Shown here in pieces: positions 1 to 64,000 of a stretch of 64,000 bases of DNA. Both the position numbers and the translations under genes were made by a program. The notes under the pieces are model-generated. The model searched no databases. It saw nothing but the letters and a program-made list of their open reading frames with translations, and was not told the origin of the DNA. The stretch comes from Bryum argenteum (lineage: Eukaryota; Streptophyta; Bryopsida; Bryales; Bryaceae). Each line of letters starts with the position of its first letter. Within the stretch, counting starts at the first letter, position 1. The DNA lies in contig CM073323.1 of NCBI GenBank assembly GCA_037043015.1, positions 6,820,001 through 6,884,000 of the forward strand, in the 5' to 3' direction.

Positions 1-1165
1 AAAAGACATTGGTCCTTGAGAATTTGTATCTCCTTCAATTATCATGAAATCTCAATTTTATATTGAATCCAATTTTAGTGGTAGAAATTATACTGCAATC
101 CAAGATGTTATGAAGACATGGCATTCATTTTAGTGCAAGGGATTTAGTTTGAACTTGCTTGGTTTTCTTCATTAGGGTACTTCTTGGCCATTACGAGGCT
201 TTTAATTGGATTGGTTTGTTTGTTAGTAGGAGCTTCACATGAAGCAAAATCATATTTGAGATCATTTTTTAGTGCTACTTGTACATTATGACTATCTTGT
301 TGCGTATGTGGCCTTGGACTTCGAAACCAACAAGCAATATTAGTCAAGTAGTTGAAGCATGATGACCACTTTCGGACGAAGTCAATTAGGCATTTCTATT
401 ATGAGGACAAGGCTTTGTGAAAGCCAAATTAGAAGTATGAGAGGATGGTCAATGCTAAGAGATCTTCAATTAGAACGCGCAATTAAGCAATTATGCACCC
501 GGCTATTTAAAAGTGCACTTGGGTACTACGATGGCCATTTCTTGCAAAAATGGAATTTTTTATTTTTAAACTTGATTTTTTCTGGAAAAAAAGGTGTTTT
601 GCAAAGAATGTTGCGTATTGTCAGAAGTGGTAATATAAAAAGACTTCTAATGGCATTGTGAACATATTTTTGGTATAAATCCATGTGAATAATACAAATA
701 TTTTTGTCCAGGGATATTTGAAATGCTTAGTATATGCTACAAATTGTGTAGATTATAGTTAATATATTTTTGGTGAGCAAAATGACGCGAGCACCAAACT
801 GTTAATAAAAGTAGGCACCAGATTGTTCCAATGGACATTTAATAAAAATATACTCCATATTGTACTTTGTATATATGTGGTAGAAAAGTATCTAAATACA
901 CAGATTCTAAATGTAGACCAAGTTGTGTATATAACTGATAATACAACTAAATTCAACCCATATGTCCATCGCAACAACACGTCTGAAAATAATCCTTGCG
1001 ATCTTGTACTATCTAGTACGTATATACACTTAGAAACACCATGTGTACACAGGTGATTAACAATGACTATCATACAACAAAATTGCTATAATACAGCAAT
1101 AAAAATACCTTTGATTAGACATCCATCAACTAAAAAATGACATGAATTAAAAAAAAAACAAAAAC
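1..1165. other. AT-rich spacer, no gene seen
   Basis: Short open frames occur on both strands, but none has coding character or a recognisable domain. The stretch ends in an A-rich run that abuts the left inverted repeat of the next element. Confidence 0.6.
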
Positions 1166-1240
1166 AAAAACAAAAGAGGAGGTGGTAGAGGTGTTCGCCC
1201 GGACACCCCCTGGCCCCTGCCTTGCTGGCGGGCTGACCTG
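1166..1240 (+). repeat. Left terminal inverted repeat, 75 bp
   Basis: Identical to the reverse complement of 6212-6286. It contains a short internal inverted motif around 1191-1210 (GTGT, GC-rich loop, ACAC). Similarity stops abruptly after GGCTGACCTG at 1240. Confidence 0.9.
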
Positions 1241-1758
1241 TGCCGAGGCACAGACACCGCGTCTTGTCAAACTCCTATTTCTTTAGTTTTCTGAATTTAG
1301 CTTAAAATTTTTGAATTTTAGTTAGCATTAGAAATAAAAGGGAACTTGTCTTTTTGTTTCCTTAGTTTAGAAAGGGTAGGGATGAATAAAGTTGGTTAGC
1401 CCTGGTTAAAGTGATTTCAGAGGTTACCGGCTGGGAAGGTCAGTCCGGATAAGGTAACCCTGGGTAGCCGGTGTCCTGGCCGGGCGCGGGTTGGCGGCGG
1501 GCCTACCCGGGCCTGTCAGGCCTTTCAAGCCGTAACCCTTTTCAACGGGCGGCCCACATTTTGCGCCACCTTCTTCTCTTCCCCCTCGCGCTGTCGTTGC
1601 TCCACGTTTTGTCGTGTTGCAGCCGGAGTTTCTGTCTTCTAGCGAGCGCGGAGTGTGGTGTCGGTAGGCTAGGAGATTGCGCGCCAGGAGAGTGTATCCG
1701 CGTCGAGTGGAGGTGCGTGAGCTGCCCAGCAGTTAGGTTGGAAGTGCGGAGAGCGGGA

Positions 1759-4700
1759 GCTATGGCGCCGAAGGAGAAGGCAGCTAAGGGCAAAGCTCGG
1801 AAGGAGAAGCCCTTGCCCGAAATCATCAGGGAGAGGGTAGTGCACCCGGAGATCCCCGTCAAAGCGGATTACCGCAGGCAGCTGAAGGAAGACCTAAAGC
1901 GGATGGGCTGCTACGAGTTCTACAATCGGCCCTGGAACTTGCAGAGGCCCGCGTTGCTGAAGGAGGTCCAGACAGGGGAGCGCATTGCCAAGTTCAAGGA
2001 GGACATGGTGCGGGGGCAGCCTGAAGTCTGGGAGAGGGGACTTTGGAAGTTCACCTACAACCTCGTAGAATCTGAGGTGGGGTACATCACGGTGCGGGGA
2101 GACGAGGAAGTGCAGCGGTGCTTCTTCCATCCTGCGCACGAGCATGACGGATTCAGGGTGGAGTATTGCCTCGACCCCAGGCTCAAGAGGGTGCTGCAGT
2201 TTCTCCTGCCCATACTCACCCCGGACACACCCTCGAGCGTTGCAAACAAACTCGCCAAGGCTATCCTGGAAGCATACCAAGAGAGGCAGGTGATTGGATG
2301 GCACATCATCCTGGAGGATGTAGTAATCCGGGCAGTGACCAGGATAAACAATGGCAAGGGTTGCCCACTGACGCCATTCCTCTTCCACCTCTACGACGCA
2401 TACAATTGCCTGGATGATGATGAGGCTGCGCAGTACGCCAAGGCTCTGGAGAAGAGGCGAACCATGTTCCCAGGAGAGTTTCCCCCGGTGGAAGGAGCAG
2501 GACAAGCCGGGACGTCAGGACAAGCTGAGCCAGCAGGATCAGGGGATGTCAGCGGGGCTGCAGCAGAAGAAGGGGTAGCGGTAACTCCACCCCGGGCTCC
2601 CACAACAGCTCCACCACGAGTACAACAGGAGACTTCGACAGGGGAGTACAACCCCTTCTCCCCCATCAGTCCAGTCTAGGGGAGTGGCTCAGGAGAGGAG
2701 GAGTCGCCAACCGTCAGCACCAGGGCAATGCGCCGCAGCACCAGGCAACGGCGTATGCAGACATCTCAACCAGCATCCCGAGGTCCCATTCAACTGGATG
2801 ACTCGGAGGACGAAAACCCTGTGTGGCAATCAATGTCTCCAGGAGAAGGACCTCCCCACGCTCCAGACCAGGAGAAGGAGCCAATGGATCCGCTGGAAGG
2901 AGAACCCCAGCCTAGAAAGAAGAGAAAGACCACCCAGGAGGTGCATCCGGAGTTGCCAGCAAACCTATGGATGGGATCCCCTGCGGCCAAGCTGACGAAG
3001 CTTCGAAGAGAAGGAAGGTCACCTTTGCATCGGACAGGGGAGTAGGAGAGACTCAGCCTCCAAAAAGGATGGCACCCCTGGCCAAGGGGAAGGTGAAGAG
3101 GAGCATCCCGAAAAAGGGGTACGCGGGTCCTGGACAAGAGAGGGTGCCCAGGGAGGAGACAACTGAGGAGAGCAGCGGGTCCGACCCCGAGCCCATGAAT
3201 ATACCACGGAAACCTGCAGGACCCTCATCTAACGCAGGAGAGTCCAACATACCCGCTCCAAGTAAGGAGATTGTCCCGGAGAGAAGAAGAGGAGCCATCC
3301 CCGGTGCACCCACTTCCCTGTTCAGGATAACAGAAGAGAGTCTCCTGAATCCCATCGCGGAAACCCTGCAGATGTGCATGGAGGAGCACAAAGTGATGTA
3401 TCAGTCGCTCAGGGAAGTAGGGGGGGTCCTGAAGACAAATGCAGTGGAGCGTTACCCCGAGCTGGTTAAAGCTATGAAGGAGCAGCGAGATACACTCAAC
3501 AAGGAGGTGAAGGAGCTGCGAGATCAGGCTATGGACTTCTCCATCAATATCCTGACCCAGGATAAGGAGATCGCGGAGTTGAAGAAGTAGGTCTCGACTC
3601 AGAATGGATGGGCGCGGGCTAACCTCTTCGCCTTACAGGAGACTCTGCTCACGCCAGGGGAGGCTCAGGCCAAGGCAACACTGCTTGACGCACACCTGCA
3701 GGGTGATGGTGCAGATGCTGTTGTACGCATGGCTTCCTTCCTGAAGAAGCACACAGCGCGGATAGAGGGTGCTCTGGAAGAGATGCGAATCCTACTCAAG
3801 GAGATGTATCAGCGGTTCCCAGGAGAGGCAGCAGCAGCCGAGGTCGCAACAGCAGAAACGGAGGCAATCTGAGGTGCAACAGCGCGAACGGTGGAAACGG
3901 GGGGACCAGGTGAAACTCCTTCGATGTCCACCCCATTAGCCGCAGCTGGTCCAGGGGAGTAGATGGTGAAAGAAGCCCAATCCGATGTTGGAGTGGTATG
4001 GGAAGAGGAAATTGATCCTGGGGTAATAGATGAGGCCCAGCTAGTATCCGGGGTAGTGACGGAGGTTCCCCCAGAAGCGCCAGAGGCAATGGACGTTGTC
4101 CCATCCGATCTTGCAGGAGCGCAAGAAGTACAGCTAGCAGGAGTGCCAGCCACCGAAGCTCAACCCGAATCCAGGGTAGAAGAGGAGGTTCTCCCTGCAC
4201 CAAGAGAGGCAAGAGAGGATCCACCCGGGCAGGAAGTAGGAGGGGCACCCTCACCGATGGAGGAGGAGATAGCTGCTGTCCTACATACACTGAAGACAGA
4301 GGAGCACGTCGAACCAGGGGAAGGTGTCCCCTTGGTAATCCCATCCGAGTCAGCAGTAAAGGAGCGAGCTCCCGCGGAAGAAGAAGCCATTGCGTTTGCT
4401 CCATCCGAGTTGGGAGTAGTGGGGGAGGTGCCACTCACAGAGGAGGTGACCGATTGCGTACCTGGAGCAGAGGTAGAGGGGGAAGCTCAACCAGGAAAGG
4501 AGGTCATCAAGGAGATCCAGCCTGAGCGGGAGTTACCATCAGTCGAGGTACTGGTGGCTGATGAGCCAGGACAGCAGGATGGCACCCCAGGAGAGGAGGT
4601 CATCGTAGAAGGGGGAGTCACGCCAGGAGAACCGATGGGCCCACCCACTGAAGAGCCTGCCCCGGACACCACCGACCCACATCTAAGCGAAGCTGAGCCA

Positions 4701-5012
4701 GGGTTAGTGATGATACCCGAGACTCCCGTAGTGGTTCCCAACGAAGTCATCCTGGCTGAGGTAGATGCCCTCTCCGGGGGGACGGAACCATTGGATGTGG
4801 AACCCGAGGCAGTCACATCCAGGGGAGGACCAGGACTCAGGGAAGGCACGGGTGGCAATCCGGAGGAGCGAGGAGAACCGGAGGTGACCAGCATTCTTGT
4901 CCGAGGGGACCAGGGGAGCGAAGACAGGGGAGCGGCCAAGCGGATAGCATTTACCCTGGTTGGGTTCGAGAGGCAATCTCCCATCAAGTTGACCAGGGCT
5001 AGATCCATTTAG
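1759..5012 (+). pseudogene. Decayed single ORF (about 1,080 codons) of the TIR element, gag-like or accessory protein
   Basis: The best start is the ATG at 1759 (MAPKEKAAKGKARKEK, a basic N-terminus), although the frame is open from 1471. A folded-looking domain of about 250 residues follows. After it come a Pro/Gln-rich stretch, basic patches resembling nuclear signals (KKRKTT near 2926), a coiled coil around 3460-3590 (KEVKELRD, DKEIAELKK) and a long acidic Glu/Pro/Val-rich tail. The frame is broken by TAG at 2677, a frameshift near 3000, TAG at 3588, TGA at 3870 and TAG at 3960, yet the same protein style continues across every break. I do not recognise the family; parts recall the gag-like ORFs of plant retroelements, and no enzyme motif is visible. 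Confidence 0.65.
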
Positions 5013-6211
5013 TCTTAGGTTAGGAGATAGGCAGTTAGTAGTAGAAAGATAGAGGTGTGTTCACACTGTTTTGGGACTTGTACTAGTTTTTGCGTGTTTG
5101 ACTGATAGGCGGTGTAGGACAGGCCACGTGGGCTTTATCCTATCCGGGTATCCTGTGATCCACTTAAAGCGGATCTGGAGCATGGAACCCGGGGTAGTCG
5201 TTAGGGATACTTAGCCAAGGAATGTTCTCATTCCTTGGGTCTCTTTGTGTATCATCATCATTTTCAGAGTATCTAGGGTTGCGGCCGCCTTTTCAAGTCT
5301 AAACCGTTCTCCTTGATGTTTTGTGTGTGTGTGATGGTGTAATTGAGTCCCTTGCATTGTTGGCTTGAAGCTCTGGAGTGAAGGACAGGATTGGTGAGAT
5401 CTGTACTAGTGTCCAGGGTGAGGAGTCTTGGCAGTTAGGCGCCACTACGAGTCAGTACTTTAGGTGAACAGGGGTTCCCTAATATTCCCCGGGGACGGCG
5501 GTCTAGCGCGGGGAAGTTGGTCACTGTTGCGGAGAGTGGGTCTTAGTCCTCCTACTATCCTGGATCTGTATCCAAAGTTGTCCCTTTCTATATTCTATCC
5601 TGGTTTGGGAGTTAACGTGTGAGTAGCCATACCAACAGGGGAACATTGGCACCCTTATAGTGAGTTGGACCAGGATTAACAACCCTGGTACTGAAGGGGG
5701 CCGGGTCTAATCCTGGGCAAAAGATGAACTAAGAGAAAAGAGCATTGTTGCGTTGTGAGTTTGTGTGTTGGGTTGAGTAGTGAGAGATTGGAGGAGAGAG
5801 GAAGTCAAGTGCTCTAAATCCAGCACTTTAAACTAAAGGAGAACCCTCTGATGGACAAAATGAGGTAAAACTAAACCAGCTTGGAGAGATACTGGTGGAC
5901 CAGGGTAGAAGGAGTCAAACTCCCCTGGAAGGAAACCAGGACAGGAGAAGCAGAACTGTTCACCAAGAGATCAGTACTATCCTGGTCGAAGGAGAAACAA
6001 GACAAGGCAGTGATAGAAGCACTGTCCTGGGGAGGTTATACTAGTCACTTTGGAGCTCAGTGAATCCCCACGGATCGATTAATCCGGATATCACCTCTGA
6101 GGGTGTTCTTAACACTTAAAAGAATACTAAAGGGGAATATCGCTAACACAAATTACGACACGTCTGTGCAAACACGGCACGCCTTAGCGCGGCGCTTGTC
6201 GCCGAGGCGCG

Positions 6212-6286
6212 CAGGTCAGCCCGCCAGCAAGGCAGGGGCCAGGGGGTGTCCGGGCGAACACCTCTACCACCTCCTCTTTTGTTTTT
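6212..6286 (-). repeat. Right terminal inverted repeat, 75 bp
   Basis: Exact reverse complement of 1166-1240. The flanks differ immediately outside (AAAAAC on the left, CATCTG on the right), so the 75-bp unit is the true terminal repeat. Confidence 0.9.
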
Positions 6287-6321
6287 CATCTGACCTCCCC
6301 GCTTCTAATCTTCTGGCATAC

Positions 6322-6468
6322 TTGCCTTTTCTTCCTCCTCCGCTCTTGCTCGTGTTTTTGAAGGTCGTTGTTGCCATTTCTTCCTCCTCTGCTCTTGCTC
6401 GTGTTTCTGCAGGTTGCTATTGCCTTTTCTTCCTCCTCCGCTCTTGCTCGTGTTTCTGAAAGACGCTG
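6322..6468 (+). repeat. Tandem repeat, 49-bp unit, 3 copies
   Basis: Units begin at 6322, 6371 and 6420, each starting TTGCC followed by TTTCTTCCTCCTC or close to it. The pyrimidine-rich unit lies just outside the right inverted repeat and produces a meaningless hydrophobic open frame. Confidence 0.85.
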
Positions 6469-6915
6469 CTAGGACGATCTGTAGAGCACTAGGAGAGTTT
6501 CGTGACTTGTTGCAACCAAAAATCTTTTTGCCGATTCTCCTTGCTGCTTGCTGCTGTACCGAATCGCTGCTGTTGTTGTACCAGATCACCGCCTCCTGTT
6601 GCTACCGAATCGATGCTTGCTACTTGCTGATTTTGTTGCTATTCCTCATTGCTATCATTGGTGTTGTTGCTACTGTTGCGGCGTGCATTTTGGGTTCTTG
6701 TTCGCTCTTGTACAGGCACGCTACTATTCAAGCTGTCCACTTTGTACTCGATATGTTAAAATCTTCGTCTTCCTCCCTTCATCCACTTTGTGGTCTTTGT
6801 TGCAGCAATGCAGCCGCCACCAAAGCCACCAAAATCCCAATCTTAAAACCTTAAACCCTAAAAAAATTTAAGAATCTTTAAAAAATAGAAATAATAAAAA
6901 AATTATCAGAGATTG

Positions 6916-6943
6916 CAAGGGGTGTGCGCGCACACACCCCTTG
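6916..6943. other. Near-perfect palindrome, 11-bp arms
   Basis: The arms CAAGGGGTGTG and CACACCCCTTG flank a CGCGCA centre. It may be a terminus or hairpin of an unidentified element covering 6287-6943; nothing else in that stretch is recognisable. Confidence 0.6.
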
Positions 6944-7806
6944 AAACAATCAACCAAGTGAACTCCAATAAACATCCCATTTACTATATTAAAGCCATTT
7001 CAAACGTCTGATACCCGCCCATGAGGGATACCCGCCCATATTGATACTCGTCATACATTATAGTTACTTGCTTAAGAACAAGAAAAATGAAAACATTTAG
7101 CAACACATGATAGTAAAAATATTAATTTAGATATTGTAGAACTAACATCTTTTACATACAGTCGTTTGAGACTAAAGAATATTACCTTCTTTTACGATTC
7201 CAAATTTCTAAAATTGTCTTCACTGTAAAAAGAGCATTTAACCCCAGTCAAACATGTTCGCACATTTTGGTCAAGGGAGAGAAAAAAACCACTATTTTCT
7301 ACATAAAACCTATAGATCTTCATTTTTTTTTTTTTTTTTTTTTTTTTCTAGCGAAAAATTTATGTGATAAATAAATTCTTATCAATCATTTTGGATTTTC
7401 ATTCTAAAGCATGTTGAGTTCACAAAAGAATAAAATGTGGCATAAAAGTTTGTCAAATAATTTCAATCTCGATCCTTTGCATATTTGTTTTGAATATGCT
7501 ACACACCTTTTCCATGTCTAGAAATTGGTTTTAAGGTAACCAACATGATCATGCCAATCATGATTTTAAAGAAGTTAGACCTTGTATAGTGATTTTTTTT
7601 TAAGCCAAGTGAAATTAAAGTGTGCTAGACCACTCAATACAATCAAGCAAATGAATTATTCTTATGATTTCAAATGCTATAATATTTTAATCCTTCCGAT
7701 GCATAGTAGCCTAAAAAATTTGGTGGCTTTATATCAATGTCTATTTTAAGATTCTAGGATTAGAAGTCTTAAATTTCACTCTAAAACTAGATTTTGAAGC
7801 CACTTT
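6944..7806. other. AT-rich spacer
   Basis: No gene is seen. It contains a run of 25 T at 7323-7347. Confidence 0.6.
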
Positions 7807-8316
7807 TTGATAGTGACAGATCTGAAGTACGAGCTTGGAGATGAAGCGGATACTTCTATTCCAGCACCATACACATTGGCAAATGTACGACAGCCGCGTG
7901 AGTATGACACAAATGTACCCTCGCCTGATCATAACTCATGTGACGACGGACTTCATTCGTCTGTGGAACCTAATGGCTTTGAGGAAGGATCAGAGATACC
8001 GAAGGTGGTTTTAGATACTCCAATTCAAACGAGACCAATGGTGCCATCCATTCCACAATCTATGGAATGAGCGCACACCATAGCTTTCAACAAGGCCTTC
8101 GCACCAATGATGACATTTAGAGACGGCTTCTACTATAACACCGATGGCATAAGGTACACTCGCCACGGTGAGCCGGGCAGTTACACGTACGAGGAGTCTG
8201 CGTCCATCAGTCTTCAAGATTCTATTGATCCCCCAGTGTCGCTGGCGGCAGTGGATCGTATGGTACATGAGGCCTATGAAAGCAGTACCGGTAGGACAGT
8301 GGAGGAGGATGATTAG
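7807..8316 (+). pseudogene. Fragment of an unrecognised protein with an in-frame stop
   Basis: A higher-GC island in AT-rich DNA is open in one frame from 7807 to 8316 except for a TGA at 8068-8070. Residue use before and after the stop looks coding: PYTLANVRQPREYD upstream, and TFRDGFYYNTDGIRYTRHGEPG then VDRMVHEAYESSTGR downstream. It ends in an acidic tail and a proper stop. It is most likely the 3' end of a transposon-encoded protein, but I cannot name the family. It has no upstream partner in the window. Confidence 0.35.
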
Positions 8317-9604
8317 AGCATCAGAGATTTATAAGTAGCAAGTCAATATGATGTTTAGGTGGCATGTTAGGTTTGATTGATATGTTTGAGTAAAGTATGA
8401 GATGTTTGGTTATAGTATTATGCATGTTATATTATAGTATTTACTATCAGTTTCTAAAGTACGTTTATGAATTTTATGTATGGATTTTTATATAATATAG
8501 AGCGAGATGCTACATATTTTCTCGTTGAATAACACATGTTGGCCTTTTATCTCTTATAAAGTATGTTTATTGTATAAATGCCAAAAATAGTATATAAATG
8601 TCATATAGCAATGAACAACGTAGAAGTTCATAATCAAAATTGCATTGAATCTAAAAAGAAACACTATGGGAAGTTCAAGGACAAAATTGAATCTTTGAAA
8701 TTCTTTAAATTTCAATTTTTGCACTCCAAGACGTGACGTTGTCCTTCATATTGATCCATTGGGATTTGTATTCCAAAAATTTATATGGTACACAAAATAA
8801 TAAAATAGATGTTGGCAATATTTGAATATAATAATTTGGTAGTATTTACAAAGCAATAAAACATGATTTAGCAACAAATTTGTTATTAAAGAAATACTAT
8901 TTCTCATTAGTTTAAGTTTAGTGCCTCCACATTAAAAAAAAAATTGTGTGTGGAATTTTTATTGTTTTTTTTTCATTTTGGAGGAAAATGTTGTTGTTTT
9001 GACATGCCATTGAGTGCACTTGGCAAAGTGCATAATTGCTTAATTGCGTGTTTTAGGTCAAAGGTTTTTGAGATATGTACACCCATTCGAAAAATAGTTG
9101 GATACAATTTGAAATGCCGAATTCACTCATCTATGGAATTATCTTGAAAAATAGGGTAAATGCAACTACTCGACCATATTGCTTTATGATAGCTCAAACT
9201 CTATTACATATATGAGTTTCAAAAGATATGATGTTATGGGTTGAAGTAACCGTAAACTAAGAAGATAATGGTGAGGTATCTAGGAGGCTTTCAATGGTTA
9301 AAGGTTGCGGAGTTGATTGCTTGCCATAATATCTCTTACCACTTGATGCGAAACCCACATTATTAGCTCTTTTGATCATATCTCTAAAAAAAAATGAGAA
9401 TAAGAATCTATTTGTTTATGCTAAATAGACTTTAAGACCTTTAGGGTTTCAAATATCTATCTTGCATTTGGTTTCTTTTCGAAGTCCACTTCTTAGAGAA
9501 GATTCTATATAAACAATAAGATTTTAGTATGATTAGATCTATAAAAGATTATCTACTAGTGTTTGATATACATTAGTGGCTATCTACAACGACTACAAGG
9601 GGAA
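8317..9604. other. AT-rich spacer
   Basis: No coding region, RNA gene or structured repeat is visible. Confidence 0.6.
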
Positions 9605-9710
9605 GGCACCACAAGCCTTGGCTTGGTGGTTAGGGATTGTGGCCCCCAATGAGGAGGTTGTGGGTTTTATTCCCCATGTCTGTGTAGTGCTCACCACCAT
9701 AGTCCACCCA
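9605..9710 (+). mobile_element. tRNA-derived SINE, copy 1
   Basis: Its sequence matches 11329-11434 closely. It retains pol III promoter-like boxes: an A box at TGGCTTGGTGG and a B box at GGGTTTTATTCCC, about 35 bp apart. The B box has one more change from the tRNA consensus than copy 2, and no cloverleaf can be drawn, so this is a SINE head and not a tRNA gene. Confidence 0.65.
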
Positions 9711-10135
9711 AACTATGATGGGAGGTTCTTGAACCTTGTTGTATGGGTACCTCAAAGCCTTTGAGGGAATACCATGTCGGGTATCCTAAAAGACATGGGG
9801 AATAAAGACATATCCTAAAAGACATAACATTTTTCCAAATAGTTTTGAGTGTTTTCAACATTCTTTGAGAAGAGCATTTTACTTGGTGCTCCAAAGAATT
9901 TGGTGCGAATCAATAAATGGTAGTGATTGTTGTTAAGAAGACAGTGATCTATTTTCCTTATTCTAAATGACACCACTTAGATTATCTTTGAGTTAAAGAA
10001 CACAGAAAGATAAGGAGCCCATAATTCAAACAATATTTATTATAAAGCTCAATAACAATGGCTTAATTTCAAGTAGGCTTATAATTTCAATGTTAGTTGT
10101 TTCTCATAAGAGTGAGATTAAACATGAAATGCTTG

Positions 10136-10346
10136 TAGATAGATAGATAAAAACTCCGGTCCTTTTTAGGGCCGGCGTGATTAGAGTGTCTGTTCGTCAA
10201 GCCAGTGTCCTAATGCCCACCGGACAAGAGGACTCTGGTACAAGACTACTCACCCCTTTCGGGATTAGACACTATAATAGCCAGAAGAAACAGAAGTAAC
10301 CAAGAAATAGTCAATATTATCTTTCTAAGGTTTGTGTAAGGTTATA
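10136..10346 (-). mobile_element. 5'-truncated LINE copy (3' tail only)
   Basis: About 95 percent identical by eye to 49799-50007, the 3' end of the large LINE. It ends on the minus strand in the same TATC repeat and is flanked by the 9-bp direct repeat AAATGCTTG at 10127-10135 and 10347-10355. This is the expected product of target-primed reverse transcription that stopped early. Confidence 0.85.
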
Positions 10347-10355
10347 AAATGCTTG

Positions 10356-11328
10356 CACTAATTAGTAACCCTTATACAGTTATACGTCCTTGGTGTCAGA
10401 AATTGGGTTGTCAGATAACACATTGAGACTTTAAAGAGCCGTAGCTTTTTCATTTGTGTACGTTCTTGCAAAATTTTACAGACTCATTATGATGTTTTGA
10501 CCTTTATACAAGTTATTTTTGAGATGAAGGTAAGAAAAAAAGAAAAAAAAAAAAAAAAAGAAAAAAAAAGAAAAAAAAAAAAAAGTGAATGGTTAAAAGT
10601 TACTTCCACTAGTTTGTAAGGTTTAGAAGGGACATTTTTGAAAAATACTTAATCTCAAAATTTGATAATTTTGAAAGAAAATTTTGAAAACTAAAACCTG
10701 TGTTTTGAAATTGAGAAAATTGGAACTTTGCTTTGCAAAATTTATCACATGTAGTATGTACGTATCATCCTACCACACCATATTATAGTTTGAAGAAAGT
10801 AAATAGGTCTTTATTTAAATCACCCAAAACAACAAAAATGCTATTTTGGCTTACTTCGGCACTTAGCGGCTAAATTTTGCAAAGATAGATACATCTTACG
10901 AATGGGAGCAACATTGGACCATTACACAAGTAAATTCTCATTGCGTACTTGCAATGCATCCGATGAGCAACATATGTTAAACCCATGTCCACCATAATAA
11001 CATTATTTTTACAATCAAACGCACACATGTAGTAACTTATGCACAATTCTCTATGAAATTACTACATTTGTGATATGTGACAAGGTGTTCTACAAAATAC
11101 TCATATAGAATATCATTCCATGCAAGCCCTCTAATAAGAAGCTTGACAAATTTGCAAATTATTTATGTACTCAATAACTGTGTAATCATGAGTTCTTGTA
11201 ATCATGAATTTCTATAAAATTAGAAATTAGAGATTGGATATATAATATATATTCAACACTAACCAATTGCCAATGGCGTATGGTACCCGCCAATATTGAC
11301 ATATAGTCACTATGTGTTTATCACATCA
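10356..11328. other. AT-rich spacer with A-rich tract
   Basis: 10532-10584 is almost pure A with scattered G. 10600-10760 shows weak similarity to the interior of the 935-bp MITE at 21961-22895 (both contain GGCTTTGCAAA or CTTTGCAAAATTT followed by an ACCACAT-like string). No gene is seen. Confidence 0.5.
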
Positions 11329-11434
11329 GGTACCGCAAGCCTTGGCGTGGTGGTTAGGGCGCATGGCCCCCAATGAGGAAGTCGTGGGTTCTATTCCCCA
11401 TGCTGGCGTGGTACTCACAACTATAGTCCACCCA
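11329..11434 (+). mobile_element. tRNA-derived SINE, copy 2
   Basis: It carries an A box TGGCGTGGTGG near 11343-11353 and a B box GGTTCTATTCC at 11387-11397. It aligns over 106 bp with copy 1 at 9605-9710 and then diverges at the shared end ATAGTCCACCCA. No RNA gene is inferred because the 5' and 3' halves do not pair as an acceptor stem. Confidence 0.7.
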
Positions 11435-11720
11435 TTCACGCCGATCACGTGTTGGAATCTAACACCTGCCACTGATGTTGACTTAGCAAGGGTAGTCAAC
11501 TCTTGTGGTCTTGTTCAAATTCCACACGCTTGGGTAAAATTAGTTTCAAATAAATATGTGAATGAAGTTCCACCCTAGGTGAACCAATGACAAATATTTT
11601 TGTAAAAGTGCAATTTTGCAATATAATTGGATTTTGAAATATTGCAAAGAAACATATTAGTGGGCTTTAATTAACTCTAAAGTTTGTAATAACTAATAAC
11701 CAACAATCATCATTGTACAG

Positions 11721-12215
11721 TAAGGGTCCCTTTACACTATGGACCAAGAGCCGTGACAATTAGAATCATATTCATGGTCATGGCTTTTGGCCAAAAGCCG
11801 TGACCATGATTAATCAAAAATGAATTTCTGAGTGACTTGGTCACTCTTGTAGTCTAAAGTAGATTTGGACCTAGACAAGTTTAAGCTCAAATTTCTCATA
11901 TAAATCCTCATCATTCTCTCTTTGGCCCTCCCCTTTTTTCCTTCTTCTCATCAATAATTGAACAGTAGCCAATCAATGATTTTTGAGCCTAATGGTCTCC
12001 TTGATCAAGGCAATTGCTTCGACTTGACTATAATTAAGGAGGCCATGAAAACATTATTGATCATGAAAAAAATAGCATAAAATTATAACCTCAAAGTTAG
12101 TGGTTAGTCTCCTTTTTTTAGGGTAATGTAAAGCCAAAGAGCACTTCACTCTCCAATCACAAGTTATAAAAGGTTGTGGTCAATCTTCATAGTCCGTAGT
12201 GTAAAGCGACCCTAA
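11721..12215. mobile_element. Tourist-like MITE (TAA target duplication)
   Basis: The terminal inverted repeats AGGGTCCCTTTACACTATGG and AGGGTCGCTTTACACTACGG match at 20 of 22 positions over their full length, and TAA lies directly outside each end. The interior has a strong hairpin at about 11770-11815 around TTTTGGCCAAAA. The ends and the 3-bp TAA duplication fit PIF/Harbinger-type MITEs; no ORF is present. Confidence 0.75.
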
Positions 12216-12623
12216 CTTCATTCATGTACTCAAGTAATAAAATGGATTTATTTCTACTAGTGAATAGTACAAATATAGTCCTCAGAAGGAGCAAAATACT
12301 TAATTGCAGCAAGTGGTCGAATAGAAAGCAAATCTAAAGCCAGAATCCTAGGTCAATGCCAAGAACGTTGCTTTAAATTAAACCATAAGTAGAAAAAGGT
12401 GATATGAAAAAATCGTAAAAGAGACCCTATATCCAATAAATCACTAAATTTAAAGAAAATGGAACTTCTGAAGCAAGATCTCATCCCAAAAATGTTCATA
12501 AAATATTCATATGCTTTAGATTGTAAGAGCAAAGATTGAACTTGGTCTTTCACCAAAATGCCCTCCAAAATGGGTAAAATTAATGATGAGGTGGTACTTA
12601 TCTTGTAATTGTGGAAGTGGCAT

Positions 12624-12724
12624 TCCAATTTCCCCTTGTTCGGTGGCCATCAGGATATTAGCATTACGAACGAACACTTCATTCACGCCGGCCCCTTAGA
12701 AAGGGACCGGAGTTTCTATCTATC
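12624..12724 (+). mobile_element. Short 5'-truncated LINE copy with 14-bp target duplication
   Basis: The 3' half matches the last 80 bp or so of the large LINE (ACGCCGGCC, GGGACCGGAG, then TATCTATC). It is bracketed by the exact direct repeat TGTGGAAGTGGCAT at 12610-12623 and 12725-12738. It lies in the orientation opposite to the copies at 10136 and 49799. Confidence 0.85.
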
Positions 12725-12738
12725 TGTGGAAGTGGCAT

Positions 12739-13788
12739 GATTCCTATCAAAATCACACTTGCGTGATTATAAAGTTAAATCTCTTAAAATATCATGCCTC
12801 CAAAGTACCAATGTTCTAAATAGGAGTTGATGTGGTCTAAGATCAACTATGATCAGTTAAAATTGCTATGGAAGGTTTGTGTGTATGGAAGGTTTGCATG
12901 TTGATCGTGATTCTATTTTGATTGAAGCAATTGCCTTGTGGTAAAATTCAAGAAAGTTTAGGTTTTGTTTTCTCACCCCAAATAATACCTTTCTGGACAT
13001 GAGAGTCTTGAAGGTGAAGATATTGATTTTGACTTGTAGTTTTGCATAGTTTTTATTGAAAGAAAATCATGCATGTATAGTACTACAATAGAGGTCACCC
13101 TTCTCTCATATCACATCATAGAAGGGTGACCCTTATAACCTCTCACATTAATTTTCTTAACAATATATGTGAGAGCTTATAAGAATCGATGGCCATCAAC
13201 TGGTGATGGGCATCAGGTTCAACTCCTGCCATGGATTTTAACCGGTCAAATTGAATCAAAGAGGTTTTTCTATTGGTTGGAATTTTATTTTTGAAGTTTT
13301 AAACCAACTAGTAAAAGAAAATAGAGGTTTCAAACTTGATGATTCTTTAATCTCCTCCATGTAGCAGGGAGGGATGGACAAAAGATTGGTCATATTGCAT
13401 AAGTAGAGGGTATAGGCTACTTAAGCCCAAAATCTTCCCGAACTCTTAGGTGATAGCCAGAATACACTGCGGTTGCACCAAACGGACTGTGAGTCGAGCT
13501 GAGCACGGCACTAGATGACGGAGTGTTGGAGCAATGTCGAGTACCGGCGGTCATGTTTTATAGAAATGGAAATTTCTCACTTCCACCATAAGGGACCGAA
13601 AGCCACTAATAGTTGAAAACATCATCAAAAGCACGCCGAACACGTTCACTCCCTGCACAGAACACAACATCGTGGCAATGTTTGTTAGAAGTATACTTCC
13701 GACAAATGCTCAGGTTTTAGAAGAAATTCCACTTGTTTGACAAAAAGAATCAGTGTCGATCATTGTCAATCACTGTCAGAGTAATGTT
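12739..13788. other. Spacer with one small hairpin
   Basis: An inverted repeat with 12-bp arms lies at 13093-13104 and 13120-13131 (GGTCACCCTTCT). The stretch 13440-13560 is richer in GC but has no supported gene. Confidence 0.55.
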
Positions 13789-13851
13789 GATCAGTGTTGG
13801 AGCAGTGTCGATCAGTGTTGGAGCAGTGTCGATCAGCGTCGGAGCAGTCTC
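13789..13851 (+). repeat. Tandem repeat, 21-bp unit, 3 copies
   Basis: Units start at 13789, 13810 and 13831 with GATCAGTGTTGGAGCAGTG or close variants. The multiple-of-three unit leaves both strands open, which explains the short ORFs around it. Confidence 0.85.
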
Positions 13852-14157
13852 GAGGGCGTGAGTGGAGCAATGTCGAGGGGGTGAGCGGACTGTGAGCGGA
13901 GCGGAGTGGTGTCGAATTGAGGCGGCGCCGCAACAGGGTGAGGGGAAGGAAACCCTAACCCAGCTGTTGGCTGCCACCCATGTGGACCAGTTGGTATCCG
14001 GTTGGGGCGCCAATATACTCGCGAGAACCGGTCAAAAACTGACCATTGACCAGTATTCTCGGCTTAAGTTCCAAATGTCCAACGGTGCCACAAGCTCATT
14101 TCCATTTCCGGTGAAAAATTGACGGTTTTTATGCCTCACATTATCATTGAAGTCCCG

Positions 14158-14527
14158 TTAACCCTTAAACGCCCATGGGGTCTAAAACAGGCAGCCCAAA
14201 ATTGGATCACAACATCTTTTGGACTTGGGCATCATGAATAGTGCACTTTTTGAACTTGGGCATCATGAATGGACCAATCAATGATGAGCTTGCAACCTCC
14301 TACAAGGTTATGTACAACCTCAACCTACCTACCACAATCCTTTCAAAGCACAAAATCATTCATATAAATTGTGATTTGAGTTGTAAAATTTCACTTTTTG
14401 AATGCATCATAAGAAGGTGACCAGTTTGACATCAAAATATAAGTGAAATGTTGAGTACAGTGAGAGCTACAGGGAAGATTCTGTTGGAATCATGCCCCTC
14501 GGGCTTGCTTGGGCGTTTAAGGGTTAA
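14158..14527. mobile_element. 370-bp MITE with TTAACCCTTAAA ends, copy 1
   Basis: The inverted ends match over 18 bp (TTAACCCTTAAACGCCCA). A second copy at 34007-34375 is alike along its whole length, roughly nine bases in ten. The element carries no ORF. Each end includes TTAA, consistent with a TTAA or TAA target duplication, so assignment between piggyBac-like and Harbinger-like is open. Confidence 0.85.
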
Positions 14528-14740
14528 TTTTCATTTTCATCCAGTTAACTTGTAACTGACTGACGTTTCCTCCCGAACCATGGGTCTAACTAAATGTGTC
14601 TAAGGAACATAAAAGAGTTCCAAGTCAATAAGACAAGCAATGAGTTACAGACTATGACAATACTACATACTTGAACCTCATATTTCAACACCTTGGTGCC
14701 AAATGAATTAATTCTTCAAGCTTAAGTGCTTCAACACAAC

Positions 14741-14908
14741 CAGAATATAAAATCTAATTCTTGTTGTTCAGAATATAAAATCTAATTCTTGTTGTTCAGA
14801 ATATAAAATCTAATTCTTGTTGTTCAGAATATAAAATCTAATTCTTGTTGTTCAGAATATAAAATCTAATTCTTGTTGTTCAGAATATGAAATCTAATTC
14901 TTGTTGTT
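14741..14908 (+). repeat. Minisatellite, 28-bp unit, 6 copies
   Basis: Six head-to-tail units start every 28 bp from 14741 (CAGAATATAAAATCTAATTC and so on). Five are identical over the unit and the sixth has one A-to-G change. Such uniformity suggests recent slippage or unequal exchange. Confidence 0.95.
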
Positions 14909-15674
14909 CACAATTTTGAGCAATCATACACTAACTCAAGATGATATTGTGCCAATCCTGAGGTTGATTGAACTATTAACCTTGTAAACTGTAGGGAGTA
15001 CAAAATTGTAGAAACTCATGTTTCAACGTAAATTTAGTTATTTAAGTAATCGGTAGGACGGTTGAGCTGAATACTGTACCGTAGCAAAGAATGTAGCTGT
15101 AGAAATTGGCAGGCAACAATGGGGCCACGGCACGAAGATAGTGCATACTTGAAAGGCTTTGAATCTCCTATCTTCTATCTCCGTTCCCTGATCCGATTGC
15201 ACAATAAGCGACCAAAATAGAAAAGGTACCCGAGCGTACTGCCGGATTCGTCCTGGGTGATGCAGGCAGGTGCGCAAGTTAACAAGGCGGCGATAATGGC
15301 GGAGCCTCTAGCCTCCGCTTCTCGTGAAGTGGACGCCAACTTTCTAGATTTGGGAGGGCCGGAGCGATAAACTTGGACCACTGGCCTACTCCGCCACCCT
15401 GACTTCTCGGATCCCGCCACTCGCTTCTGTACCATTTCAACTTCCATTGCTCCAGCCTCGACTGTGTACTGTAACTCAGCTCAAGTCCTCGGCATCCAAG
15501 TCAATACCCCGGACTGTGACTTTCTTACCACCCACCTCGGCAGCTAGGTCCTCTCAGAAAGAGTCGGCGCTTGTCTCGAAATCACGTTCTTGCCAGCGCG
15601 CTCCAAGCGTACCCTTCGGGTTCCCCCCTCATGGACTTCTGTACCCCCTAGTACTTGCCTGTACGTACCGTCGT

Positions 15675-15683
15675 CTATATATG
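15675..15683 (+). promoter_or_regulatory. Candidate TATA box of the pectate lyase gene
   Basis: CTATATATG lies about 220 bp upstream of the ATG and upstream of a probable 5'UTR intron (donor at 15748, acceptor TTAACAG ending at 15886). The position and motif are plausible; no transcript data are available. Confidence 0.4.
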
Positions 15684-15896
15684 TGACTTTGCGACGTGCT
15701 GAAGCTACTATCTCTTGCAGCGACTGGACTCCTGCTGCATTGAACTGGTTAGTACCTCCACCTTTGCATTTTCTGTGTAATCTCTGAACCGGGGTTTAGA
15801 ATAGCATTTTTGACTTGATAGCGTCTTCGGCCATGCAAACGTTGAATTGGTTTCTGAAACGAGAGGTCGTTGATTTGTGTTAACAGGTCGGTTGAG

Positions 15897-17511
15897 ATGG
15901 CGAATCTCAAGTGCATTGTGGCGGTGTTGCTGTTTGTCGCCGTGCAAGTCCAGGGTGGCGAGTACAAGCCACTGAATGAAGAAAGTTATCCATCTCTGTC
16001 TAGCGTTACGGAGGACGGAGCCTATACGTCTCCGGTCGACTCAACGGAATTCGACAATTTCTCAGTTTCATCCTCAGATGCCGAGGCTAGCACCGACGAC
16101 GAGTCTATTCTCTCTGACGAGGCTGTTACTGGAACGGATGAGGTTACGCTAGCTGATAATGCTGCTGATGGCTTCGACGAGTACGTGGACGACAACGAGT
16201 CATCGGACGATATCGAGAACAACGACGACGACCTCAACACCACAGGAGCATCATTCGCATCATGCGGAACAGGGAACCCAGTCGACGATTGCTGGAGGTG
16301 CGACCCGAACTGGGCGTCTCGTCGTCAAGCGCTAGCGGGCTGCGCAGTCGGGTTCGGACGAGGTGCTACGGGCGGCAGAAACGGCAAGATTTACGTTGTC
16401 ACCTCTCCTAGCGATAACAACCCTGCCAACCCCACGCCTGGAACTCTCCGACATGCAGTGACGCGAGAGGAGGCCTTGTGGATCACCTTCGCGTTTAGCA
16501 TGACCATCAAGCTGAAGAACGAACTCATGATCACTAGCTACAAGACTATCGACGGTCGGGGCGTAAATGTGAAGATTGCTGGAGGTGGTGGCTTGACTTT
16601 GCAGCGTGTGAACAACGTCATCATCCATGGCATTGCTATTCAAGATATCAAACCCACCGGACCTGGGCGTATCATGACCTCGGTCAAGCACACTGGAAAT
16701 CGGGGTCGCTGCGATGGTGACGCCATTTCTATCTTCTCGTCGAAGAATATCTGGATTGACCATTGTTACTTGTCGAACGCTGCTGACGGTCTGATCGATG
16801 TGATTCGTGGCTCGACCGCTATCACTATCACCAACAACTATTTCACCAATCACGACAAGGTAACAACCACCTGCACATGCTATTGGACTGTTTTGTCACA
16901 TGAGACAATTTGCAGCGTCAGAATGGGATCTTGTGCAAGTTCGAAGTGCCTTTTCTCATCACAACGATCACCCAGTGTTCTCGATTTAGTCGGTCTCAGG
17001 ATCTGTCTGTTGATGGGCTTTGTCTGTCTTGATGCAGGTGATGTTGTTGGGAGCAAACAAGAATGATAAGATGGACAAGGCCATGACAGTAACTGTGGCG
17101 TACAACACATTCGGACCGGGGCTGGTGCAGAGGATGCCAAGAGTCCGTTTCGGAAGTGTGCACGTGGTGAACAACGACTACACGTCAGGGTGGGCGCAAT
17201 ACGCCATCGCAGGCAGTGAGTGCCCAACGATCTTGTCCCAGGGCAACATCTTCAACGCCTACAGAGGCTCCAAGCAAGTGACCAAGCGCATCAACGACGG
17301 AGGGGAGTCTTGCGGAGGTCCCAAGTCTTGGAACTGGAGGTCCGAAGGTGACAACTTCCAATCTGGCGCCTTCTTCACCAGCGTACCCATGTCGTGGTCG
17401 GCGTCAGCATTTTCCAAGACTTCTAGCGCTTCACCTCGCCCCTCCTCCATGACGCATAATATGTGCCGTGGCTCTGGCCCTTTGAACTGCCGTAAAGGAG
17501 CTCGCTGCTGA
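15897..17511 (+). CDS. Pectate lyase (polysaccharide lyase family 1), join(15897..16859,17038..17511)
   Basis: Two exons encode 478 residues. A signal peptide (MANLKCIVAVLLFVAVQVQG) is followed by an unusual acidic Ser/Asp/Glu-rich stretch of about 90 residues. The PL1 domain then starts at the typical NPVDDCWRCDPNW. Ca-binding and core motifs are present: DGDAIS and WIDHC near residues 275-290, DGLIDV, and NNYFTNHDKVMLLG, which spans the intron. The catalytic arginine lies in MPRVRFG. The intron 16860-17037 has a GT start and GATGCAG end and restores the conserved NHDKVMLLG. The enzyme would cleave de-esterified homogalacturonan in the cell wall by beta-elimination. Two residues in the usually conserved PRCRHG-type motif differ (V and F), so activity is likely but unproven. 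The start was chosen for the signal peptide and the splice acceptor just upstream. Confidence 0.93.
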
Positions 17512-18415
17512 AAACAGTTTCCAATCTTTCTATTCAACACGAAACCATTGGCATGTGCCTTGTAGTGTAATAATTCCGAACGCTCCAGATGTAAAGTAGC
17601 TTATGATTGGATTCGCAATAGTGTAGGCGATTTGTTGAGGCTATGCTGTCATGTAGCCCACAGCGTGCTAGTCGACAGTCGAGGCCGGTGCAGCTGATTT
17701 GAGGCCCACTGTTCACATTCACTCATGACATGATTGTTCACTGATGGCAGCATTCATTTACAAGCTGCCCGAATAATTGTAATTGCTGAAGCGATCTTCA
17801 CTGTGAGAGAATTTTGTTCTCGACGGTGTGTATTGTGCTTCCGCCCATCTGCTTGCAGACCATCAGTGATCATATAAAATCCATGAATTTGTGGCGAAGG
17901 GCTTCCTCTAACAATCACGGATGCCGCCACAGCACATATCGTGCGCGCACATGACATAAAAATGTTTCTGCGTAAACACTTCAAATAGCTATTGTACACA
18001 TAACAATGTCGTAGTCCTTCCAAGTAGGAAGATGTTATCACAAGGTGCAGCGAGTATCATCTGCTTCGAACTGACAATGTTGATACCTTATATCATTTCT
18101 GTTTTCAATCAACAGTCTCTTGTTCAATTGTCTTCCTGTGCAGCAGATGGTAATGCAAAAGAAGTGGACAGTAACATATCGGCCTGTCTCAATTCTCTTG
18201 TATACTATATTCTCTCGAAAAGAAATATACGCACTATGTACAGTCTAAATCCTACCTCTACATGATCTTAACTACAAAATGTTCGCAGAAAATTAAAATG
18301 CTAAACAGTATATACAAGCTAATCCGAGCGAAAAGTATTGCAGCTACTTGAGCCACAAGCAAAACTCCATGGAGATTACACTAGAGGCACAGTGGAAATG
18401 CAAGAGCTGAATATG
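17512..18415. other. Intergenic region between convergent genes
   Basis: It should hold the 3' ends of the pectate lyase (+) and F-box/kelch (-) transcripts. No additional gene is seen. Confidence 0.6.
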
Positions 18416-20857
18416 TTACAACCACGCAACGGCGGATGCAGACACAACGCCGTGACCCTGGCGCATGTCCGCTCCCAGCGTCCACCACAGAGAAGGTGAC
18501 TGCTTCATGTGGCCGAGGTCACAAATCTCTACGGTGTTCACTGGCGTGTTATAGCGATGATGGTTCTGCGAGTACACCCGCGTGCCCCCTATGATGTACA
18601 ACTTGCTGCCCACACTCTCACAGGCAAATCCGAATCGTGAGTACCCCCCGTTCATACTTCCCCGCTGATACCACGCATTAATCTCCTTCTTGTATAACAT
18701 AATTCTTCTTTGATGCACACAAACAAGCTCTCCGTTTACCACTGTACACGGTTCCATCACCTGACAGCACCACACGAATCGGATCACAAAGCGTTCAAAA
18801 TTGTGCGTGGAGCATGAAATACTAGGACATAACAGTTCACTACTCTCTTGCGAGCATGTAATAAAATTTCAGTTGTATCTGGTATTTCCTTGCACAAAAC
18901 GCTTACCTTGTTGTCATCAAGGCACATGTTAGGGACGAAGCGCCACGAGTCAGTCTCGACATCATAGACCTCAGCAGATCGCTTCTGATTATGATCATAG
19001 TAGTTCCTCACATACTCCCCAGCAATGACCCAAAACTGGCCATCAAGTGCTACGCCTTGACAACTCGATCTCACAACTTTCATGCTGGAGATCGTCTGCC
19101 ATGAATCAGTTTCTGGATCATAAACTTCGGCAGAGTCCAGGAATTTGGTGCTTCCTTGTCCTCCAGCTACATACACTTTGTCCCGTACCACTGCTGCTGC
19201 TGCCCAGCTTCTGGGTGTGTTCATGTTTGCGCCTTTGGACCACTTGTTTGTGAGAGCGTCATATATCACAACATCACTGCAAACGACCCCTGCAATATGC
19301 AGAAAATCATGTTAATTCCAACTCCAGGTAAGACATGATATCATGCTCAAACTCAGATTATGTCGGATTGAACTGCCGCTAAAAGGGGAAATCTCATTTC
19401 AACACAGTGATTAAATTCTCCCTTAAGAAACTAGAATAAGATAGTGTCTGTACACTCAATTGAAAGCTCAGTCCTAAATTGTAGAGCTATGTCGATTTAA
19501 ATAAACATTTATGCGTTAGAATTTTTTTGAACCAAAAGGTAAGAGGTACCTGAGGAATATGTGGCTGAAGTGGGACTCATGTGTGAGCGTGTGCCACCAA
19601 TGAAGAGGACCCTGTGGCCCACGCCAACGCAAGCAAAGCCTTGCCATTGTCGGCCTTCAGAATGACCAGGCGCGGGAGGGAGAGTGAACCACTTGCCAGC
19701 ACTGGGGTCATAAGCGCGGAATGGAGTTCCTTCGCTACTCCCTGCGAGTACGTAAATCCATCCTTCCGTAACGCCCATCTGCCAACACCAGGAACAAGTA
19801 CACATACAAGTCCAACATATTCATCAGAATGATGTTCGAAGCGCTTGTAAAATTCACCAGACACGTTCAAACAGCAAGCACAGGGAGCTTCTACAGTACC
19901 ACATACATTTTCATATGCCTCGGTTCTTCAAACCCTGGATTCAATGAGACAGAGGCAGTATTATTCTGAACAACGTTTATCCAACCACCCTCTCATCTGT
20001 TAAATGAAGTGCCATGATGAGCCCATGTATTATCTTCTCTTTTTCCCTTTTCAGACAAAATCGTCACAAGACCAATACATAAGGAAGTTCGAGAAGACTA
20101 CAAGCTTTAAGCAGTTTCATACTTCAAAATTCATCAGCCTGTTTCCATTCTGTACCTTCATAAAATAGTCTCCGTTGATTGAACTGCTTGTCCTCATTTC
20201 AACGTTTTTGAGGAATGTTAAGATCACCACATAAACGTGAAGTAAATTCTGATCAATTACACAGGAATTGAACGTTGCCATACTTATATACTAAAATGTA
20301 GAGCATCAAAATACATCTACATCCCTTGAAAATTCTTAAACCTGATTATTGGCGTAGACTCCAAAATGAATTTGAGGTTAACACCTTTTCCTGGTTCCGC
20401 AAAATCGGAATGTTATCATTTCATGATTGGAAAGAAAGTGTTAAAGCGCACTTCAGGTTAGGGATCAAGCATTCCTACTGTAGAAATCAGAAATCACCAT
20501 CGCCTTAAAATAGCGTGCAAAGAACTTCCTATTGATAATTAACTGAACCCTGACCTGTCAGAGTGACAAAGCTTGAGGAAATGCGAAACTGTGCAATCTG
20601 TAGAGAGTTGAGAATAGAGCTACCCTGCGACGCAAAAGAGCTAATTCTTGCTGCTCCGCGACGCGCTTCCAGGAAGTGCACACCAGTCGCGCCATGACGA
20701 GGCTGTGGCGCGGCAACTGCGCAAACACAAGCGTCATAACGTCGTCCGGCAGGCCAAGAACGGGAGCACTTTGAAGTTTCTCATTCTCGCCATCGTCCAT
20801 TCTCTGCATCAAGCTCTCGCCATCCGATCTTCTTCCATAAATCTCCATGGCTCCCAT
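18416..20857 (-). CDS. F-box/kelch-repeat protein, complement(join(18416..18760,18907..19289,19550..19778,20624..20857))
   Basis: Four exons encode 396 residues, and every junction is GT-AG with matching phase. Exon 1 holds the F-box (about residues 34-72: GLPDDVMTLVFAQLP, SLVMARLVCTSWKRV). Kelch blades follow: GWIYVLAGS with FRAYDPSAGKW, MNTPRSWAAAAV with KVYVAGG and EVYDPETDSW, then FWVIAGEY with EVYDVETDSW, and KLYIIGGT. The LRRR|MGVTEGWIYVL junction matches the plant F-box/kelch pattern and fixes the first intron (845 bp). The expected role is the substrate-recognition subunit of an SCF (Skp1-cullin-F-box) ubiquitin ligase; the substrate cannot be inferred. The upstream start in exon 1 is assumed (MGAMEIYG); MEIYG three codons later is an alternative. 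Confidence 0.92.
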
Positions 20858-21960
20858 CAGTGAAACCCTAGACCCAGAAATTCCAAGCTAAGATCCTTTG
20901 ATCAGCTAGTCGCTCTGGAATCGAAAGATGCAGTGGATCTGGGCTGTTGCTTGTGCAAAGCCCGAATCTTAGTTTAGATGCTGCCATTTTTGTTAGAAAT
21001 TCGACGGACATGGATTTGCTAGAGCAGATGATCCGAGTGAGATTGATCACGAAGTTCAAGCGGGGCCTCGAGCTTACAGGTGAAAGAAACTGTTGAGTGG
21101 CAAATTCCCACGTGGCATATGTATGCCGAGAGACCCTCCACCTCAGCCATATTGAGATCCTAGTCATCGGGTCCGTTCTTTGAGGTAGGAGCAACTTTAT
21201 GTGATCGTCAAAGGATTATGCGACCTCCTGTTTAAAATCAATATTCATACATACGCTCTCCTTTGTCTTGTACCTAGTTGAGTCATTACACAAGAGTTGT
21301 TAATTAGTATTACAGAAATTAATTGCGAACCGTAATACACGTCACACATTACCACAATGTTGTAACACTAATCGTCAGTCTATAACACTAAATGTGAGAG
21401 CACGCACACTTTCTTGGAAGTAGAAGAATATCTTGGAAGTCGAAGAATATCTTGGAAGTGGTGCAATTGGTGGCTTGAAGAAATGACAGGAACATTGCTT
21501 GCATTGGCAACCCACACGGAATACTAATCTTAAGAGAGTTGAGGAATAGTGTTCTTCACCAAAAGTTGTCTATTATACAAATTTTCACGTAGCACTAATT
21601 AAATAATCTTGTGTAGTGTAAGATACCACCATGTTTGGACCTATGAGAGAGAAGTACTATTCATCTTCTCTCTCATTGTACCTTTAAATACTATTTCTCT
21701 CAATCTAAAACTCTCTCTTTTTGTATTTATCTTCTTAGTGGTGCTTACGTTGTATTCTCCTTGTTTTCATTTGCATCTACAACACCCCTTATCCCTTTGG
21801 AGAAAAATTTAGATGTGTTGAACCCCAAAGTGAACTAACCTCTGAAAAGCCGATAAGTTCCAAAATTGTCAAAAGCTACCCTATTTTGATGCAGTGAGAA
21901 ACAATATCGTACTTTCGAATTATGATGTATTATTAGGTATGTAACCGTAGGATTTAGTAT
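20858..21960. other. Promoter side of the F-box gene and AT-rich spacer
   Basis: The first 250 bp are gene-like in composition (5'UTR and promoter). 21290-21560 resembles 34465-34715 (shared blocks such as CAAGAGTTGTT, GAACCGTAA and GTCACAC), a worn dispersed repeat. Confidence 0.5.
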
Positions 21961-22895
21961 TTAACCCCTAAAAATCCAAGCGTTTCCTCGACCTCCAAAA
22001 CCAAAAACTGCCATTTTTCACCTTCGTTGGGAGATGGGGAAATGAAGAAACTTTTCTTTCTGGTTTTAGACTTTGAACCGTAAGATCTTGTACCTAACTT
22101 GTATACAAAGGACTGGTTAAAATTTCAACCCTTGGATGTTTGTCATTTGTGAGATCGTAACAATCAAAGTTTGTCCAACACTTTTTTTTGCCGTTGCGTG
22201 AGAGGCATTGTCTAAATGGTGCCAAGGGCAACTTGATGATTGTTACTCCAAACATTTTTCCCTCATTTTTTTTCATGTAGGTAATCAAGTTGGGTACGCT
22301 CATGCAAAAGTTTAGAAACCAATTTCACTTTTTGACCTTAATGTAAATGATTTTATGAAAGAAGGTCTAAAAACAACAATATAGTAAAACAAGCACCACA
22401 TATGATATATTTAGTTTGAGAAAAGTCTAGACGGTGAGTAGGTGCATTTATGAGAATGTGAATTTTTTTTTAAAAAAATCTTGGAAAAATTCCAAAATCT
22501 CAAATTTTGGCAATTTTTGAAAGAAAAAATTGTAAAATTACTAGAAATTGTGAATATTGTTTTTGAAAGTTTTGGAGGCTGCCCTTGTAAAATTGGTAAA
22601 CTTTTTGACTTTGGATACTTTGGCATTTGAATAGTAAATTGGTATCGAACATATTTCCAACAAAAAATACTTTAAAAAAATTATTTTAAAGTGCCCGTTT
22701 TGGACTTGAAACCTAAAATTTCTAGATGAAGGTTATAAAATGAAAATTTGGCTTTGCAAATTTTACCACATACACATTACACTATGGGGAGTGTCCAGTA
22801 AAAATCTTAGGTAAAAATATCAATTTAATTGCTTAAAATGAGCTGCCCAAAATCTCAGAAAACCGAATCGGTTTTCCTGGATTTTTAGGGGTTAA
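21961..22895. mobile_element. 935-bp non-coding element with TTAACCCCTAAA ends
   Basis: The terminal inverted repeats are identical over 18 bp (TTAACCCCTAAAAATCCA at 21961 and its complement ending at 22895). The ends resemble those of the 370-bp MITE (TTAACCCTTAAA), suggesting one superfamily with TTAA or TAA target choice. The interior is AT-rich and lacks an ORF. Confidence 0.75.
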
Positions 22896-24480
22896 CTTGT
22901 ATGTGTATATTTACATTGGATCTTGAATTCAAATCTTACCAACTCCAAGATCATAATGTCAAATTTTAATTTGACTAAAAAAAGTAGCTAAGATGAATCC
23001 ATATATATAGAAAAGGTGCAATAGATGAATTACTCACATGCGTTAATATCTCATGGCGACAATAAATCACATTTATAAACAATAAATATGAATTTATGAA
23101 CTATTCATAAGCAATCAGTATAGTGAATTTATGAACTATTGGAGTTCAAAATTTATGAGTATTCACTTTACTCAAAACATACAATAAGGTCATTGTCACA
23201 GATTTTAATTTGAAGTATGATGCCTTAATTTTCTATTTAAGATTTAAGAGTGAGACAAAGCTAAAAAATCATATTTATCTCGATGTTATTCAGTTATGTT
23301 ACAAAATACAATACATGCATAGAGGTTAGCTTTGACTTGGCAACAAGTGAGAAACATGAAATTTCTGAATTTTGATTCGTGGTGCATTTTGATACACAAA
23401 AGTAGCTACCCCTTAACAATTCTCAACCTATGGGTTTCATCTTCACAAAAAGACTTGAAAATATTTGTTCAAAGTTTCTATATACTTATAACTGATTACA
23501 AATGAAAGGTAAAAGTATCATAATCAGTTTGGTATCATAATGTATTTTGTCAAATTGTGTTGTGCAAGCACTTCAAGAAAACTTGTTCAAATTATCACTA
23601 CTCACATGATAATGAACGTCATAATTGTACATAAGTATTGTAAATTCAACTACCTACCATCAATTTGACTAAATTGAAGTTCCTCACTCAAGATCGTTCA
23701 GAATAGCTCAAAATGGCACATGCAAATACATATGAAAGATTCACAATCCAACAAAGTTGAGATTTAATCTACTGTAGAGGACGTTTAAACCATTTGTCAA
23801 AGAAGGCCACTATAGTTCCTCAATTGGAACTTTTGCCTCACACTTTATGATATTCAATGTAATTTGAGCAAGAAGAACTCACATCAACTCAAAATCCTTA
23901 CGTTTAATATTCTTTCGTGTTAACATGAAAACTATCCATTATTCCAAAATATATATAGGGGAAAACCATACCAATTTTGGTTCTTTTTACTATGTATACA
24001 AGCATGATGCGGTGCTTCAATGTTAGGAGATGACCATATTAATCAATAAGGAGAAGCAAGTTTTGCAAAACCCTCTAGAGTATTTCTTCTTGAATCTCAC
24101 CCGGAAGTTCTACATTTGAATGGCATATTAAGCCAATAAGCCATCGGAGACCAACTCCCAAAACATTCTTTTTTCACACCAGTAGGGTAGCAGTTCTCTT
24201 CTCTTCATCTGATCTTGAATTTCCTAAAAACTCCACTAAAATAGTGTCTTGCAGGACTGCCTTGCCATCCAAAGCTCAAGCTCCAAGTACTGGATAAAAA
24301 TGGTATTTCCACTTCTAATATAACAATGAAACTGCCTCGACACACCACAGTCGCAAGTCTTGTCAAGGAAAAGATGTCTTTTCAATTGAACCCACAACAT
24401 CCACAAAACCAGGTTGTGCCTAAACAATTTCGAACCGTAGAAAACAGTATCACACCTCTCCACTTGCCTTGCCTCAAGCC
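22896..24480. other. AT-rich spacer
   Basis: No coding or repeat structure is recognised. The last 300 bp or so should contain the 3'UTR of the DRC8 gene. Confidence 0.55.
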
Positions 24481-25720
24481 TCATCGAAAACGCTCGTCAC
24501 AGGGCTCAAGGGGATCGGGGGGAGGAGGAAGGCCATCAATGGCCAAAACATGCACGTATTCGTCCACATACACGACTCCTGTATCTTTGTCTCTGGCTAC
24601 CCGCAGCATCTTTGACGCCTCATCCTCCGTAAATGGAGCAATTCCTTGTGTTCTCATCATCTTCTGCAAAATCACATGAAAAATGTTAACTATCAGCGAC
24701 TACCAATCATTCACTATGCCAGGTACACCAGTCCGTACCTGAGGAAAGTCTAAATTACCGATCCTCTGTACAGGACAGTTCCTCCCGAGACGATTGAGCA
24801 ATCCTACATTTGTAGAGCAATGTCTGTTTGGTGGTGTGTATACCTCACATATTTGCAGGGAATGTGACACTGTGTTGCCTGAGAAAATTATGCGTTTGAT
24901 GGTGTATTTGGTGTAGCTCCAGATATATTGGACGAGGATCAAAAGCAGTTGTTACTTACTTTAAGTTCCATCGCGTCCATCTCGTTCTTTCCTTTACTGA
25001 TTGTCTGCAAACCCATCCAGAGGAGCTCCTGTCAGTTCCATGGTGAGGTTCTTGTTATATGCTTATCGATGATGAATCCAGACTTTAGGTACGTACAAGC
25101 ATAGCTTCCTTGAGTTTTGATTCAGGTTGGCGCTTGAAAGCGTTAGGTTCGTTGAATAGATGCTCCATCAGACGTTGCTCAAAATTATCGTATTGAAAAT
25201 GAGCTTTCGTTGTTTGATTCACTTCCTTGTGTCTTGCCTGCATGTGAATGTATGCGTTCCATTAGGAATTCAGTAGAACATTGACTTTTGCTTGAAGGTT
25301 TGGAGAGCTTACATTTGCAATGATTGCCTCGATTTGTTCTTCAGTTGGATTAAAAGCTAACGCTCGCAATAAGTGAGGAATCTCCCTACAAAAGAACATT
25401 TCATGCATATATGAGACAACGTTCCGACTGCATCAAAGAGAGATCACAATGCAGCACACTATTAGCTGTTTTAGCAACAAAAAAGAAATTCAATCATAGC
25501 AATTGGTAGTGATGGGTTTGAAGTCCTTTTTGGCTTACTTCTCATGAATCTCGGTCTTCACCTTCGATCCCTTCCTCACGAACAGCGGATACACACTCTG
25601 CAATATATTTGAGTACTCAGGAATCACTGGGTAGCGCACAGCACGAATTCTGTCCATCTTCTCTTCCTCTGTGAGAACCTCCGGTACCTCTTCCAACCCC
25701 GGTTCTGCCTCTTCCGCCAT
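24481..25720 (-). CDS. DRC8: Dynein regulatory complex protein 8 homologue (EFCAB2-type EF-hand protein), complement(join(24481..24663,24960..25004,25097..25237,25313..25385,25539..25720))
   Basis: Five exons encode 207 residues, with all junctions GT-AG and in phase. After an acidic N-terminus come two degenerate EF-hand pairs. The first is EKEIPHLLRALAFNPTEEQI, and the second centres on MDAMELKKMMRTQGIAPFTE and ARDKDTGVVYVDEYV. The order and spacing follow the DRC8/EFCAB2 family, which sits in the nexin-dynein regulatory complex between axonemal doublets and tunes flagellar bending. Classical Ca-binding loops are incomplete, so the role is probably structural. In plants such a gene is expected only where sperm swim. 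An acceptor site (TTTTGCAG) lies just 5' of the ATG, implying a 5'UTR intron. The C-terminal extension (LPPPPDPLEP) is short and proline-rich. Confidence 0.82.
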
Positions 25721-26020
25721 CGCAAGACCTCACTGCAAAAGCTCCTGAAGCTGGTGTTGAAACAATTTCCCTACAAGGCCAAAGATGTCAGGTACAAGTG
25801 TTTAACTGACACATCCAATCTGCAGTCGGCGAGTTGATCACAATTGGCGGTAATAGACTCAGTTCCTTGCAAATTCCATCTTCAGGAGCTTGAAGAATTA
25901 TTCAAATTGCTCACTCTGGAGAAATAAATCTTCAGATAGCTACATATTTCATCGAGAATTCATCTTATTCGGCACACTAGTTAGCTTGATCTATGAGGAC
26001 TTTGAATCCGATCTTCATCA

Positions 26021-26314
26021 CTAAATCTGGAACGCATTCTGCGGAAACCACATGGTTTTCCAACATAGCGCAATCATCGCTATTTTAAGATACAAAGCGC
26101 GATGCGATGAAGTGAAATTGTTTCGACATGCCCTGGTTACGATGGGTCCAGAAACATCGCGAAGAAGCTCAAGCCCTAATGGCCTCATGTGGAAGATTTG
26201 GGCAGTGTCGTCCACTGCAGCGACGAAAACGTTCTCTTCGTTCGTCGAAACCGGAACCATCTTCGTTCCGATGTAGACGGAGTTGGCGGTGCGGCCAGAG
26301 CCGGTCGTCATCAA
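26021..26314 (-). CDS. Small unrecognised ORF, divergent from the FHA gene
   Basis: 97 codons in a GC-rich, coding-like stretch. The first 60 residues (SVYIGTKMVPVSTNEENV, AAVDDTAQIFHMRPLG) look genuine; the remainder (LYLKIAMIALCWKTMW) looks like intron or UTR read-through. It may therefore be the first exon of a gene, possibly with a donor at ATC|GTAACC, but I could not find a matching downstream exon before the DRC8 gene starts. The 235-bp gap to the FHA gene suggests a shared bidirectional promoter. The function is unknown. Confidence 0.35.
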   Translation of the reverse strand: MMTTGSGRTANSVYIGTKMVPVSTNEENVFVAAVDDTAQIFHMRPLGLELLRDVSGPIVTRACRNNFTSSHRALYLKIAMIALCWKTMWFPQNAFQI

Positions 26315-26549
26315 CGTTCAAATTTGAATTTGAACCTCCATTCCTGGCGCTGGATTTTCGATTCGACTAAGGGGCGACATGTATAGTGTTTTGAAAGCAA
26401 TCATCAGAGGCAATTATCGTCTGGGATTTACCGAAAGGGATTTTTTCAAATTGTGCCATCGTCTCTTTTTCCTGGCGTGAGAGTTTGAAGTGCTTTGTGT
26501 TCGGAAAGTGAGCTTCATGGTATCTTGAGTTGCAGAAAGATTACCGGAG

Positions 26550-27089
26550 ATGACGAAGGAGGTCGTAATGGAGAAACTGCCGCTCACGCTCTGTATGGAG
26601 CACGGCCCTGGCGAGGGCAAGAGCTTTCCCGCTACGCATTTGCAGAAGGTCACCATTGGACGGACACGTACCAACAGTTACCCTATTAAGGATCCCACAG
26701 TCTCACAAAAGCACGCCTTCATCGAGTGGCGAGTCGATCATTGGGACATTGTAGATATCGGAAGCTCGAATGGGACGGACGTGAATGGGAAAGTGGCCGT
26801 GGAGAATCAACCGATACGGCTCCAGAACGGTGACCTGATCAGGTTTGGTGAATCCGTTAGGGTAAGGGTGCAAATCGAAGAGGAAGAGGACGAGGAGGAA
26901 GAGGAAGTGGGAGTGGACGAAGAAGAAGAGGTGGAAGAGCCAGGTCTAACTGTGGAGGAGTGGTTTGAGCAGGAGAGGCTGCGTATCGTTCGAACTGTCC
27001 AGGCTAGAGCCGATTCCACCATCTTGGAGATGAAGCAGAATGCGGAGGAGTTGAAAAAAAGATTTCGAGAACACGCAGGTATCGAGTAG
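26550..27089 (+). CDS. FHA-domain protein with acidic and coiled-coil C-terminus
   Basis: One exon, 179 residues. The forkhead-associated domain occupies about residues 10-105 with the phosphothreonine-binding signature intact: TIGRT, SQKHAFIEW, DIGSSNGTDVNG and RLQNGDLIRFGE. FHA domains bind phosphothreonine peptides, usually in nuclear signalling, DNA damage or RNA processing. A Glu/Asp run (EEEEDEEEEEVGVDEEEEV) and a short helical tail (EQERLRIVRTVQARAD, EMKQNAEELKKRF) follow. Proteins of this short architecture are common in plants, but I cannot name a partner. An alternative start at the second methionine (MEKLPLT, 26568) would lose only six residues. Confidence 0.88.
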   Translation: MTKEVVMEKLPLTLCMEHGPGEGKSFPATHLQKVTIGRTRTNSYPIKDPTVSQKHAFIEWRVDHWDIVDIGSSNGTDVNGKVAVENQPIRLQNGDLIRFGESVRVRVQIEEEEDEEEEEVGVDEEEEVEEPGLTVEEWFEQERLRIVRTVQARADSTILEMKQNAEELKKRFREHAGIE

Positions 27090-27112
27090 TGAACGCTGTA
27101 ACACCTCATACC

Positions 27113-27647
27113 ACTAATCGACATCTTCTCTTCGAGGACAATCTGTCTCGGCCAGAGTGATACCGTTCTTGGCGCTCATCCCTGTTCTCAAAAACTCCAG
27201 TAGGAACTCGCAGATTCGATAGTTCAACTTCAAATGGTAGTCTCCAAGCTCGGGCTTCAAGGTAGCATACTACATGGTGGACTGTTTTAAGAAGTTAGTA
27301 GCGTTGACCCTGTACATAAAAATGTTCCAGTGCCCCCGGGAAACTCTGTCAAATAGATGCATCAGAGCCTGGTGGTTAGCGCAATGTTGCTCAACTTCCC
27401 GACCAAGTATAACAGACGTAGGGTACATATGAAGATCATTTGAGGGCACGATCCCATTGTCCGTAACCCTGAATGCCCTGAACTTCTGAATGTAAAGGGA
27501 TCTGCCTGGTCCTCTTCTTTGTTGATTGGTTGTGTGATTGTGATTCACTTGATTCACCTGGAAGGTGTGTGCTCCTTGCTGGTCATTGGCATCTGTATGA
27601 AAGTGGTGAGATCCGAGATAGCTTGATATGATGCTAAAACCCACCAT
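27113..27647 (-). pseudogene. Decayed coding fragment, family unknown
   Basis: One minus-strand frame reads as protein from 27647 to 27113 apart from a TAG near 27270. Before the stop are RRGPGRSLYIQKFRAFRV and VILGREVEQHCANHQALMHL; after it are KPELGDYHLKLNYRICEFL and LRTGMSAKNGITLAET. A possible splice acceptor (TTTCATACAG) precedes the fragment. It is tail to tail with the FHA gene, only 23 bp from its stop. It could be the last exon of a degenerate gene. I do not recognise the family. Confidence 0.35.
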
Positions 27648-28098
27648 CTACGAGTAACTATTCCAAAGCCGAGTTGACCAAGCAGGATTTCAGTGAATCT
27701 TCATGCCAGAAGAACAGTCTGAGTAGTGTGCAAAGGACTGGAACCCGATTTACATTACGAAGGGAGGGCGTACACTTGTTGGTGAGCTATCTGCATACCC
27801 TTCTGCTTCACTGTAATTAGTCGTACTTCGCAGTGGCTCTCTCAAATCGTTTTGAACAGGTCAATCTTTCTTCTCAGGTTTGTGGCATGAAGTGGCGAAT
27901 TCCATCGTTATATCGTTTGGCAAGCATCCAAAGCGACCCTCCCTATCATCTGTGACCTCCGCACATCGTGAATGCATCGAGTTGAATCTACTCCATTGCT
28001 AACGATGTCATGCCAATGCCGCTCGCTCTCGATAAAATGTCTTTAAAAAGGACTTCTTTCCACGTAATTTACGTATCCAATATCTAGCTCATATGTAC

Positions 28099-28347
28099 TA
28101 AGGTAGGAGTGGCTAAAACCGTCCAGCCCCAAAAACCGACCGAATTCCCCAAAAACCGACCGAATTTCAGCTTTGCATACTTGGAATAGTGGTGTAAAAT
28201 ATTAATTATTTTTCGATAGTATGCAAAGCTAGTGTAAATCCATCTAAAAAAAAAGACATTTTTTGAGTAATCTTATAATTTCCTATGAATATTTGAACCT
28301 TGCTGTGCGGTTTTTGGGGCTGGACGGTTTTAGCCACTCCTACCTTA
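28099..28347. mobile_element. 249-bp MITE with perfect 40-bp terminal inverted repeats (TA duplication)
   Basis: 28099-28138 and 28308-28347 are exact reverse complements (TAAGGTAGGAGTGGCTAAAA and so on). TA at both outer ends fits a Tc1/mariner-type target. The left arm contains a 20-bp direct duplication (CCCCAAAAACCGACCGAATT). No ORF is present, and identical ends suggest recent activity. Confidence 0.85.
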
Positions 28348-29242
28348 TGGTGCGTAAAAATTCCTTGTACTTTCCAACAAGATTGTTCAAACATTTGACA
28401 ATAGGGAATTGACACTAAAAAAAAAAAAGGGATAGGATCATCCGCATGGGAGTCACTGTATATGTCTCTCACTAATGTCGCCTGTCATTGACTCCGCTTG
28501 GTGTCTTCGAAGCTGCCTCCTTCATCCATGACTCGTGAGAGATGGTTACATCCTATAACTGAGATGATTGGCTTGCCGCACAATGGACGAAGACCCTAGA
28601 TAATAGTTGTCTGTCGATAATTTATGCAACACGACTTTCTTGTCGTAAAGATATGAAGAACCATCGCTAAATTCCATAAATAGGTTCCTATCTACACACA
28701 CACTGTCCAAGTGCAGTGACTGGCAAAATGAGAAATCTTGAATGTCGGGGGCAATCCCAGTTTAAATGCATCGTGAAAGAGTGTAAGGCAGGTACTCCAT
28801 TTGACCATGTACAGAAATCGACTAGAAGTGAAGTGCTACATCTCAAGCCTGGGAGAAGCATGCTCCTCATCACCTGTCAATATCAGAGCAGCTGCATGTA
28901 GAATGATCTGCTCTGAACATGCTGGGGTCACACGGATGTATACCGAGGATTCTCTCCTGCACCACCTCAGTGGTGTTGGAATGGCTCGTCATCAAATCCC
29001 AGACAAGAACCTCGAAGTGGAGAACAGAAATGTCCTCATTGGTGTGGTGTCACCTTGCTATTACATCATACAATGAAGGCGGCCATTTCTAGTACCTCTG
29101 GACCGTGTAATCTACAGTAATTTGGCCGCCATTCAAGAGGGTCCTGCATAGTGGAAAACGAAGCTGTCAGTATTCAGATTAACGATGAAATCGATACGCA
29201 TGAAGCAAATGTTAATAAACTCAGCTCGCGCAGTCGTATGAT
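28348..29242. other. Spacer and probable 3'UTR of the next minus-strand gene
   Basis: 28700-29150 has transcribed-like composition but no supported reading frame or domain. Confidence 0.45.
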
Positions 29243-32200
29243 TCACCTATGTAGGCTTCTTTTTGCTGAAACAGCTTCTGATACATTGGAGAAAGTTATG
29301 TGGAAAGAATTCCCTTTTTCATCCTTCTTGAAATCCTGCACATTCATACCACGGCTCAGGCTCGGAACTCTATAACACTGATGTCTGATAAAGCAAAAAC
29401 CTCAGACAGTCCTTGAAGCCTTCTAGCGATCTCACAAAAGTATCAAAAGACTTCCATACAATCACCCACCAAAAAAACCAACCAGATACATACCAAGATT
29501 TTCCCTTGCTTCTCGAATGCTTCCACCACCACTGCCATTGAAGTACTCTCCGGAAAACCGCTTACAGATAACACTCTGCAAACAACCCTTGTTGTTAGTA
29601 TCTGCACTACCTGAAGAACAAAACCTTATCCATTCTTCACTAAAAAGGGAAGCTAAATTGTCTTCACTGAGGTCCAAGAACTCATTCTCTAGAGTCTTGT
29701 ACGCTTTCTCACTGTCAGGGACGATATCGATTCTTAAATGAACGTGATCGGGGTTTTGGTACACCACAAAGGCCCGGAGCATGAGATCGAATGCTGTATG
29801 TTGCCTCGGTAAGGTACAGTGAACAATACCTGCTCTTAGTGACAGGTCCACCTAGCTGGATGAGATTGTTCCCTGCAGTCCCCATGCCATTTGAACTAGG
29901 CACAGACTTTGAGCTGTGTCTCCGTTCCGTCCCGTTTTCTCGGCTTCGTTTATTTCCGGATTGACCTCCGGCAGAACTTTTGGACCATACCACGGAATTC
30001 TTCCTAGAATAGGGAGCCAAAGTCTCGCTGTGATGGCGGACAATGCCTCGATTGTTACTACTTCCATTCGTTCTCCATGTACCATCAACCTGAGGCCGAA
30101 TATCTACGTTCTTCATGTTAGCATTTTCTCTGGTAGTACTGGTATGGTTAGGCATCATGATAGGCAATGATCCCTGCCTTTTAGGAGTTCTCAAAGGCAC
30201 CACGCCCCCAGGACTAGCAGGGACTGTATGACCAAGGACTGGATATCCTGTGGGAATGCCACCCACTGGTGGGTCACCCCAGAGAGGACTCATCACCTGA
30301 CCTCGACCCTGACCTTGTCCCCTTCTCTGAGCAGCTGGCATGTTTGAGATCTCATGATTAATACCAGATGAAGGTGCCCACGCAGTCAGCTGTCTTCCAG
30401 CTGCTGCTCGATCCCGGTTGCTTGGCTGACTTAAATGCAGTCCCCCAACACTGCCCCGACCTGCAGCCAATTCTGCTCTGGTCCCGATAACCTCCAAAGC
30501 CCTGGGATAATTCATCTGTGGCCCTGAATCAGGTTTCTGAACTTGCATATGCATCAGCCCATGGGAACCCTGGACTTGACCTCCTACAAGCTCTATACCC
30601 ATTACGGGTCGCATTGTCGAGCCACTTATAGAAGCCCGGAGTGCCCCAGCATTGGCCATATGGACCTGGGCCTGGGCATGCGCGTGAGCATGAGCATGAG
30701 CATGTGCCTGCTGTGCTTGAGCGTGGGCGTGAGCATAAGCGTGAGCTTCTACTTGAGCGTGAGCTTGTACTCGGGCTTGGACTTGAGCCTGAGCCTGGGC
30801 TTGGGCCTGGACATGTGCTTGGACTTGCTCTTGAGCCATTTGATGCTGTCGCAGAAGATGGCTTTGAACTGCCAGATTATGATTCTGAATCTGGGACACA
30901 GGCCATTTTGTTGGATTTCAGACGAGTGTAAGCCAAAAACAAAGCACTCAGAACTCTTGAACTAGGACATCTGAAAGCTCCAGATCAACATCCATAACTG
31001 TGACAATCTACCACCTACAAAAATGGTCAAATTCAATACAAGTCCTAGATAAAAGTATGATCAATAAATATAATGTCGTTACTACTTGATAAACATACAA
31101 AGAGGAATAAAAACAGGTGGCGAATCTCGCGTTACAAAAAAAAAAGAACCAACAACTGCGAGCAGAAAAGGTTCCTTGCATTATTCACCTCATTCTGATT
31201 CAACCTTCCATGTGCAACCATGCCTGCAACAGGTCGTGGATATCCTCGACCTATAGAGCGCAACGACAAATGCCCCCCGTATTCCATTGAAACTGAAGGC
31301 CTTCCAGGACCCATAATTCCTGGTCCCGAATTCCCTCGCTGGAAAGGCGCAACACTTTTAGACCCTGCATACAAACTGATGCATTAGCATGCAAACCGTG
31401 CAAGTTCAGAGATATTTCAGGCTACCGACAGGAACCACGGAAGCAGAAACTCATCAAGAGGGCAATTATTTCAATATTATGCTAATATTCTTGCATGTAA
31501 GAAACACCCTACAAACTTCAGTTAAAGAGAACCATTCCTCGTAGAATACAAGCGAAGTGAGCGCTGCAATTTTAATCGTGAACCCTAATTGACTCGTAAG
31601 GGATTACATATTGGAATGGAAGTAAATAAAGTAAGGCAAAAACCTGGAATTTACCTCTAGAATAATTATTCCGCTGACTGCTATGCATCTTGTCACTGAA
31701 CAGAAGATAGAAAGTGATGCCATTGGTTGAGAATGACGAGCATAAATTGCAGTGAAAATGCCAATAAAGCAACACAATAAAATAGTGATCTTCAAGAGCT
31801 GCAAACACTGCGCAAGTCTACTTTCTAAAGCCCAAATTAGAACAGGATGTATCCCAACCACATTGAGAGAAAAGCCCTTCATGAATTATACCTTCCACGC
31901 CTTTGGTATTGCCTGCTGTGCGTCTCATCTGAATCTCTTCTGCTGTGCGTCTCATCTGAATCTCTTCTGCTGTGCGTATCATCTGAATCTCTTCTCCTTT
32001 CCTTGTTATCGAACTGCCTCTCCGCAGCATACCGGTCTTTCCTACGTTTCCTGTCACGTCGATCGTTCTCATCTTCGTCATCATCTCCACCATTGGCCAC
32101 TGCTTCAGGGTCAGAACCCTCGGGCTGTTCCCCGCATTTCCAACTTCCACATATGAGTGCTTATTTTGATCTTACTATCTATGATCCCTCTTGATCAGGC

Positions 32201-33855
32201 TGAGGCTTCCTGCAAACATCACGTTTACAATACCCAGCACCTCTTGCCCGAAAAATGAGGGACAACTTAGACACGAAGCCTACCACGCATGTGTGTGACT
32301 ATTCACTGTACGAAACACCTCTAAAACAAGCTAGAAGGGCCACCCCTAAGAAAGAATCAAATTGGCTACTAAAGCCAAGATCGCGTCAGGAACTTAACAC
32401 GCAGAACTCAGGGTACAATGACAACTACGTGTATAAAGAGACGATACAAGAAGACCTCCGGGCTATAAAAGCACGCTGAGTGTGCAGGTCATCCATGAAG
32501 TAGAGCAGTGTTCTGTGTTTTCTAGAGACTTAACAGCTGATATTCTGCTTTCAACTCATAATACAAGTATCGTATACCTTCAGAATATAATACATAAACT
32601 CCTACACACGGTAGTCTCTAAATAAGACGCCGATTACTAGCATGTGAACATGAATTAGGGTTTACTTCCCAAAGCAGGGCAAAGAGTTAAAAGTGCCACA
32701 AGATCGCATCCAACTGTGCTTAGCACAGAAGCTTAAACTCCACAACCAATTCAAGATTTTTTTTTAAGTGATAAAGTCTAGGCCCTCCAAAGCAGACTTC
32801 ACTCAACAGGAAACACTTCGAAAATTCACCAAGTTTGGGCTCTCTGATTATTCTGGATCCCCGCCAACGCTTTGAACGTGCCTTCAGCCTCTGAAAGGAG
32901 TTGATCAACCCAGCCATATCTCCTTCGTGGATTCTCAATAACTACAGTGAGTTTTTTGCTGCCGAAATGGTCTCATTCGCGTATGAAGGTAGGTAAGCAG
33001 AACTATTTTCATGCGGGAACTGAAAGCTGACTCAAATCGACGGCACAGTTGCTGAACGACCCGCACGCCCCTTACCTCAGAGAAAACTAACGGACATCTA
33101 CAGTACATCGAATAGAGAAAACGATACTCAAGACCAAGCTCTATCAATATACAATAACCATAAGGGCGGTCGATACAGCAACACTACTTCTGAGATCCTC
33201 AAAATTCCGGGAGGGATAGTAAGAGGGAAACCAAGCCATTCTAGTCTTCGTGAAATCCCTAACCCTCACAGGTCCGTCGCTCCAGTGATAATCAGAAAAA
33301 GAGACTGCTAAACGAAGTTAAAGATCGTGAAATTTCTCCTACTACAACGCACAATTGATGGAGACATACGATTCAGCGACTAAAGCCAAAAGGCATCAAA
33401 TGTCGGCACGGCACGGCACGACACAGAGAGAGAGAGAGGCTACGTCCGGTAACTGCTTAAGGAGGGAAACCCTAGCCAAGAGAAACGAATGAACGAAGAC
33501 AGGCAGGGAGGGAGGATTGGAAGCGTATTGGAAGCGTGAGAGAGTGGATGATCACCATGGCAGCGTCGTCAAGCTCGCCATCCTCGAGGTCAGGCTTAGG
33601 ATGTTTGTGAAGCTTAAGGGGATCACCTACGACAACTTTGACGACCTTAGGAGAAGTAACATCCTCTTGTGCTTTTGCGGTTTCCGCATCATCATCTACA
33701 GGAAATGGAGGTTGTGCTACTGTTGCAGTGGTGGTTTCGACCACTTCTTCCTCTCCGCCGGATTCGAAGCCATAATCGGAGCCCTCAAAGTCCACAAGCT
33801 CCTCGTCCTTGACATCATAATCGTCGTCGTCGGCGGTGGCGCCTGGTTCCGCCAT
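29243..33855 (-). CDS. Large multi-exon gene for an unrecognised, probably nuclear, low-complexity protein
   Basis: Supported exons on the minus strand are 33556-33855, 32830-32933, about 31892-32150, 31655-31695, 31189-31364, 29830-30890, 29494-29711 and 29243-29367. The last six join with GT-AG sites and compatible phase; the section between 32830 and 32150 is unresolved. The N-terminus is acidic (DDDDYDVKDEELVDFEGSDY). The middle carries an Arg/Asp-rich segment with three RRDSDETHS repeats, then a Gln/Ala/His-alternating tract (AHAHAQAQQAHAHAHAHA). A basic Ser/Gly/Arg-rich stretch and a more ordered C-terminal region (TLENEFLDLSEDNLASLFSEEW) follow. A Cys-containing piece near 32200 (GYCKRDVC) hints at a CCCH-type zinc finger, but the frame there is interrupted. 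RNA-processing or chromatin roles are typical of such composition; this is inference only. Confidence 0.55.
31917..31997 (-). repeat. In-frame coding repeat, 27-bp unit, 3 copies
   Basis: Units at 31917, 31944 and 31971 encode the nonapeptide RRDSDETHS or a close variant in the minus-strand gene. Units one and two are identical. Confidence 0.9.
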
Positions 33856-34006
33856 CGCTCCAAAGGCTGTCTGTCTTAAAGTGGAGCCATGGCCAACACT
33901 TACTTACAACAGAGAACTACAATACAACAAGGACACCAATCGGGACAACAACTACTACAACAGACGGCTACTGTAGGAGCCCTGAGCATTTCCATCGGGA
34001 CCACTG

Positions 34007-34375
34007 TTAACCCTTAAAAGTCAGGCTATACGGATTTGGGCAGCCCAGTACTGGATCACAGCATCTTTTGGACTCGGGCATCATGAATAGTGCACTTTTT
34101 GAACTTGGGCCTCATGAATGATCCAATCAATGATGAGCTTGCAACCTCCTACAAGTATTGTACAACCCCAACCTACCTACCACAATCCTTTTAAAGCACA
34201 AAATCACTCATACAAATTGTGATTTGAATTGTAAAATTTCACTTTCTGAATGCATCAGAAGAAGGTGACCAGTTTGACATCAAAATATAAGTGAAAAGTT
34301 GAGTACATTGAGAGCTACAGAGAAGATTCTGTTGGAAAAGGACCCCTCGGGTCACCTTAGACGTTTAAGGGTTAA
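34007..34375. mobile_element. 369-bp MITE with TTAACCCTTAAA ends, copy 2
   Basis: Matches 14158-14527 from end to end. Its own inverted ends have diverged after the first 12-13 bp, so it is older or more mutated than copy 1. TTAA is present at each end. Confidence 0.85.
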
Positions 34376-36666
34376 GGATGTTAACGAGGATGATGAAGAC
34401 GACCTCCTTACTATCACACTCCGGATGATCGCCTCTCTAATAGCACACCCTTGCGCTCACCACACTACTCAAGAGTTGTTGATTAGTGTTTAAATCGTTG
34501 ATTGGGAACCGTAACACTAATTGTCACACGTCGTGATAGTGACAACACTATATTTCAAAACATGGCATTCAATGTCAGAGCATAAAATATTTCCAAGAAG
34601 GGGACAAATCCATTGGAATTGATGTAATTGGTGGTTATAAGAAAAACAAATAGCATTGATTGCAGTGGAGGCTCAAATTGAACACTAGTCTCCAAAAAGA
34701 GGTAAAAAAACAGTGTATTGATGGACTTCTCGTGAACAACACTAATCTTTGTATAACACTAGTAACAACTCTTGTTTACGGCAAAAAGTGCACACTTCTC
34801 TCTCCATCCTCTCTAGAAGATATTTTTATCAACTCATGGAGTGTTTTGGGAAAAGAGAATTACCACCTTACTATATCAGACAATTGACATTAACACAACA
34901 TTTACATTTCAGCAAAAAAAATTTTGAGACTAGTTCACAAAAATCATCTTAACCTTTAAAGGTGAGTGAAGCCCAAATCAGGTCTATTAGACTTCAGTCA
35001 GCCCCTGAGTTGATTATGAAGTTGGGACCTTCACTATGTTTAAATCGCATGAAGTTGGGACCTTTTGCATGGTGTAGAGTTTTTCCATAGCTTTCCGGAA
35101 AGTCTTCTAAGGCTCCAAAATTCCTCATTGTGTACCATAGTATGAGGAATTTTGGAGATATTGGCAGTCAAAGTTTGATATCACTATTTGAAATCTGCCC
35201 AAAATCTGTCCAAACTATGGTACACACTCATTTATTCTCAAAACATGCCCCAAATTGGTTAAAATGTAGAAACTTCAAAATATCACCAAAATATAAAGAT
35301 TTTAATTCTTTTTCGCATTTTGTTCTTTTCACATGTGGAAAAAGCGTTAAGATCTCTCCGTTTGGATTTTCAATCAAATAATTCCTCACATACCTCTTCA
35401 ATTGTTAAAATTGGGTCTTTCTATTTGAACATTAGCATACCTCCACGTGAAAGAGCAAGCATTTCTTGAAGTTCTATAGGTCCTATGAGGGAAAATTTAC
35501 AGAGACATATGCCTTACTCACCTAGGAACAAGAATGCGAAGAACCCCATGATATATGTCCTTTCAAGAATGGCTTTTTTGGCCCCTACAACTTTACTTTG
35601 CCATTCTACAAGAGAGGAAAGAATTTTTTTTTCAAATTTGATAGTTTTGATCTCACAAAATGGTGAGGAATTTTAGCCTTTTGGTGTACATGTTCATGTA
35701 CCTAGATCCTACGGTTACACACTTAATCGAGTAATGGGTTTATGTTCAGTTGTTGATTTCTAAACGAAGGAAGAGACTGAACAACACAAAAGCATTCATA
35801 CAATATATGCTAATATGTGATTCTCTGACCTTTTGCCAATGAAAAGTCTGGAATTTTCTCTTACAAACAGAAGTTGATGGCAATTCTAAACGTAATAAGA
35901 GATGATCGATCAGGTTCAGAAGAGAGTGACTTTTGAAGGAACTAACAAACACCTATTGTATTTCTTTTTTTAATCAGAATTGACGATTTGTTTTGTTATC
36001 AAGATTTTGTAGTCTCATTCAATTGTCTTCTTAAGAATCGCACTAATTCTCTTTACCATTAGCATTACGACACTCACCAAGCACTCATAATTTCCTCTTA
36101 GCACTACAACTCCATTGGAGACCACTCTCACAAATTGTGTATAATAACAAGAATTTAACATGTTTATTCAAAGTACAAGTAGTGGTAATCCTCTAAACAC
36201 TCTTAGACTGGTAGCGGCCACCACACAAAAAGAGAATGCTATGCACTTCCCAGGCAATAACATCCACACTAACTAGTGAATGATAGGGACTCATGTTCTG
36301 AATACTAACATGTTCAAAATGAATGTCGGAATAATAAAATGTAGAATGGTTCAAAGTAAGCCCCTTGCAAGTTGCAACACCCTCAACCATCGTCACAAAC
36401 TCTTATTCCTAAACTAAAGCCCTCCAATTCCTATATTAATTATTTCTCCCAAAAGTAAACATTAAGTAATAACTACCTAACACAAAATCTACACATCGAT
36501 ACAAAAAATTCACACATCATCAAAGAAATGATTGCGAGTAAAAACTTCAAATCACTTATTCACAACATCAAAAAGACATACTTTTATTCATACCAACCTC
36601 ACAACATGAAAACTCTCCCACTCTTCACAGAAGATCTCCCAATCCTGCTCGCCTACCAATACCGGT
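34376..36666. other. AT-rich spacer with repeat debris and a strong hairpin
   Basis: 34465-34715 is a worn copy of the repeat at 21290-21560. A perfect 15-bp inverted repeat with a 15-base loop lies at 35113-35127 and 35143-35157 (CTCCAAAATTCCTCA). ATGAAGTTGGGACCTT occurs twice near 35018 and 35049. Parts of 35280-35460 resemble 49020-49150. No gene is seen. Confidence 0.55.
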
Positions 36667-39265
36667 TCAATCTTTGTTGACGGTATTACAATCCCACTGA
36701 GCGAATCCTATCTCATTGTTACTATTATCATAAACAACAAATTGATTCCCCATAAAGACACTACCAACAACACTCACACTCCCAGCTTGCGCAACACCAA
36801 GTGCCAAGCAAAGAGTATTCCCATTATCAGAGCTCACGAAGGCATCCTCCTGATCATATCAGCTCCGGAGAATCCCAACACTAGATCAGGAAGCTTCGGA
36901 TTCTTATTCCAGGAAACGTCGAAGCAGAGCGGGAAGTGGAGAGAACCGTAATTCCGTTTCGCCGGAAGCCTCACCTGAGTTGTCAGAGACTTGACGATAG
37001 CATCAACGGCCGCTTGCGGCAGGTAAGTAGAACAGAACTGCTGTTAATGATGGTACCACCGTGTCCATCTGGATCCGTCTGAAACTGGCTTGGATCGAGA
37101 TTTAGCTTCTGGGTACCGACTGTTATAGAGTCCAGGTTGACGTAGTAGTAGCAGGTGTTGTATCCGCCGTTCACCATTGGAGTGTAGCGGACTCCGAAAG
37201 TGCGTTCACCGATTGTGAAAGTCGAGGAGGAGCCGGAGTTGTAACGGACTAAGCAGTGGGCGAAGACGTTGATGCTGAAGTGGGGTGAGACTTGAGATGC
37301 GAGACTGACTTTGGATCGGCACATTCCGGCCACTCCGTCGCTGCCGGAGATTGAAGACATGTCGTGTTGGGAGAATCCGCATCCGAAACTGATGGGTATG
37401 GTGGTGTCGGTACCGTCGTCGGAGAAATGGAGGAGGTCGCTCTTTAACTCGCCGTTTGAGACTGAGCCGTCGTTGTGTGCTTGACTGTAGGTGCATTTGG
37501 GCTCGCCTGGATAGCATGTGTGGCTGTCTATGTCCTGTCAATATCCATAGAATGTACTGTCAGTACATGAGCAAGAAGTATGGAGAATGTGAATGAAAGG
37601 AGATAGATTGTAGAGTAGAAAGTGAAAAGGACAACATTCTAGATTTGTTGTTTATTGAACAGTAGGGTAGTTAAATGGCATAGCAAAAACACTCTATGTA
37701 GTATTTAAATTATTGTCAATCTAATGGACTTTCAAGAAAGTTGACGTTGAGAGTTCTTTTTACATGAGTTTCATGTTATCTCACTTAATGTGTATAGGTT
37801 TGTTTTACATACGCAGTAGGGGAGTGGAGATAAATTTCCCAACACGGAGGTGCCTTTTCTCTATGGGAGTCCAAAAAGGAGGGGATTGCCCAACTTTCAC
37901 TAGTGACACGCATCAATAAACATCAAGATTGCTTACGGTTACGTCGAGAAACAATCGATCCTCCGAATGAAAGAGAGTTTCATTGGCAAATTATTGTGCA
38001 AAGATGGACTCAATCATGTAGTAGTGATGAACTTAGGGCAACTGACCTGGCACAGAACGTTGGAGCAACCAACATCACGAGAGTTAGATTTGAAAGGGTC
38101 GAAAATAGGGTTCCGAGTCTCCATGCACGGATCGCACGGTTGGCACTGAATCCACGAGAAGTCGCTTCCGGTGTCGAGATCAAGAGCGAAGCTTTGCGAC
38201 GGGGATCCCAGCTGAACCTCGAAATAATACGATGTGCCTCCTACAGGGGTGAGATCGGGCTTCCATGCCAGAGTGCCGGCCGTTTCCTTTGCCTTGGCAT
38301 TTCGTTTCTGCACTTCAGGCCAACTTCGAAGCACCATCTGCTCCAAGCTGCGCTCTTCTGCAGATTTGTTGTAGCTTGCAAAATGCATCGATCTCTTCTG
38401 GTCCCTCCTCCACAACGGCGTCCTCCATATCTGCATACACATCACCCACATAGTATTTTTTCTCTTTACTAATCACAACTCTTTGTCTTACAACCCTTTA
38501 CCGTCGGAAAGACCATAATACAATCGAGAAATGTACATGGTCTGAACATTTGTACGGATGCATGCCTTGTTGGCGGAAAAGGGTTAAAGTGCTTCGATCA
38601 TGTTTCCAAATACAATTTGGTCTATGAAGCAAAGATAGAGAATTTCAACTTGAACAGACACGGTGTATTGTTTATGTGTCATTGAATCTAGGTGATGAGT
38701 TTTGTTTTGTTCTATTTCTTTCGAACGTCTAAGAGAAGGTTTTCATTAATAACAAATAGCGCGTTGAATCTCAGTTTATGAAAGTACCTTAAGTGAATTC
38801 ACATCTTAAAAAATTCACAGAAGACTTAGAAACAAGATGATCACACTACCTACGATGTTGTAAAGCTTATCTTGTTAAAGATTTACCTCGCCGTGTTCTT
38901 TTTGAAATTGAGACAAAAAGATCATTCAATACCAAAGCACAATGATCATATTGATGGAGCTTGTTCTATGAAACTAAGTCAGTAGCATTGATTCAACATC
39001 CTTTCGATATCTAAAAGGTCACACAACAAATTCATGCAAAAGCATCAACCGCAATAGTAGAGCATGTCCTAGACTCCTAGTAAGTAATGAATCGTACCCG
39101 TGTGCCCTTAGCTTTTACTCTATGTTTTGTTGCTCCTCCATGACTTGAGTGTTTTGCACCTCCACTACTCGTATGATTTGTAGGTGATCTCACACGAGAT
39201 GATTCAACCGAGTGTACAAACAAGATCAACAATACTACGACCCCCGTCGCCAACTGTAGCGCCAT
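36667..39265 (-). pseudogene. Nepenthesin-like aspartic protease (family A1), inactivated; exons about 39098-39265, 38047-38430, 36667-37534
   Basis: Exon 1 encodes a signal peptide (MALQLATGVVVLLILFVHSV). Exon 2 carries the first active site (FALDLDTGSDFSWIQCQPC) with the Cys pattern of plant nepenthesin-like enzymes. Exon 3 continues with ISFGCGFSQHD and YYYVNLDSITVG. The second active site, normally a D-S/T-G triplet, reads TIINSSSV here: the aspartate is replaced by Asn and the glycine is gone. A frameshift directly after it (near 37035) displaces the conserved TYLPQAAVDAIVKSL. A second shift near 36855 displaces the terminal VSSDNGNTLCLALG and EIGFAQWDCN. The last exon thus has two frameshifts and a lost catalytic residue. 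An intact relative would be a secreted or vacuolar endopeptidase. Confidence 0.8.
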
Positions 39266-40479
39266 GGTTGACCTTCTTCACTAAAAACCCTTCAGACAAT
39301 CAAGAGTCTTGGAAGCAAGAAGAATTGTAAAGTTAGAGGACAGTTATCATCTTGAAACCTACAAGTTGTATGATAATGAGCGCACATTTACCCATACATG
39401 TGCTCTAAAAGGATAATAGAGGATAGAATGAAGAAGCTTCTATAAGTGAGTGGGCCCAAGGATAGTTGCAAGATTTGCCTTTCCACAAACAAGTACACTT
39501 ATCTTTTTAAAATTGTCAAAAGGTGACTTGAAACTACACTTCAAATCGGATTGAACATTGGGCAACCAAAAACAAAACTTTGGAGTTAGACTTGCACCAA
39601 AATGTAATAGAAGCGTTATTTAATTCAAGCCACGTCAATGTTTGAGGACGTTTGACATTTGAGAATATGCTCAAGAGTTTCGACTCTCTAAAACCATACA
39701 TTTTTTTTATGTCTCCTATCATATTGTTGTGAAGTAATCAAATGCAAGGAATTAAGCTATACATACGAATTCGTCCCATGGCCTAGGCCCTTCACGGGTT
39801 AAAGACCTGACTCATGAATGGTGTAACTACAAGAGATTTCATTCCAAGTGTTGTTGTCTTAAATGCGTGATTTTACAAGACATAGGTAAAAACTTGTAAG
39901 TCATAACTTGCACTTTATAAGAAGGTGGCATTTCCACCATGATGATTAGGAAGAACACAAGAATTTCAATTTTATACCATCGGACTTCAGTGAAGGGAAG
40001 CAAGATCTCTTATTTACTCCAAATAAGCATTCATTTTTGATTAGGAAGAAAATCAGAACTTTGCTTGTAAAGCATTGGACATTGGTATAGCAAGGATCTT
40101 TTGTCTACTCAAAATAAGTTGGAAAGCCTAATCTACTTTTTACACATCCACCACTAAAAAGAAAAGCAAACCACCACATTGCCAACTTGAGACTTCTTAT
40201 AGTCTAAGCTTAATTAGTAGACACATTGAGCATAAGAGGAAGCACTATTTTTTTACTTCCAAGCACTCCATGACTTTGAGTAAATGCGCATAAGTTTGAT
40301 TACAAAACATACAACATCACTTTGCAATCATCAAAACATGTGCTTTATAAAAAAAATACGACCATCAATGACTTTACAATCTTGAAGATCATTATTTCAA
40401 CACTCATACTAACAACTACCATCAACGCCTATAGGCTAGAGCAGGTTCAACCTAACCTTCAAGCTCTAACACTACTTTC
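39266..40479. other. AT-rich spacer
   Basis: Upstream region of the protease pseudogene and 3' side of the repeat-protein gene. No further gene is seen. Confidence 0.55.
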
Positions 40480-41295
40480 TTAACCCCTAAGTGGTGCGGG
40501 CTCATCAAAGATTAACTTGGGCTTCTTCGCCGGCGGGGCATCACTCAGCGGCGTTGCAGTCTCATCAAGAATCAACTTAGGCTTCTTCGCCGGCGGGGCA
40601 TCACTCAGCGGCGTTGCGGTCTCATCAAGAATCAACTTAGGCTTCTTCGCCGGCGGGGCATCGCTCAACGGCGTTGCGGTCTCATCAAGAATCAACTTAG
40701 GCTTCTTCGCCGGCGGGGCATCACTCAGCGGCGTTGCGGTCTCATCAAGAATCAACTTAGGCTTCTTCGCCGGCGGGGCATCGCTCAGCGGCGTTGCGGT
40801 CTCATCAAGAATCAACTTAGGCTTCTTCGCCGGCGGGGCATCACTCAGCGGCCTTGCGGTCTCATCAAGAATCAACTTAGGCTTCTTCGTTGGCGGGGCA
40901 TCACTCAGCGGCGTTGCGGTCTCATCAAGAATCAACTTAGGCTTCTTCGCCGGCGGGGCATCGCTCAGCGGCCTTGCGGTTTCATCAAGAATCAACTTAG
41001 GCTTCTTCGCCGGCGGGGCATCACTCAGCGGCCTTGCGGTCTCATCAAGAATCAACTTAGGCTTCTTCGGCGGACGTTCATCGTTCAACGGTGCTGCACG
41101 CTCCTCTTTCTTGAGCCAAGGTGGTGCGGGCCCATCAAATATCAACTTGGGCTTCTTCGGCGGCCGGTCGTCGTTCAACGGTCGTGACGTAACCTTTTGT
41201 TGAACTGCATTATCGGCTAAGTTACGAGCAAGTGTTCCAACTACAAAAAGTAAGAGCCACAAGCTGCACACAACCGACACAATTCTCATCGCCAT
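40480..41295 (-). CDS. Secreted protein of tandem 20-residue KKPKL repeats
   Basis: A single-exon ORF of 271 residues. A clear signal peptide (MAMRIVSVVCSLWLLLFVVG) is followed by a linker. Then come eleven KKPKL motifs: two divergent N-terminal units (RPPKKPKLIFD, RPPKKPKLILD) and nine near-identical 20-residue units of the form PLSDAPPAKKPKLILDETAT or RPLSDA variants. The DNA repeats every 60 bp with almost no silent change, which implies recent expansion. Each unit offers a basic cluster between acidic/hydrophobic segments, as in multi-copy peptide precursors, but this could also be a structural wall protein. The basic core also resembles a nuclear localisation signal, which conflicts with secretion. 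No family is recognised. MLECRIKGTG upstream is open, but the start at MAM gives a normal signal peptide. Confidence 0.72.
   Translation of the reverse strand: MAMRIVSVVCSLWLLLFVVGTLARNLADNAVQQKVTSRPLNDDRPPKKPKLIFDGPAPPWLKKEERAAPLNDERPPKKPKLILDETARPLSDAPPAKKPKLILDETARPLSDAPPAKKPKLILDETATPLSDAPPTKKPKLILDETARPLSDAPPAKKPKLILDETATPLSDAPPAKKPKLILDETATPLSDAPPAKKPKLILDETATPLSDAPPAKKPKLILDETATPLSDAPPAKKPKLILDETATPLSDAPPAKKPKLIFDEPAPLRG
40505..41090 (-). repeat. Minisatellite inside the coding region, 60-bp unit, about 10 copies
   Basis: Units in phase with the codons differ mainly at a few positions (GCCGGCGGGG or GTTGGCGGGG; GCGTTGCGGT or GCCTTGCGGT). The antisense strand is also open across the array, a by-product of the repeat. 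Confidence 0.95.
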
Positions 41296-43211
41296 GCCTG
41301 TGCCTTTTATCCTACACTCAAGCACACATGGCGATGTTAATCTTCCAAGCTATGGTAGCATTGCCATCATAAAAATGTAACTTATCTATCTCATAGATAC
41401 TTTCAAGGTGCTTTTAGAGAATTTTGCACCGGTTCACTAATTGCGAGTATTGAACAAACCTAAAGCAAATGTCTAAGAGTATCTTATCGAAAGCTTGTGT
41501 GTGAGTAAGGGTTCGATAGCTCATGAACTATAAGGATCTAAATGAAGCCTACTACTACTTCACAAGATTGTAGAAACAAAACAATATAATAATGGAAAAG
41601 CTTCGAATGAATCTGCACACAAGTATTGTTGAGACTTGCACACTCCAGGTAATAAGACTCAATAAACTCAAGGCTTAAAAGACAAGAAGAACTCACAGTC
41701 ATAAGAAGGAAGCTCGAACAAGAATCAACGTAGGTACCAAGAGAAGGAGAAGTTGTGTTTGTAAAATGAGGCTCAGCATTGGGTTTATATAGCTAGTTGG
41801 AGAAGGAAACGTGGGGTGGAAGGTGAAGCAATTCGTGAGAGGACCAAAGGAGGCCAAGTGTCCTCTCGTGTAATTGGTCCTTTCAAGATTTTTTAAGGAG
41901 AGAACCAATCACATGAGAGGTCATATTTACAATATTATTGGCCATGTGAAGCGTCCATATTACCCTTGGGACAATGTGATCACCCCCTAAAAACGTCCCT
42001 TTGATCTTCCAATGTATCTCTATTGCATTTTATTTTTTTATTTTTTTCATTTATTGATTCATTTTATTTTGTTTCATAGTTTTGTTTAGTTTGACTTGTC
42101 GTGAACAATATGCTACATAGTGACTTTTTACATTTGGATCATCTTCAACAAAACAAGTTAAATTTGAGGAACTAACTATATGTAGAGAAGCTTTACATGT
42201 AAATGGAGTGAATTGGTACTTTTTGCCACACAAATAATTAGACTCCATATGAAAAAATTAGACTCCATATAAAAATGATTCCCTTGGGAAGGAAGGGTTG
42301 GTTTTATTTTCCACCGTACTAGCTAATTAGCTATTGATCGCCAAAAGAGAGTCTTTACATGCAAAAAACACCTAATAAAGAAACTAACAAACACCTAAGC
42401 GTCGTTTCTGCAACACCCTGGTGTTGCAACCATGTTCAGCGAACGTTACCAGCCAAATTCGGGACGTCGACAACCAACACAATCATCTGCAAGGACTGTG
42501 ACTTTAACCAGAGAGTAGTAGTTGCGATGCCACATTAAGTTGAAAAGTAATGCACACATGTAGAATTTTGTCTCTACCAAACATCAACATGAAGGTTGAA
42601 TGCGGAAATCCAGAAATTGACTGCGTGAAAGCAGAAGCACGTTCGCAGAGCTACAATCTGTTAGATCTAGAACGATAGAACCTGCTTAGAGCTAACAAGT
42701 CACATTTCTTATTCTCCAAATTGCTATGAACACACTAAACTAGGGAACGCTAAACTCGGTTGCTAATTACCGTCACCAGTGTCAGAATAGCTAACTCTCA
42801 AAAGTGCAATTCCTCTAAAAAATATATTACGGCAAATAACACAAGCGGCAGCTCAGAGGCCAAGTTAACTTACTACACAGCGTGGGCTAGGAACAAAAGG
42901 TTAAGCTGATGACCAGCACAGCGCAGCACAGCCCAAGTGGGACAGGCCATGCTCTTATTTCAGGTCATAGCTAGTCCTGAGCACCACAGAGCCCGAAAGC
43001 TCAAGCTGCAATTCAAGGGGCAACAAATCTTCAAGATGGAAAATCCAGATTTTCAGGGCCATGCAAACCTTGAAAGTGTAAATACGCTACATGATTCTGG
43101 CGAGAAAACACAGTGGTTCTCACAGCCAGGCCATTGAAGAGATGGCCGTCTCTGTGATCCACGTTCATGCAGAGCACTTAAGCCAGAGAGATTGATTGAC
43201 TTGTACGCAAC
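41296..43211. other. Spacer and likely 3'UTR of the ArfGAP gene
   Basis: AT-rich to 42900. 42900-43211 has transcript-like composition and abuts the ArfGAP stop codon. No other gene is seen. Confidence 0.5.
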
Positions 43212-46200
43212 TCAACCAAATGGGTTGCTCCCAGCGGTTTGTGAGTAGAAAGGAGAACCTCCATACATTGCACCTTGGTTGAATGCCTGGTTCTGAGAAA
43301 ATGCACCGGCTTGTCCATTTTGCCTGCAAATTCGAGATTCCAAAACAAGTAAGCTCCAGAAAACGGATGAGGCTGTCGAACGATGAACCAAATCAAGACA
43401 GCAGTGAGTAAAAGTAAGTAGAGATTTGGCGCTTACTGGTGCAAGTTAGCGGATTGCATCCCGTATCCATATGCACCGCCTGCATCCATACCAAGTCAAA
43501 TGGAGTTCAAGTAACAAGAAAGTAAGTGACACCGACATCTACAACAGCTAGTAGAACATTCGAGGAGACGTTACCAGGAGCTGCAGTCGGTTGAAACGAC
43601 GGCCCCCATTGAGAAGTTAAACCGGAGAGAGGGTCGCCAACTTGAGGCAATGCTGCTTGCATGGAGCCCATATTAAACTGCACATGACAAAGTCACTGTA
43701 AGTCGCTTCACTCATGCAGAAATAGTAATTTGTTCATGAACATCGACACATACTTCAGACTGTGAACGAAGAACGTACAGGAGCAGGTGGAGGATCATCG
43801 TCGTCAAAAGGATTCCGAGTTCTAGATGGCTGAGTAGCAACCTGTGGACCTCTCTGCACACGTACAACACCAAATATGAGCACACATTTGATGTCATAGA
43901 CACCGAACGTACTAAGAAGACCGAACATAAAACCCTGGAGAACTCACTTGTTGAAATTGAGTAGCCCCCATATGTCCAGCTCCCATTGAAAAGGCAAGAT
44001 CTTGTCGAGCATCCATGCCAAATGCACCAGGCTGAGCGAAAAAATCCTGCAATTGCATGCGAACAAAATGTGAAGTTTAATCATGTAGAGTTCAGATATG
44101 GGAAGGAAGGTGCTCGGTCGATATGACTGGAAAACATTCATAAAGTTGAAACTCATTCTACCTGTGGCAATTCACGGCGTACCCTTCCCGAAGCTGAAGT
44201 AGGAGCATGCAACTGCTCAGCAGGATTCTGATGAGCAGGATGCTGGTGAGCAGGATCCTGTTGAGGGACAAACCCCATCTGCATTTGCATCGATGACTGT
44301 GGAACATTGGATTGGCCATCGAGTGACGCAAACATGTTGACCTGCTGATTGTCAACCACGAAAGAAGTTGTTCGTAATGTGATATAAAAGAGTCATAAAT
44401 ACATTGGAGAATCCGTGTAGCCATAACAGAGAATTTAAGACTAGGAGCTAGGAAATTTTCAGCACATCACATTCACTCCGCAAGTGGAAACCTGCTTAAG
44501 ATCTTGCGCTGGAGAATGAGAAGAAACTAAAAGTAGAACAGATCAAACCTGGCTAGTAGATGGTGCGACTGGAGCGGGAACTGCGGATGCAGCATAAGCA
44601 GGGGGAGCTGCGTTTTGGATACCGAAGGCTGACCATCCACCACCGCCTGCGCTCGAACTTGTGTCCCAAGCAGATCCTCCAGAAAATGGTGTTGGAGCCA
44701 TTGGTTTCGTTGCTATGGCCGCTGCTGGAGCACCAGGATAACCCTCCGGAGGACCCGGAATACCTGAAAAATCGAATGTGGCCCAGCTGGGAGCCCCAGA
44801 TGCAGCACTACTGGCTTGGGCACCAAAACCGAAGGGATCAGAAGCCGCCGGCTTCGCTGCAAAGGGATCAGAAGCCGCCTTTGCTGCGAATGGATCAGCT
44901 GCAGGCTTTGAAACTGGGGCGACTGCAAAGGGGTCTGAACCAAACAGGTCTAGAACAGAAGCATTTGCAGGAGCAGGAACAGGAGCAGGAGTGGCCGCAG
45001 CACCAGGAGCAAATGGATCTTTAGCAGCAAACGGATCTGACGCTGGAGCAGATGCCACAACAGGCTCAGGATCGGCACCAAAATCTATCAAACTAATCAT
45101 ACTCTCTGAACTTGCACGTTTCACAGTAGGAGCTGCAGCGGCTGGTGCTTCCCCATTGACCACATGATCAAGGCTCTGTGATCGTAGTCCATCTTTCTGC
45201 TGTGCAGTCTGGAAAAAAGAAAACGATGATGATCAGACACTCTGAAGGAGCCAGACTCGAGAACGATGAGGGGAGAACGAGACTCACCGGAGCAGGTATT
45301 CTTCCCGGAAGTGAACGAGTATTGAGATCGACACGTAAGGAGGGGACATCATCCCCAAGAATCTCCTTCACAGATCGAACGGGTGGACCATCATCATCAG
45401 AGTTTCGAAAACTGAAAGGTCGTACAGGTGGTTTCGCTCGCTCGCGGGTCGTTTCAGGAACCACCTTCTCATCACGTCGGCCTTCACGATCATCATAACT
45501 CTTCCGAGGAGGCCTATCTGGCTCAAACCTATTGGGGCTGCGCTTCTCGTTCTGGTAACCACCAACGTCAGACTTGCGAGCTCGGTCATTAAAACGATCA
45601 TTCGGACGTCTATCGCTCATCTGATCATCGCTTGATGGACTCTGAAAGCCGGGTTTCCGCAACTCAGGACGCCGGTAATCACCGTCATCTCGACCCCCCT
45701 GAATTGCAGCGAACGCAGACGGCAGTATCAGATATTAGAGATTGTATCAGGCTTAGGGAAATCCCAGTAGCGGCACCAACAATACACTCACATCTTGACT
45801 TCTTGGTGCTGGCCGCTCCCCAGTGTACCGTCGCTCAACGTAGACATGATTGATGAAGTTTCGTAATTTAATAGAGTCACTGCATTCCAAATGACAAGAT
45901 CTTCCAGTAAGTACATGGCAAGTCAGGGCAATATCGTGCTCTGTAGGGCTGAGAACATACCTACTATCAGGAAGCGGATTACGGGAAAGGTCCAACTCCT
46001 TGAAATAAATCTCTCGAGCTTTCTGCACGAACAAGTATCACATGAGTTAACATCTGTGAAGCCTACTCTATCTGATTCTCTATTACGTCTTGCTGGTCTC
46101 CGTCACGTCGAATGAGAAGTTCAGCACCGGAACTGCAAACCTTGCAAATGAAATAACAGACACCAAAATGCTCAAATAAGTATGATGTATGTACCCCGTT

Positions 46201-46828
46201 TCCTCCGGATTGCAGGTTTGCAACTTCACCGGGAGTAAATTTAGCCATCGAAATTGACTTGATTCGGTGAGAAAACTCCCGACTGCAAATGGTACAGTTG
46301 GTCAATTTCAGGAATAGATTTTGACAGAAAGAGGGAACCAAGCAATTATCTTCAATCCACCGTAAGAGTGGAAGCTTCGAAACACTACAATATAAAACAA
46401 CAGGGACTGTATAGCATAGAACTAGACCTCACATATTACAAGTACACAGAGACAGAACAGCATCACAAGGAAAGACTGCTGATTGTAGAAAGCAAGGAGC
46501 ACTCACTGCGCTCCGCTGCAATATGTGCACACAAATATCGAAAAATTTGTACAGACATATTGTGGACCCTGCGAAACAACAGAATTAATATTAATTAACA
46601 ATTGAACCTGAAGCCATAAAATCTGACACGTAATTTACGAATAAGAATATCAGAGAAAGACCTTAATGATAGGAAAATCAAGAAACACAATTTCTCGTCC
46701 AAATGTTAGGTCGAGGTGACAGGACTGACCAGGCTGCCGCAGTTGATGCATCGCTTGTTATCAGTGTTCTTCAGCAACTTCCTAATAATCATCTCATGTT
46801 TCTCATCTTCTCTCACCCGGCTATTCAT
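43212..46828 (-). CDS. ADP-ribosylation factor GTPase-activating protein, AGD14 type; 13 coding exons
   Basis: Exons on the complement are 43212-43323, 43438-43480, 43575-43677, 43779-43853, 43948-44046, 44162-44341, 44549-45208, 45288-45698, 45792-45879, 45961-46022, 46195-46282, 46507-46568 and 46730-46828. They give 693 residues with all phases consistent. The N-terminal ArfGAP zinc finger is C-x2-C-x16-C-x2-C (RCINCG, CTYCSG), followed by HREFSHRIKSISMAKFT, KAREIYFKELD and FINHVYVERRYTGERP. These match plant AGD14/ZIGA4-like proteins. Next come an Arg/Asp-rich region, then a long Ala/Pro region with repeated DPFAAK and DPFG motifs (adaptor-binding DPF type) and NPF motifs (RNPFDDD, terminal NPFG). 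It should stimulate GTP hydrolysis on Arf at Golgi or endosomal membranes and recruit clathrin adaptors. The length is close to that of Arabidopsis AGD14. Confidence 0.93.
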
Positions 46829-47155
46829 TTTGTCAAGGTGCTGCAAAAACAACTGTAAAATGTTGTCACAAGATGGAAACCAACCATACTGATACTGCCC
46901 AGCAGCACTAGAACATCAATCGAATGTAGATCACTTTGCGTTAAAATCCGTAATTCACTAATAGAGCTTCAACAGAAATGCATTCGACGTATTCACAGCT
47001 CCTGAATAATTGCAGCGGCATTCACCTACTCTACATATAATACCGCGAAGCTCCTACTCGGTTGACAGCCGAGTGCACGAATTAACACATGAGGGCTAAA
47101 AGACACCAGTCTCCAACTGCAAATCGCAAATCGCAAAAAAAAAATGGAACCTCAC

Positions 47156-47239
47156 CATAAATCTTCTTCAAAACGAAGAAACTTGTTGGCCACACCACAG
47201 TCCGTCTGAAGACATCCAGCGTCTCAAAATCGAATCCTG
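47156..47239 (-). other. Probable 5'UTR exon of the ArfGAP gene
   Basis: Bounded by an acceptor (TTTGCTGCAG) and a donor (TATG|GTGAGG). The next acceptor (GTTTTTGCAG) lies 12 bases before the ATG at 46828. It carries no in-frame coding extension and is inferred from splice motifs only. Confidence 0.45.
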
Positions 47240-49785
47240 CAGCAAAAGCACCATAACTAATAAGTTGAGCTGAACCTCCTCGCTCCAACATGCTGCTTTC
47301 AAAGAAGAATGTTCATACAAATATGCAAGAGCTCATATAACTCATTGCTTGTGGAAAATTGAGCCCAATTCCAACTACAGTAGGTGCTTCCCATCGACTC
47401 AAGACCTTGAACAAATATCGTTCAAAAATGCCGTTGAGGCGAAAGCAATGTTCTCACGGAGCAACCAAGCATATAGGCGTTCAACAAAAACCCTATAACC
47501 ACAAGTGAGAAGAGAAGCAGATCCACGAACCAGGCACGAAAGCTCATCATGACAAACGTAGTCGAAGCTGTACACGCAAACAAGGGAGTCAGTGCAAGAT
47601 CCACATTGCAAGCTGAAGGTCGGATCCAGGAAAAGCGGGGGAAGGAAATGGGGGGTGGGGGAGATTAGGGCAAAGGGGAACTAACCAGGAGGAGTGCCAT
47701 CAAGGTAGGGTCGGGACCGCAGCAGGGGAGCGATGGATAGGGAAGGGAATGAGATGGAATGGGGATGGAATGGACGGGAAGGAACGGGAGTTGTCGGAAT
47801 GAGAAGTTAAGTTAGAGCTCGTGCTGTGCCGCAACAACAAAATGCCACCATTGGCGATGATGAGGAGGGCAATAGGAAGAGGGAGAGAGCACGAATAAAG
47901 GAGAGGGAGCGGCTATGAAGGAGGAGCGAGCAAGCTTCGGCTGCTGCTTCGCCGTGTCGCACCGGCAGGCAGGCAGGCGCAAGTCTATGCTGCCAGCCCC
48001 CCCCCCCCCCCTTGACGATGACGATGATTGCCTCACCACCAACGACGATCGTCCGTGTTTCGACCTCTGCGCTGCCCACTTTCGTCGCGTCCTCGTTCGT
48101 TCCCACCTGCCTTCGCCCCGCGGATGCCCATACCATTATTGTAGAACCGGCACCGACCCTGAGTGACCATTTCTCGCTTTCACGGCTACAGTTACTATTA
48201 TTATTGATAATTGACTATTAATAATGGATTAATAGTCCTTGTGATCATTGTGAATAAATGCTCAAATACCGTCTGCAAAATAAATAAATAAGAACACCAA
48301 ATTCTTGTAGGCATGGCGTGAATAAAATGCTTGTTCAACCTACCCTTGATGATGTGCCCATGGGACATAACAACAATGACGTAGGACTACTAACCCCTCT
48401 CAGGGTGGACACTATAACCACAAGTAGTAATCAGTATCCATTAAACAAGCGTTTGCTACTTCATTATCAGCCGGTGATAATGGCCCAATAGTCAGTTAAA
48501 TCTAGAAATCACCAAATAATATTTGATGAAATCTACAAAAAAATACACTATTCTTGATATAAACTAAGGCAATAGGTGTGTAAAAAAACACTTGAAGATG
48601 GGAAATGGAAGTTTTTAACCCGCGGAATTATAACAATTTTCAAGTCCTCGAGAATGCTTCATGTGCAGACGTGAAGCTTTGAAGTTCCACTATAAATTTG
48701 AGTCCAAGTGGTTTGAGACTGCTTGAGGCATTGTGATTTTAACCCCTATAGTTTTAAAAGGTCAAAATATGGTTGTTTTGACTTTTGTCAACGTGTGGTC
48801 TACTATATTTAGTTTGGATGAAGTTCAAACCTTTCGCAAATCCTCGACTTTTCTCATATCTTTCCAAGAAAACTATTCATGTCTCAAAATTCCTCGTAGT
48901 TTAGGAGTTTGAGAACACTATTAGGGCATGCTGAAAAGTGCCCAAAAGTGCAATATTTTCTTGTGCACTTTCAAATTCTGCCCAAAAACAATTCGATTGC
49001 ATTAACTTCAACATTCACCAAAATTTGAGATTTTACTTTTTTATTTCTTTATTTATTTTGTGTGTGTGTGAAGAAGGTACCCCAAAATGTACTCACCGTT
49101 TGGATGTTCTATATGATAATTTTTCAGCATACCTCCATGTAGAAAATCAAACTTCTCTCAATGTGTTTTTTATGATGCACAAGTCCTTACCCCTGTCCTC
49201 TAAACACAGATATAAAAAAGGTCATATCAAAATTTCAAAAAAACATGTAAAAATATAGACCTAAGTATCTAAAATAAAAAAATACCCTATTGGGAATCCT
49301 CAAACTTTGTAATTTTTTTTTTTATACCCGAGCATGTTGGGACAATGACCAAGATGTGCAATGGCAATGATATGCAATCATGATCAAGGTCTATTGCAAT
49401 AAAAACTCCTCTCATTTCAGTGAAGGTGCGCCTTGTATTGTTGTAAATGCTCTTGGTGTCAATCTCCCCTCCTCCAATGTTATTCATATTCCTTAATGCT
49501 CAAAAAACAATTACAATATAATATTAAAAATACTATAAGAGGATGTGAAGAAACTGGGAAAATGGAGATAATAATGCATGCGAGAGGTTTCGGTACAAGA
49601 GATGTATAATGTAAGTGCTCAAAGAGAAACAATATGGGAAGCACGAGAGGTTGAGAGGACGAGGTATGCTCAAGGATTTTTTAAATCTTAGTGATAACAT
49701 AATGAGGTTAGTAATATTATTAAATCTAAAACAAATAAACATCAATCCGGTCAGTCTCTTGTATTTTTTTCATGTAGATTATTGA
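47240..49785. other. ArfGAP promoter region and AT-rich spacer
   Basis: 47620-48170 is GC-rich with G-runs, and 47997-48011 is a run of 15 C. Beyond it is AT-rich repeat debris, including a diverged LINE tail at about 48355-48440. No supported gene. Confidence 0.5.
48355..48440 (-). mobile_element. Diverged LINE tail (possible)
   Basis: Shares an ordered set of blocks with 49860-49940 (GCCCA, GGACA, GACTACT, ACCCCT, GACACTATA) but is much more mutated than the copies at 10136 and 12624. It lacks the TATC terminus. Confidence 0.4.
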
Positions 49786-49798
49786 ACCTCCAACTAAG
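49786..49798 (+). repeat. Candidate target-site duplication of the LINE (3' side)
   Basis: AACCTCCAACTAA directly abuts the LINE's terminal TATC repeat and recurs exactly at 62884-62896. Confidence 0.6.
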
Positions 49799-50027
49799 AT
49801 AGATAGATAAAAAAATCCGGTCCTTTTTCAGGGCCGGCGTGATTACAGTGTCTGTTCGTCAAGCCAGTGTCCTAATGCCCACCGGACAAGAGGACTCTGG
49901 TACAAGACTACTCACCCCTTTCGGGATTAGACACTATAGTAGCAAGAAGAAACAGAAGTAACCAGGAAATAGTCAATATTATCTTTCTAAGGTTTGTGTA
50001 AGGTTGTATTTTGTATTTTATCGTGGG

Positions 50028-50275
50028 TATGGTCGCCAAGCCCTGATTCCTGGGTGATTGGTAGGGATGTTTGAGTTACAAATAAGCGGTCCGGGTTCGA
50101 TACTCGGGGGATCCGTTCGAGCGTTTAGTGTGATATACATGGCTTGGTGCTGCTAGTGTGTTATACATAGGCAGGAAATTTGTACCAATCAATCGGCCCT
50201 GTCCCATCTACCTGAGACAAGTGTGACTATTCTTGTGGGAAGTGGTTTGCGCCATTTCTCACGCCCTCCTCCTTT
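50028..50275 (+). mobile_element. tRNA-related SINE-like sequence in the LINE 3'UTR (antisense)
   Basis: An A-box-like TGGGTGATTGG and a near-consensus B box GGTTCGATACT sit about 45 bp apart. They are followed by a SINE-like body with the motif CATCTACCTGAGACAAGTG. It is either a SINE inserted in the LINE tail or a tRNA-derived part of the LINE 3'UTR. A functional tRNA is excluded because no acceptor stem forms. Confidence 0.4.
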
Positions 50276-50280
50276 TATTG

Positions 50281-50784
50281 TTACATTATTGTGGGGATTG
50301 TTTGGTTATTATCAATTTTCCTTTTGTGTAAAATAATTGATCCGGCGTGTTGAATGGCGATGGTATTTATTTCATGGAATGTGCGTTTTATGCATGTTTC
50401 TGATAAGTTAAATATTTCTGCAAGAAGTTTCATTGATGGTTTGTGTGTTGTGCCTCTAGCACCGGCTGTGATGACTATGAGGGGGTCTACTTTCCATCCT
50501 AAGTTACGGAGTTTATCAAGAAGTGGTTGATATTTGTCGGTTTTGTTATTAATTGTTTCTTGAGAGAATCTATCGTTACAGTATGTGAATTCTATAAATT
50601 GAAGTGTGAGGTTGTCTGTTGGGTGTCGTGGTGGGTCGTTTTTGTGTGATAGACCTTTAACGCATAGTATATCCGGTTTGAATCTAGCGTTGCAATGACA
50701 TTTTTGTTGTGTACATTCGCATTGTAATAGCCATGTAGGGACCGTATTTTCTTGGGGGTTGTTATTAAATGTGCCTGCGTTCAT
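50281..50784 (-). pseudogene. LINE main frame, C-terminal PD-(D/E)xK-like endonuclease domain
   Basis: 167 residues in the same frame as the RNase H segment, separated from it only by a TGA at 50854-50856. A CxCx4CxC cluster (QCECTQQKCHC) precedes KPDI (residues 37-40), QFIEFTYCND (E65) and lysines 81 and 84 (NNKTDKY). This order of Asp, Glu and Lys is that of restriction-like endonucleases of R2- and Dualen-type LINEs. It would nick target DNA. The reading through the stop is inference; the motif order is visible. Confidence 0.7.
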
Positions 50785-50853
50785 GAGGATATAACAACGT
50801 GATTTTTGAGATGAGAGAATTAATTTTCTTAGTTCCCATACGGCTTTGTTATG

Positions 50854-52797
50854 TCACTTAATTCTAAGGGCGTGTATGTGGTGGTGACCACATTTGAGTA
50901 ATGCTTGTAACCATGTGTCGGCGTCCATGGAGTTACATATAGAGCAAGTTATTGATGGGAATCGTTCTCTACCAAAGAATAGTTGTTTCCTTCCGTTCCC
51001 CATGTATTGGCCGGTGCGTAGCTTTAGAATAATTGTTTTTTGGGAGTCCGTAATTATGGGATTTAGCCAGTATGCATTTGATAATTCATTGTCAATATCC
51101 GGGTTTGTTGTCCATTTGTTGATGTTGGGGAATTGGTCAGCGAGTATTATAAGGTTGTTGTTGTAGTCTTGTTTGTCTATGTATGTTTGAAGGCATTTGA
51201 CCGGGCCCTTGTCTGGGCGAGTTAGGGGTCCTGGCCATTTATATTTCTGGTAGTAGAATGGTGTGGTGTGTGCGAATTCGTGGGGTTTTGTGGCTATCGT
51301 ATATCGTTTGGTGGCGCCGGCTTTCGCAAGTTTGTCTGCTTCCTCGTTGCCAGTGATGTTAATATGCGCTTTAACCTTGTGGAATATAGTAGGTTGAGTA
51401 CGGTTTTGTAATATCTCAACCATTTCTGTTAGGATGGTTTTGTCAGGATGGTTGTGTTGTGTGGATGGGTGTAATATGTGAGTATTTAGATTATATAGGC
51501 AGTTTATGCAATCCGTGAAGATATAGGCCGGTTCATTTGGGTATTTGGTGTTGATTAAGTGTAGGGTTGTATGAATAGCCATTAATTCGGCACGAAAGCA
51601 TGTTTGAAGGCCAGGAAGTCTTTCTGATATTTGCATGTCAGGTTTTGTGGGATTGTAGATGCCGTATCTAGCTTTTTCTTTTTTCCAATGTCCATCCTCG
51701 GCATCTTTAGGTGGTATGAAGGAGCCGTCCGTATAGTAGCTGTATTGCGGTTGGAATTTTAGAGTAGGGTTGATTTTGAACTTTGGTAGAGGGGGTATAC
51801 ATGTGGGTTCGAAGTTTGAGTTTGTATATGAGGGGTATAACATTTTATTCCATCTTTTATTTTTATTGACGATAGTGTTGTATGGGGTTGGTGGAGCTTG
51901 TTGTATATAGTAGTGCGGGATTACCATGACCTCAATTGCATTTTTAATGTTGTTAATTTGCTCTAATGTACCAACGTGATTGTTTTGATGGTGTATGCAC
52001 ATGATGGATATTGCAAGTGGTTCGGTTGTTGGTTTGTATTTTTGTGGGGGTGCTGGGATTTCGTATGTGATGGAGTCTGCGGTGAAATGAGTTATTATAT
52101 GTGTATCCGGGAAAGGTCCAATATACGGGGTTGGGTTTTGGTACCAGTTTGGGTCGGGGGTGACTATTATGGTGATTGTATTTGGGTCGTGTTTGGCCGC
52201 TAATCTCGCCCAGTGGATGGCTTGTTGGGTTGTTTCCGGATTATGGGTATGCGCATACCCTATGCCCGTCCATTTATATTCAAAAGCGTTGCCACGAGAT
52301 CCAAATATTTTGTCTCGGGAGAAAAGAGAGAAATATTTTGTTATTTTGGTGGAACATGTAATTGGTGATGAAAAGTATGAGTGATTGATTTGGAGGTTAG
52401 TGGTGATATGATCGAGAATGTTTGTTGGAAGGGTGTGGTGGGGTGTTAGTTTCGGGTTTTTTTTGGAGGATTGAGCTTTATATCTTTGGTACAACCATAT
52501 TATTTCTGTTTCGAATGTTTGTGTGTATGGCATTAGCCCATGTGAGTTGTTTGAGTATTTATTAAATTGTTGCCATAGCCACTGTAATCTATTTATAGGT
52601 ATGGTGGTGAGGTATCGGCCATTGTCTTCGTATAGGTGAGCTGATTCGTTATTTATTTGTATGGTGGTTTTGTTAGTAATAATGTCTCTTTTTAGATTGC
52701 ATTCTGCAAAGTGTATTTGCGTAAGTGGGGTAATTGATGGTGGTGGTATGAACCTGTTGTCCTTGAGTTGTGCTTGTATAAAATGAGTGTTGATCAA
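50854..52797 (-). pseudogene. LINE main frame, connector and RNase H domain
   Basis: 647 residues. The C-terminal half has a complete RNase H catalytic set: D357 (YYTDGSF), E404 (FRAELMAI), D429 (IFTDC) and D488 (GNEEADKLAKAG), with the handle-like HKVKAH. A zinc-knuckle-like CSIC and KCGHHH pair follows. The N-terminal half contains a conserved-looking block (residues 155-250: RDKIFGSRGNAFEYKWTG, AIHWARLAAKHD, TPDPNWYQNP), of a type known from other LINE proteins, whose function I cannot assign. It shares its frame with the reverse transcriptase segment, interrupted by two TAA codons between 52797 and 52941. Confidence 0.9.
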
Positions 52798-52938
52798 GTT
52801 TCGATAGTGATCATGTTGCGATTTAGTGTAGAAATCCTTAAGTAGTTGAATATTGTGTGAAATGACTGTTGGATAATTTAGGGGAAATAGGTCTCTCTGT
52901 TAGAGCCATTTATGGTATGTGGTGTTATTGTAGTGCCA

Positions 52939-55082
52939 TTAGCATAGGTATGTGTTGTGGGTATTAGGTATTTTGTATTTGTCTTTTGTAGTTACTGTTT
53001 TGTGATTTAATATTGTAGTTATGGGATATTCAAGAGGGTTGTTTTTAATGTTAGGTGGTGGGCTTATTTGGTGAGTATCTTGGTGGGTAATAGGTTGTGG
53101 TCGGGTGTTTGAATGTCTTGGGAGTAAGTCAAAATTGTCTGAGATGTATATTGGTTTGAGTGTGCGGGCAGGTGGGTGTTGGGTGCAGGTGTTAGGGCAG
53201 TTCGGGTTGCATTTAGTTTGGCAAAATAGTTTTTCAGCTATTTCTAGCGCACTTTTATCAAGTTTAGTTGGTGTTTTATAGTATGTTGCAAAGTCGGTTG
53301 GTGACATGAGGTACGTACCGTTTGGGAGAGAGATGTGTTTGATTTTGTAGATATTGTGTATTAGAAGCTTGTGTAAGAGCTTGATTGATAGTTCCGGGTT
53401 GAGGTGAGGAAGTTCGGTGTTGGCTTGTTCTAACCACTCTCGTTCCAGTTCGGTTTTGTGTAATTGGAAGTCACCATTGGTACTTTTTAGATGTATACCT
53501 CCATCTTGTTTGAGAAGAAATAGTGTTCGTGATATGGGAGAGTTTATACAGTTGGAGGCTTTTAATCTGGGGATGTTTTCGGCGCCACTGTGTTTGGAAG
53601 TTATGTGTTGAATAAGGCCTTTGTAAATATTGCCTAGTCTTCCTTGATCATTAAGTGCATTTCTAAGTTGTTCGCCGATACATCTTAGATATGCGTTTTT
53701 TAGTGAGAATGCTTGAAGACCAAAGAGTTTGTGGGGAAGTTGGGTAATCACGTTCGCTGTGCATTTTGGAAGGCCACAAATTGTTTTTTGGATTCCTATA
53801 ATTTTTTTGTCAAGTTTTTTGATGGTTGGAAGTGAGAATGGGACTGCATAGAAGCTATATGCGATCCCTGCTCTGATGACTGTATCAACCATGTTGATTT
53901 TTTGTTTGATTGTTGCGGGGCATTTTGCGAGTTGTTTACATTGGTCGATGAGTTTGTTTGTCGCGATGTGTGTTTGGATTTTCCATTTTAGAGAGGGTAC
54001 CATGTGGATACCAAGGTAGATATAAGGTTCGTTTTGGTGAAGGATAGGAATTGGTTGGTTTCTATAGGTGATGTGGTGTTGCTCTATTTCTTCTTTGAAA
54101 TTATTGGGCTTTATTTTGGATTTATTCGGACAGCCTGTAATAGCACATTTTTGCGCGCTGAGGTCCATACCTGCCCATTCACAGAATTTATCTATTTTGT
54201 ATATTTGAGTTTGTATGGATTGGAGGGTGTTTGCAAGTCCTGCTAAATCGTCCGCGTATGCAGCAGCTGTAATGTTTATTTTTGATGTACCAAATGTATA
54301 GCCATTATTCCCTCTTTGTAGCCATCTTAGTAGTGGTTCTAGAAATATGAGAAATAGGTAGGGGCTTAATGTGTCGCCTTGAATTGTTCCTCTTTGTATT
54401 GGAATTGGTTCTGTCTTGCCAAAATATTCGCCTGTGAATATTGTGGAAGAGTTTGCGTATATGTTACCAATTAGCGTAACTACGTCTAAAGGGTAACCAA
54501 GGTCTTTCATTACTGCGAGTAGTCGAGCATGGTCTAGGGAACCGAATGCGTTTTTAAATCTATATATAGTATATAGATGTCTTGATTTGTGAGTTTTGCG
54601 TCCTCTAAGGCTGCAGTGATGAGTTGTATTTGTCTGGCTGTGCTTCTTTCTGCTCGGAAGCCTTCTTGGCTGTCATGTAATATTTGGTGATGTTCGCCGT
54701 ATGTTGAAAGTATGATTGTGAGAGTACTCGTGAAGAGTTTGTAGATTGTATTGGCTAGCGCTATAGGCCTGTGGTTTGGTAGTACTGCTGGATTGCCCAT
54801 TTTGTATAGTAGTATGATTAGGCTTGATTTCCATGATGCTGGTATTTGACGTTGTTTGTAGCAGTGGTGGAAAAACATGGATAGTAATTTATGAAAGTTG
54901 TCGGGCATGTATTTTAGAATGGAGTTAGGGATTCTATCCGGTCCTGGTGCTTTATTATTGGATAATTGTTTTAAACATTGGCCATATATTTCATCGTTGA
55001 AGTATTTATGTAAGGGGGTTTGTGGATTACCTCTTTTGTCTATTACAAAGCCGTCTAAATCGTGCCATGGGTATTGTCTCAC
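52939..55082 (-). pseudogene. LINE main frame, reverse transcriptase domain, frameshifted
   Basis: The first part (55082-54534) carries the fingers: NNKAPGPDRIPNSILK, PASWKSSLIILLYKMG, HRPIALANTIYKLF, QEGFRAERSTARQ and YIDLK. A one-base loss in the A run at 54551-54555 breaks the frame. The second part (54510-52939) resumes with RGTIQGDTLSPYLF, the catalytic AAYADDLAG and YLGIHM in the thumb. It copies element RNA at a nicked target site. The frame upstream of 55082 is open and joins the endonuclease segment. The order and motifs are those of non-LTR reverse transcriptases. Confidence 0.95.
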
Positions 55083-55370
55083 GCTACATGTGCATAGTGT
55101 TGGGTGTTGGGGTTGGTGATAACATGTTGGGACTGTAGGCCTATTAGTTTGTGATTGTTGTGTGTGTATTTCAATTGCGATGTCTTTCGGGTTGGTTAAG
55201 AGGTTGTTATATCTATCTATGATGCAGTCAAGTGGTGGGGTATCTTGATATTTGAAGACTTTTTTGTTTATTGTTTTTGGACTTTTGTCGTATAACTGCC
55301 TATATTTCGTGGTGGCTTTTTTAATGCATGTTTGGGTGAATTTCGTAGTGATTTTTTGTGCTTGTTTTTT

Positions 55371-56747
55371 TTATGATTTTGCTATTTCTGCTAGGGTTTG
55401 GATCCATTCTTGTGGATTGTTGGTTTGTGGTGGAGGTGGTGGAATGTCTGTGTGTGTATGTTTGCTTAGTTCTTTTATTATGGGGTGTTGCTGCCAATTG
55501 GGGGTGTTTTTTGTACTGTATATAGCCTTGCGAATTAGATGGTATGTGGTTAGGTGTTTTTTCCATTGCTTTTGGAGTTTTCTTGGTAGAAATCCTCCTT
55601 GTTCAGATGTGCGTGGTGTTAGTGTAGGCAAGGGTGGTGCGCTGCAAGTGTTTTCAATTAACTTGGATGTTTCTTGAATTAAGTGGTCTAGTTTTTCGCA
55701 TGCCGTTTGCCATTGTGTAGTTGTTAGTTGTGTGTTTGAGAGAAGAGAGGTGAGGTCATTGATTTTGTTTGAGTTGTCTTCATAAAATATTGTTTTAAAC
55801 TTATCAAGGTTTTCTTGTGGAATAGGATTTAAAATTCTCATCGGTTTAGATGTTGGTTCTTGTGGGGGTCTTGCGAGCAGTGTGTTTGGAGGTATTTGAA
55901 GAGTAATTGGAGAATGATCTGAGTTGAGGTTATGTTCTGTAATAGTTAGCAATGTGTATGAATTGTTATTGGGGGTATTTATGAAAAATCCATCTATTAG
56001 GCTGGTTTCGCTATAATTTAGTCCTCCTTGTCTCGAATATACAGTGTTTGTTGGTATATATGTTAGTTGTAGGGAATCTGTGAATGCTCGGAAATCCCTG
56101 TCTTCTAATTGCGGTGGAGTTGTGTCTAATTCGTGTCGACAACCTATGAGAGCTATGTCTCTATTAAAATCCCCACATAATATCTGGATGTGGTTAGGGT
56201 GTGCTGTAATCTGTTGTGTTATTTGTTGTTGTATTGTTTCTATGTAAGGGGTGTCTTCTGGATGTGACGGCATGTACATGTGTATAAGTAACCAAGGTTG
56301 TAGGGGTTCGTTTTTTATTTTTATGATTTGTAAATATGGTGAAATTGCGGCGGGGGTTGGGATTTTGGTAACATTACCTGGGTATGTGTATTTGTTGTTT
56401 ATAAATAACAAGAGGCCTCCTCTTGTAGGTGTATATTCCATTCGTTGTTGCATGCATCGTGTTAGTGTGTGTGTATTGTTGAAGATCATTTTGTGATTAG
56501 GGAATAAATTTTGAAGATATTTGGTAGATTTTGTGGCAGTTAATCTAGTTTCTTGTATTGCAATGATTGCCGGGCTTGTAGGGGTGTTAGTGATTAGTTC
56601 ATGTAAATTTGGGAGGGCGGTGTTGAGTGATGAGGCATTCCAAGTGACTATATGTGTTTTATGATTCGTGGTGATTGGTGTTGTATTTTGTGGGGGGGGG
56701 CATATCTGGTGCTGGAGGTGGATGAGAATATTCCGGAAGGGGTTCAT
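55371..56747 (-). pseudogene. LINE main frame, AP-type endonuclease domain
   Basis: 458 residues with the exonuclease-endonuclease-phosphatase motifs in order: VTWNASSLN (35-42), IQETRL (64-69), GDFNRD (192-197), SLIDGF (249-254) and SDHSP (276-280). The domain makes the first-strand nick in target-primed reverse transcription. The segment ends at a TAA (55371), after which the same frame runs on into the reverse transcriptase. At its 5' end it overlaps the 2A segment in another frame across a run of nine C (minus strand, 56692-56700). Confidence 0.93.
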
Positions 56748-57546
56748 TGATTTTTAGGGCTTCTGCAAGTAGGTTATCGGGTAAAAATGGGAATACGTTT
56801 TTTAATTGTTCTGGGTTGGGTGGTATGTTGTTTTGTTGAATGAATTCATATAGTTGTTTGTGTATGGTGTTGGGGGGGTTTATTAGGTTAGAATTATTGT
56901 TTATGAATTGTATGTATGGGTGTGTGTTGTTGAGATGTCTTTCTGGCGGATTTTGAAGTGTGGCCATTTCATTAAGTAATAAAGTGGTCCAATTTGGATT
57001 AGTGGGATGTTCGAGGATGCGGTTGCATGTTTCTGGTGATGGGTTTATTGTTGTGATAAGAGCGTATAATATGCGTGGTGCTGGGTGATGAGAGTTTTCC
57101 TGAACGTAGTTTGTGAGATGTGGGTATTTTATTTGTGCTTCTGGATGTTTTGAGTGAGTATTTATGAGACATGGCGCAAATTGTGCTGATAAGTGTTGGT
57201 ATTCAGGGTGTAGTCGAATTGTGCATGGTATGAAGTAGTTTTTGCATCTTCGTTTACAGACGGATGGGTGTGTACTGAGTACATTTGGCATCGGCCCTGG
57301 ATTGGTTTCGACATCTCCGCATTTTGGTAAGTGATATTTGTCTTTGTATGTGTAGTGGTATGTTTTAGTAGTGTGGGTTGATGTTTTTGAAATTTTTATG
57401 AGTGTGATGTTTTGTGTGTGTATTTTTTGGTTTATTGGTTCATAGGTGAGCTCCGGTGGTCGGATTTGTTTGTTTGTGTGTCCATTGTATTGAGTGGGTT
57501 TTAATGGTTTTAGTTTTTTTGAGTGGCATGTTTGTGGGACTTTCAT
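56659..57546 (-). pseudogene. LINE main frame, N-terminal leader with 2A motif
   Basis: 295 residues, rich in Lys, His, Thr, Pro and Asn. Residues 1-84 form a basic leader ending in KCGDVETNPG, and the 2A motif places the skipping point between G84 and P85. The downstream part has cysteines (SVCKRRCKNYF) and helical stretches but no recognised fold. The frame ends at 56659, and the endonuclease continues in another frame at the C run. With eight C instead of nine the two would be one ORF, so the break is either a homopolymer change or a slippage site. Confidence 0.85.
57292..57315 (-). other. 2A ribosome-skipping motif (DVETNPGP)
   Basis: Codons for D-V-E-T-N-P-G-P, preceded by Cys-Gly, satisfy the D-x-E-x-N-P-G-P 2A consensus. 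In known 2A sequences the ribosome fails to form the final Gly-Pro bond and continues, giving two proteins from one ORF. The motif here is seen directly; activity is inferred. Confidence 0.85.
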
Positions 57547-57980
57547 GGGGTTTTTTGGCTTTTTGTAAGGTTTAATTAGTTTTTGAGGCCCAAAAAGTTT
57601 CTTTATATATGATAGTGTGGATGTGATGTTATGTACGTGTGGTTTGTATGGGTTTAGTAAATTTAGTTTATAGGCGAGGCCGGGAGGCCGAGCTTGATTT
57701 TTTGTAAAGTTGTGTGTATGGTTTGTTTGTTTAGTTTTGGATATCTTGGAGAATTTTTTGTGGTGCAGATATTGTCTTGTGATGGGATATTTCGGATTTT
57801 TTGTGTTTATTTTGGCTAACTTCTGTGGCCGCGTAAGTTGGGTTTTTTGTGTTTTCCGCTTGGCTTCGGTATTGTTTATTTTTGGTATAATTGGGGTTAT
57901 ATAGTTTCTACTTTTATTGGTTGTATTAAAAAATACACTTGGTTTTGAGCTATGTGTCGTTGGGCCTTTGGTGTGCCAAC

Positions 57981-59623
57981 TTAGTTTTCCGTCTCCATTG
58001 AGTCATTTTCCTCCCTTTGGCCTAGGCATAATTTTTTGTTGGACTCAATGGTTTGCATTGTCATGGCAAACATGTCGTGCATAGCCTTGAGTTGTTGTTG
58101 AATGCTTTGTGATGCTTTTAGGTGTACCTTCTCCACATACCTCATTGCTTCCCCAACGATCTCCTTTTTCATCACCCCCATTTCCTCTCTCATAACTTCC
58201 ATGGTTTTGGTACTCCCTTTCTCCACAGCTTCATTCACAATTTGTTGTAGATCCTCCTTCGTGTATGATTTTGTTGCCTTGTTCTCCATGGCTTGTACCG
58301 TGCTTGCAAGGGCGTTGTTAATGTCGTTAAACCCAAGTCTTTTTAGATCATCTTCATTAGGTTTGATGGTTCCTTCCAAGCTCTTAGGGTGGGGGAAAAA
58401 CTCAACATATTTGTTTAATATCTTGTGAGTTTTTTTGACGAATTTTTTGTAGACTGCTATGTTTAGACATTCTACATTGCAAATTCCGACATGTTTACCT
58501 TTTTCAAGGTGAAAATACACATCTACTACATTGTCTTCACCCATGAGTTTTCTAATTTCAATTTCTATTGTTTCCTTTGTCTTGGTTTTGTTAAGGTTTT
58601 TGACAATTAACACAAGCACATTTCTTTTTGCTTTTTCGTCATCCGTTAGCTTCACTTTGGATGGAATTGTTCCTTCCAAGATTTCATTCTCAAATCTAAC
58701 TTTTTCTTTTTTCAAAAGTTTAACTTGAGTTGGTGAAGTGGTGACTATCCAAGCAAAGTCCGCCTCTAGATTCTTTTGGACATTTGTGATCTCAAAATCT
58801 AGCCCTCTTTTAAAGCCATCTTCAACAAAGGCCTCCATCATGGTGGCCCAATGTTTGTTGGAGATGTTTGGGCTATTGATTTTGACGGATAGTAAGCTGC
58901 TAATAGCCAAAGCGTCATAGGATTTGCAGACTTTCCCTCTCAAAAGTTTGCCATCTATATTGAGGATAAATGGCTTTTTTCCTTTGAGAAGGTCTTTAGC
59001 ATCGGTTTTGGGGTTTTTTAGGTGGATTTTTAGTGTCCCACACCAAATATTTGATTGGTGGTAGCAAAGGTAGGCAATTGGTTCACCCATGAGAGTGCCC
59101 AATTCAATGCCCATGTTTGCTAATCTAGACTCTACTTGTACCCCTATCTCTTCCTTTGTGGTAGAACGAGTGCTAATTTCAAAATAGATGGCAACTTGGT
59201 AGTCTAGTGCATATCCATATTCATCTATTTCCACCTCACTTGGGACTTGGGTGAAGTTGAAGTGTTGCCCCTCTTTCCCATCAGATCTATTAGAAGGCCA
59301 TTCCTCTTGTAGAACATATGGGAAAGAAGGGATGCTCTTCTCATACTCCTCTCTCTCCACTTTCCCTAGACCTTTTTTGATGAGTTCTTCTTTTTACTGA
59401 TTTTCTCTATCATTGCATCATTATAGTGATCCAAGAAATTGTGAGCTTGGAAGCCTAGCCAAAATCTCCTCTCATTGATTTTTCCCTTAGATTTCTTTGA
59501 CGTGACAACCAAATTATTCTCATCAATTTGCCTTTTACTCGTCAATCCTTCCGACATAACAAGATCTTGGGTTAGATTTTTAACAACGCCCTTGGGGGTT
59601 GAGCTTGTGCTTTGTTGGGCCAT
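57981..59623 (-). pseudogene. ORF1-like protein of a non-LTR element, one frameshift
   Basis: A start at 59623 (MAQQSTSSTPKGVV) opens about 80 residues with FWLGFQAHNFLDHYNDAMIE. A single-base loss in an A run near 59390 shifts the frame, and 459 further residues follow to a TAG at 57981. The body is lysine-rich with an RNA-binding-like middle (LVLIVKNLNKTKTKE, GKHVGICNVECL) and a C-terminal helical or coiled-coil part (YTKEDLQQIVNEAVEKG, IQQQLKAMHDMFAM). The length, basic charge and coiled coil resemble ORF1 or gag-like chaperones. It is on the same strand as the LINE main frame, 434 bp upstream, and probably belongs to it. It could instead be a remnant of an element into which the LINE inserted. 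Confidence 0.6.
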
Positions 59624-61351
59624 CCTATTACATACAAAAGTTTTTGTAATGTTAATATTGCTTTTTTCCATTTTTCTCCAATTAATCCCTTCTTCTCCTT
59701 CTCCCCCCATCATGGTATGGGGGGCTTTGTAAAGTATGAAGATAGGGGGGAGAGTTTTCTTTTTAACATGCATTTTGAGGGTACATGTGCTCTCTTCTTT
59801 ACTGCTACTATTATTATTCTTAATATTTATACTTTTGAGAAAATTCCAAGAAATCATATTTTTAAGAAGGGGGGCATTCATTGTGGCACATACAATGATA
59901 CAACTATTAACTTTATTACTATCATATATTACTTTATTATGAATATACATATTACTTATGCACAAAGTATCATACAAACATGTAATCTTATGATTAGTAT
60001 ATTGCACATATATTGTAACAGAAGTAATTCTTTGGTTCATTAAGACAGTCATATCAAGTGTAGTAAACGTGGGTTGGAGAGTCTTACCTGGAGAGATGTT
60101 ACGTTTATTCACTCTCTGTCCCCCTACCAGCCAACTTTTTACTCGAGGTAGGAGCTTTGTTGGGAGTGGTTGCGGCAGTCTTGCTATAGACAGTTGTGCA
60201 CTCACACTTTCATTCTCTGCAATCGGTCTTGATTTTGGGGGTTGCGATGTCGATTGTGTTCGGGGTTGATTCGACGGGTATGATGCAAGGCGTCTTCTTG
60301 ATAATGTGTGCTGATGTGAATTCCTCGAAGCAGATCCGTTGCTCCTTCTTGGCAGCGCGTGTTCACGGACGGTGCACCGGGGCGCTGCGCAGACGCACTT
60401 ACGGCTCCAGAAGAGCAGCTTCAGTGCAACAGCATCCTCCGCCCTAGTTTCGGCGACAACACCCTCTCCTTTTGCACCGACAATAACCTCTCTTTCCGCA
60501 CCAACAGCGCTAACCTCTCTTTCCGCACCAACAACGCTAACGTAGATCTTTGGCGCAACGGCGTTCTCCTTTAGCACGGCAATGCTTTTGCAGCGCTTGT
60601 AGCTCTGCGAAATTTGACACTCACACTGCACCACCAAGTAACACCAGCAGCCACAGTATCGGAGAAATCTATGCGAGTAGCAACAATTAACTCGGTATAT
60701 ACAAAACGAGCGCGATTTGCAATTAGGTTTCTTATGGATTAGGTCAGGGGTAGAATTGCAAAAGATTTGGAAAAGCACACTTACTTGATTGGTGACACAT
60801 TCGCATGCTCCTGTGATCCTTTTCTGTAGCGTCACTTCTAGTAGAAGTCTCAAGCACACTACATGTATCTTGCAATAATATTTACTTGTCTGATAAGCTA
60901 AGAAAGTTGAAACACGAATACTAAGCCTTCTGAGGTTTCTCGCTGTTGCTACTGCTGGCCTTGCACACAGATTACAAGATACTTTTGAGAGAGTACTAGG
61001 GAGAGCAGGGAAAGCTACCAGTTCGGAGGCATACAAACAGCGTTCGTGATTGCAATAAGAAGTGAGTACCGTCTCACAAGCAGATCCTCTTATATGGTGG
61101 CATTTCTTCTTCTTTTTTGCCGATGAATGACGTTCATTGCAAAACCGATGAACTGCTACGTAGCTGTTCGTGAGGTTAGGGTTTAGGATACTTACCTGCA
61201 ATAGTAACGTTATGGTGGATCTGCATCTCCACCGTTCGTCAGTCTTCGAACATGACGTGTTGGCATCCCAATCTGCCTGAGCAGGTTGTAGTCGTTGGTG
61301 GAGGATTGGTTCTTCAGCAACAACCTTCTTGTAGCAGTCCGTTGAGGTCAC
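59624..61351 (-). other. LINE upstream region with a long frame lacking domains
   Basis: One minus-strand frame stays open for 1.7 kb up to the ORF1 start, but residue use is not protein-like for most of its length and no domain is visible. It is more likely leader DNA. Confidence 0.4.
60487..60540 (-). repeat. Tandem repeat, 27-bp unit, 2 copies
   Basis: CCTCTCTTTCCGCACCAACA-type units at 60487 and 60514, differing at one base. Confidence 0.85.
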
Positions 61352-61418
61352 GTTTGCGGGTTTGCTGATGATCTTGCTTCAAAGCAGGTGCACGGTATGA
61401 AACTGCGGCTACAGCTTC

Positions 61419-61750
61419 CAAGGCCGAATTGGGCCTCGTTCGTAGACAAATGGCGAGCATATTGTACTGCAATCTCTTCCCAGGTACTCACATCCGGCAG
61501 ACTGAACGCCATAGACATGTCAAATCGGCTAAGGAGTGCAGGATCCAAGTCCTGCTTGCGATCTGTAGCAGCGATCACCACAATCTTCTTGTCCTGCTCA
61601 AATCCACCCATCTGCCGCAACAGCACTGCCAACATCCTTCGTGTCGCTCCATGCAGTTCGTTGTCACGAGTTGAGTTAAGCTCATCCACCAAGACGATAG
61701 CGCCTCCTGAGAGCTCATTGCTGGCTGTGAAGATTTTTATATTGTCCGTA
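61419..61750 (-). pseudogene. Captured fragment of a host AAA-ATPase gene
   Basis: About 110 residues match the core of an AAA+ domain. They comprise a degraded Walker B (AIVLVDELN), the second region of homology (IVVIAATDRKQDLDPALLSRFDMS) and the linker HGATRRMLAVLLRQMGGFEQ. Walker A and the C-terminus are missing, and a few residues after Walker B are deleted, so it cannot be functional. An 18-bp direct repeat (GAAACTGCGGCTACAGCT at 61399-61416 and 61768-61785) brackets it. It has no intron inside and runs in the LINE's sense direction, consistent with capture of a transcript or exon. Confidence 0.75.
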
Positions 61751-61822
61751 TTCGTAATCCCATGTGCGAAACTGCGGCTACAGCTGCATGACATGTTGGG
61801 ATGGGCTGTCTCGGTAGTCACG

Positions 61823-62074
61823 TTGTATTGATTGTGATTGCAGGTCGGATGCAGATTCTTGGATGTCACTTCGAGGTTACGCCACTCGACATTATGGTAA
61901 TTCACGTTGTATTGATTGTGATTGCAGGGCGGATGCAGATTCTTGGATGTCACTTCGAGGTTACGCCGCTCGACATTGTGGTAATTCACGTTGTATTGAT
62001 TGTGATTGCAGGGCGGATGCAGATTCTTGGATGTCACTTCGAGGTTACGCCGCTCGACATTGTGGTAATTCTTT
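61823..62074 (-). repeat. Tandem repeat, 84-bp unit, 3 copies
   Basis: Units start at 61823, 61907 and 61991 with TTGTATTGATTGTGATTGCA. Copies two and three are almost identical. As 84 is a multiple of three, the minus frame stays open through the array. The position in the LINE's putative 5' region recalls promoter monomers of some LINEs. Confidence 0.9.
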
Positions 62075-62883
62075 TGGAAATTCTTGCTTCGCATTGTGGA
62101 ATGCGGTTTCGGCATCATCATGTGCATCTCTACTGACATTCTTCTCATGCTGCGGAGGGCTAGCACCGCTTGCTGGGGCGGGATGGGAGCGATCTGGTCC
62201 ATCTTTTGCGACTTTTTGACAAGGCGGGCTGCACCATAGAGTTTAGATGATAGATCTAGTATGTAGCCCTTATTGTTAGAAAAGCACAATGTAGAGTTGC
62301 AATGGATTTTTGATGCTACTACATCAAATAAACATAACAATATAATGTAACAACAAAGGTTTGTGGTATGAGAAAGTAGCCTGGTTGTTGCCGGAGTGTT
62401 GCAAGCTGTTGGACTTCTGCTACCGCGCATATCTTCCCTTTAGTACCTTGTTTCAGGTGCAAGGGAGAGAGAGCTATGATTAGCGTAGGGTCTAGAGGGA
62501 ATGTGGTGACTAGGGGAGCTAGAAATGATCATTGCTTAGTTGTCTGTATGACCCAGCTCATACAGCTACAGATCTGCCAACACCCATTCCAGATCTGCAT
62601 TCTAGATCTAGATCTGAATCTAGATCTGAACTCTCTTGGAATGTTTTTCTTGTTTCTCTAGTGTGAGATTGAGCGTATTTTGTGAAGTCGCATGTTTCTA
62701 AGCAATGTCACCGCAGCCCAGCCTGCAACTCCCCTTCAATCAACACAAACACCTAGTACCCATTGCTAACACAAGGATGTTAGAAAACTAACACCCATCT
62801 CTCTCTCCCTCCTCACCACAAAACGCGGAGCGTTTCAACCTTCCATCCTCCCATCGTGACCGAAGATATCCGTTGAACTCACT
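62075..62883 (-). other. Putative 5' end of the LINE
   Basis: No ORF with support. The sequence just inside the duplication reads AAGTGAGTTCAACGG on the minus strand. 62598-62632 is a short AGATCT-rich tandem stretch. Confidence 0.4.
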
Positions 62884-62896
62884 TAACCTCCAACTA
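62884..62896 (+). repeat. Candidate target-site duplication of the LINE (5' side)
   Basis: Exact second copy of AACCTCCAACTAA found at 49786-49798. Confidence 0.6.
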
Positions 62897-64000
62897 ACTT
62901 GATGGCATGACTCATCACAAGCGCTTTCTTAGTTGATAGAGCCTAAACCCCATCCAAATATGTGAAAACACATAAAGAAATAGGATGTTGTACATTGCCT
63001 CAAATTTAATAGTAGGGTTTCAAAAAATCCATATTTAAACAAGGGTGCATACACAAGTATATAGAGTAGGATTTGCAAAAAACCACCCAAATTTGACTAT
63101 AGACTTGAGTTGATAGGTAAGGGTTTCATGAAATCTCAATCCAAATAAGTATGAATACATAAGTAGATATATCATAGGACCTTACGGAAAGTGTGAAGAA
63201 CAAATTTATTTGGTCATTAAATCTCGCCATATTGTCGATAGGGGTGCCTATTACAAAAGAATTGTTGTGAAACGGATCTAGTAAACTAATATACAAATTT
63301 GGACACGAAACTCATCATGCCATAGGTTAGAAATTTTTATAATGGGGTGATATTTTTATTCTAGTTAGAAGGTTCATTTGCCAATTGATTTTGAAATGTG
63401 TACAATAGAGTCCCTTCATTTAGAAGTACTCAACAATCGTAAAACAATGCACAACATGGATTCTCATACCATGTACTATATTTTTTTCTAATTAGAACAT
63501 TGGTAATCACTTGCATGTAATAAGAAGCAATTCTTGAAATTATTTGAGGAGATTAGTTAATTTCTTAGTTTTGTTCTCCCAAACAAAAAAGAATTCACTT
63601 TTTTTCAAAATAGAAACATCATTGCAAATCCAACACCAAAGATATTTGGATCAAAAATCTTCCAACTAAAAAGTTGTTAGTCTTCATCTTAAGCTCATGA
63701 ATATATATAAAATTGCAAGAAAATATCTTTTTGATTTCCCATAGTTGCCTCGCAATGGAAAAATGTGCCCCATGCTTAAAAACTCGAAAACAAGATCTGC
63801 ACTCATTAAAGTGCATGCCATTTATTCATAATTCATTGTATGGGTCTGAAAATATCATCACACAAAGTAGAATTGATTTGAGACTCAACCCAGGTAATTT
63901 CATCCAAAACGGACGCCGGATGAAGAAGTTATGGCGAAAAGTCATCCAAAGCTTCCGTTTTAGCGGTCGGCAGTGGCATCCCCAGGGGTAAGGCTCCTCA
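62897..64000. other. AT-rich spacer to window end
   Basis: No gene recognised. The last 110 bp become GC-richer and may be the edge of another feature cut by the window. Confidence 0.5.

Follow-up and report, generated by a model that had tools for sequence, protein, structure and literature searches.

A large LINE lineage in the genome of the moss Bryum argenteum very probably carries a working StopGo/2A peptide near the N-terminus of its ORF2, where it would free a changeable leader. The motif itself, its fixed place, its reading frame and the purifying selection on its peptide were all observed, and the predicted skipping of the peptide bond in moss cells is very likely. The copy in which the motif was noticed lies in a window of 64,000 nucleotides (positions 6,820,001 to 6,884,000 of contig CM073323.1, assembly GCA_037043015.1), to which the coordinates given below refer.

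In this window, sequence reading and the alignment of the family placed the core DVETNPGP at 57315 to 57292 on the minus strand, directly preceded by LPKCG (57316–57330, minus strand), of which the L, the C and the G are conserved positions in an alignment of 130 copies. The original prediction, which had a full 2A consensus ending a basic leader of 84 residues, proved exact to the nucleotide: in translation, the leader runs on the minus strand from its first ATG at 57546 to the G of NPG (57295–57546), so that 84 residues precede the proline, the last base of whose codon is 57292. The frame of the 2A stays open for 152 more codons upstream of this ATG, to 58002, just before the stop of ORF1, and the true leader probably exceeds 84 residues. 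A six-frame scan of the window for NPG preceded by 14 open residues gave one further NPGP, which stands without a 2A-like context. The window copy matches the core rule (D/G/C/N)(V/I)ExNPGP and is of the type called group A below; upstream of the core it keeps only the L at p7, the C at p10 and the G at p11.

The element that surrounds the motif is an ORF1/ORF2 LINE with an APE endonuclease, a reverse transcriptase (RT), a PCIF1-like domain, an RNase H and a CCHC/PD..E tail, all on the minus strand. From alignment to other copies it extends approximately from 49797 to 61346, with a 3′ tail made of a T-run plus ATCTATCTATC. The alignment stops at query positions 691–709 in 38 of the 39 other copies among the matches listed, which gives the 3′ end, and the 5′ end is rough because the alignment starts differ, several copies aligning from query position 55 and others from later or from 7. 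ORF1 was seen as an open stop-to-stop part of 470 codons in its main frame (57984–59393), with no Pfam family above the cut-off in a Pfam profile search; an N-terminal part is possibly encoded farther 5′ in a different frame. The sequence upstream of ORF1 is common to other copies, and a related ORF1 was recognised by eye ahead of ORF2 in L134–L138 too. Next follows an open frame of 447 codons from stop to stop (56662–58002), which holds the leader, the 2A and a post-2A domain that begins with MPNVL (56701–57291); this anchor was located in 130 copies, and the domain matched 0 Pfam families. The APE-type endonuclease (55374–56753; Exo_endo_phos, 6.5e-9; Exo_endo_phos_2, 1.5e-8) is in a frame different from that of the 2A, and a run of nine plus-strand G (56692–56700) lies in the overlap of the two. 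The first part of the RT (54537–55370) was identified by RVT_1 at 3e-5, which alone is below the cut-off, and by tblastn to the RT of the relative L032; the second part, in a different frame (52942–54672), matched RVT_1 at 2.1e-14. Between RT and RNase H (51313–51744; PF00075, 3.8e-12) lies the PCIF1-like domain (52249–52557; PF12237, 5.7e-12; residues 1804–1931 in L032), and the stop-interrupted C-terminal region (50284–51324) was recognised by motif only, from a CxxC..H..C and PD...E pattern. Strand asymmetry is strong over this part of the window, with a plus-strand GC skew of +0.32 to +0.51 in 2-kb bins at 50–58 kb; the sense strand of ORF2 is C- and A-rich (window 50001–58000), and the skew ends near the border of ORF1 and ORF2.

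Since the 2A frame closes at 56662, the endonuclease occupies a different frame from 56753 on and the RT is interrupted as well, the window copy is dead, and the finding applies to the LINE family and not to this single copy. The main frame that had been proposed to run from the 2A through endonuclease and RT does not hold for the window copy, where the frames differ, and does hold for L032, in which a single stop-free frame of 2554 codons spans leader, 2A, endonuclease, RT and RNase H. L032 has the same Pfam domain set as the window copy, including the PCIF1-like domain at 7.1e-12.

The PCIF1 family consists of cap adenosine methyltransferases. When the domain of the LINE was aligned to PCIF1 structures, its residues facing NPPF were not conserved, so that this domain may not be catalytic. 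By its domains, the element resembles the Dualen/RandI LINEs, which in the excerpted texts of PMC4640811 and PMC3636483 are defined by having both kinds of endonuclease, APE and restriction-like, and also possess RNase H. An APE endonuclease, an RNase H and a C-terminal CCHC/PD-E pattern are likewise found in the moss LINE, whereas its restriction-like endonuclease is known by motif alone, without profile or fold support, and its PCIF1-like domain has no counterpart in the excerpted text of PMC4640811, where PCIF1 has 0 mentions. A profile match and a PDB sequence match were sought for the C-terminal region, and a PDB sequence match for ORF1 of one relative, and none was found; predicted models of the C-terminal and the PCIF1-like regions had mean pLDDT values of 32.9 and 35.4, and both were discarded. 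The idea that the RT is closer to R2 than to L1 was dropped, because the phmmer scores against PDB chains do not decide it: three R2-named chains scored 110–116 bits, L1 chains 70–72 bits, and two chains named "reverse transcriptase-like protein", which we take to be silkworm R2, 64–68 bits. One scan of viral contigs with the RT alignment found no relative.

Other features of the window were recorded in passing. An ORF that adjoins the 5′ end of the LINE (61348–62430, minus strand) contains a stretch that by eye resembles an AAA-ATPase, together with a unit of roughly 30 residues repeated three times in tandem. A further ORF (40480–41325, minus strand) consists, behind a signal-like start, of a unit of roughly 20 residues (PLSDAPPAKKPKLILDETA) repeated many times. 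The LEAFY family (PF01698) had five matches over the cut-off in the genome and was found in 0 of 14 control genomes; one of the five is a strong locus on contig C5, and the other four are weaker SAM-domain matches on C9 (two), C10 and C3. The best PDB match of the LEAFY DNA-binding stretch was 4bhk, presumably LEAFY of the moss Physcomitrium, with 244.8 bits versus 173.5 for the next and agreement at 102 of 107 residues. The LEAFY gene marks the host as a land plant and, more closely, as a moss.

In the whole host genome, the pattern [VIM]ExNPGP was matched 178 times and the reversed pattern once; many of the 178 matches were linked to this LINE, though not each one individually, and one (C3:16435190) has a stop codon in place of x. 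A chance match is ruled out by this excess and by the presence of the motif upstream of endonuclease copies collected blind to it (see below). The copies were gathered in two ways. A tblastn search with a query containing the 2A yielded 137 rows, from which four short second matches, two duplicates and one further row were excluded, and the resulting 130 copies were read from the conserved post-2A anchor. In this downstream-anchored set, whose query held the 2A, [DGCN][VI]ExNPGP was present in 107 copies and the NPGP end in 111, with L030 and L065 scored as misses, the former having DIETNPGP in another frame. Most of the 23 copies that failed the core rule look decayed by one to three residues. 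Upstream of the core, the L at p7 was found in 122, the C at p10 in 117 and the G at p11 in 123 of the 130 copies, and two large groups could be distinguished, the window-like YHYTYKDKYHLPKCGDVETNPGP and FLLLCGDIESNPGP.

The motif-blind set came from a search with the endonuclease of L032, whose 125 rows are the best of 400 candidates, L032-like copies first. The 70 rows used are those on contigs C1–C4 and on C5 below 14.69 Mb, a range chosen because the places of the 2A pattern (100 of the 178) are completely recorded there. An exact [VIM]ExNPGP was found 891–926 nt upstream of the endonuclease in 48 of the 70. The 22 misses comprise 16 copies with a recognisable mutated 2A, eight of them already read (L005, L024, L047, L068, L090, L098, L116, L119) and eight among 13 further copies (L145, L146, L148, L151, L152, L154, L155, L156), one with an exact but displaced motif (1823 nt), and five in which no leader was seen in the 351 nt read (L147, L149, L150, L153, L157). 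An intact or recognisable 2A is present in 65 of the 70 copies, and none of the 70 combines a recognisable leader with the loss of such a 2A. Absence or mutation of the motif in intact family members, the outcome named beforehand as speaking against it, was thus not seen at the level of the family by either count. Changes of the E at p14 recur, to Q in L127 and L155 and to K in L002, L145, L146 and L148, and related copies may share them; these copies could represent weak or dead forms of the 2A that still spread.

Selection was followed by pN/pS, calculated as uncorrected Nei-Gojobori values with the codons aligned from the post-2A anchor. Group A consists of L001–L026 (26 copies) and group B of L074 and up minus six named loci (54 copies); the two were split by locus number, with no tree, and the remaining 50 copies enter only the all-copy values. 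In group A, pN/pS was 1.36 in the distal leader (the part between 45 and about 25 residues ahead of the cut), 0.36 in its nearer part, 0.38 at LxxCG, 0.14 in the core, 0.07 in NPGP and 0.14 in the first 40 residues past the cut, and the corresponding values in group B were 0.70, 0.46, 0.24, 0.03, 0.04 and 0.14. Across all 130 copies, the core had 0.15; the all-copy leader value of 0.92 mixes unrelated leaders and is unfit for use. The octapeptide is under purifying selection and the distal leader is not. First and second positions of the core codons are nearly fixed and third positions variable, with all four bases at the third positions of G9, P3, G2 and P1 and a third-position entropy of up to 1.86 bits at the core neighbour G9 and 1.85 bits at G2 and P1, and the selection therefore acts on the peptide. 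That the conservation instead belongs to the nucleic acid, as an RNA element or a recombination site, would agree with leaders that were apparently swapped between subfamilies near the 2A, but is disfavoured by precisely this pattern of nearly fixed and variable positions and is hardly credible.

The same values bear on the question of whether the leader is translated at all. If it were not, ORF2 would start at the Met right after the proline of the 2A, and the motif would be either a remnant or a piece of a 5′ signal; this would be in line with the Met that follows NPGP in 126 of the 130 copies, and with the window copy, where ORF2 follows ORF1 in a different frame, so that its start calls for an explanation. 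A remnant, however, would not give an octapeptide pN/pS of 0.03–0.14 with free silent change, and the CCN codon of the proline ahead of the ATG places a C at −3, which makes a poor context for starting. Together with the selection on the core, this C disfavours a start directly past the 2A, which was considered quite unlikely. The motif might also be a conserved structural piece of the ORF2 N-terminus that works without skipping, as the residues from +1 to +40 are conserved too (pN/pS of 0.14 in both groups) and several columns there have a lower entropy than the 2A: over the 130 copies, the fixed 2A positions have 0.37–0.61, and past the cut the M has 0.24, the P 0.34 and later H residues 0.19–0.26, so that some residues are at least as conserved and the 2A is not the sole conserved part. 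Yet ahead of the cut it is the residues of the known 2A rule that are conserved, at the end of a segment that can change almost freely in its distal part, and groups A and B share the L at p7, the C at p10, the G at p11 and the core, with little else upstream, which renders a purely structural role very unlikely. A third possibility is that the 2A doubles as a signal, failed skipping leaving an uncleaved ORF2 protein to be relocated by a hydrophobic LFLLL context, as with the 2As of sea urchin NLRs. An N-terminal 2A with dual targeting is described in the excerpted text of PMC4981915, and in group B, CGD is preceded by a short hydrophobic stretch; group A, however, has KYHLPKC at this site, and the 2A would not be N-terminal if translation makes use of the long open frame that precedes it. 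Such a double function is highly improbable.

A StopGo/2A that acts by skipping, the reading preferred here, has precedents outside plants. A study by Odon from 2013 is said to deal with 2A-bearing APE-type LINEs of animals, and in animal LINEs and in L1Tc of Trypanosoma the 2A is placed N-terminally to endonuclease and RT. The moss 2A, in frame in L032, has the same placement; the differences lie in the land plant host, in the tandem 2As and leader exchange described below, and in the combination of APE endonuclease, RNase H, PCIF1-like domain and C-terminal CCHC/PD-E region. The excerpted texts of PMC11512398 and PMC4981915 cite 2As in LINEs of animals and trypanosomes, and the latter also states that 2A peptides work in plant cells. 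For viral StopGo, the expanded rule is given as (D/G/C/N)(V/I)ExNPGP in the excerpted text of PMC12846837, with six upstream motifs and 28% of viral cases left unclassified; the L-rich motifs 2 and 6 close with (A/S/C)G and are associated with D at p12 and S at p15. The moss LINE shares with the viral peptides the core, the G at p11, the D at p12 and T or S at p15, and by eye group B, which ends in LFLLLCGDIESNPGP, fits the L-rich motifs 2 and 6 of these excerpts, whereas KYHLPKC of group A fits none of the six as described there. A further difference is that the present case sits in a plant genome, inside a LINE; in the same excerpts, this 2026 survey reports no good 2A of a plant virus, the six matches being taken as host misclassification (PMC12846837). 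Among the matches listed from open-licence PMC texts, no title or abstract opening mentions a retrotransposon of plants or algae that bears a 2A, and natural use of 2A in plants seems not to be known.

Some copies carry two 2As in tandem. Eight close pairs were found among the 100 listed places, and their spacing is divisible by three in all eight, although several of the pairs are related and therefore stand for fewer than eight independent events. Of six pairs that were read, four (L031, L033, L141, L144) are stop-free between the two 2As and two contain stops (L142, with 15, and L143, with 5). Both 2As are kept in L033, L141 and L144, whereas a decayed upstream 2A is followed by an intact downstream one in L031 and L137 (the downstream 2A of L137 being L054). 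Judged by eye, the leader that stands upstream in L033 belongs to another subfamily (compare L053). This pattern fits an exchange of 5′ ends in which the 2A proximal to ORF2 is the one that matters. A GC-rich repeat unit that encodes ARPPGLAY(K) or a variant of it was also seen within the A/C-rich leaders of the window copy (about 57,690), L031, L033 and L136.

In the proposed course of events, ribosomes that read the open ORF2 frame would make the basic, fast-changing leader and skip the Gly-Pro bond at the end of LxxCGD(V/I)ExNPGP, by which the leader would be released. Synthesis would then resume with Pro-Met-Pro and yield one large protein made of the post-2A domain, APE endonuclease, RT, PCIF1-like domain, RNase H and C-terminal CCHC/PD-E region. 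The leader might be made rarely. The use of the 2A, more weakly inferred than its presence, may be to keep the N-terminus of the ORF2 protein constant under any leader and any mode of ORF2 start, which would let subfamilies swap their 5′ ends without harm to the enzyme. Because a 2A would free whatever precedes it, the element could take the 5′ ends of other subfamilies and still make a clean ORF2 protein. It is a tentative view, given somewhat less than an even chance, that this is a native, lineage-wide land-plant StopGo that marks a module border in a Dualen-like LINE and serves 5′-end turnover and not a fixed protein ratio.

Plant biotechnology uses StopGo with viral peptides, and a plant LINE family with many 2As would offer a native collection of 2A variants selected on plant ribosomes. 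For the LINEs themselves, such a family makes it testable how an element produces its ORF2 protein downstream of ORF1, and for what reason the 5′ ends turn over.
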